DNA of 33,990 nucleotides from an uncultured Erysipelotrichaceae bacterium (GTDB lineage: Bacteria; Bacillota_I; Bacilli_A; RF39; UBA660): NCBI GenBank assembly GCA_902778125.1, contig CACYWH010000011.1:1-33990 (forward strand), read 5' to 3'. The position numbers and the translations under genes are program-made. Numbering within the stretch: position 1 is the stretch's first letter; each line of letters starts with the position of its first letter. The notes under the pieces are model-generated. The model saw nothing but the letters and a program-made list of their open reading frames with translations, did no database searches and was not told the origin of the DNA. Below, one piece after another: positions 1 to 33,990 of the stretch.

Positions 1-70
1 AAACTTTATTGGTTAATTAAGGTTTTTTTATCTCGCAAATTAATTATATAACATTTTTTTATAAAAGAAA

Positions 71-96
71 AGAGTATTGAACTTTGTCAACACTCT
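71..96 (-). terminator. Intrinsic terminator of the RluA-family gene
   Basis: On the minus strand a 10-bp stem (AGAGTGTTGA / TCAATACTCT, one G-U pair) with a 6-nt loop is followed by TTTTCTTTT. It lies 14 bp past the stop at 110. Nothing else recognisable is seen in 1-70. Confidence 0.7.
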
Positions 97-109
97 GAAT
101 TGACTTATG

Positions 110-745
110 TCAATTTTTTATTTGTTTCATATATTCATCTGGAATACCAATATCAATATTAATTTTTTCATGAGTTATAGGATGAATAAATTCTAATTTA
201 TTAGCAAGTAACATCATATGCCTAAATCCATCCTTAATGCCATACTTCCTATCACCTAATATAGGTGTGTTATTATCTTTCATATGAACTCTAATCTGAT
301 TTTTACGACCAGTAAGTATATGCACTTTTAAAAGAGAATATTGATTATTAGAATCAATTTTTTCATAATGAGTTTCAGCATACTTACCACTTTTATCATT
401 AGTAGAATATGTATATAAAGTTTTTGTTTCTTTTAAATAAGATTTTATTTCTCCCTTTTCTAATGTTTTACCATGTACTAGAGCAATATAATACCTGTCG
501 ACTTTATCCCAATATCTTTGTAATACTTCTTTCACTTTTTCGTTTTTAGCAAACATCACTAAACCGCTAGTATCTTTATCTAATCTATGCACAACAAATA
601 CTTTTTGATTCTTTTTATGCAAATAATCATATACCTCTTCATATAAACTGTGTTCATATTTTTCACTTCTAATAGTGGGTAAATTTGGTTCTTTATAAAC
701 AACTATTAAATTTTTATCTTCAAATAATATTTTTAACTTTTTCAT
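110..745 (-). CDS. RluA-family 23S rRNA/tRNA pseudouridine synthase
   Basis: Converts uridine to pseudouridine in structured RNA in the cytoplasm. The family signature HRLDKDTSG is present, with the catalytic Asp in HRLD, followed by the C-terminal GRKNQIRVHM block typical of RluA enzymes. The protein is 211 aa from ATG 745, somewhat short for the family (RluD is about 300 aa), and has no N-terminal S4 domain. A longer reading to 799 exists, but ATG 745 begins the conserved fold and overlaps the stop of the upstream ZIP gene by one base (TAATG), which suggests translational coupling. Sequence alone does not separate RluA, RluC, RluD or TruC specificity. Confidence 0.9.
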   Translation of the reverse strand: MKKLKILFEDKNLIVVYKEPNLPTIRSEKYEHSLYEEVYDYLHKKNQKVFVVHRLDKDTSGLVMFAKNEKVKEVLQRYWDKVDRYYIALVHGKTLEKGEIKSYLKETKTLYTYSTNDKSGKYAETHYEKIDSNNQYSLLKVHILTGRKNQIRVHMKDNNTPILGDRKYGIKDGFRHMMLLANKLEFIHPITHEKINIDIGIPDEYMKQIKN

Positions 746-1452
746 TATAATACTAATCCGATTAATACTATTACAATACCAAGTATAATTCCTATCCAAA
801 GGTTTTTCTCTTTAATATGTTCCTTAACCTCACATAATAATTCAAACATTGATATATATATTAACATTCCAAGTGTAATTGATATTAAAATTCCAAGAAC
901 ATTCTCACTTATTGCTATATGTAATATTTCTATTAATAATACACCAACAATACTAGATAATACTAAACAAAATAGTAATATAAACTTTTCTTTTTTATTT
1001 TTTACAAGAGATGATACCTGTATTCCAAGTGGAATGTTATGAAAAGATACGGCTAGTGCCATCATTAATCCCATTTTAGTATCATTTAAAGCAGTACTAT
1101 ATATTGCAGTTCCTTCAATAATATTATGTAAAATTAATGCAAGCGCTGATATTAATCCGATATGTTCAATATGATGATTATGCTCAGAATTATGGCTATG
1201 ATCTGGAACAAACATATCTAATACTTTTAAAATTAATATTCCTGAAATTGCAAATCCAACTAGTGCAAACTTACTATTCATAAGTTCTAAACATTCAGGT
1301 AATAAGTCAAAAAATACTAATCCTAATATTATACTAAAAGAAAATCCCACAGAAAATATAACTAACTTCTTATCATTTTTAACAAATTTAGTAATTAAAT
1401 AGCCAACTAAAAATGAAAGACCTGATAACAACGTAATAATAATTGCTTTCAT
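745..1452 (-). CDS. ZIP-family divalent metal transporter
   Basis: Polytopic membrane protein of 235 aa predicted to import Zn2+ or another divalent metal. The family motifs are HNIIEGTAIY in TM4 and HNIPLGI in TM5, which carry the metal-site histidines. A His-rich cytoplasmic loop (DHSHNSEHNHH) precedes TM4, as in GufA-type ZIPs. Start ATG 1452 is chosen because GAGGTG lies 4 nt upstream; an in-frame ATG at 1464 has no such site. The stop overlaps the RluA-family start by one base. The metal is not predictable from sequence; Zn is the common default for this subfamily. Confidence 0.88.
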   Translation of the reverse strand: MKAIIITLLSGLSFLVGYLITKFVKNDKKLVIFSVGFSFSIILGLVFFDLLPECLELMNSKFALVGFAISGILILKVLDMFVPDHSHNSEHNHHIEHIGLISALALILHNIIEGTAIYSTALNDTKMGLMMALAVSFHNIPLGIQVSSLVKNKKEKFILLFCLVLSSIVGVLLIEILHIAISENVLGILISITLGMLIYISMFELLCEVKEHIKEKNLWIGIILGIVIVLIGLVL

Positions 1453-1475
1453 AATACACCTCAAATTTCAAAAAG

Positions 1476-1484
1476 ATTATAACA
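1476..1484 (-). promoter_or_regulatory. Extended -10 promoter for the ZIP-rluA operon
   Basis: The minus strand reads TGTTATAAT, which places the start site about 1469 and leaves a 17-nt leader containing GAGGTG. It is divergent from the sirtuin promoter 20 bp away. Confidence 0.6.
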
Positions 1485-1499
1485 TAACTTATAAATAAA

Positions 1500-1508
1500 T
1501 GCTATAAT
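1500..1508 (+). promoter_or_regulatory. Extended -10 promoter of the sirtuin gene, predicting a leaderless mRNA
   Basis: TGCTATAAT with TATAAT at 1503-1508. By normal spacing +1 falls at 1515, which is the A of the start codon. No -35 or Shine-Dalgarno sequence is evident. Confidence 0.6.
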
Positions 1509-1514
1509 TTAAAT

Positions 1515-2237
1515 ATGAATAATATAGATACATTAAATAAAATAATTAAAGAATCAAAACAAATAGTTTTCTTTAGCGGTGCTGGAATATCAACATTAAG
1601 TGGAATTAAAGATTTTAGAAGTAAAGATGGACTATACAATATTAAATATAAATATAATCCAGAAACTATTTTAAGTTCATCATTCTTTTATAATAATACT
1701 TTAGAATTTTATAAGTTCTACAAAGATAAATTAAATTCTTTAAATATTAAGCCAAATATAGTACATGAGTTTTTTTATAAATTAGAAAAAGTCGGTAAAT
1801 TAAAATCAATTATAACTCAAAATATAGATGGCCTTCATACTAAAGCAGGTAATAAAAATGTACTTGAATTGCATGGAACTGTTTATAAAAATCACTGTAT
1901 AAAATGTGGTAAATTTCATAGTGCTGAAGAAGTATTTAATTCAAAAGATATACCATTATGTAGTTGTGGAGGTATTATAAAGCCAGATGTAGTATTATAT
2001 GGTGAAATGTTAGACGATATAGTGTTTGAACAAGCAATTAATGATATTATGAGCTGTGATACTTTAATTGTTGCAGGTTCTTCCCTAACAGTATATCCTG
2101 CTGCTGGTATGATAGATATGTTTAGAGGAAAGAATTTAATAATTATCAATAGAGATATAACTCCTAAAGATAATTTAGCAACTTTAGTAATTCATGATGA
2201 TTTAAAAAATGTTTTTAATAAGCTAGATATTGAATAA
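1515..2237 (+). CDS. Sir2-family NAD-dependent protein deacylase
   Basis: Cytoplasmic enzyme that removes acyl groups from lysine using NAD+ and yields nicotinamide and O-acyl-ADP-ribose. Visible motifs: GAGIS plus DFRS (NAD binding), TQNIDGLH, the catalytic His in LELHGT, a zinc site of CIKC and CSC pairs, and GSSLTVYPAAG near the C-terminus. At 240 aa it is the usual bacterial CobB length. ATG 1515 is the only reasonable start before GAGIS and has no Shine-Dalgarno, because the predicted transcript starts there. The nicotinamide product would feed the PncA step encoded at 26640-27218. Confidence 0.93.
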   Translation: MNNIDTLNKIIKESKQIVFFSGAGISTLSGIKDFRSKDGLYNIKYKYNPETILSSSFFYNNTLEFYKFYKDKLNSLNIKPNIVHEFFYKLEKVGKLKSIITQNIDGLHTKAGNKNVLELHGTVYKNHCIKCGKFHSAEEVFNSKDIPLCSCGGIIKPDVVLYGEMLDDIVFEQAINDIMSCDTLIVAGSSLTVYPAAGMIDMFRGKNLIIINRDITPKDNLATLVIHDDLKNVFNKLDIE

Positions 2238-2258
2238 TAATATTAGTTTTATTATAAT
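2230..2258 (+). promoter_or_regulatory. Sigma-A-type promoter for the DUF975 gene
   Basis: TTGAAT (2230-2235), a 17-bp spacer and TATAAT (2253-2258). The -35 box lies over the last codons and stop of the sirtuin gene. Confidence 0.65.
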
Positions 2259-2279
2259 ATAATTGAAAGGAGTATCGAT

Positions 2280-2930
2280 ATGAATAGAAGTGAAATTAAG
2301 AATTTAGCTAAGGAGAAAATTAAAGGTAAGAAATGGGATATCTTATGGCCACTATTAGTAATTTCTTTTATAAGTAGTGCTTTAAGTACACTATTTGGTC
2401 CAAAGATTGATCTTACTGCAATGGAATCACTAGAAGAATTACAAAACATTCATTTTTCATTTGGTCAATATGGTATTAGTTCATTAATTACAATTATAAT
2501 TTCAGTAATAACAGCTGGTTATACAAAATATTTACTTAACTATGTAAGAACTGGTAAATTTAATACCGATGAAATAATTAATACTATTAAAGCAAAATGG
2601 CTTGATTTATTAATTGCTGATGTACTTGTAACAATAATAGTTGCAGCTTTATCTATGCTATTTGTAATTCCTGGTATTATTGCTGGTTTAGCTTTAGCTA
2701 TGACTACATTCTTAATTATTGACAAAGATGTAAAAGGGCATGAATCAATTAAGGAAAGTGCTGAATTGATGAAGGGACATAAATGGGATTACTTTGTATT
2801 TCATTTAAGTTTCATTGGATGGTACCTTTTAGTTCCATTTACACTTGGAATTCTATTAATTTGGTTAGTACCTTATGTTAATGTAGCAACAGCTATTTAC
2901 TACGATAAATTAATAAGTAAAAAAAATTAG
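2280..2930 (+). CDS. DUF975-family integral membrane protein
   Basis: 216-aa protein with a basic cytoplasmic N-terminus (MNRSEIKNLAKEKIKGKKW), the hallmark of the DUF975 family, followed by about five or six hydrophobic segments from residue 20 to 210. No catalytic motif is visible and the family has no settled function. AAAGGAG lies 7 nt before ATG 2280, and its own TTGAAT/TATAAT promoter precedes it, so it is probably monocistronic. It ends inside a bidirectional terminator. Confidence 0.8.
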   Translation: MNRSEIKNLAKEKIKGKKWDILWPLLVISFISSALSTLFGPKIDLTAMESLEELQNIHFSFGQYGISSLITIIISVITAGYTKYLLNYVRTGKFNTDEIINTIKAKWLDLLIADVLVTIIVAALSMLFVIPGIIAGLALAMTTFLIIDKDVKGHESIKESAELMKGHKWDYFVFHLSFIGWYLLVPFTLGILLIWLVPYVNVATAIYYDKLISKKN

Positions 2931-2950
2931 GTAAATAACCTAATTTTTTT
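2920..2950. terminator. Bidirectional terminator between convergent genes
   Basis: Perfect 13-bp stem (AAAAAAATTAGGT / ACCTAATTTTTTT) with loop AAATA. A-tracts and T-tracts flank both sides, so it can serve the DUF975 gene (+) and the small multidrug export-type gene (-). The DUF975 stop codon is inside the stem. Confidence 0.85.
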
Positions 2951-2952
2951 AT

Positions 2953-3465
2953 TTATCCTAATATTCCATATGATATTAACATCATTATAACACTAGCCAT
3001 TAATATTCCTAACATAACCGCAAAGAACGATTTTTTCCTATCCATTTCTAGTACTGAAGCAGCAAGACAACCTGTCCAAGCACCAGTACCAGGAAGAGGA
3101 ATACCTACAAATAAAACTAGACCAAAGTATCCATACTTTTCAATCTTAGTTTTATTTTTTCTTGCTTTCTTATCTAACCATTTAGCAACTTTATTAAAGA
3201 ACTTAACCTTGGAATTACTCATCCAATTTAATATTTTATTTATAAATAATAAAATAAATGGCACTGGAATAATATTTCCTATAATAGAAATAATATATGC
3301 TTTTATAGGCTCCAAATTAAGCAATGCGGGTGAAGCTGCTAAAAGTCCACCTCTTAATTCTAATATTGGCATTAATGAAACAATAAAAACGATTAGTTCC
3401 TTACCAAATTTTAATGATGTTAATCCATTAAATATATCAATAATCCATCTAATAATGCTTTCCAT
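2953..3465 (-). CDS. Small multidrug export-type membrane protein (PF06695 family)
   Basis: 170-aa polytopic membrane protein. It matches the family pattern: LMPILELRGGLLAA in the first third, then a TM with IGNIIPVPFILL, a basic stretch (WLDKKARKNKTKIEKYG), and VGIPLPGTGAWTGCLAAS. The paired LRGG and PLPGTGAW loops resemble re-entrant loops in half-repeat transporters. The drug-export label is historical; the true substrate is unknown. AGGAG lies 5 nt before ATG 3465, and minus-strand TATAAT at 3486-3481 gives a leader of about 9 nt. Confidence 0.85.
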   Translation of the reverse strand: MESIIRWIIDIFNGLTSLKFGKELIVFIVSLMPILELRGGLLAASPALLNLEPIKAYIISIIGNIIPVPFILLFINKILNWMSNSKVKFFNKVAKWLDKKARKNKTKIEKYGYFGLVLFVGIPLPGTGAWTGCLAASVLEMDRKKSFFAVMLGILMASVIMMLISYGILG

Positions 3466-3524
3466 AATATCTCCTAATTAATTATACTCAACTAAATAAT
3501 ATTTTATCATTAATTTCTCTATTA

Positions 3525-3533
3525 TGCTATAAT
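3525..3533 (+). promoter_or_regulatory. Extended -10 promoter of murI
   Basis: TGCTATAAT (TATAAT at 3528-3533). Predicted +1 is at 3540, leaving a 12-nt leader that is little more than the GGAG ribosome site. Confidence 0.65.
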
Positions 3534-3551
3534 ATATTAGGAGAAATAATT

Positions 3552-4268
3552 ATGAATAATAAAATTGGAGTATTTGATTCTGGCAAAGGCGGTCTTACAA
3601 CATTAAAAGAAATAAAAAAAATTCTTCCTAACGAAGATTATATATATTATGCTGACTCTAAAAATAATCCATATGGTAATAAAACAGATGAGGCTTTATA
3701 TAATATTGTTAAAGAAGTAGTAGATAAATTAATTAGTAAAGAAGTTAAATTAATAGTTATTGCTTGTAATACGGCAACCACAAAATGCATAGAAAAATTA
3801 AGACAAGATTATCCTAATATGTTATTTGTAGGAACTGAACCTGCGATAAAAGTTGCATGTGATAATAATTATAAAAACACTTTAGTATTAGCAACACCAG
3901 GAACTATTGGTTCAGAAAGAACACATGAATTAGTTAAGAAAAATAAAAAAGATGAACAAAATATAATTTTACTGCCTTGTGAAGGACTAGCTGAAGCAAT
4001 AGAAAATAGTGATGAAGTAAAAATAAATAAACTTTTAGATAAATATTTAAAAGAATATGAAAATAAAAATATTGATTCTGTTGTTTTAGGATGCACACAC
4101 TATCCAATAATAAGTGATAAATTAAAAGTGTACTTTAGAAATTCAGACCTAATAGATGGTAATATTGGAGTAGCTAATAGAGTTAAATATATTTTAGAAA
4201 CAAATAATTTATTAACTGACAAAAAAGAAAATGGAACTATAGAATTTATAATATCAAAAAAGGATTAA
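3552..4268 (+). CDS. murI: Glutamate racemase
   Basis: Interconverts L- and D-glutamate for the second residue of the peptidoglycan stem peptide. Both catalytic-cysteine motifs are present: ACNTAT (residues about 72-77) and GCTHYP (about 180-185). The N-terminal substrate loop is DSGKGGLTT, with Lys where many homologues have Val/Ile. At 238 aa it is shorter than the usual 260-270. It faces the murF-ddl operon, and its last four bases overlap the end of ddl, so three wall-precursor genes sit together on opposite strands. Confidence 0.93.
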   Translation: MNNKIGVFDSGKGGLTTLKEIKKILPNEDYIYYADSKNNPYGNKTDEALYNIVKEVVDKLISKEVKLIVIACNTATTKCIEKLRQDYPNMLFVGTEPAIKVACDNNYKNTLVLATPGTIGSERTHELVKKNKKDEQNIILLPCEGLAEAIENSDEVKINKLLDKYLKEYENKNIDSVVLGCTHYPIISDKLKVYFRNSDLIDGNIGVANRVKYILETNNLLTDKKENGTIEFIISKKD

Positions 4269-4283
4269 TGTTTTAATCCTTTT
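4258..4283. terminator. Terminator shared by murI (+) and ddl (-)
   Basis: Stem AAAAGGATTAA / TTAATCCTTTT with a 4-nt loop. The minus-strand side is followed by six T and the plus side by four, so it should work best for ddl. Both stop codons lie in the left arm. Confidence 0.7.
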
Positions 4284-5458
4284 AATCCTTTCGTTCCTTT
4301 TGAACCATTAAATCCACTTAATATATTGCTATCAAAAGATTTAATTTTCTTTTGTTTATTTTTATAATCTTTTATGGCAAGTGTAATTATTTCATCTAAC
4401 ATATCTTTATATTCAAGCCCATCTTCTTTCCATAAATAGAAGGATAAACTGCCAGGGCAAGTATTTGGTTCATTAATATAATACTTTTGAATTTTAGAAT
4501 CTATTAAATAATCTATTCTACATACACCGCTTAAATTTAATAACTTAAATACTTCTTTAGAAGTATTTTTTATTTCCTCTGTTAATTTATCACTTATTCT
4601 AGCTGGAATAATTCTACTCGTTGATGCCATTCCTTTAGATCCTGATGACTTTGTTTTAGTAGAACCTAAATATTTATCTGCAAAGCTTAATATTTCATCC
4701 ACTCCCATAACTTCTTCTAAAGGAGAGACCTTCTGATATTCATAGTTTCCTATAACACTAGCATTTACTTCCACTAAATTAGTTACTGCTTTTTCAACAA
4801 CTATTTTTGAATCATATTTTATGGCTTCATTAATTGCATTTTTAATTTCTTTTTCACTATTAACATATGAAATACCTATACTGCTTCCCAATGTTGATGG
4901 TTTTACTACAACTGGATAAGTTAGTTTTTTAATTTTCTTTAATATTTCTTCTTCATTATCTAAATATTCAAAATCATAGAAATATATCCATGGAACAATA
5001 GGTAAATTAGCACTTTCTAAAACTTGTTTTAAAACAACTTTATCTTGTCCTAAAGCTCCACCTAAAACTTTAGAGCCGACATAAGGAATTCCTATTGTAT
5101 CTAAATAACCAGCTAAAGTACCATCCTCTATTCCACTACCATGAACAACTGGAAAAGCTATGTCTACTTCAGTTAATTCTTTTTTAAATAATCCATTTAT
5201 TTTTTGAAGTACAAAAGTTTTATCTTTTTTATATAAAACAACTTTATCAGCAAATTTTAGATTATTATCAAGGTCTTTATAGAATTCTATTTCCTTTAAC
5301 ATATTACCTGTGTACCAAATTCTATCTTTTCCAATATATAAAGGTATTACATCATACTTATCAGCATCAATGTTACTCATTGCCTGTAATGCAGAAATAA
5401 TACTAACCTCATGTTCAGTGGTTTCTCCACCATAAATTACTAATACTTTAATTTTCAT
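4265..5458 (-). CDS. ddl: D-alanine--D-alanine ligase
   Basis: ATP-grasp enzyme that makes D-Ala-D-Ala, the substrate of MurF. Motifs: GGETTEHEVSIISA at the N-terminus, HGSGIEDGTLAGYLDTIGIPYVG, the ATP-grasp lysine region YPVVVKPSTLGSSIGIS, and NEPNTCPGSLSFYLW near the end (usually NTxPGxT). At 397 aa it is longer than the typical 310-370. The extra length includes a C-terminal tail rich in Gly and Lys (GSKGTKGLKGLKH) encoded by a short direct repeat at the terminator. It is the last gene of the hydrolase-murF-ddl operon, starting 11 bp after the murF stop with an AGGAG site. Confidence 0.92.
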   Translation of the reverse strand: MKIKVLVIYGGETTEHEVSIISALQAMSNIDADKYDVIPLYIGKDRIWYTGNMLKEIEFYKDLDNNLKFADKVVLYKKDKTFVLQKINGLFKKELTEVDIAFPVVHGSGIEDGTLAGYLDTIGIPYVGSKVLGGALGQDKVVLKQVLESANLPIVPWIYFYDFEYLDNEEEILKKIKKLTYPVVVKPSTLGSSIGISYVNSEKEIKNAINEAIKYDSKIVVEKAVTNLVEVNASVIGNYEYQKVSPLEEVMGVDEILSFADKYLGSTKTKSSGSKGMASTSRIIPARISDKLTEEIKNTSKEVFKLLNLSGVCRIDYLIDSKIQKYYINEPNTCPGSLSFYLWKEDGLEYKDMLDEIITLAIKDYKNKQKKIKSFDSNILSGFNGSKGTKGLKGLKH

Positions 5459-5469
5459 ATACTACTCTC

Positions 5470-7062
5470 CTACTCATTAAATATATCAGGTAAATCATTT
5501 TCAAGTAATACAAACGTTTTCTTTTCACTTAATTTTCTCATAAGAGGAAATGCTTCTTTTACATCATTTAAAATATATATATTTTTTTCATTAAATTTTT
5601 TAGATTTTAATCCATCTAATATAGGTTTAGTTTGTTCTTTTCCAATTAGAATTACTTCATCACATACATTAGCAATTTGACATCCAAACTCTTTATTATA
5701 TTCATATTGCTTATCACCTAGTTCTATCATACCAGGAGTTACAATTATCTTTTTTCCATCCATCATTGACAAAACATCAACTGCCATCTTAGCCCCAACT
5801 GGATTTGAATTATATGCATCATCAATAATAGTAATATCATCTATTCTTTTAAGTTCTAATCTATGCTCTATAGTTGCAACTTTTTTAACACCAATTTTAA
5901 TTTGTTCTAAAGTAAGTCCAAATTCATAAGCAAGTGCTACTGCCTCTAAAATATTATAAACATTTGCTTCACCTAATAATTTGGTTTGTAATAAAACTTC
6001 TTCATTTGTTTTATTAAATTTACATTTAAAGCTAGTACCACTACTAGACAATTTAATATCATATCCATAAACATCTGCTTTTTTATCTTTCAAAGATACC
6101 CAAACTACTTTGCATTTACTTTTTAATTTATAATTTACTTGATACTCATCATCTTTATTTAATATTGCTATGCCATCAGAAGGTAAACTATCAATTAATT
6201 CAAATTTACCTTTTTGTATATTCTCTCTACTTCCAAAACTTTCCAAGTGAGCTGTACCTATAACAGTTAATATTGCATATTTAGGTTTAATAAAATCTGC
6301 TTTTTCTTTTATTTCACCCATTTTAAATGCACCCATTTCAGATACAAAAATATCATTGAATTTATCCATATAATTATTAATTGCATTCATAAGACCATAC
6401 ATAGTATTAAAACTTTTTGGTGTTGCAAAAGAATTATATTTTACATTTAATATATCATTTAATATATTTTTAGTACTTGTTTTACCATAACTACCAGTTA
6501 TTGCTACTCTCTTTAAATTAATCATACTATCAAGTTTATTTGTTGCAAGTCTTTTATAATGTAAAAACACCATTTTTTCTACAGGTTTATTTATTATATT
6601 AGCAATCATAACAAATAAGTAATTAAACCAAATTGCAAAGCCAATATATGTATAATATGCGAATAAGTAAAATGAATCAAACCAAATTATCATTGGAATA
6701 ATTAATATCATATATAGCAATAATAAAGTTGCATATAATCTTTTTATTCTAGCAGTAATTACTAAAGGCTTTTTAGATTGTTCATGACTTACAATTCTTT
6801 TATATAAATAATAAACTACTACATAAAATAAAGCAAAATATATCATTAATGCATTTTGATTATCAACAAATCTAAATATTAAAAAAGTTATAAATAAAAT
6901 ATCAAAAGTAATAAATGTTTTATTTTTATTATCTAAAATCCATTTAAAATATCTATTATCATCGTTATACCAGTTTTGCTGTAACATATGCATTGCTTTT
7001 CTACTTTTAAATATTAAATAATATAAACACGGTAATAAACTTAATATAAAATATAATTTCAC
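5470..7062 (-). CDS. murF: MurF-type UDP-MurNAc-tripeptide--D-Ala-D-Ala ligase with an N-terminal membrane domain
   Basis: Adds D-Ala-D-Ala to the UDP-MurNAc tripeptide. The Mur ligase core has P-loop GSYGKTST (residues about 190-197), SEMGAFKMGEI, LLGEANVYNILEAVALA and the MurF-like DDAYNSNP. About 160 residues precede the core and hold roughly five hydrophobic segments (near 1-19, 51-65, 73-90, 108-127 and 135-155), unlike soluble MurF of about 450 aa, so ligation is probably at the membrane. Start is GTG 7062; the preceding stop overlaps it (GTGA) and GGAAG lies upstream, implying coupling. Another Mur-ligase-like role is possible, but the adjacent ddl favours MurF. Confidence 0.87.
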   Translation of the reverse strand: MKLYFILSLLPCLYYLIFKSRKAMHMLQQNWYNDDNRYFKWILDNKNKTFITFDILFITFLIFRFVDNQNALMIYFALFYVVVYYLYKRIVSHEQSKKPLVITARIKRLYATLLLLYMILIIPMIIWFDSFYLFAYYTYIGFAIWFNYLFVMIANIINKPVEKMVFLHYKRLATNKLDSMINLKRVAITGSYGKTSTKNILNDILNVKYNSFATPKSFNTMYGLMNAINNYMDKFNDIFVSEMGAFKMGEIKEKADFIKPKYAILTVIGTAHLESFGSRENIQKGKFELIDSLPSDGIAILNKDDEYQVNYKLKSKCKVVWVSLKDKKADVYGYDIKLSSSGTSFKCKFNKTNEEVLLQTKLLGEANVYNILEAVALAYEFGLTLEQIKIGVKKVATIEHRLELKRIDDITIIDDAYNSNPVGAKMAVDVLSMMDGKKIIVTPGMIELGDKQYEYNKEFGCQIANVCDEVILIGKEQTKPILDGLKSKKFNEKNIYILNDVKEAFPLMRKLSEKKTFVLLENDLPDIFNE

Positions 7063-7802
7063 TTCTTTTCACTTCCTATAAAACTATCTATAACTCTAAT
7101 AGTTTGATTTAATCTTTCGAGATATGCATAATGAGTACAACCTTCATATTTAACAAGTCCACAATCTTTAATAGATTTTTCAAGCTCATATGCATCTTCT
7201 ATAGGAACAGCTTCATCATTTGTTCCCCATATTAATAATGTAGGACATTTAATTTTATCTAACTCGCTTGTTAAATCCAAATTAACATGCTTAACAAGTA
7301 TTTTTTTCATCATCTCACTTGCATTCCGATAATCAGTTGAACCGACATGATTTTTAACATATCCCTCTAATTTTTTAAGAAGAGGTACTTTTTTTAATGA
7401 TTTATATAATTTCATTTTAAATGTTTCTTTTTTAACCTTAACTTTATATGGACTAGCAAGTAATACTAATTTACTCGTTTTATATTTAGTCGCATAAGCA
7501 AGAGATATTTTTCCACCAAATGAGTGCCCAATTAATATTGGATTATCAATTTTTAATTCTTTATTAATCTCATTTAACATGTCAGCATAATCATAAATTG
7601 ACCAAACATCATTTGGTTCATCACTATTACCAAATCCAGGTAAATCTAATACTAACACATTATATTTTTTAATAAATGGTTTTGCTAGACCCATCATCAT
7701 CTCAATATTTTGACCCCAACCATGTAAAAAAATCAAACTAATTTTAGAATTGTTATTGTAAAAAGTATAATTAACATTTGTATTTTTAATACTTATTTGC
7801 AT
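7059..7802 (-). CDS. Alpha/beta-hydrolase fold protein
   Basis: About 247 aa. Visible elements: oxyanion loop LHGWGQN, nucleophile elbow GHSFGG, acidic residue in LIWGTNDEAVP and catalytic His in CTHYAYLE. The substrate is unknown; sequences of this kind include esterases, lipases and C-C hydrolases. It is the first gene of the operon with murF and ddl, overlapping murF by 4 bp, which suggests a cell-envelope role by context. In-frame starts exist at 7814 (ATG), 7811 (GTG) and 7802 (ATG). The -10 box puts +1 near 7812, ruling out 7814; 7802 has a GGTGA site and is preferred. Confidence 0.85.
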   Translation of the reverse strand: MQISIKNTNVNYTFYNNNSKISLIFLHGWGQNIEMMMGLAKPFIKKYNVLVLDLPGFGNSDEPNDVWSIYDYADMLNEINKELKIDNPILIGHSFGGKISLAYATKYKTSKLVLLASPYKVKVKKETFKMKLYKSLKKVPLLKKLEGYVKNHVGSTDYRNASEMMKKILVKHVNLDLTSELDKIKCPTLLIWGTNDEAVPIEDAYELEKSIKDCGLVKYEGCTHYAYLERLNQTIRVIDSFIGSEKK

Positions 7803-7818
7803 ACATTTCACCATAATA

Positions 7819-7827
7819 ATTATATCA
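7819..7827 (-). promoter_or_regulatory. Extended -10 promoter of the hydrolase-murF-ddl operon
   Basis: The minus strand reads TGATATAAT. Predicted +1 about 7812, a leader of about 10 nt before ATG 7802. Confidence 0.55.
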
Positions 7828-7870
7828 TATTAAAAATGATTTAGAATTAAATTGAACATTTCATTTACAG

Positions 7871-8248
7871 TTACCTAAATATTTTAACTTTATCTACAAA
7901 AGGTAATTTTTTTGCTTTACCGCTGCAAACATTAGATATACCAATACAACATAATAATAAAATAATCAACCAGATTGAAGGTAATAATATTTGAAATAGT
8001 ATTATATCTATTTTAATTGATAAAATCATTTTAAAAAATATATAATAAAAAATCGCAATTATAAATAAATTCATACCAATTATAGAATGATACTTAACAA
8101 ATTTATTTTTTTTGTTTAAAAAATACGGAATTAAAGGAATTATATAACATAATACTGCCATATCTTTTCCATCTTCTATATCTTTAATGTTAAATTCTTC
8201 TGTATTATCTTCAACATTATTAATTATTTTCAAAATAAAATTTCTCAT
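7871..8248 (-). CDS. Small membrane protein, DUF4870/Tic20-like
   Basis: 125 aa. A soluble, acidic N-terminus of about 28 residues is followed by MAVLCYIIPLIPYFLNKKNKFVKYHS, which resembles DUF4870-type proteins (a hydrophobic segment, then a basic stretch and a YH motif), and by two more membrane segments. No enzymatic motif is visible. It lies 32 bp downstream of the GH13 stop region on the same strand. Its ribosome site (GTGGTG) is in the loop, and its start codon in the stem, of a 13-bp perfect inverted repeat at 8241-8276. Confidence 0.65.
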   Translation of the reverse strand: MRNFILKIINNVEDNTEEFNIKDIEDGKDMAVLCYIIPLIPYFLNKKNKFVKYHSIIGMNLFIIAIFYYIFFKMILSIKIDIILFQILLPSIWLIILLLCCIGISNVCSGKAKKLPFVDKVKIFR

Positions 8249-8276
8249 ATATTCACCACTATAAATATATGAGAAA
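8241..8276 (-). promoter_or_regulatory. Perfect hairpin enclosing the ribosome site and start codon of the 125-aa gene
   Basis: Arms TTTCTCATATATT (8241-8253) and AATATATGAGAAA (8264-8276) are perfect complements with a 10-nt loop. In the minus-strand RNA the loop carries GTGGTG and the 3' arm contains the ATG at 8248. The T-tract after it is weak, so a plain terminator for GH13 is less likely than translation control or an operator. Confidence 0.55.
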
Positions 8277-8280
8277 CAAA

Positions 8281-9186
8281 TTATTTTTTTCTTACTAATC
8301 TCAAGTTAGCATTATGAACCAAATCACTTCTCCATGAATTCCAATCATATGAATAATTTCTTGCATAATATAAAGTATTAGGATAATACTCACATATATT
8401 GTTATACCACTCATTTATTTCCCATATAGGGACATGCTTAGTAAAACTTAATTCAGAAGATAAATAGCTATCTTTATTTTCAACAAACTTAATTATATCA
8501 GAATTATCATATGCATCACTATTAGTTAATACTTTCATGTATTTTGCATATTTTTGTATTAAATCTTTATCTGAAAATAATACTTCACCATAAATAATAG
8601 GAAGCCATCTTTTTAAACCGAAGGTAACATTTGTAAAAAAATCACAGCCTTCCTCAGGTAATGCTATACTCTTTGCAGCATCGAATCTAAATCCACTAAT
8701 TCCATATTCGATATATCTGTTTAACATATTAATAACTTTTTCTTGGACAATTTTATTATTAGGATTGAGTCCAGGAAGACCCATACAATAATGTGTTACC
8801 TCATATCTATTATCCCAATTAGTAATATTTCTTTTTTCTTTCCAGCAATCTCTACTATATAGTAAATCTTTATCACATCTTTCATTTGGTTCTAAACTAA
8901 ATTTATAATCAGTTGCTGCCAAATGATTAACAACTACATCAGCTATTACATATAAGTGTTGCCTTGATGCTTCATCACATAATCTTTTTAAATCATCAAT
9001 ACTTCCAATTCTATTTCCTATTTCAAAATTTATTGGTTGATAAAGCATCCACCACTCGTGAGAATTATCATCTTTAGTATTTTGAAGTGGACTTATTTGT
9101 ACTGCGTCAAAGCCCTGTGATTTAACATCATGTAAAACTTCCCTAACATTATTTAAATTACAATCAAATAAACTTAATATTCTCAT
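8281..9186 (-). CDS. Short GH13 (alpha-amylase family) glycoside hydrolase
   Basis: Predicted cytoplasmic enzyme acting on alpha-glucans or malto-oligosaccharides. GH13 regions in order: I, DVVVNH; II, GFRFDAAK with the nucleophile Asp; III, YGEVL with the acid/base Glu; IV, FVENKDS, where the usual His before the third catalytic Asp is Lys. At 301 aa it stops soon after the catalytic barrel and lacks the C-terminal beta domain of typical 400-480 aa amylases. There is no signal peptide. The minus-strand TGTTAGAAT at 9211-9203 may be its promoter, and the ribosome site is weak. Activity is uncertain because of the region IV change. Confidence 0.82.
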   Translation of the reverse strand: MRILSLFDCNLNNVREVLHDVKSQGFDAVQISPLQNTKDDNSHEWWMLYQPINFEIGNRIGSIDDLKRLCDEASRQHLYVIADVVVNHLAATDYKFSLEPNERCDKDLLYSRDCWKEKRNITNWDNRYEVTHYCMGLPGLNPNNKIVQEKVINMLNRYIEYGISGFRFDAAKSIALPEEGCDFFTNVTFGLKRWLPIIYGEVLFSDKDLIQKYAKYMKVLTNSDAYDNSDIIKFVENKDSYLSSELSFTKHVPIWEINEWYNNICEYYPNTLYYARNYSYDWNSWRSDLVHNANLRLVRKK

Positions 9187-9202
9187 ACTACCATCTATAT
9201 TT

Positions 9203-9211
9203 ATTCTAACA
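9203..9211 (-). promoter_or_regulatory. Possible extended -10 promoter of the GH13 gene
   Basis: The minus strand reads TGTTAGAAT, giving +1 about 9196 and a 10-nt leader. It lies just after the upstream gene's terminator. Confidence 0.4.
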
Positions 9212-9225
9212 TTAAAATAAATAAA

Positions 9226-9248
9226 AATGAAGATTTAAAATCTTCATT
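9226..9248 (-). terminator. Terminator of the 81-aa gene
   Basis: Stem AATGAAGATT / AATCTTCATT with a 3-nt loop. On the minus strand it is followed by TTTATTTATTTT. Confidence 0.75.
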
Positions 9249-9492
9249 ATCTTTTTAATTCTTCTATTTGTCTACTATATTCTGCTATTTCTTTATCATA
9301 TTTCTTTCTTTGAAAAAAACCTGCTTTTGCCTTTAAAGATTTAAATACTTCAAGTTGACTCTCTAAATCCTTAATTTTTTCTTCCTTATTTTCAGGTGTT
9401 TCTATAAACTTAGAAGCATATTCTTTTCCTGTTTCGTAATCGACTCCACCCTTAACATTCTCTAAAGCTTTTTCATCTAATTCATCATTCAT
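9247..9492 (-). CDS. Small protein with a bacteriocin-like double-glycine N-terminus
   Basis: 81 aa. Residues 1-16, MNDELDEKALENVKGG, match the leader pattern of double-glycine exported peptides (acidic, L..KALENVKGG). The rest (VDYETGKEYASKF, then about 45 residues of charged heptad-like helix ending EIAEYSRQIEELKR) looks like a coiled coil and lacks the Cys or Gly-rich core of a typical bacteriocin. It has a strong GGAGG site 6 nt before ATG 9492 and its own promoter and terminator, so it is a separate unit. No C39 peptidase/ABC exporter is in the window. It may be an exported peptide or a cytosolic protein with a chance GG; I do not recognise a family. Confidence 0.72.
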   Translation of the reverse strand: MNDELDEKALENVKGGVDYETGKEYASKFIETPENKEEKIKDLESQLEVFKSLKAKAGFFQRKKYDKEIAEYSRQIEELKR

Positions 9493-9511
9493 AGTTTGCC
9501 TCCTTCTATAC

Positions 9512-9543
9512 TAAAGTACACTATTTATACTTTAATTATATCA
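9512..9543 (-). promoter_or_regulatory. Promoter with an inverted repeat at the start site, 81-aa gene
   Basis: The minus strand has TGATATAAT at 9543-9535, predicted +1 about 9528. Inverted repeat TAAAGTA (9512-9518) / TACTTTA (9528-9534), spaced 9 bp, covers -6 to +17, a normal place for a repressor site. Confidence 0.45.
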
Positions 9544-9591
9544 TTAATGATTATTAAAACAAATGTTTTTTACAAATGATATGTAAACAAA

Positions 9592-9609
9592 AAGCAGAAA
9601 TATCTGCTT
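9592..9609 (-). terminator. Terminator of the DUF1015 gene
   Basis: Stem AAGCAGA / TCTGCTT with loop AATA. The minus strand continues with a T-run at 9593-9589. Confidence 0.72.
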
Positions 9610-9613
9610 CCTA

Positions 9614-10876
9614 TTATTTTATTTTTCTTGCTTCCAAATAGAATCTTTTATCATAACTATGACCCATAGAGAATGTTTTTCTTGGAAGAGCTCCATCCAA
9701 TATTACTGTTTTAAATAAATCTTCTTTAGCCATAGGATCAAAAATAAATCCAATATTATTATCTTTAGATCCTAGTTCTTTAGTAACATCTTCACCATGT
9801 ATATAATCAATTTTGCCTTTATTATTTGATAAATAATCATCTAAGAATGATTGTATAGAGCCAACTGCTATATTAGATTTAGGATTTTCTATATATAATA
9901 CTTTATCATAATCCTTAGTAATTAATTCAAATTTTTGACCATTACCATCTTCATTAATATTGTAATATTGATATAATTTTTCCAATAAATCATGAACATC
10001 AGTATCAAACACAACTCTATGAATTGCTTCAAATTCTAAAGCATCACTATGTAAATTAACAAGTTCTACAAGTGCATATCTAGCGGGACTATTTAGATAT
10101 TCCTCTTCACTTAATGTTTCTTTTAACTTTTCATAACATGCTTTTGCTGTTGCTAAAGAGTGATTTCCATCACCCATTGCGAATAATAGGACACCCAAAT
10201 CATGAACACCATATTTCTTTTCAAAATTATCTTTATCCATTAATTTTTCTAGTCCTTTAGTTATATCATTAATAGAATCATTATTTAAAAGATAACCCTT
10301 TATATGACCTCCGTTTTGCATCAAATCAAAATCATATACAACATCATCTTGAGTAACTTTATTTTTTAAATTCTCAATTATTTCTTTTTTATCATCATCA
10401 ATTAATATCATAATATGAGGAAGTTCAAGTAACGCGTTTTCTCTTACTTTCATTCTAGGTGGTATTCTTTCAATAACTGTTTTTTCAGTTGCTCTTATTA
10501 AAGTAGTTGATCCTTTTTCATATGAATAATCAAGTAAGTCAACTATTCCCATAAGTCCTTCACGTACTTTTCCATCACTTTGAGTTCTTTCAACATATAT
10601 CATTGAATCCTTATATTCATCAAATATATTATTATCTAACATATCTTTCATGTTTGAATTTATTTTCTTAATTCTATCTTCAACATTGCTGTCTTCTAAA
10701 TAGATTTCAGGCAATGTTAAATTGAGCGTTGATGGACTATCTCCTACAATGTTATTAACTTCCTCCCAATACTCAGGTTCAGAAGTATATTGATCACATG
10801 CTACTACACTCCATTTATGCATGTCTATATTTTTTTTAGGAATTAATATATTCCCAGCCTTAAAAGGTACTTTCAT
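9614..10876 (-). CDS. DUF1015-family protein
   Basis: 420-aa soluble protein. It matches DUF1015 across its length: N-terminal HKWSVVACDQYTSEPEYW, central ATEKTVIERIPPRMKVRENALLELPHIMILIDD, MGDGNHSLATAKACYE about two thirds in, and a C-terminal stretch ending SMGHSYDKRFYLEARKI. The MGDGNHS loop looks like a ligand or metal site, but no biochemical function is established for the family. ATG 10876 is preceded by AGGAG at 8 nt. It is divergent from the zinc-ribbon gene and has its own terminator. Confidence 0.85.
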   Translation of the reverse strand: MKVPFKAGNILIPKKNIDMHKWSVVACDQYTSEPEYWEEVNNIVGDSPSTLNLTLPEIYLEDSNVEDRIKKINSNMKDMLDNNIFDEYKDSMIYVERTQSDGKVREGLMGIVDLLDYSYEKGSTTLIRATEKTVIERIPPRMKVRENALLELPHIMILIDDDKKEIIENLKNKVTQDDVVYDFDLMQNGGHIKGYLLNNDSINDITKGLEKLMDKDNFEKKYGVHDLGVLLFAMGDGNHSLATAKACYEKLKETLSEEEYLNSPARYALVELVNLHSDALEFEAIHRVVFDTDVHDLLEKLYQYYNINEDGNGQKFELITKDYDKVLYIENPKSNIAVGSIQSFLDDYLSNNKGKIDYIHGEDVTKELGSKDNNIGFIFDPMAKEDLFKTVILDGALPRKTFSMGHSYDKRFYLEARKIK

Positions 10877-10894
10877 TTTCTCATCTCCTAATTA

Positions 10895-10903
10895 ATTGTA
10901 ACA
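10895..10903 (-). promoter_or_regulatory. Extended -10 promoter of the DUF1015 gene
   Basis: The minus strand reads TGTTACAAT, with +1 about 10888. It overlaps a small inverted repeat, AATTGT-AAC-ACAATT (10894-10908), which may be an operator or chance. Confidence 0.45.
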
Positions 10904-10918
10904 CAATTATAATAAATA

Positions 10919-10927
10919 TGTTATACT
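10919..10927 (+). promoter_or_regulatory. Extended -10 promoter of the zinc-ribbon gene
   Basis: TGTTATACT, predicted +1 about 10934, just at the AAGGAG ribosome site. Confidence 0.5.
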
Positions 10928-10949
10928 TTTAATAAGGAGTGTGATACGA

Positions 10950-11348
10950 ATGTTTTGTGAGCATTGTGGCAAAGAAGTTAACCCAGATGCAGAAGTTTGT
11001 CTTAATTGCGGTTGTAGAATAAAAAATAGTAAAAAACAAGTAACAACACAAGATGATCAAACTGCAAATACAATATGTATAGTTTCACTTGTATGTACTT
11101 TTGCTGGTTCGTTTATTTTTGGAATATTAGGAGATCTTAGTGGACTTGAAAATTTCTTTGATACCCTTGCTGGTTTTTCTTCTTTATTTGGTTTTGCATT
11201 AATGGTATATGCAAGAATAACTTATCCAAATAATAAATTTGCAAAGGTATTAATGTGGATTTATATAGGACTAATAGCACTTATTGTACTTTTAGTAATC
11301 TTAGTAATTGTATTTGGCATTTTATTTTTTACAAGTCTAGTTAAGTAG
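10950..11348 (+). CDS. Zinc-ribbon membrane protein
   Basis: 132 aa from ATG 10950. A CxxC zinc ribbon (CEHCG at residues 3-7, CLNCG about 18-22) is followed by a short Lys/Thr/Gln linker and three hydrophobic segments (about 41-60, 69-88 and 101-128). AAGGAG lies 10 nt before ATG 10950; a GTG at 10941 would be only 1 nt from it. Proteins of this layout are common in Firmicutes and have no assigned function. A second one is at 18477-18851. Confidence 0.8.
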   Translation: MFCEHCGKEVNPDAEVCLNCGCRIKNSKKQVTTQDDQTANTICIVSLVCTFAGSFIFGILGDLSGLENFFDTLAGFSSLFGFALMVYARITYPNNKFAKVLMWIYIGLIALIVLLVILVIVFGILFFTSLVK

Positions 11349-11361
11349 TTATAAATTTTAC

Positions 11362-11405
11362 TCACCTATTATATTAAATGAATAAAATATAATAGGTGAT
11401 TTTTT
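11362..11405 (+). terminator. Strong terminator whose 3' arm also holds the next gene's ribosome site and -10 box
   Basis: Perfect 14-bp stem TCACCTATTATATT (11362-11375) / AATATAATAGGTGA (11386-11399), loop AAATGAATAA, then TTTTTT at 11400-11405. The very next base is the A of the SleB-type gene's ATG. The 3' arm contains AGGTGA at the right distance for a Shine-Dalgarno, and TATAAT at 11388-11393. Confidence 0.85.
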
Positions 11406-11834
11406 ATGCTTATAAATTACTCTAGTAAAGAACTAGACTTATGTGCAAGACTAATGAGAGCTGAAGCTTTAGCTGAAGGTGAACTAGGGATGCTAATGGT
11501 AGGAAATGTAATAGTTAATAGAGCTATTGCAGATTGTTTAGATTTTAAAAAAATACGTTCAATTACTGATGTAATATATCAAAATCCAGGTGGTTTTGTA
11601 GGTACCAATAGTTCTCTTTTCAATAGTGGAAGTGCAACAACTAAAGAAAAAGAACTTGCTAAAAGAGTTTTAAAAGGTGAATACTATCACCCAGCAACAA
11701 ATGCATTATGGTTTTATTCACCATCGAAAAATCAAGATTGTAGATCTACCTGGTTTAATCAAAGAAATGCAGGAAGATATAAAAACCATTGTTTCTATGA
11801 ACCCGACCCTGGAGTTTGTGCTCAACTATATTAA
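11406..11834 (+). CDS. SleB/CwlJ-type cell-wall hydrolase
   Basis: 142 aa, almost entirely the Hydrolase_2 domain that includes lytic transglycosylases and germination enzymes. LCARLMRAEALAEGELGMLMVGNVIVNR carries the family's catalytic-region Glu (RAE), followed by ITDVIYQNPGGF and the C-terminal ALWFYSPSK...CRSTWF block. There is no signal peptide or peptidoglycan-binding domain, as in CwlJ. No other sporulation gene is in the window, so a general wall-remodelling role is as likely as germination. ATG 11406 directly abuts the T-tract of an upstream terminator, so expression must come from the internal TATAAT (6-nt leader) or from readthrough. Confidence 0.85.
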   Translation: MLINYSSKELDLCARLMRAEALAEGELGMLMVGNVIVNRAIADCLDFKKIRSITDVIYQNPGGFVGTNSSLFNSGSATTKEKELAKRVLKGEYYHPATNALWFYSPSKNQDCRSTWFNQRNAGRYKNHCFYEPDPGVCAQLY

Positions 11835-11858
11835 ATACTATCACTTTAATTTGAAATA

Positions 11859-11867
11859 TGTTATAAT
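11859..11867 (+). promoter_or_regulatory. Extended -10 promoter of the 526-aa gene
   Basis: TGTTATAAT with +1 about 11874, followed by GAGGTGG at 11881-11887. Confidence 0.6.
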
Positions 11868-11891
11868 CTATATAGAATAAGAGGTGGTCAT

Positions 11892-13472
11892 ATGGCAAAG
11901 CTTAATAGTAAAGATATCAAGTCTTTTTCAAATGATTTAAAAAAACTAAATGATAGCCTTGAAAGTATTACTGGAAATGTAGATGACATCAACAATCAAT
12001 TTGAAGGCTATAATGAAGAAATTAATAATATAAAAGATAATGTAAAATCCCTTGAAAATGAACTTATAACTTTTATTAACGATACCAAATTATCTCCTGT
12101 TATTGAAGATGCTAAAAAGCAAATTGAAAAAAGTGAAGCTGAATTAGAGAAAAAATATAGTAAACACAATAATCTTAGAGATAAATATTTAGAAATAATA
12201 AATAGTATAGAAAATAATGAAATTAGTAAAGATATTATCCCATCTGGAAATGAACTTATGCCATATAATATTCCAAATTATTATCTATCATATGTTCTTC
12301 TTGCTGTAATAGCATGGATTAATAACAACAAAAAATCATGTGATAAATATATTAATCAAGCATTAGAATTAGATAAAGAAAAAACCTCTTTAGCACTTTT
12401 AACTTTATATACAAAATTAAATAAAACTGATGTCGCACTTAAGTGGCTTAAATATTATTTAGACTTAATCGATCCAACATCTACTAATAACAATATAGTT
12501 AAAGTATTGCAATTAGTTCAAAATAATGTTGCACTTTTAAATGAAATAATATCACATTTTAAAAAATGGGCTCAAGATTTAGATGAAGAAGAATATAATA
12601 AAATAACTGATGAATGGATTTCTTTCTTTGGACTTAATAAAAATTATATTACTGATTCTTATCAATATATATTTGATCACTGCAAAGCAGAAGAATTAAT
12701 TCAAGATTTAAATGATTCCTATGCATACTCAAATTCTTATAATAAACTAGTGGAACTATTAAACAATAATAATGAATGTGATATCAATAAAGAAATAATT
12801 TATTTACCAGAATTTTATGAAGAAAAAATAAAAGATGTAATTGTACAAAATAAATTAATAATTAAAAATAATGGTAAAAAAATAGAAAGAAAAAATAGAA
12901 ATGATAGAAATATATTTGTTGTTTTAGTAAATTCACTGTATTCTAAAAAATATAATAAGAAAACAAAAGAAACAATATTATATTTATCAAAAAAATATAT
13001 ATTAAATATAGTTGATGATAAAAAGCTTAGTGAAATAAAGATTCAAATAGGTGCTTGGGAAGGATTAACTACTGATGGAAGTAATGAAACCCAATTAGTA
13101 AATGACATCACAAATTATGTAAAAGATCCATTTGATAAAGATATAAATGATTTAAAAATTGTAAATTTTAAAACAATTTACTCATCTATATTCCTAGTAG
13201 CAGGATTAATAGTTATGATATTTAATTTAACAATAGGTGCCGCGATGGTATTAGTTGGTATGGGTATGTTATTCTATTTTATTAATAACTTAAATAATAC
13301 AAAAAAAGAATTAGAAAATTTATATCTAAGTACACTTGATACATATGTTATTGAATTAAATGATACTCTTGCTGAAATAGTGGATATTAACATATTAATG
13401 AATAAAAATAATTCAAATAAAAATAAGTTGATTGATTACATTATAAATAATAATGGAGGTAAAAATGAATAA
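11892..13472 (+). CDS. Coiled-coil membrane protein of unknown function
   Basis: 526 aa, not recognised. Residues 1 to about 105 are charged helix with heptad-like Leu/Ile spacing, likely a coiled coil. About 125-230 contain a TPR-like helical part (YYLSYVLLAVIAWINNNKKSCDKYINQALELDKEK). A charged mid region ends in IQIGAWEGLTTDGSNE. Two hydrophobic segments (about 431-447 and 449-468, IYSSIFLVAGLIVMIF and AAMVLVGMGMLFYFI) form a hairpin, followed by a helical tail. It starts from its own extended -10 promoter with GAGGTGG before ATG 11892 and is followed by an 18-codon ORF and a 139-aa gene in one apparent operon. Confidence 0.85.
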   Translation: MAKLNSKDIKSFSNDLKKLNDSLESITGNVDDINNQFEGYNEEINNIKDNVKSLENELITFINDTKLSPVIEDAKKQIEKSEAELEKKYSKHNNLRDKYLEIINSIENNEISKDIIPSGNELMPYNIPNYYLSYVLLAVIAWINNNKKSCDKYINQALELDKEKTSLALLTLYTKLNKTDVALKWLKYYLDLIDPTSTNNNIVKVLQLVQNNVALLNEIISHFKKWAQDLDEEEYNKITDEWISFFGLNKNYITDSYQYIFDHCKAEELIQDLNDSYAYSNSYNKLVELLNNNNECDINKEIIYLPEFYEEKIKDVIVQNKLIIKNNGKKIERKNRNDRNIFVVLVNSLYSKKYNKKTKETILYLSKKYILNIVDDKKLSEIKIQIGAWEGLTTDGSNETQLVNDITNYVKDPFDKDINDLKIVNFKTIYSSIFLVAGLIVMIFNLTIGAAMVLVGMGMLFYFINNLNNTKKELENLYLSTLDTYVIELNDTLAEIVDINILMNKNNSNKNKLIDYIINNNGGKNE

Positions 13473-13521
13473 AAATATTAAATTACCAGATTGGAATATA
13501 GAACCTCCAGTAAAGGAGTAA
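13465..13521 (+). CDS. 18-aa microORF with a consensus ribosome site
   Basis: ATG 13465 to TAA 13521 encodes MNKNIKLPDWNIEPPVKE. GGAGGT lies 5 nt upstream, within the last codons of the 526-aa gene, which it overlaps by 8 bp. Its own last codons (AAG GAG) supply the Shine-Dalgarno of the 139-aa gene 3 bp later. The tight overlap on both sides suggests real translation, either as a microprotein or as a coupling device. The PDWNIEPP segment looks specific rather than random low-complexity, but I do not recognise a family. Confidence 0.55.
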   Translation: MNKNIKLPDWNIEPPVKE

Positions 13522-13524
13522 AAA

Positions 13525-13944
13525 ATGAGTACATACTTTGAATTAGTAAGTTATTTAGACAATGTAGTTGCATATGATATAAATGATGAAATTATTAAGA
13601 ATCTTAATGAAATGAACGTAGATTTAAGAGGAAATAGATATAATAGATTTTTAAATCATATTCTAGATATTTTAGATTACAGAATTAATACATACTATAA
13701 AGAATTGCATGATAGACTTGGAAAAATAAGGAATTTGGATGAGTTTGAAGATGAATTTAATAATTTGTTAGATGAAATAGATATTCAAATAAAACTATCT
13801 AGCATTGCCGTTATAGCAGAAGAAGATCATAATAAACTTGTTGATTTTATAAAAACAAATTTTAATGAGATATTGAATAGATTAAAAAAATATTATGAAA
13901 ATGATTCTGTATTTTTACATTATATTGATAAATATTATGTTTAA
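13525..13944 (+). CDS. 139-aa helical protein of unknown function
   Basis: Soluble, strongly charged and probably all-helical, with no membrane segment or known motif. It contains RGNRYNRFLNHILDILDYRIN near residue 36 and an acidic middle (DEFEDEFNNLLDEID). It is translated from an AAGGAG site inside the preceding microORF and is the last gene of the 526-aa operon. By context it is probably a partner of the 526-aa membrane protein. Confidence 0.8.
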   Translation: MSTYFELVSYLDNVVAYDINDEIIKNLNEMNVDLRGNRYNRFLNHILDILDYRINTYYKELHDRLGKIRNLDEFEDEFNNLLDEIDIQIKLSSIAVIAEEDHNKLVDFIKTNFNEILNRLKKYYENDSVFLHYIDKYYV

Positions 13945-13970
13945 AAAAGAAACTTTAAAGTTTCTTTTTT
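13943..13970. terminator. Bidirectional terminator for the 139-aa gene and the original amidase gene
   Basis: Stem AAAAAAGAAAC / GTTTCTTTTTT with loop TTTAAA, with T-tracts on both strands. The minus-strand gene it would serve is the interrupted amidase, whose last codon is at 13974. Confidence 0.85.
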
Positions 13971-14090
13971 TTAATCTGTAGGTATTAATAAATTTTGATT
14001 TATTTTCAAAACAGTAGAATCTAAATTATTAATTGTTAATAATTTCTTAACTGTCGTACCATATTTTTGAGCTATATCCCAAAGAGTATC
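13971..14090 (-). pseudogene. Orphaned 3' end of the LysM amidase gene (fifth LysM repeat)
   Basis: Minus-strand translation gives GDTLWDIAQKYGTTVKK, then LLTINNLDSTVLKINQNLL, then IPTD and stop at 13971. This is a near-complete LysM repeat lacking only its first strand, with no start codon or ribosome site. It continues exactly where the amidase at 16901-18166 leaves off (YVVKKGD). Between the two halves lies the recombinase element. The original terminator is still present right after the stop. Confidence 0.9.
14087..14090. repeat. Element junction next to the recombinase gene (att core)
   Basis: TATC shared with 16927-16930. On the minus strand the context is GGA-GATA-CTCTTTGG, where CTCTTTGG onward is amidase LysM code. 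The recombinase stop is at 14105. Confidence 0.7.
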
Positions 14091-14104
14091 TCCTGATACA
14101 ATTT

Positions 14105-15664
14105 TTATGTAGCATTTTTAAATGTAAATATAATATCTATCGTCTTATCTTGATAGATATAAATCTTTTCAACTAAATTAATTATTAATTCTCTTGTTGG
14201 ATTTTCAAGTGATAAAAATTCATTAATATATTTTTCTATTTGTTTATTATCTATTTTGTTTTCTTCTATTTGTTCATTTTTAAGATTGTCAATATTCTTT
14301 TTATTATTGTCTATTTCTTTTTTTATATTTTCACTTACTCTAATATATTGTTCTTCATCAATAATACCTTTAAGTCTATCCATATATGTTTTATCTAGGT
14401 TTTTAGTTAGTTTATTATTAGTTATTTCTAAACTCTCAATTTGTTTTTTTATCTTCAATGTATTATCAACAAACTCTATACTATTAATAGATTCTTTTAT
14501 TTTATTTTTATCTAAATACTTTTTACATACTTCTCTTATATTATCTAAAATAACACTTTCTAATACTTCATAATTATTTGTATGGGTTGTACAAACATGA
14601 TATTTTGAATATGTTCTATAATAATCACAAGTAGTATAACTTCTTCCTGTCTTATTTTGATATCTAATTGTAATTCTATGTTTACAATCCCCACAATATA
14701 AGAGTCCATCTAATAAATAAAATCTTTTCTTCTCTGGTCTTTTAACATTTTTAGGTAGTAGAGTTTGTACATAATTAAATGTACTCTTGTCAATAATTGC
14801 TTCATGTGTATTTTCAACTATAATGTAGTCATTTGGATTATTTTTAATAGTCTTTTTCAATTTATAATTAATCTTTTTAGTCTTACCCTGTACTGCATCT
14901 CCTGTATATATTCTATTAGTTAAAATGGCTTTTATAGTAGTATCTACCCATACTCCATATTCTTGTGATATACAATTAGTATTAATACACTTAGTATTCC
15001 ATACATAATTATAATAAGATGCCGGTGTTTTAATTTTTCTTTCAGTAAGATATTGTGCTATATAATGATATGTATTACCTTTAAGTGCTAAATCAAATAT
15101 TAATTTAACAACTTTTGCTTGTTCCTCATTGATTACTAAATGATTTTTATTATTTGGATCCTTCGTATAACCAAATGGACATCTTCCTGATACATATAAG
15201 CCATCTTTCATTCTAGTGTGTAAACTGCTTTTAATCTTTTTAGAAATATCTTTAGCATACATATCATTCATTATGGCTTTAAAAGGTGCAATATCATTAT
15301 TAGTATTATCTATAAAAGTATCTATGCCATCGTTAATAGCAATATACCTAATATTATTATTTGGAAAATACTTTTCTATTAATTCTCCAGTGCCTATATA
15401 ATCTCTACCTAATCTAGACATATCTTTTGTAATAATCATATTGATTTTGCCTAGTTCAATATCTTTCATCATTCTTTTGAATGATGGTCTATCAAAATTA
15501 GTTCCAGAGAATCCATCATCTACATATTCATCTAATACTATATAATTGTTTTCTTTAACATATTGATTAAGTAAACTTCTTTGACTAACAATACTATCAG
15601 ATTCTACATTTCCATCATCTCTTGATAATCTTATATAAAGTCCTACTTTAAAGCTATTATTCAC
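14105..15664 (-). CDS. Large serine recombinase (site-specific integrase)
   Basis: Catalyses integration and excision of its element through a serine-DNA intermediate. The resolvase domain at residues about 6-150 has catalytic-Ser motif YIRLSRDD, DDGFSGTNFDRP and TKDMSRLGRDY. The recombinase domain follows (GRCPFGYTKDP). A zinc ribbon (LLYCGDCKHRI ... CDYYRTYSKYHVCTTHT) comes next, and then a long coiled coil (about 400-490) as in phage-type large serine integrases. 519 aa is normal and no lesion is seen, so it may be active. GTG 15664 is 4 nt after the stop of the 59-aa ORF, pointing to coupled translation. It is the last gene of the element's operon. Confidence 0.95.
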   Translation of the reverse strand: MNNSFKVGLYIRLSRDDGNVESDSIVSQRSLLNQYVKENNYIVLDEYVDDGFSGTNFDRPSFKRMMKDIELGKINMIITKDMSRLGRDYIGTGELIEKYFPNNNIRYIAINDGIDTFIDNTNNDIAPFKAIMNDMYAKDISKKIKSSLHTRMKDGLYVSGRCPFGYTKDPNNKNHLVINEEQAKVVKLIFDLALKGNTYHYIAQYLTERKIKTPASYYNYVWNTKCINTNCISQEYGVWVDTTIKAILTNRIYTGDAVQGKTKKINYKLKKTIKNNPNDYIIVENTHEAIIDKSTFNYVQTLLPKNVKRPEKKRFYLLDGLLYCGDCKHRITIRYQNKTGRSYTTCDYYRTYSKYHVCTTHTNNYEVLESVILDNIREVCKKYLDKNKIKESINSIEFVDNTLKIKKQIESLEITNNKLTKNLDKTYMDRLKGIIDEEQYIRVSENIKKEIDNNKKNIDNLKNEQIEENKIDNKQIEKYINEFLSLENPTRELIINLVEKIYIYQDKTIDIIFTFKNAT

Positions 15665-15668
15665 GTGC

Positions 15669-15848
15669 CTAATTACTACTCCCTTCTATTTGGGAATAAT
15701 GAGTAGACTCTAATGGTAGCTCTCTATCTAAATAATTGCAAGTCATGTTCAACTTCTTTTGTAATTCTATTTTTAATACTTCAGTTATTATTTCATTTAA
15801 AGAAATAGATGCATCTTTAAACTTTAAATTAACCTTGTATTTAACCAT
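15669..15848 (-). CDS. 59-aa protein of the recombinase operon
   Basis: Start ATG 15848 (MVKYKVNLKFKDASISL) with GGAGG 11 nt upstream; a TTG at 15866 is less likely because the Shine-Dalgarno would lie inside the coding part. It overlaps the stop of the 33-aa ORF by 8 bp and ends 4 bp before the recombinase. The predicted structure is a beta strand followed by a helix; no family is recognised. Small conserved ORFs just before large serine recombinases can be directionality or regulatory factors, but that role here is a guess. Confidence 0.65.
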   Translation of the reverse strand: MVKYKVNLKFKDASISLNEIITEVLKIELQKKLNMTCNYLDRELPLESTHYSQIEGSSN

Positions 15849-15942
15849 AGAGTTTGATACCTCCAATTAATTCTATGGTATTTATTTTTGTAATATTACT
15901 TGGTATGATTTCTGCATACCTAATAATATTACTTAATCTCAT
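15841..15942 (-). CDS. 33-aa microprotein of the recombinase operon
   Basis: ATG 15942, preceded by AAGGAGG at 4 nt, encodes MRLSNIIRYAEIIPSN, then ITKINTIELIGGIKLYG and stop. It contains a mix of hydrophobic and polar residues rather than Lys/Asn-rich random code, and it overlaps the next ORF by 8 bp (ATGGTTAA). It is too short for a recognisable domain. The ribosome site and overlaps support translation. Confidence 0.55.
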   Translation of the reverse strand: MRLSNIIRYAEIIPSNITKINTIELIGGIKLYG

Positions 15943-15958
15943 AATCCTCCTTATTCAT
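15929..15958 (-). CDS. Possible 9-aa leader ORF
   Basis: ATG 15958 (MNKEDYEIK, stop) lies 9 nt after AAAGGAG. Its own codons carry the Shine-Dalgarno of the 33-aa ORF, which it overlaps by 14 bp. It may only be a coupling leader. Confidence 0.3.
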   Translation of the reverse strand: MNKEDYEIK

Positions 15959-15981
15959 AAACATCATCTCCTTTTGATTGA

Positions 15982-16011
15982 ATGATACCTCTCTTAAAAT
16001 ATAAGAGTCAA
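15982..16011 (-). promoter_or_regulatory. Promoter with operator for the recombinase operon
   Basis: Minus strand: TTGACT (16011-16006), an 18-bp spacer and TATCAT (15987-15982); +1 about 15975, next to AAAGGAG. The spacer holds a perfect inverted repeat, CTCTTA-AAATA-TAAGAG (15991-16007), well placed for a repressor. Confidence 0.6.
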
Positions 16012-16052
16012 GTCATTTACTATGGCAAGTTTTATCTATCATCCTAAAACGA

Positions 16053-16187
16053 TTCATAATTTATGAAAATATAAAACAGCAGGATAAGAAGATGGTGTAA
16101 CAACATGCGTTTTTCCTTATAAAATAAGGACTTGTGTATACACCATTCTTATTTCGTACTTACTAAATTCAACCTACTTTGTAGGTT
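16053..16187. other. Non-coding block of nested hairpins inside the element
   Basis: The stretch 15959-16308 holds no gene of useful size. It contains TTCATAA-T-TTATGAA (16053-16067), a long stem pairing ATAAGAA/TGGTGTA (about 16085-16099) with TACACCA/TTCTTAT (about 16138-16151) that encloses TCCTTAT-AAA-ATAAGGA (16114-16130), and AACCTAC-TTT-GTAGGTT (16171-16187). It could be a structured RNA, recombinase accessory sites or a single-strand origin. It matches no RNA family I recognise. Confidence 0.6.
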
Positions 16188-16245
16188 AATATAAAGGATG
16201 ATTATTTAATAAATCTTTATATTATAAGATATTAAAACATAAAAA

Positions 16246-16289
16246 AATCATCCTATTACCTAATTTTTATTAGATTTTATAGGATGATT
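16246..16289 (-). terminator. Terminator of the RyR-domain cargo gene
   Basis: Outer stem AATCATCCTAT (16246-16256) / ATAGGATGATT (16279-16289) enclosing inner stem CTAAT / ATTAG. On the minus strand it is followed by seven T. It lies 20 bp after the cargo stop. Confidence 0.75.
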
Positions 16290-16308
16290 AATTTTTATTA
16301 TAAATTAA

Positions 16309-16845
16309 TTATAATTTTTTTCCAGATAATTGAATTCCATATTGATCACAAATTGATGCAACATCTATCAAACCACTCATATAGGCTTGAACTTTTGCTT
16401 GTGCAGGACCAACTTGTGCTTTATCTTTGTCTTGTTCTTCTTTAGATAATTGATCATATGGAACAGCTAGTTTTGGATCACCATAATTTGGATCATAAAC
16501 CCAAGAATTTCTTTTTAACCATTCTTCATGAATAGTTGCGCCCATTTGTTCTAGCTCTTCAGATGTAATTGGTTCACTAGCCATTGTCTTATCATAAACC
16601 AATTCAATTGCAACTCTTGCGGCCTCTAAGTTTTCATATTGCCAATTTGATGGTAATTCCTCAAAAGAACAATTCGCAATATCAACCTCATCAGTTCCAT
16701 GACTTGCATTCCATACTTCATCTTTTGATTTTTTGATTCTTGGTTCAAAAGTGCCATCTTCTTTTTTTCTAGGTGCTCTCCATGCTTCGTGTAAATCTGA
16801 ACCCAATGCATATGAAAGTGCATCTTTTACAATTTTATCGTCCAT
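16309..16845 (-). CDS. RyR-domain protein, cargo of the recombinase element
   Basis: 178 aa. The C-terminal half contains HEEWLKRNSWVYDPNYGDP followed by LAVPYDQLSKEEQDKDK, the pattern of the RyR repeat (HExW, a W-x-Y turn, then P.L.VPYD.L...E...D). The N-terminal part (ALGSDLHEAWRAPRK, ELPSNWQYENLEAARVAIELVYD) carries the aligned first helices of bacterial RyR proteins. It is richer in Ala, Trp, Asp and Pro and poorer in Asn/Ile/Lys than neighbours, which fits recent transfer. GGAGG lies 9 nt before ATG 16845, with its own promoter and terminator. Bacterial RyR proteins are thought to bind small ligands, possibly nucleotides; the role here is unknown. Confidence 0.75.
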   Translation of the reverse strand: MDDKIVKDALSYALGSDLHEAWRAPRKKEDGTFEPRIKKSKDEVWNASHGTDEVDIANCSFEELPSNWQYENLEAARVAIELVYDKTMASEPITSEELEQMGATIHEEWLKRNSWVYDPNYGDPKLAVPYDQLSKEEQDKDKAQVGPAQAKVQAYMSGLIDVASICDQYGIQLSGKKL

Positions 16846-16866
16846 TTATTATTCCTCCTTTAACAT

Positions 16867-16875
16867 ATTGTATCA
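16867..16875 (-). promoter_or_regulatory. Extended -10 promoter of the RyR-domain gene
   Basis: The minus strand reads TGATACAAT, +1 about 16860, leader of about 15 nt containing AAAGGAGG. It lies just inside the element end. Confidence 0.5.
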
Positions 16876-16900
16876 TATTTTTAGCTTTTTTTAACATAAT

Positions 16901-18166
16901 TTACTCATTATTCCCCATAAAAATCCTATCACCTTTTTTAACAACATAGGTATTATAATTTGTAGATCCTGGTATTTTTAATACTTGTCCAATTTGTAAA
17001 GTGTTTGTTGATAACTTGTTAAGTTTTATTATATCATCTATCTTAACATCATATTTATTTGCAATTGTATATAAATTGTCTCCTTTTTGTACGATATAAT
17101 TTATTTCACCAGTAGATTTACTCGGTATATTTAATACTTGTCCAATCTGCAAAATATCACTCTTAAGATTATTTAACTCCTTGATTTCTGAAACAGTTAT
17201 TCCATTTAAAGCAGCTATGTCAAATAAAGTGTCTCCTTTTTTAACAATGTATATATTATTTTTTATACCCGTTTTTTCATTTTTAGGTATAAATATTTGC
17301 TGATTAATTGTTAAATTTGAATTAGATAGATTATTTATATTTTTTAAAGTTTCAACAGTAGTATTATATTCTTTTGCAATATCCCATAGTGAGTCTCCTT
17401 TTTTAACTGTATATAGTAAATATTCATCTGGAACAACTTCATCTATATCAGTAACATTTAATGTTTGACCCACTTTTAATACATTTGTTGATAACTTGTT
17501 AATTTCTTTAAGTTTTTTAACAGTAGTACCAAATTGATTTGCTATGCTCCATAAAGAATCGCCTTTTTTAACTGTATAATAATTTGAATTAGCAGGAGCT
17601 ACATATTTAATATTTGCATAATTACATACTGCTCTTACTACTGCCTCTGCATATTTTTCATAATTTTTTTTAATCTGTTCTACATCATCTTTAGGACTAT
17701 CAACAAATCCATATTCAACTATAATTGTTTCATTATTTGGAGTGTCTCTGTGCATAAAATAATAGTCTTTTATAGGATTACTTGGCAATCTAAGTTGATA
17801 ATATTTCCTAATATTTTGCCCCTCTTTTTCTATTTCATCCAAAACCTTTTTTGAAAGATTACTATTATTTCTAAGAGCATATATAACTTCTGCTCCATCT
17901 CCACCTCCTGCATTTAAATGATTTGATATTACTATTACATCTTTTCCATTTCCAAAAAAACTCTGAACTTTTGATGTTCTTTCCTTAGGAGATAAAGTTA
18001 CATCTGTATCTCTAGTTAATTTAACTGGAACATTTAAAGCCTTAAATCTATCATACATATATTTGCTTATTAACAATGTATAGTCTTTTTCTTTTAAATT
18101 ATTAGAAACAGCCCCAGGATCTGTACCACCATGTCCTGGATCAATAACAATACCTTTTAAAGCCAT
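16901..18166 (-). CDS. LysM N-acetylmuramoyl-L-alanine amidase, 3'-truncated by the element
   Basis: 421 aa from ATG 18166 (AGGTGAT site; an in-frame start at 18199 lacks one). The N-terminal Amidase_3 domain cleaves MurNAc-L-Ala; Zn ligands and the catalytic Glu are in VIDPGHGGTDPGA, SNHLNAGGGDGAEV and IIVEYGFVDSP. Four complete LysM repeats follow (about residues 195-412), each opening with [KQ]KGD. A fifth starts TYVVKKGD and then changes to RIFMGNNE and a stop supplied by the element. The rest of it is at 13971-14090. There is no signal peptide, so export is unexplained. The truncated enzyme is probably still active. Confidence 0.92.
   Translation of the reverse strand: MALKGIVIDPGHGGTDPGAVSNNLKEKDYTLLISKYMYDRFKALNVPVKLTRDTDVTLSPKERTSKVQSFFGNGKDVIVISNHLNAGGGDGAEVIYALRNNSNLSKKVLDEIEKEGQNIRKYYQLRLPSNPIKDYYFMHRDTPNNETIIVEYGFVDSPKDDVEQIKKNYEKYAEAVVRAVCNYANIKYVAPANSNYYTVKKGDSLWSIANQFGTTVKKLKEINKLSTNVLKVGQTLNVTDIDEVVPDEYLLYTVKKGDSLWDIAKEYNTTVETLKNINNLSNSNLTINQQIFIPKNEKTGIKNNIYIVKKGDTLFDIAALNGITVSEIKELNNLKSDILQIGQVLNIPSKSTGEINYIVQKGDNLYTIANKYDVKIDDIIKLNKLSTNTLQIGQVLKIPGSTNYNTYVVKKGDRIFMGNNE
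16927..16930. repeat. Element junction next to the amidase 5' part (att core)
   Basis: TATC matching 14087-14090. On the minus strand the context is AAAAAAGGT-GATA-GGATTTTT; the amidase LysM code ends here. Confidence 0.7.
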
Positions 18167-18174
18167 AATATCAC

Positions 18175-18510
18175 CTAGTTTATTGTATGAAAAAAGCACT
18201 TAAATGTGCTTTCATTCTTTATTTGATTTATTACTAGTAAATGCAATTTATCAATGTACTTTTCTTTTATGGTCCCTTTTTGTGTCCCATATGGCAAATA
18301 TGTTCTACCATTGTATTCTACTATTAAATATCCTTCATTAGTATTTTCATCAGTATAATTAGCACTTTCAAATCCAATTAAATCTTCACTCAATTCAGGA
18401 TATTTAATACCGCAACCACTTAACAATATAGTAAATAATATTATGGAATAAATAATAATATTTATTAACTTCTTACTTATAATATACTTTCTAGAAATAA
18501 TAATAAACAA
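18175..18510 (-). CDS. Small predicted lipoprotein
   Basis: About 111 aa. The hydrophobic signal segment ends in lipobox LLSGC, so Cys would be lipidated and the rest exported. The mature part (GYLIVEYNGRTYLPYG) is short and of unknown function. The start is uncertain: no ATG lies before the signal, TTG 18510 would overlap the upstream gene by 34 bp, and no clear ribosome site is seen. The last 13 codons run through an intrinsic terminator (18193-18212), so a transcript ended there would lack a stop codon. The 3' end may have been changed by a frameshift. Confidence 0.6.
   Translation of the reverse strand: MFIIISRKYIISKKLINIIIYSIILFTILLSGCGIKYPELSEDLIGFESANYTDENTNEGYLIVEYNGRTYLPYGTQKGTIKEKYIDKLHLLVINQIKNESTFKCFFHTIN
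18193..18212 (-). terminator. Terminator located inside the lipoprotein's last codons
   Basis: Stem AAAGCAC / GTGCTTT with a 6-nt loop. On the minus strand T continues through 18190. The lipoprotein stop is only at 18175, past the T-tract. Confidence 0.7.
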
Positions 18511-18851
18511 AAGAAAAACATAAAAATTAAGATGTGACCCAGATATATTTTTATTAGAATGCCTGGTGTATCACTACTTTTATATTTATATCTAGCAACA
18601 CCAACCAATATAAGTGAACTAATTACTCCAGCAGCAAATAATACTGATATAAAATATCCAAATGAAAATATAAATGCAATAGCGGAAAAATAAAATACAA
18701 TCATAGATGTTACACAAAATATATCTGCTTTTTTATTATCTATATTTTTTTCTTTCTTATTTTTTTGAAAATCATAATCAATTTTATTCCCACAAAATTG
18801 ACAATATTTATCATTTTTATCTACTTTTTTATTACAATATTTACAAATCAT
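18477..18851 (-). CDS. Zinc-ribbon membrane protein
   Basis: 124 aa. Two CxxC knuckles (CKYC at residues 3-6, CQFC at 17-20) are followed by a Lys/Asn-rich linker and about three hydrophobic segments (about 45-66, 68-86 and 101-123). It has the same design as 10950-11348 but little sequence identity. AGGAG lies 9-10 nt before ATG 18851. It overlaps the lipoprotein reading frame at its 3' end. Function unknown. Confidence 0.78.
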   Translation of the reverse strand: MICKYCNKKVDKNDKYCQFCGNKIDYDFQKNKKEKNIDNKKADIFCVTSMIVFYFSAIAFIFSFGYFISVLFAAGVISSLILVGVARYKYKSSDTPGILIKIYLGHILIFMFFFCLLLFLESIL

Positions 18852-18874
18852 ATCTATATACTCCTACTATAAAT

Positions 18875-18883
18875 AGTATAACA
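18875..18883 (-). promoter_or_regulatory. Extended -10 promoter of the zinc-ribbon/lipoprotein pair
   Basis: The minus strand reads TGTTATACT, +1 about 18868, 17-nt leader with AGGAG. Confidence 0.55.
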
Positions 18884-18899
18884 TATTATTAGAAAATAT

Positions 18900-19775
18900 T
18901 TAATATTTCTTTACGAATTTAAATTCCTCTTTCTCTGTACAAGGAAAACCTGTATTATATGAAATATTGTTTCTAATAAAATAATTATTAAGGGGTCTAT
19001 CTAAATATAAATAATTATTAACATCTTCTATAAGTTCACTTGCAATTCTTAGTGATTTTTTCCATAAATCATCAAATGAATCTATAAATTCTTCCCCGCT
19101 AATAGGATTATTAATAGAATGATGATTTAGGTTTAAATATCTAGTAACCCTAGATACATTTTTATTATAAAAGAAGTCTCCTATATTTATTCCTTTACAA
19201 ATATTATTAATCACTCTATTTTTACTTAATCTTAATTTATCAAAACTAATAAGTGAATTAACACCAATATCATATTTAGTAGCCATGTTATTTTTACGGA
19301 ATATCCTTAAATATAAGTCATTTATTACACCCCTAAGTTCAGGGTTTAGTACTTTTGATGGATAATAATAAATTTTCTTCTTTTTATGTTGTTTTAACAT
19401 AACATAATCACTTATCCATAATTCAACTAATGCATGAGGCTTTAATATGCTTTTAGAAGGCATTTTTTCTGTCATATAATAAATTAATGGGTGCATTACT
19501 AAATCAAGCACAAAATGGTCTAATTGGCCATATACAAACGCCATTACTTTACTATTATCTTGTAGTTTTCTTTCTTTTACCATTCTAAGAAGGGTTTCAA
19601 AATAAATGCCCGTATCATGAGAGTGTTGATAATCAAACAAACCATAATCAGTAAACATTAAAGAGTCAGGTCCAAATGCAAACCTAACTAAATCATTTCT
19701 ATCAACATTAGTTCTTTTATGAATACTAGACATAACCGTTTCACTATGAATCGAATGTGTTTTATAATCTGGCAT
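18900..19775 (-). CDS. Zinc-dependent phospholipase C-like protein (PF00882 type)
   Basis: 291 aa from ATG 19775. The N-terminal MPDYKTHSIHSETV, FAFGPDSLMFTDYG, YGQLDHFVLDLVMHPLIYY and HALVELWISDYVML supply the spaced His and Asp residues of the zinc-dependent PLC fold, here as a cytoplasmic family without a signal peptide. Whether it cleaves phospholipids is not shown; many bacterial members are only named by fold. Extended -10 TGTTATAAT (19803-19795) and a GGGGTG site give a 13-nt leader; an in-frame ATG at 19796 lies in the -10 box and is rejected. Confidence 0.8.
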   Translation of the reverse strand: MPDYKTHSIHSETVMSSIHKRTNVDRNDLVRFAFGPDSLMFTDYGLFDYQHSHDTGIYFETLLRMVKERKLQDNSKVMAFVYGQLDHFVLDLVMHPLIYYMTEKMPSKSILKPHALVELWISDYVMLKQHKKKKIYYYPSKVLNPELRGVINDLYLRIFRKNNMATKYDIGVNSLISFDKLRLSKNRVINNICKGINIGDFFYNKNVSRVTRYLNLNHHSINNPISGEEFIDSFDDLWKKSLRIASELIEDVNNYLYLDRPLNNYFIRNNISYNTGFPCTEKEEFKFVKKY

Positions 19776-19794
19776 TTTTTCACCCCACCAAAGC

Positions 19795-19803
19795 ATTATA
19801 ACA
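19795..19803 (-). promoter_or_regulatory. Extended -10 promoter of the phospholipase-like gene
   Basis: The minus strand reads TGTTATAAT; +1 about 19788. Confidence 0.6.
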
Positions 19804-19828
19804 CATTTTTATGCTTTTTGATAAAAAA

Positions 19829-19847
19829 AGCACTCAATTCAAGTGCT
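19829..19847 (-). terminator. Terminator of the gpx-trxB operon
   Basis: Stem AGCACT / AGTGCT with a 7-nt loop, followed on the minus strand by a run of seven T. The trxB stop codon overlaps the stem. Confidence 0.75.
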
Positions 19848-20748
19848 ATTTACTAATATATTTAATTGCTTCAGTAGCAGCAACTGCTCCATCGGATGCA
19901 GCGGTTACAAGTTGACGTACTTTCTTAACTCTATTATCTCCTGCAACAAATATACCTGGAACATTTGTATTACAATCCTCACTTGCTATTACATATCCAT
20001 TATTATCAAGATTAATAATTGAAGCAAAATTTTGATTTTCAGGGATTCTACCAACTGCAACAAATAAACCATCAACTTTAATATTATTTACATTGCCATC
20101 ATTGTTTGTAACTTCAATACTTTCAAGTTTATTATTAGATATTAATTTTGTTACATTACTATTATAAATAATTTCAACATTAGATTTTTCTTTTAATTTA
20201 TCAACTGTAGCCTCTTCGCCTCTAAATTCATTTCTTCTATGAATAAGATATACTTTTTCGGCAATATCAGATAAATATAATGCATCCTCTAATGCTGTAT
20301 TACCGCCACCTACTACAGCAACAGTTTTTCCTTTGTAAAAAGCTCCATCACAAGTAGCACAATAAGATATACCCTTTCCAGTTAATTCATCTTCATTTTC
20401 TATTCCAAGTTTCCTATTATCAGAACCAGTAGCTAGAATAATGGTTTTGGTTTCATACTTGTTATTTGAAGTAATAACACATTTAGATATATTATTATCT
20501 TCTAAATTTATTACTTTCTCAAATTTTATTTCAGCACCCAATTCTTTTGCTTGATTATATAATTTAGTAGCAAAATCAAACCCTGAAATATGTGGTTCAG
20601 CAGGATAATTTTCTATATTTAATGTATTAACTATTTGACCACCATAACTTTTAGCTTCTAATACTAAAACTTTTTTTGATGCTCTTCTTAAATATATAGC
20701 TGCCGTTAATCCAGCAGTTCCAGCTCCAACAATAATGCAATCGTACAT
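19846..20748 (-). CDS. trxB: Thioredoxin reductase
   Basis: FAD enzyme of 300 aa that passes electrons from NADPH to thioredoxin. FAD-binding GAGTAGLTAAIYLRRA is at the N-terminus, redox pair CATC in ISYCATCDGAFY (about 132-141), NADPH-binding GGGNTALEDALYLS, and C-terminal VAGDNRVKKVRQLVTAASDGAVAA. Full length for the low-molecular-weight type. It starts 10 bp after gpx with AAAGGAG, so the two form an antioxidant operon in which TrxB can recycle the thioredoxin used by the peroxidase. No thioredoxin gene is present here. Confidence 0.95.
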   Translation of the reverse strand: MYDCIIVGAGTAGLTAAIYLRRASKKVLVLEAKSYGGQIVNTLNIENYPAEPHISGFDFATKLYNQAKELGAEIKFEKVINLEDNNISKCVITSNNKYETKTIILATGSDNRKLGIENEDELTGKGISYCATCDGAFYKGKTVAVVGGGNTALEDALYLSDIAEKVYLIHRRNEFRGEEATVDKLKEKSNVEIIYNSNVTKLISNNKLESIEVTNNDGNVNNIKVDGLFVAVGRIPENQNFASIINLDNNGYVIASEDCNTNVPGIFVAGDNRVKKVRQLVTAASDGAVAATEAIKYISK

Positions 20749-20758
20749 AATATCTCCT

Positions 20759-21301
20759 TTATTTTATTAATTTTAATATATCTTCTTCCATATTTTTAGG
20801 TAAAAATGTTGGATCATATCTTTTAACAACTTTACCATCAACATTTACTAAAAACTTAGTAAAATTCCATAATATATCACCTTTTTTTGTAGCAGTTTTA
20901 CTAATTTTTTCTATGGCTTTCATCGCCATTTTATTTTTAAGACCGACTACTTCTTCTGTAGGCATTTCCTTTTTTAAATATGTATATAATGGACTTTCAT
21001 TATCACCATTAACTTCAATTTTAGCAAATTGATCAAATGTAGTATTATATTTAGAAGTACAAAATTCATGTATTTCATCATCTGTACCTGGTGCTTGATG
21101 ACCAAATTGATCACATGGGAAATCTAATACTTCAAAACCTTTATCATGATATTTTTTATATAATTCTTCAAGTCCTTCATATTGAGGTGTAAAGCCACAT
21201 CCAGTAGCAGTATTTACCACCAATAGTACTTTACCTTTTAGACTAGATAAATCGAAATCCTTGCCACCTCTAGTTTTAACTTTTAAATCATAAATATTCA
21301 T
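20759..21301 (-). CDS. Glutathione peroxidase-family thiol peroxidase
   Basis: Reduces hydroperoxides. 180 aa, with peroxidatic Cys in VNTATGCGFTPQY (in place of selenocysteine), the conserved FPCDQFG, and WNFTKFLV with Trp and Asn of the catalytic tetrad. Like other bacterial Cys-type members it probably uses thioredoxin rather than glutathione, which its operon partner trxB supports. ATG 21301 has AAGGAG upstream. A weak TAGAAT box near 21330 may be the promoter. Confidence 0.93.
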   Translation of the reverse strand: MNIYDLKVKTRGGKDFDLSSLKGKVLLVVNTATGCGFTPQYEGLEELYKKYHDKGFEVLDFPCDQFGHQAPGTDDEIHEFCTSKYNTTFDQFAKIEVNGDNESPLYTYLKKEMPTEEVVGLKNKMAMKAIEKISKTATKKGDILWNFTKFLVNVDGKVVKRYDPTFLPKNMEEDILKLIK

Positions 21302-21378
21302 ATAATTTCTCCTTATTTACAAAATAATTCTATCTACTAAAATAACCATAGTAATCGATTTCACTAAAATTTAACAAA

Positions 21379-22206
21379 CTAATTATGTTTATACTTAAAT
21401 AAATACGATGGTCTATGCCCTTCACCAGTTTTAAGCTTATTAGTCTTAACAACTTTATTAGATATTATTCTTCTAAAAGCAGGATCTAATAATTTCTTAT
21501 TTAATATTACTTCATATACTTGTTGAAGTTCTCCCAAAGTAAATAATTCAGGCATCATATTAAAAACAACATCAGTATATTCTATTTTATTTTTTAATCT
21601 TTCTAATCCGGATAAAATTACTATAGTATGATCAAAAGCAATCTTATCATTTTTTACTTCAACAAATTTATATCTATCCGTAGTTTTTTCTTTAAGAACT
21701 TTTTTTATCGAGAAATTAATATTTTCATATCCATTATTTAATATAACATCTATTATATCATCTTTTTCATTAATACTAACAATATCAAACCAACATGCAT
21801 TTTCATTTAAATTTTCATTTAATCTATTCTTATCTATTAATGCCATATATGAAGATGATATTATTCTCATTCTAGGATCTCTATGTACACTTCCAAAAGT
21901 ATATAATTGTTCTAAATATATATTATCTAAATTAGTTTCTCTTTTTAATATTCTAATAGGTGCATCTTCAAGATCTTCATCAATTTTAACAAATCCACCT
22001 GGTAAACACCACTTACCTTTAAAAGGATAGTCATCTCTTTTAACAAGTAAAATACTCATTTTCTTTTTATCAGTTTTCCTATAATTACCTGTTTCTTCAC
22101 TAGATACACTTAATATTAAAATATCTACTGTCATAGATAATTTTTCATAAATAGAAGAATCGTAGTCCTTTAAAAATTCTTCTTCTGAATTATATACTTT
22201 TTCCAT
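21379..22206 (-). CDS. nrtR: NrtR-type Nudix-winged-helix transcriptional regulator
   Basis: 275 aa. The N-terminal Nudix-like domain (about 28-165) contains LLVKRDDYPFKGKWCLPGGFVKIDEDLE. Its Nudix box is degraded: APIRILKRETNLD replaces the usual A..REL.EE, so hydrolysis is probably lost and it senses ligand. The C-terminal winged helix (about 205-275) reads FTLGELQQVYEVILNKKLLDPAFRR, the NrtR signature. NrtR family members repress NAD genes and respond to ADP-ribose or NAD. It sits just downstream of the NAD locus, which has a strong operator at 27286-27316. GAGGTG precedes ATG 22206. Confidence 0.88.
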   Translation of the reverse strand: MEKVYNSEEEFLKDYDSSIYEKLSMTVDILILSVSSEETGNYRKTDKKKMSILLVKRDDYPFKGKWCLPGGFVKIDEDLEDAPIRILKRETNLDNIYLEQLYTFGSVHRDPRMRIISSSYMALIDKNRLNENLNENACWFDIVSINEKDDIIDVILNNGYENINFSIKKVLKEKTTDRYKFVEVKNDKIAFDHTIVILSGLERLKNKIEYTDVVFNMMPELFTLGELQQVYEVILNKKLLDPAFRRIISNKVVKTNKLKTGEGHRPSYLFKYKHN

Positions 22207-22230
22207 ATCTCACCTCTTTAGATATATATT

Positions 22231-22239
22231 ATTTTATCA
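22231..22239 (-). promoter_or_regulatory. Possible extended -10 promoter of nrtR
   Basis: The minus strand reads TGATAAAAT in the 50-bp gap after pncC. No copy of the 27286-27316 operator is present here. Confidence 0.35.
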
Positions 22240-22256
22240 TATATTTTAATTATTTA

Positions 22257-22730
22257 TTATTCTATATCTAAAACTTTATATAATGTTTTTTTTATTTCTT
22301 TTACTACATCATTTTTACATAATTTTCTACTTTTATTAGTAACTCTAATTTTATTAGTGTAATATTTATTATCTTTACTATTATAAATACTAAAATATAC
22401 TACATTATCTTCACCAAATAAATTATTTTTATCAACTCTATTTAATTTTCCTGTTATTCCTACTCCATATGTAGAAGATGTAAATTCACTAATACATTTA
22501 CTCATTTCACGAGCCACTTCCATACTATAAACAGAATATTTATCTATTGTATCTTTAGATACACCCATTTTTATTTTATACTCATTTGAATATGTTACTG
22601 CACTAAATTTTAGCACTTCGGATGAACCACTTACATTAGTTATCTCATTTGCCAAATCACCCCCAGTGCATGATTCCATAGTACTAATGGTTTCTTTATT
22701 TTCAATTAATTTATTAACTATTTTTTTCAT
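22257..22730 (-). CDS. pncC: CinA C-terminal/PncC-type nicotinamide-nucleotide amidase
   Basis: 157 aa, a stand-alone CinA C-terminal domain. It converts NMN to nicotinate mononucleotide, returning pyridine nucleotide to NadD. The family motif STMESCTGGDLANEITNVSGSS is at residues 16-37, followed by VTYSNEYKIKMGVS and YGVGITGKL. Some known motif residues differ (GKL instead of GxAGP), so activity is likely but not certain. The start ATG 22730 (AAGGA site) overlaps the preceding gene by 17 bp. Its place beside nadD, nadE and nrtR supports the NAD role over a competence role. Confidence 0.82.
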   Translation of the reverse strand: MKKIVNKLIENKETISTMESCTGGDLANEITNVSGSSEVLKFSAVTYSNEYKIKMGVSKDTIDKYSVYSMEVAREMSKCISEFTSSTYGVGITGKLNRVDKNNLFGEDNVVYFSIYNSKDNKYYTNKIRVTNKSRKLCKNDVVKEIKKTLYKVLDIE

Positions 22731-23127
22731 AATATTTTTTCCTTAAACTTAATCTATTTTCTCTTTTTATAGATTCATCTATTAGATAATTCATTTGAAC
22801 AAATTCAGTAGATAAGTAATATCTATTTAATTCTTTATCCATCTCTTCTATTTTACCATAAATTTCATCTAATTCATCATCAGATAAATCTAAATTACTT
22901 TTATATTCAAGAATTAATCTTTCTCTATATAAATCCATTAAATGATTATATTCTTCTAAACTAATTAAGTTTAGTTTTAATAATCTTCCAAGTTTATATA
23001 TTACAAGTAAGTCCCCTTTTGTATATCCAGCATTACCATCCATAATTATGTAAGAATAATCATCCCAATTGCCTGGTTTGCTTACAGCAGCAATACTATA
23101 TTCTTCTATTTTTTCATATTTTTTCAT
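22714..23127 (-). CDS. 137-aa protein of unknown function in the NAD locus
   Basis: Not recognised. Start ATG 23127 (MKKYEKIEEYSIAAVSKPGNWDDYS) is set by GGAGG 8 nt upstream; an in-frame ATG at 23142 overlaps that site. Residues 1-45 look beta/loop-like (SYIIMDGNAGYTKGDLL), and the rest is strongly helical and acidic (SDDELDEIYGKIEEMDKELNRYY). It overlaps pncC by 17 bp and has its own TTTACT/TATAAT promoter. Translation coupling to pncC makes a link to NAD recycling plausible but unproven. Confidence 0.75.
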   Translation of the reverse strand: MKKYEKIEEYSIAAVSKPGNWDDYSYIIMDGNAGYTKGDLLVIYKLGRLLKLNLISLEEYNHLMDLYRERLILEYKSNLDLSDDELDEIYGKIEEMDKELNRYYLSTEFVQMNYLIDESIKRENRLSLRKKYYEKNS

Positions 23128-23153
23128 TTTTAAAACCTCCATTTTTTGCCCTT

Positions 23154-23182
23154 ATTATAATCTCTTTTCCAACATTAGTAAA
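23154..23182 (-). promoter_or_regulatory. Internal promoter for the 137-aa gene and pncC
   Basis: Minus strand: TTTACT (23182-23177), 17-bp spacer, TATAAT (23159-23154). It lies in the 112-bp gap after nadD. Confidence 0.6.
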
Positions 23183-23239
23183 TAACATTTTTAGTTAGAT
23201 ATTTAATATATAATTTATATAACATCATAATAAATATCT

Positions 23240-23797
23240 TTAATAATATAGATTATTCTTTTTAATATAATTCAATATTCGATTATCAATCATCCCTTCT
23301 ATTGATTCATAATCCCTATTTTTTATTCTTTCTCTAATATATGTTGATGATATGTTTATAGGAGATTTATCTATAATGATAAATTTTACTTTATCAAATT
23401 TAGTTAGATATTTATTAACATCGATACCATCTCTATTAAAAACTATTATATGGTTTTCAAGTATTTTATCAACATTTTTCCATTCATGAAAATTAATAAT
23501 ATTATCTGCTCCTATAACTAAATATAAGTCACTATATTTTTCTTTTAAAACATCTAATATTTGATAAGTGTATTTTATTTCACTTAGTGTCCCATCTACA
23601 ATTACATTTTCATTTTCAATAAGTTTTAGCATGTTAATTCTATGTTTTATGTTAATATCTACTTTCTTATCCCAATAAGAACCTGTAGGAATAACTACTA
23701 CTTTATCAACTGTTTTTTCTGTAATTAAAGTGTTAATAACTTGTTGATGACCAATATGTAACGGATTAAATGAACCCACATATACACCTATTCTCAT
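23240..23797 (-). CDS. nadD: Nicotinate-nucleotide adenylyltransferase
   Basis: Joins nicotinate mononucleotide and ATP to deamido-NAD. 185 aa. The nucleotidyltransferase motif is GSFNPLHIGHQQV (HxGH), the family-typical IKHRINMLKL follows, and the C-terminal ISSTYIRERIK has the ISST-xxR motif. It follows nadE by 30 bp with a GGAGG site and is the last gene of the pncA-pncB-Nudix-nadE-nadD run. Confidence 0.92.
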   Translation of the reverse strand: MRIGVYVGSFNPLHIGHQQVINTLITEKTVDKVVVIPTGSYWDKKVDINIKHRINMLKLIENENVIVDGTLSEIKYTYQILDVLKEKYSDLYLVIGADNIINFHEWKNVDKILENHIIVFNRDGIDVNKYLTKFDKVKFIIIDKSPINISSTYIRERIKNRDYESIEGMIDNRILNYIKKNNLYY

Positions 23798-23827
23798 GGA
23801 TTTCCTCCTTTTTACTACCCTCTCTTT

Positions 23828-24577
23828 TTATTTTTTATATATAGGAACGTTAAATTTATGATGTGAATTATTATGTAATGTTAATATCTTGTTAGAAACT
23901 TCATCACTTAATTTTTCATTATTAATATATTTAGCAATATCACTATATTTAACACCAAGTTTATCTTCATCACTAAGACCACTTAATCCATCACTTGGTA
24001 TTTTATGAATTACCTTATCTGGAACACCTAAATATTCACCTATCTGAATGACTTCAGAAACCGTATAATTATTAAGCACTCCAATATCATAAGTAGAGTC
24101 CCCACCTTTAGTGAAATAACCTACAAATAATTCACACAAGTTAGAAGTACCCGCTACTATATAGGTTCCACCCTTAATGCTTGAATAAAGTGCCGCTAAA
24201 TAATATACACTTGCCATTCTAAGTCTAGGCTTTAAATTTATATCACTATTTTTTATTTCAGATTCACTATAATTACCAAGTTTATTGATTTCATTTTTAA
24301 AACTATCAAATACAGGAGTTAAATCAATGTTAATTAATTCAAAATTATATGTATCTGCAATCAACTTAGCATCATTTTTATCTGTAACTTCAGAATGACA
24401 TGGAAGAGTAACTCCAAGAACATTTTCACTTCCTAATGCTTTAACGAAAAGTGCTGCAACTACTGCTGAATCTTTTCCACCACTTATACCAAGAACAACG
24501 CCTTTTAAATTATTTTTCTTATAATAATCTCTAATAAATTTAACTATTTTTTCTGATTCCTCTTTAGGATTAAACAT
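23828..24577 (-). CDS. nadE: NH3-dependent NAD+ synthetase
   Basis: Amidates deamido-NAD to NAD+. 249 aa with only the synthetase domain, so ammonia is the nitrogen source (glutamine-type enzymes carry an extra glutaminase domain). PP-loop motif GISGGKDSAVVAALF (about 32-46), GTSNLCELFVGYFTKGGDSTYDI, and KIPSDGLSGLSDEDKLGVKYSDI are all typical. It starts 3 bp after the Nudix gene with an AAGG site. Confidence 0.94.
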   Translation of the reverse strand: MFNPKEESEKIVKFIRDYYKKNNLKGVVLGISGGKDSAVVAALFVKALGSENVLGVTLPCHSEVTDKNDAKLIADTYNFELINIDLTPVFDSFKNEINKLGNYSESEIKNSDINLKPRLRMASVYYLAALYSSIKGGTYIVAGTSNLCELFVGYFTKGGDSTYDIGVLNNYTVSEVIQIGEYLGVPDKVIHKIPSDGLSGLSDEDKLGVKYSDIAKYINNEKLSDEVSNKILTLHNNSHHKFNVPIYKK

Positions 24578-24580
24578 AAT

Positions 24581-25162
24581 TTACCTTCTTTCTTTATATC
24601 TACATAATGCTAATTTTGAATTAGCTCCGCTTAAATATCCATCATGTTCTAGTTCTAATAATTCATCATAATTAAATGTCATATATCTTACTATTTCATC
24701 TTTATCAAGTTCCTGAGGGTATAAATGCTCACAATCATTTGCTAAATATATATAATTATAAGCAGCACTCACACCCTCATCCTGATAAAAAGAATCAAGT
24801 AAAATAAATTTATGACTTACGTATCCTGTTTCTTCTCTTAATTCTCTTAACGCTGCATGTTCAGGTGTTTCACCATTTTCAATGTAACCTGCTGGAAATC
24901 CAACTGCGACTTTTGTATTAGTAAAAACCCTCGGCTCAATATTTACTAGAAATTCATTACCAACTTTTGGAATAATTATTACTGCAGAACCATCATTTCC
25001 ATTCTTTAATATTTGTTCTCTTTTAATAATCATTCCATTATTAAGTTTGAACTCTCTAGGTATGATTGTTACAAAACTTTTTTCATTTTTAGAATCCTCT
25101 TTGCTTATCCATCTTAATTCATCAATATATTTTATTAATTCTTCTCTTTTTTCTTTTCGCAT
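24581..25162 (-). CDS. Nudix hydrolase, probably ADP-ribose pyrophosphatase
   Basis: 193 aa. A full Nudix box, GYIENGETPEHAALRELREETGY (GX5EX7REUXEEXGU), is present, preceded by a beta-rich N-terminal part (FVTIIPREFKLNNG) as in ADP-ribose pyrophosphatases. It would clear ADP-ribose made by NAD-consuming enzymes. Located between pncB and nadE with gaps of 1 and 3 bp, it is clearly part of the NAD operon. Other NDP-sugar substrates cannot be excluded. Confidence 0.88.
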   Translation of the reverse strand: MRKEKREELIKYIDELRWISKEDSKNEKSFVTIIPREFKLNNGMIIKREQILKNGNDGSAVIIIPKVGNEFLVNIEPRVFTNTKVAVGFPAGYIENGETPEHAALRELREETGYVSHKFILLDSFYQDEGVSAAYNYIYLANDCEHLYPQELDKDEIVRYMTFNYDELLELEHDGYLSGANSKLALCRYKERR

Positions 25163-25163
25163 G

Positions 25164-26639
25164 TTAACCTCTAAATTTATGACTAAGAATCATTTCATTT
25201 TTTAAATCAGCATATTCACGAGTACCATCTACGTAATATTTATGAGGATTAAGAGTTCTTTTAACCTCTGGATATAGTTTTTCCATTTGCTCATTACAAT
25301 ATGCCTGTTTTTCAAAAATTGATGGATCATCATATACAAGCTCACCATTTAAGAAAATTGGTTTTTGTAACTTCACTAAATTGTAATTCTCAATATTAGT
25401 TGATGTTATTAAATCACTTAAACTTACTATTTCCATACTTTTTTCTGAAACATTTTTTCCCTTACTACAAAGAATATCTGCTATAGCATATCCAGTTTCT
25501 TTATCATATGCCCTGTATACATCTTTAAAATCTGGATTAACAATTTTTATGATATCATTACTTAATTTAATAGTTGGCCTAACTTCTCCATTCTTAATAG
25601 TTGCAACAAGTTTATAAACTGCACCCATCCTTCCAGATGGTTTTGAAATATTATCTCCTACTCCGATTGAATCAAAACATGCACCTTGATTAACAAGAGA
25701 TTCTATTGTTTCTGCATTAAGCCCATTACTAATACATATTTTTGCATTTGGATATCCTGCTTCATCTAACATTTTTCTTGATTGTTTAGTTAAATAAGCA
25801 AGATCTCCTGAATCAATACGTATTCCTATATTATCAAGTGGTAAACCTTTTTTCTTCATATAATCAAATGCTTTTATGGCATTAGGAACACCACTTTTTA
25901 AAGTATCATATGTATCTACAAGTAATGTAGCATTATTAGGATAATTTTCTACAAAAGCAATAAATGCTTTTAATTCACTATCGAATGATTCTATAAAACT
26001 ATGTGCCATAGTACCTAGTGCTTTTATTCCTAACATCTCTGCCGCTATAACATTACTAGTGCCCGCACATCCTGCCATAATTCCGTATTTAGATGCATCG
26101 ATAGCAGCCTCTAATCCATCTGCACGTCTTGCACCAAATTCCATTATTTTTACATTATTGGGTGTTGCTTCTACAATTCTTCTAGCACCAGTAGCATGTT
26201 CTTTCGCTCCATTTATTATAGATAATAGAGCAGTTTCAATTATTTGTGCTTCAATAATTGGAGCTCTTACAGTAACTAATGGTTCATTTGGAAATACTGG
26301 AGTTCCATCCGGAATAGCATAAATATCACCAGTAAATTTAAAATCTTTTAATTTTTGCAAAAACTCATCACTAAAGTTATAACCACTATTTTTAAAATAT
26401 TCAATATCTTCTTCAGTAAACTTTAAATTCTTAATGTATTCAATTAACTTATCAACACCAGCCATAATAGTGTATCCACCACCGTTTGGTACAACTCGAT
26501 AAAATAAATCAAATACTCCTTCAATGTTATCATTTGACACAGAATAAGCAGATGACATACATAATTCATATGCATCTGTTAACATTGTATAATTTCTAGG
26601 TAATTTATTCATTTTGTATAATTCATCATTATATTTCAT
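25164..26639 (-). CDS. pncB: Nicotinate phosphoribosyltransferase
   Basis: Makes nicotinate mononucleotide from nicotinate and PRPP. 491 aa, the long class found in Gram-positives. Motifs: NYTMLTDAYELCMSSAY at the N-terminus, FGARRADGLEAAIDASKYGIMAGCAGTSN, GTMAHSFIESF, LLVDTYDTLKSGVPNAI and IRIDSGDLAYLTKQSRKMLD. ATG 26639 directly follows the pncA stop, with GAGGAG in the last pncA codons. The tight order pncA-pncB channels nicotinamide to nicotinate to NaMN. Confidence 0.96.
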   Translation of the reverse strand: MKYNDELYKMNKLPRNYTMLTDAYELCMSSAYSVSNDNIEGVFDLFYRVVPNGGGYTIMAGVDKLIEYIKNLKFTEEDIEYFKNSGYNFSDEFLQKLKDFKFTGDIYAIPDGTPVFPNEPLVTVRAPIIEAQIIETALLSIINGAKEHATGARRIVEATPNNVKIMEFGARRADGLEAAIDASKYGIMAGCAGTSNVIAAEMLGIKALGTMAHSFIESFDSELKAFIAFVENYPNNATLLVDTYDTLKSGVPNAIKAFDYMKKKGLPLDNIGIRIDSGDLAYLTKQSRKMLDEAGYPNAKICISNGLNAETIESLVNQGACFDSIGVGDNISKPSGRMGAVYKLVATIKNGEVRPTIKLSNDIIKIVNPDFKDVYRAYDKETGYAIADILCSKGKNVSEKSMEIVSLSDLITSTNIENYNLVKLQKPIFLNGELVYDDPSIFEKQAYCNEQMEKLYPEVKRTLNPHKYYVDGTREYADLKNEMILSHKFRG

Positions 26640-27218
26640 CTATTTCTCCTCCTCTATTTTTACACCAGCTTGTTTCATTAGTTTTAGTGCCATCTGATTA
26701 TATTCACTTCTACAATGCGTAGGTGCATCATACGTCTCAACTAAATCACTTCTAACTACTACATTAATATTTTTATCATTTTCATCAAAATAATTAGTAA
26801 GTGGAATTGCAAGATTTAATACACATATATCTGTACAACAGCCTGTAATAATTACTTCTTTTAATTTTTTCATTGCGTCAATATCATTTAAGAATCTTTT
26901 TGCAAATACTGTACTAGTCGAATTTTTTTCATAACTAAATGCATCTTTTTCATAAGGCTTAAGTTCATCTATTACTTCCTCTTCTCCACTTCCTTTAATA
27001 CAATGAACTGGGAATTTAGTAAATTCAGTTGATTGTTTAGTATGTGTATCTTTTATAAATGCAACTCCTTCACCATCACTTAGTGTCTTTTCCACTAAAT
27101 TTATTAATTTCGGTGTTATGTGATTAATATATGCATCAGCCATAGCTCCTTTCTTAATAAACCCGTTTACCATATCCACCACAACTAGTAACCTTTCCAA
27201 TTCTTCTTTTCTTTTCAT
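26640..27218 (-). CDS. pncA: Nicotinamidase
   Basis: Hydrolyses nicotinamide to nicotinate. 192 aa from ATG 27218. Catalytic Asp in LLVVVDMVNGF, metal-region FIKDTHTKQSTEFTKFPVHCIKG, and nucleophile Cys in ITGCCTDICVLNLA. ATG 27218 has AGGAG at 8 nt. A longer frame to 27287 exists, but its first codon lies within 5 nt of the predicted transcription start and inside the operator. First gene of the NAD operon, with a 5' leader of about 75 nt. Confidence 0.93.
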   Translation of the reverse strand: MKRKEELERLLVVVDMVNGFIKKGAMADAYINHITPKLINLVEKTLSDGEGVAFIKDTHTKQSTEFTKFPVHCIKGSGEEEVIDELKPYEKDAFSYEKNSTSTVFAKRFLNDIDAMKKLKEVIITGCCTDICVLNLAIPLTNYFDENDKNINVVVRSDLVETYDAPTHCRSEYNQMALKLMKQAGVKIEEEK

Positions 27219-27285
27219 AATCCCATCTCCTCTTTTTAACATTTTGTTAAAAACAAATGTTTTAATAAAATCAGATTCTTTCTCC

Positions 27286-27316
27286 ATCTGTTATTAACAT
27301 TATATTAATAACAGAT
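27286..27316. promoter_or_regulatory. Operator-like perfect inverted repeat over the NAD operon promoter
   Basis: ATCTGTTATTAA (27286-27297) and TTAATAACAGAT (27305-27316) are exact inverted copies separated by CATTATA. The repeat covers most of the spacer, the whole -10 box and the start site of the pncA promoter. NrtR, encoded at 21379-22206, is the most likely binder. Confidence 0.8.
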
Positions 27317-27327
27317 TAATTTGTCAA
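27299..27327 (-). promoter_or_regulatory. Consensus sigma-A promoter of the NAD operon
   Basis: Minus strand: TTGACA (27327-27322), exactly 17 bp, TATAAT (27304-27299); +1 about 27292. It is the best match to consensus in the window. Confidence 0.85.
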
Positions 27328-27349
27328 CACTTTTTTTAAAAAAATTAAA

Positions 27350-27371
27350 AAAATTAGATTTATCTAATTTT
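27350..27371 (-). terminator. Terminator of the HAD/DUF4298 operon
   Basis: Stem AAAATTAGAT / ATCTAATTTT with a 2-nt loop, minus-strand T-run after it. The DUF4298 stop codon lies inside. Confidence 0.75.
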
Positions 27372-27663
27372 CTTTTAATATTTTTAATGCAATTTCTATC
27401 ATTTCTATTGCTAGTTCTTTATTATCATTTAACATATTATAAGCACTATCTTCAGATAATATGCCCACTTTAATGCCTTTTAACTTTCCTTTTTCATATT
27501 CATCTAAAGCTGCATACCATTCTTTACTTCCGTAATAATGAGACACTTCATTAACATTAGATTGTATTTTTTTATATTTATCTAATGAATCTCTAAATTC
27601 AATAATTGCAGTAATAGACATATTTAAATTTTTTTCAATTTTATTTAATTTTTTTATATTCAT
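27364..27663 (-). CDS. DUF4298-family protein
   Basis: 99 aa. It resembles DUF4298: an N-terminal helix (IKKLNKIEKNLN), then VSHYYGSKEWYAALDEYEKGKL and ILSEDSAYNMLNDNKELAIEMIEIA. No catalytic residues are assigned to the family. GGAGAG lies 5-6 nt before ATG 27663. It overlaps the upstream HAD gene by 23 bp in another frame, so the two are translated together. Confidence 0.78.
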   Translation of the reverse strand: MNIKKLNKIEKNLNMSITAIIEFRDSLDKYKKIQSNVNEVSHYYGSKEWYAALDEYEKGKLKGIKVGILSEDSAYNMLNDNKELAIEMIEIALKILKEN

Positions 27664-28168
27664 ATTTTCTCTCCATACCTAAAATCTTTAAAATTTTTTC
27701 TCTATCATTAACATCTAACCCACTATCATATGCTTTAGTTCGTATTAAATGTGATAATATTTCTTCATCATAGTCACCAAACACTTCATCATCTAATACA
27801 ACATAATTTTCAATATTATTATTTTTAATATATTCTTTAATACCAAATCCTCTATTATATGCATTATCTTTAGTACTTCCTACTATAGGTAGTCCATAGT
27901 TTATTAAATGTTTACATACGCCATTAAACCAAGGATTATTTTTTAATGAAGAGGTGATTACCACTTTAGAATCTGTTATATTGGTTATATCAACAAGTAT
28001 ATCAAGATTATCTAAATCTATTTCACATAATGAATCTATAACTTTTACATCGTTTTCATTTATTAAATCAGTATTGAACATTCTAAGGTTCTTCATATTT
28101 CTTACTCTTTTCAAAAAGAAACAATCACTATTTAGCACCCCATCTATATCTAAAAAAATTATTATCAT
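27641..28168 (-). CDS. HAD-superfamily hydrolase (HAD_SAK_2-like)
   Basis: 175 aa. N-terminal IIIFLDIDGVLNSD has the nucleophile DxD of HAD phosphohydrolases, VVITSSLKNNPWF supplies motif II (Ser), and YVVLDDEVFGDYD near residue 122 supplies the acidic motif IV. The small cap and WFNGVCKHLI/GSTKDN region resemble the HAD domains of RNA-repair-type proteins, but substrates of stand-alone members are unknown. GGAGG precedes ATG 28168. It forms a two-gene unit with DUF4298. Confidence 0.82.
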   Translation of the reverse strand: MIIIFLDIDGVLNSDCFFLKRVRNMKNLRMFNTDLINENDVKVIDSLCEIDLDNLDILVDITNITDSKVVITSSLKNNPWFNGVCKHLINYGLPIVGSTKDNAYNRGFGIKEYIKNNNIENYVVLDDEVFGDYDEEILSHLIRTKAYDSGLDVNDREKILKILGMERKYEYKKIK

Positions 28169-28188
28169 TTTTCCTCCATATAGTCCTA

Positions 28189-28194
28189 ATTATA
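28189..28194 (-). promoter_or_regulatory. -10 box of the HAD/DUF4298 operon
   Basis: The minus strand reads TATAAT; +1 about 28182, 13-nt leader with GGAGG. Confidence 0.5.
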
Positions 28195-28207
28195 GTACAA
28201 AGAATAA

Positions 28208-28235
28208 AAAAATAGAATCTTTAAATTCTATTTTT
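28208..28235 (-). terminator. Terminator of the DUF3267-gtrA-MBL operon
   Basis: Stem AAAAATAGAAT / ATTCTATTTTT with a 6-nt loop, followed on the minus strand by T7. The MBL stop codon is in the stem. Confidence 0.8.
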
Positions 28236-29694
28236 CATATTTGTATTTTGTTACAGTTAATGTTGTACCATCACTTTCAGCAAGTACATATCCTGATTTA
28301 TCTAGTGAATATCCAACTGCTTTTGTGTAATTAATTCCTTTTGTAGCAGGAGCTGGTTTATTTGAGTTAGGAATTATAATGTATTCTGGTGATACAGCAT
28401 CTAAGAATTTATTACTAACACTTTCAAGTCCATGGTGAGGCCATTTAAATATATCAACATCTAATATATCTTTATCATACTTTTGTAAAATCTCATTACT
28501 TCTTACATGATCACCTGAAAAATATATTTTAGTATCTCCAAATTTTAAAATCATATTTAATGAGTTGTTATTTTCGGGATATCCACTGCCTGAAACTAGT
28601 TTTTCTGGAGCAACAATATCGAACGTTAAATTTTCTACCTTAGTATTTAAACCCGGTGTTAGTATTGTCATTGGAATATTATTTTTCTCTATAAGCGACA
28701 TTAATTGAGTAGGATCAGAACTTCTCTGTATACAAGTCTTTCTCTTAATGCAAGTACTAGGATCTTCTCCGTAATATACTCTGCCAATTTGCATTTGTTT
28801 AACAAATTCCCTATGAGCATCTATGTGATTGTTATGTAAATGAGAACCTATTAAACCATCTATCTTAGTTATTCCAAGTTTTTTGATAAAATCAACAGCA
28901 ACTTTTCCCTGGCTAACATATCCACCATCTATAAACAATGTACTTCCATTTCCAATTATTAAAAATCCATCGAATCTTCCTAATCCTAAAAAATATATTT
29001 TAAGAGTTCCACTATCTCCTGTATCGCTCTGCGTCCTAGTACAAGTAATATCCTCACCATAATTAAATGATACTCTTATTTCAGAACTAGTATTATCCAT
29101 TGTAATTTCATTTTCTTTAGTCGTAATAGTTTTTATATTGTTAACATAAATATCTTTAATGTATTTTCCATCTAATTTAGAAGATATTACAATTTTATTA
29201 TTTTCTTTTATACATTTAGCATTTTTTATATAAACTTTTTCTTTCAATAAAACCAATTCATTTTCATATCGTCTTGATATACTATTATCTTTAATTTTTT
29301 TAATGTAGCCATTTAATATATTATAATCATTAACATTTAAAGATTCTTCAGCTCTCGATAATAATATTTTAACTCTTTCACTCCTAGATTCAGTAATTGT
29401 ATTATCGTTAACATCATCTATACAATTACCAGGTGAATCTGGTACTAATGCTAATATTATATTTACAAGAAAAGGTACCATAAACAATAAAACTGTTGCT
29501 TTAACATTAGCCCCAATACCTTTTATAGCTTGCTCAAGGGCATAATTATCTCTATGATATGATGCTTTTATTAATTTAAAAATAACAGAAAACATTAGAG
29601 TTATTGGCGCTACAATCATTATAATTACTATAATTATTCTAACTGTCCCAATAGCTTCTGCTATTCCTCTACTTAAGCATACTTTACTTAGCAT
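28228..29694 (-). CDS. Membrane-anchored metallo-beta-lactamase-fold protein (ComEC-like domain)
   Basis: 488 aa. Two N-terminal membrane helices (about 17-42 and 66-85) resemble a pilin/TrbC-like hairpin. A helical, charged region (about 100-150) and a beta-rich region follow, then a ComEC/Rec2-type MBL domain (about 232-488): FLGLGRFDGFLI, FIDGGY, SHLHNNHIDAH, IYFSGDH, KWPHHG. The core metal motif HxHxDH is HLHNNH, with Asn at the metal-binding Asp, and the following GG is DA, so catalysis may be weak or lost. Some Cys pairs lie in the central region. GGAGGT precedes ATG 29694, 12 bp after gtrA. Not a full ComEC: no competence channel domain. Confidence 0.8.
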   Translation of the reverse strand: MLSKVCLSRGIAEAIGTVRIIIVIIMIVAPITLMFSVIFKLIKASYHRDNYALEQAIKGIGANVKATVLLFMVPFLVNIILALVPDSPGNCIDDVNDNTITESRSERVKILLSRAEESLNVNDYNILNGYIKKIKDNSISRRYENELVLLKEKVYIKNAKCIKENNKIVISSKLDGKYIKDIYVNNIKTITTKENEITMDNTSSEIRVSFNYGEDITCTRTQSDTGDSGTLKIYFLGLGRFDGFLIIGNGSTLFIDGGYVSQGKVAVDFIKKLGITKIDGLIGSHLHNNHIDAHREFVKQMQIGRVYYGEDPSTCIKRKTCIQRSSDPTQLMSLIEKNNIPMTILTPGLNTKVENLTFDIVAPEKLVSGSGYPENNNSLNMILKFGDTKIYFSGDHVRSNEILQKYDKDILDVDIFKWPHHGLESVSNKFLDAVSPEYIIIPNSNKPAPATKGINYTKAVGYSLDKSGYVLAESDGTTLTVTKYKYEK

Positions 29695-29706
29695 TATTTA
29701 CCTCCA

Positions 29707-30105
29707 TTATTTTGTATCTATTGTTCCTTTAAATACTATAAATCTATCATATATATATTCTAATATAAAATTACTTAACATATTTAGACCAGTCACTAAA
29801 TATTCATTCCATTTTAAAGTATCAACTAAATATGACCCCAATATCGTAGATGCAGGTGTAAAAAATAAATAAAAAATAAACACTTTTAGCATTGCCGAAG
29901 GTACATTAGCAGTTGATTTAAATGTATATTCTCTATTTAATGTAAAGTTCCAAATAATAGACGCTATTAAAGCTGTCAAATAACTAATCCAATATGTAAG
30001 ATTCAATTTATTTAATATAGTAAAAACAGCTATCTGAATTAATCCAGCAGATATAGAAAACAATGTAAATTTTATAGTTCTTAATAATTCTTTTTTATCT
30101 TTCAT
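29707..30105 (-). CDS. GtrA-family membrane protein
   Basis: 132 aa with four membrane helices. Typical GtrA features: FTLFSISAGLIQIAVFTIL, IIWNFTLNREYTF between TM2 and TM3, and YIYDRFIVF at the end. GtrA proteins are thought to move polyprenyl-linked sugars across the membrane for wall polymers. It follows DUF3267 by 3 bp, in one operon. No glycosyltransferase partner is adjacent. Confidence 0.88.
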   Translation of the reverse strand: MKDKKELLRTIKFTLFSISAGLIQIAVFTILNKLNLTYWISYLTALIASIIWNFTLNREYTFKSTANVPSAMLKVFIFYLFFTPASTILGSYLVDTLKWNEYLVTGLNMLSNFILEYIYDRFIVFKGTIDTK

Positions 30106-30108
30106 TTT

Positions 30109-30771
30109 TTATAACATGCAAAGTAAACCTACTAGTATCATTATTGCAAAATAAATATAGCTTACTTTACTAACTCTCACTTTCTTTAAATCTTTCTTTT
30201 CTAATTCATCTTGGGTACCTAAATACTTAAGACCAAACATTTTTTTATTTGATAAATCTTCCTTTGTATACAAACCAAAAGCAAGTGGATTATCATATTC
30301 AGAAAATTCAAAATTTTCTAATCTGGATAAGGCTATAAACATAATTATATCACCCGAACAACCAGATATATTCAATATTGATAAAAATATTAATACACCA
30401 CAATTTGTTAAAATACCAATTACATATGTAAATATTCCAATAAATATTAATGGATAAACAAGGGAAATTAATATATTCTTTTTAGTGATATTTTGTTTAC
30501 ATAAACAGCATAATATTCCCTTTTCCATATGAGCACCATAAGTAATATTTTTAAAATCAGCTCCATGTATTACATAAGCAACACTATGCAATATTTCATG
30601 TAAAACCAAATATGGAAGCATTAAGATTAATGAAATGCCATAATTATCAAATATAATAGAAAATTTGCCTAATAAAACAGTGAAAATAACCACAACAAAT
30701 AATATCAATATAGAAATTATATTTAAACTTGTTGGTTGCATTTCGAATAAATAATACTTTTTATTCTTCAT
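30109..30771 (-). CDS. DUF3267-family putative membrane zinc metalloprotease
   Basis: 220 aa with about five hydrophobic segments. LPYLVLHEILHSVAYVIHG contains the zinc protease motif HEILH in a membrane setting, as in DUF3267 proteins. A pair of Cys (LCCLC) follows the active site. Substrate unknown. Start: ATG 30771 with GGTGAT 4 nt upstream is preferred over ATG 30783, which lies before that site. First gene of the operon with gtrA and the MBL protein; a TTGTAA-17-TAAACT promoter is possible about 30790-30818. Confidence 0.82.
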   Translation of the reverse strand: MKNKKYYLFEMQPTSLNIISILILFVVVIFTVLLGKFSIIFDNYGISLILMLPYLVLHEILHSVAYVIHGADFKNITYGAHMEKGILCCLCKQNITKKNILISLVYPLIFIGIFTYVIGILTNCGVLIFLSILNISGCSGDIIMFIALSRLENFEFSEYDNPLAFGLYTKEDLSNKKMFGLKYLGTQDELEKKDLKKVRVSKVSYIYFAIMILVGLLCML

Positions 30772-30825
30772 TATCATCACCATATTTAGTTTAACAAAAA
30801 AGAGTTTCTTTTACAATGATAAATA

Positions 30826-30834
30826 TGCTATAAT
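30826..30834 (+). promoter_or_regulatory. Extended -10 promoter of the SipW-like gene
   Basis: TGCTATAAT, +1 about 30841, AAGGA at 30843-30847 and ATG at 30857. Confidence 0.6.
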
Positions 30835-30856
30835 TCTAATATAAGGAATGATAAAT

Positions 30857-31342
30857 ATGAAAAAAGGAAAAAGGTCTAATGTAGTACATACTCTTATTAT
30901 TTTTATTTCTTTGCTAATATTTTGTTTAGCAATAATTTCTATATATAATTCTATATATAAAGTGTTATATAAGACAGATATTCCATATTTCTTTAATAAG
31001 GCATTATTTAAAGTTGAAGATAATAATTATTCTCCAGAATATCATAAATATGATTATTTATTATTAGAAAAAAAAGATACTTATGGAGAAGATAACATAA
31101 TTATATATAAATACCATAATAATTATAGAATTGCAAAAGTATTAAATTATAATGCTGGAGGGTATACAATAGTTGATAAAAATAATAATTATAGTAGAAT
31201 TGATAATACATTAATACTTGGTTATGTTAAATACAATTTTTATAAGTTAGGATTTATATTTTCAACCCCTTTATTAATATTATCGCTTGGAGTTTTAATT
31301 GCTGCATATTTTATACTTGGTATATATGAAAAAGATAGTTAA
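30857..31342 (+). CDS. Degenerate signal peptidase I (SipW/S26)-like membrane protein
   Basis: 161 aa. N-terminal TM (about 9-31), an outside beta-rich region and two C-terminal hydrophobic segments (about 133-155), the layout of SipW/archaeal-type signal peptidases. YSPEYHKYDYLLLEKK, NIIIYKYHNNYRIAKVL and GGYTIVDKNNNYSRIDN mirror the SMxPtl..GD, vvHRI and TKGDnN-D blocks. The catalytic Ser context is altered, and the expected His/Lys in the HRI block is Tyr, so it is probably inactive. ATG 30857 is chosen from the AAGGA spacing. It could alternatively be an unrelated small membrane protein. Confidence 0.55.
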   Translation: MKKGKRSNVVHTLIIFISLLIFCLAIISIYNSIYKVLYKTDIPYFFNKALFKVEDNNYSPEYHKYDYLLLEKKDTYGEDNIIIYKYHNNYRIAKVLNYNAGGYTIVDKNNNYSRIDNTLILGYVKYNFYKLGFIFSTPLLILSLGVLIAAYFILGIYEKDS

Positions 31343-31359
31343 ACATTAACTATCTTTTT
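31329..31359. terminator. Bidirectional terminator between the SipW-like gene and glyA
   Basis: Perfect 14-bp stem AAAAAGATAGTTAA / TTAACTATCTTTTT with loop ACA. Stop codons of both convergent genes lie within the stem. Confidence 0.85.
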
Positions 31360-32567
31360 ATTGGATGCTTCAAAGTAATATTTAAAACTTCTTTTTTTAA
31401 CTCGTTTAATACTTTTTTATCTTTAGAATTTTTAAGTGCCTTAATTATTATACTAGCTACTAAAGTAAAATCTTTTTCATTTAATCCCCTCGTAGTCATA
31501 GCAGCACTTCCAATTCTAAGTCCACTTGCTACATTTGGCTTTTCAGTTTCATTTGGAATAGTATTTTTATTTACAGTAATATAAATACTATCAAGGATTT
31601 TTTCTGCTTCCCTACCTGTTAATCCAAAACTTGTTTTAACATCAATTAACATAAGATGATTATCAGTACCATTTGATATAACCTTAACATCATTCTTTAT
31701 AAATTCATCTGCCATTGCTTTGGAATTTTTAATGACATTTTTTGCATATATTTTGAAGTCATCTTGAAGCGCTTCATAAAAGCATTGGGCTTTAGCAGCA
31801 ATAACATGCATTAAAGGTCCGCCTTGAATTCCAGGGAAAATAGTTTTATTAATTTTTTTTATTATTTCTTCATCGTTTGTTAATATTATTCCTCCTCTTG
31901 GTCCTCTAAGCGTTTTGTGAGTTGTAGATGTTACAACATGAGCATATTTGCATGGATTTTCATGAACACCGCCTGCTACTAGACCAGCAATATGAGCCAT
32001 ATCCACCATTAAATATGCACCACATTTATCAGCAATTTCTCTAAATCTTTTAAAATCTATTTTCCTACTATACGCACTACATCCTGCAATTATCATTTTA
32101 GGCTTTTCAGCAATAGCAAGTTTTTCTATTTCATCATAATTCAAAACTTCATTAACAAGTCCATAAGAAATTATTTCATAATCTATACCACTAAAGTTTA
32201 CACTACTACCATGTGTTAGATGTCCACCTTCAGATAATGACATTCCAAGCACTTTGTCTCCCTTAGAAAGCAATGCTCTATATACCGCCATATTAGCTGA
32301 ACTTCCGCTATGAGGTTGAACATTTGCATATTTGCAGCCAAATAACTTACAAACATATTCTATCGCCTTATTTTCGAATATATCTATATATTCACACCCA
32401 CCATAATATCTCTTACCTGGGTATCCTTCAGCATATTTATTTGTAAGAATACTTCCTTGCAATTTTAATACATCCTTTGAAACATAATTTTCACTAGCAA
32501 TTAACTCAATATTTCGATTTTGTCTTATCTTTTCTTTTCTTAATGCTTTTAATAATTCTTTATCCAT
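31350..32567 (-). CDS. glyA: Serine hydroxymethyltransferase
   Basis: PLP enzyme that moves a one-carbon unit from serine to tetrahydrofolate, forming glycine. 405 aa from ATG 32567 (GGTGAT at 5 nt; frame upstream to 32600 lacks conserved residues). Motifs: [43 protein letters not shown] and the PLP-Lys motif [13 protein letters not shown], with [27 protein letters not shown] at the end. All catalytic residues look intact. Monocistronic, with its own extended -10 promoter. Confidence 0.97.
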
Positions 32568-32586
32568 TTCCATCACCGTTATTATA

Positions 32587-32595
32587 ATTATAACA
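32587..32595 (-). promoter_or_regulatory. Extended -10 promoter of glyA
   Basis: The minus strand reads TGTTATAAT; +1 about 32580, 13-nt leader. No room for a glycine riboswitch. Confidence 0.6.
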
Positions 32596-32620
32596 TACAT
32601 TGATTACTAATTTTTAAAAA

Positions 32621-32646
32621 AATAATATAACATTTGTTATATTATT
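32621..32646 (-). terminator. Terminator of the LppM-like lipoprotein gene
   Basis: Perfect 12-bp stem AATAATATAACA / TGTTATATTATT with a 2-nt loop. The minus strand continues into TTTTT. It overlaps the stop at 32642. Confidence 0.65.
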
Positions 32647-33817
32647 CTTCATCTTTTATCTCAATAATTTTTTCTTCTTTTTCTATACTATTTATTATAT
32701 CCATCATTTCATTTTCAAGTTCTTTACTTGGTTTTAATGAATTCTCTTCTTCATCAACTATTTCAACAATATCATTAGTTTGAGAAGAAGAAATAACATT
32801 ACTTTTTTCATTTAAAGCAATATTCTCAATACTTGGATCATATTCAGTTAAAATAGGTATTGAACTTTCAAGTTTAGATTTCTTAGCATTTTTTAATTTA
32901 ACAGCCATTAAAACGAGTAAGAATAACAATATTACAGATAAAACCACCACTCCAAATAACAAATAATAATTACTCTTATTTGCAATTTCAAAAGTAAATC
33001 CTATATTTAATGATTCATTATCTTTGTATATCCATTCTAATTCTTTTCCATTTGAAGATACATTCGTAGCATTATTAGAAAGAACTGAGGATGGTAAATT
33101 AATTATAAACTTTATATTTTCGTTTTCTTCAGGTGCTGTTTTAACATCATCTATCAAAATATCAGTAGCCATAATACCTGTTATAGATTCTTTAGTAAAG
33201 CTATAGAACCCATCACTAACATCTATAGAAGTAACATTTCCATTCTCATCACAAATAGCAAAATACTTAATATAACTATTAAATTCTAGATCACTATTTT
33301 CATTATTCAATACTAATCTAGTTTTACTTTCATTATATTTTTCTAATGCTCTTGTATAAATATTTTCAATTTTCTTAACGAAATCATCAGCAGTTTCAAG
33401 TTCAATATTTTCTATACTATCATCAAATTTATATGTAAAATCTGCAGTATATTTATTTTTTAAAAAACCTTTCTCTACCTTAAAGAATGTCTTATCAGCA
33501 AAATCTTCATTAAAATAATCATTCAAATTTACTTTAACTTCAGTTTCAATTGATAAATCATCTATATTATCATAATGTTTAGTTATTTTATAACCATTTC
33601 CATTTTCTTCACTTAATCTCATTATATTTAGATTTCTTTTCGCATAAATATCCTTATTAGCATTATATCTATTCTCATCTATTGGTTTTTTAGATAATAT
33701 TTTTATATCTAAATCTATACTTTTATTAGCATTTATAGTTATGTTAGTTTCTTGATTATGACAACCACTCATAAGTATAAATAAAAAAACAATTATTATT
33801 CTCTTAAAATATTTCAT
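32642..33817 (-). CDS. LppM-like lipoprotein with a C-terminal membrane anchor and cytoplasmic tail
   Basis: 391 aa. Signal peptide with lipobox LMSGC (Cys about residue 19), then NITINANKSIDLDIKILSKKP, the opening of LppM/DUF3153-type domains. The outside part runs to about residue 280, followed by a membrane helix (about 284-305) and a Ser/Glu-rich acidic cytoplasmic tail of about 80 residues ending EEKIIEIKDEE. A lipid anchor plus a TM with an inside tail suggests an envelope sensor or scaffold. AAGG lies before ATG 33817. Function unknown. Confidence 0.75.
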   Translation of the reverse strand: MKYFKRIIIVFLFILMSGCHNQETNITINANKSIDLDIKILSKKPIDENRYNANKDIYAKRNLNIMRLSEENGNGYKITKHYDNIDDLSIETEVKVNLNDYFNEDFADKTFFKVEKGFLKNKYTADFTYKFDDSIENIELETADDFVKKIENIYTRALEKYNESKTRLVLNNENSDLEFNSYIKYFAICDENGNVTSIDVSDGFYSFTKESITGIMATDILIDDVKTAPEENENIKFIINLPSSVLSNNATNVSSNGKELEWIYKDNESLNIGFTFEIANKSNYYLLFGVVVLSVILLFLLVLMAVKLKNAKKSKLESSIPILTEYDPSIENIALNEKSNVISSSQTNDIVEIVDEEENSLKPSKELENEMMDIINSIEKEEKIIEIKDEE

Positions 33818-33838
33818 ATACTACCTTCTTATAAATAA

Positions 33839-33847
33839 AGTATAGCA
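33839..33847 (-). promoter_or_regulatory. Extended -10 promoter of the LppM-like gene
   Basis: The minus strand reads TGCTATACT; +1 about 33832. Confidence 0.5.
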
Positions 33848-33873
33848 TAAATAATTAAGGAAATAAATAAAAA

Positions 33874-33892
33874 AAGCATTATATAAATGCTT
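33874..33892 (-). terminator. Terminator-like hairpin, minus strand
   Basis: Stem AAGCATT / AATGCTT with a 5-nt loop and T7 on the minus strand. No minus-strand gene is visible to its right in the window. Confidence 0.45.
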
Positions 33893-33905
33893 GAAGTTGT
33901 AAGAT

Positions 33906-33939
33906 AAATGTAGACACATAAAAACGGTCTACATTTTTT
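33906..33939 (+). terminator. Terminator-like hairpin, plus strand
   Basis: Stem AAATGTAGAC / GTCTACATTT with an 11-nt loop and a run of six T on the plus strand. No plus-strand gene lies just upstream, so it may end a small RNA or act as an attenuator. Confidence 0.45.
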
Positions 33940-33947
33940 GTTATAAT
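33939..33947 (+). promoter_or_regulatory. Extended -10 promoter at the right edge
   Basis: TGTTATAAT directly after the hairpin, +1 about 33954, next to GGAGGG. Confidence 0.6.
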
Positions 33948-33964
33948 AAAATTGGAGGGATAAT

Positions 33965-33990
33965 ATGACAAGAATTAGAAAAGAACCAAA
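33965..33990 (+). CDS. Start of a gene cut by the window edge
   Basis: ATG 33965 with GGAGGG 5-6 nt upstream and an extended -10 promoter. Only MTRIRKEP is visible, so no function can be given. Confidence 0.6.

Follow-up and report, generated by a model that had tools for sequence, protein, structure and literature searches.

Recurrent interruption of LysM repeats by a serine-recombinase element family in gut bacteria suggests homing on a protein-domain codon block

We describe a family of small mobile elements from dozens of related gut bacteria whose large serine recombinase appears to direct them into the codons of the LysM repeat, a domain shared by many cell wall proteins. In the window analyzed here (the whole stretch of 33,990 nucleotides, from an uncultured Erysipelotrichaceae bacterium), an integrated element of 2,840 bp (14092-16931, minus strand) splits an amidase gene inside its fifth LysM repeat. 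The best explanation, to which we assign a probability of about 0.9, is that the element belongs to a LysM-homing family whose members would exchange strands at a GG dinucleotide in a conserved glycine codon of the repeat.

The amidase ORF (16901-18166; minus strand, as are all features below unless stated) contains an Amidase_3 domain and four LysM repeats, and ends in NTYVVKKGD followed by RIFMGNNE and a stop codon. A domain search places the Amidase_3 domain and four complete repeats (17453-17578, 17285-17413, 17123-17251 and 16970-17098) in the 5' part of the host gene, 16934-18166, which is cut in repeat 5 after NTYVVKK. The 3' remnant of repeat 5, with its native stop, lies at 13971-14093; a fifth LysM match covers 13980-14105, with the stop at 13971 (Pfam LysM, 8e-15 to 2e-15). 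When the flanks were joined by script, the two parts of the interrupted gene met in frame, resuming at GDTLWDIA, and produced a single open frame of 451 codons with five LysM repeats. A sequence-only reading of the window had proposed an amidase that breaks off inside a LysM repeat, a remnant on the minus strand and, between them, 2.84 kb with an intact-looking large serine recombinase; the domain matches, the joined frame and the three domains of the recombinase bear out each of these points. Two of its details need correction. The eight codons that it took to be unrelated are the conserved left end of the element, found in 38 loci, and the palindrome at about 13944-13970 that it described as a bidirectional terminator was not called as such by a terminator scan.

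The LysM codon pattern GGNGAYACNNTNTGGNNNATWGC, with up to three mismatches, matches seven times in the window against 0.26 expected. An unoccupied allele, which the earlier reading had proposed to seek in related genomes, is found in a congener: G013, which has no close recombinase, contains an intact ORF of 471 codons to which 451 of the 451 residues of the joined protein align, at 83% identity and gapless at the junction. As in the window, its neighbors are a SleB-like hydrolase and a large ORF. The excess of pattern matches and the intact allele argue that the split of the fifth repeat is not due to chance, and the view that a serine-recombinase element has inserted into LysM 5 of an Amidase_3/LysM gene is strongly supported.

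Within the genus, the amidase query matches 16 of 18 genomes, some of the matches being LysM-only. Two congeners, G000 and G017, have a close recombinase, and these alone contain the left end of the element. Recombinase-free genomes with a four-LysM protein ending in RIFMGNNE had been named as the case that would speak against insertion; the IFMGNNE tail was seen only alongside a close recombinase, in these two genomes. In the orthologous amidase of G017 the element sits in LysM 1, a repeat that G014 and G016 have in uninterrupted form. Occupancy is thus patchy, with 2 of 18 congeners affected, in different repeats. The same amidase gene is also cut at a second place, between NHLNAGG and GDGAEV in the catalytic domain, beside other recombinases that are 38-39% and about 32% identical to that of the window (L157, L158, L068, L083, L161, L169 and L174). 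Cargo at this second site includes an OLD/HEC-01A-like ATPase and an Mrr-type endonuclease, and one G017 amidase gene appears to have been hit at least twice.

The left end of the window element (16901-16931), conserved in 38 loci, forms the P' arm (GATA..ATTTTTATGGGGAATAATGAGTAA) and gives the host protein its RIFMGNNE-stop tail. It is followed by a cargo ORF of 178 aa (16309-16845) with weak similarity to ryanodine-receptor repeats (best PDB match, E=0.003) and no match in Pfam or NCBIfam. Between the cargo and a small ORF sits a conserved hairpin (16074-16161), in which all six pairs of the inner helix change on both sides across 28 loci; this stretch is probably a structured RNA, although Rfam holds no close or convincing family for it. 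The small ORF (15669-15848; 59 aa, MVKYKVNLKF...) adjoins the recombinase and was recognized in 37 of the 50 loci in which the stretch is readable; we consider it a candidate accessory or directionality factor. Beside the recombinase start lies an inverted copy of the left-end sequence, GGGAATAATGAGTA (15692-15705, plus strand; recognized in 39 of 50 loci), which may serve as a self-regulatory binding site. The recombinase itself (14105-15664) is intact at 519 aa, with YIRLSRDD and SRLGRD motifs and full Resolvase (PF00239), Recombinase (PF07508) and Zn_ribbon_recom (PF13408) domains, the layout of large serine recombinases (about 450-700 aa). It is predicted to be catalytically active on attP and attB. 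Its stop codon is overlapped by the right end (14092-14111; P arm, TACATAAAAATTGTATCAGG), conserved in 75 right ends, whose last two bases are the attR GG. Cargo ORF, small ORF and recombinase all run in the same direction.

To survey the target, the recombinase protein alone was scanned against one genome per species, so that the loci recruited are free of LysM bias. There are at least 475 relatives, of which the best 80 (81-96% identical) were examined. Most of the loci come from metagenome-assembled genomes, and the pattern recurs in many independent assemblies. In most of these best 80, the recombinase stop is directly followed on its 3' side by ACATAAAAAnnGTATCwGG and then by the LysM of a different gene; about 76 of their 79 recognizable right ends run straight into a LysM at the glycine codon of its GD motif. 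Counted over all right-end matches in the recombinase-recruited loci, 73 of 82 start a LysM at the glycine codon with E<0.01. The other nine comprise three intragenic chance matches, one truncated by a contig end, two weak LysM matches (E 0.016 and 0.047) and three non-LysM right ends (L051, L115 and L094, the last an attP-like junction with a degenerate core). Both ends could be found in 36 elements, and all 36 are spliced into a LysM at the same glycine codon, L063 with only two host codons beyond. Their hosts include Amidase_3, GH25, M23, PG_binding_1 and LysM-only proteins, and the site thus recurs across many wall proteins, as had been predicted.

That insertions in many wall proteins fall on one and the same dinucleotide of the repeat indicates that the element aims at a protein domain and not at one gene; recurrent LysM targeting by this family is strongly supported by the loci compared. 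Targeted and untargeted LysM repeats of the same proteins differ weakly, at 2 of 36 positions, which suggests that the LysM codon block itself is the site. A genome-wide pattern of the right end with a LysM-like continuation, which includes LysM-like positions and hence undercounts non-LysM insertions, was detected in 31 of the family's 291 genomes and in 29 of its 150 genera; its reversal, used as a control, gave no match. A few loci are more complex. At L089 (4045-5387), an attP-like junction directly follows the recombinase and is succeeded by a recombinase-free piece of 1.34 kb and then by a LysM; this piece is possibly a tandem, non-autonomous element, and the attP-like junctions of L089 and L094, with their degenerate cores, may be tandem relics. 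On L104, a 6.7-kb contig, the right end occurs twice in identical form and is followed each time by the same remnant; assembly probably accounts for this, although the locus may be duplicated.

The crossover point most likely coincides with the GG that opens the glycine codon, at 16932-16933 in attL and 14092-14093 in attR. This dinucleotide is invariant in 38 attL and 75 attR sites, and the two P arms form an imperfect inverted repeat centered on it. The base that follows GG is a G at 21 of 36 attL sites, whereas the remaining LysM repeats of these proteins have it in 10 of 92 (p=9e-8); with this excess at the wobble position, the base looks element-derived. In attR the wobble base fits the background of LysM repeats (p=0.25) and the next codon has GAC variants, which gives it a host-derived look. 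The sequence-only reading had joined the flanks at a shared GATA. The single frame with five LysM repeats that it obtained stands, since the joined protein is identical whether the crossover is at GG or at GATA; as the crossover itself GG is better supported, and GATA was rejected as first choice on account of the host-like GAC variants in attR and the element-like GAATA variants in attL.

We thus propose a family of small elements that combine a single large serine recombinase with variable cargo and, in most cases, a small accessory ORF. The enzyme would join the attP of the circular element, CATAAAAATtgTATC-A-GG-n-GATAcgATTTTTATG, to an attB consisting of the LysM codon block (Y-x-V-K-x-G-D-T-L-W), with exchange at the glycine-codon GG; every LysM repeat, whatever the wall protein, could serve as attB. 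Integration would truncate the host protein inside the repeat and add a short, fixed, element-encoded tail and a stop codon. Judging from the recombinase family, precise excision would restore the host frame exactly.

Comparison across genera makes horizontal spread of the elements apparent. In five other genera (G227, G225, G195, G061 and G197) the recombinases are 86-90% identical, against 65-71% for GlyA, and the window recombinase is 94%, up to 96%, identical to some in other genera against 88% to that of its congener G017. Complete elements measure about 2.6-6.4 kb and their cargo varies: type II restriction-modification genes in L040 and related genes in L073, an OLD-like ATPase with RhuM in L077 and L083, and elsewhere Fic, NUDIX, Ham1, ASCH, HAD, HD, HNH and other genes. 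Part of this cargo is defense-related and many cargo genes are not. In phage and plasmid records, the relatives all fall below 60% identity. With its recombinase, small ORF and single cargo ORF, and with no phage structural or replication genes, the window element does not qualify as a prophage. Eight short or unusual contigs checked for circularity had no terminal overlap.

An assembly chimera or a misread junction could in principle imitate an insertion, and the loci do stem mostly from metagenome-assembled genomes, and one contig (L104) repeats its own end. However, 36 loci show LysM halves on either side of the same pair of ends, with frames that join exactly, so that we give this explanation practically no credence. 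We may also ask whether insertion serves the host. According to the earlier reading, excision would switch the amidase between four and five LysM repeats; a reversible switch of this kind would vary LysM number and hence wall binding. The exact restoration of the frame is consistent with such a phase switch, as are the repeats left intact upstream of the cut in several hosts. On the other hand, the repeat that is hit differs between orthologues, and excision by serine integrases as a rule depends on a directionality factor (PMC5025042). Moreover, the cuts at L054, L079 and L085 leave about 10 host residues, so that nearly the whole protein is lost; such copies argue against a four/five-LysM switch as a general purpose, and the switch is not directly supported and is considered unlikely.

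Developmentally programmed excision, like that of skin, of SP-beta from spsM or of gin, deserves somewhat more weight: the element might leave the chromosome at a given stage, for example in the sporulating mother cell, and thereby rebuild wall proteins that are needed there. Spore formers are known to undergo rearrangements of this type (PMC5595907, PMC4191935, PMC5025042, PMC10747680), and the genome of the window encodes Spo0A and SpoIVA. The severed host parts also look well kept: 74 of 76 remnants reach a stop within the contig, and early stops are not evident in any. Eight have the length of one repeat, 37-39 aa, and the others cluster close to whole multiples of it. Young insertions, however, would also account for intact remnants, and the patchy occupancy in the genus, in different repeats, speaks against a fixed programme. 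In L098 and L114, which resemble one inherited insertion, the severed part has a dN/dS of 0.075, a value typical of strong constraint; the recombinases of the two are nearer to those of other elements than to one another, and L098 is drawn toward other elements by both recombinase and cargo, so the insertions are possibly independent and the value is given no weight here. A further point in favor is that a recombinase family about 41% identical to that of the window sits in spoIVA in relatives. Its loci are L218, L219 and L220, and in G007 and G012 the SpoIVA matches, too, are split or partial at residue 122. On balance, programmed excision is possible but doubtful. We are a shade more tentative about a wider hypothesis in which the recombinase homes on LysM codons as distributed, renewable landing sites and the elements of spore formers are excised at a set stage, rebuilding wall proteins.

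The preferred reading, a mobile family that homes on LysM codons, has partial precedents. Multi-targeting large serine recombinases have been described, among which close relatives use many target gene clusters for integration; the target motifs of some are complex, and some have possibly evolved toward sequences present at several sites (Durrant et al., PMC10083194). The present recombinases, closely related to one another, likewise occupy more than three target gene clusters that are unrelated, counted here by host class in place of the exact 90%/50% clustering of that work. The shared target of the present family differs in being the codon block of a single repeat domain in a fixed codon phase. 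DUF4368, which occurs in most of the published clade (and is typical of it but not strictly defining), was not found here by Pfam search, and the main text of PMC10083194 does not mention LysM. Sporulation gene-intervening elements such as skin (sigK), SP-beta (spsM), gin (gerE) and yin (yabG) are alike in that a serine-recombinase element splits a host gene, which precise excision would restore. Each of these, however, resides in one particular gene, whereas the window family occupies many wall proteins. Gin is a non-phage element that carries restriction-modification genes (PMC5595907); the present elements are far smaller (2.6-6.4 kb against 28.6 kb).

In recombinase domain architecture and cassette-like variable cargo, the family also resembles Tn4451-type elements with TnpX, the closest solved chain in the PDB, and Ccr systems. 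The best NCBIfam match is CcrB, but its 117.4 bits fall far below the cut-off of 900 and do not place the enzyme among the Ccr recombinases. SCC elements target rlmH, whereas the window element targets LysM codons. A search of titles and abstracts in the open-licence literature returned no report of LysM as an attachment site of a serine recombinase or integrase. Multi-targeting recombinases and gene-intervening elements are established; in the literature so covered we found no description of a family whose members share, as their target, the codon block of one repeat domain.

Recognition of a repeat domain at the DNA level would represent a middle way between integrases that use one site and those that target loosely. 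A conserved repeat-domain target would provide the element with many landing sites per genome, in many species. The family also offers a large natural set of paired attL and attR sites from which recombinase specificity may be learned, and a case in which programmed excision of such elements can be put to the test. Other recombinase families occur in other wall and spore genes of the same genomes, and insertion into such genes may therefore be a general habit.
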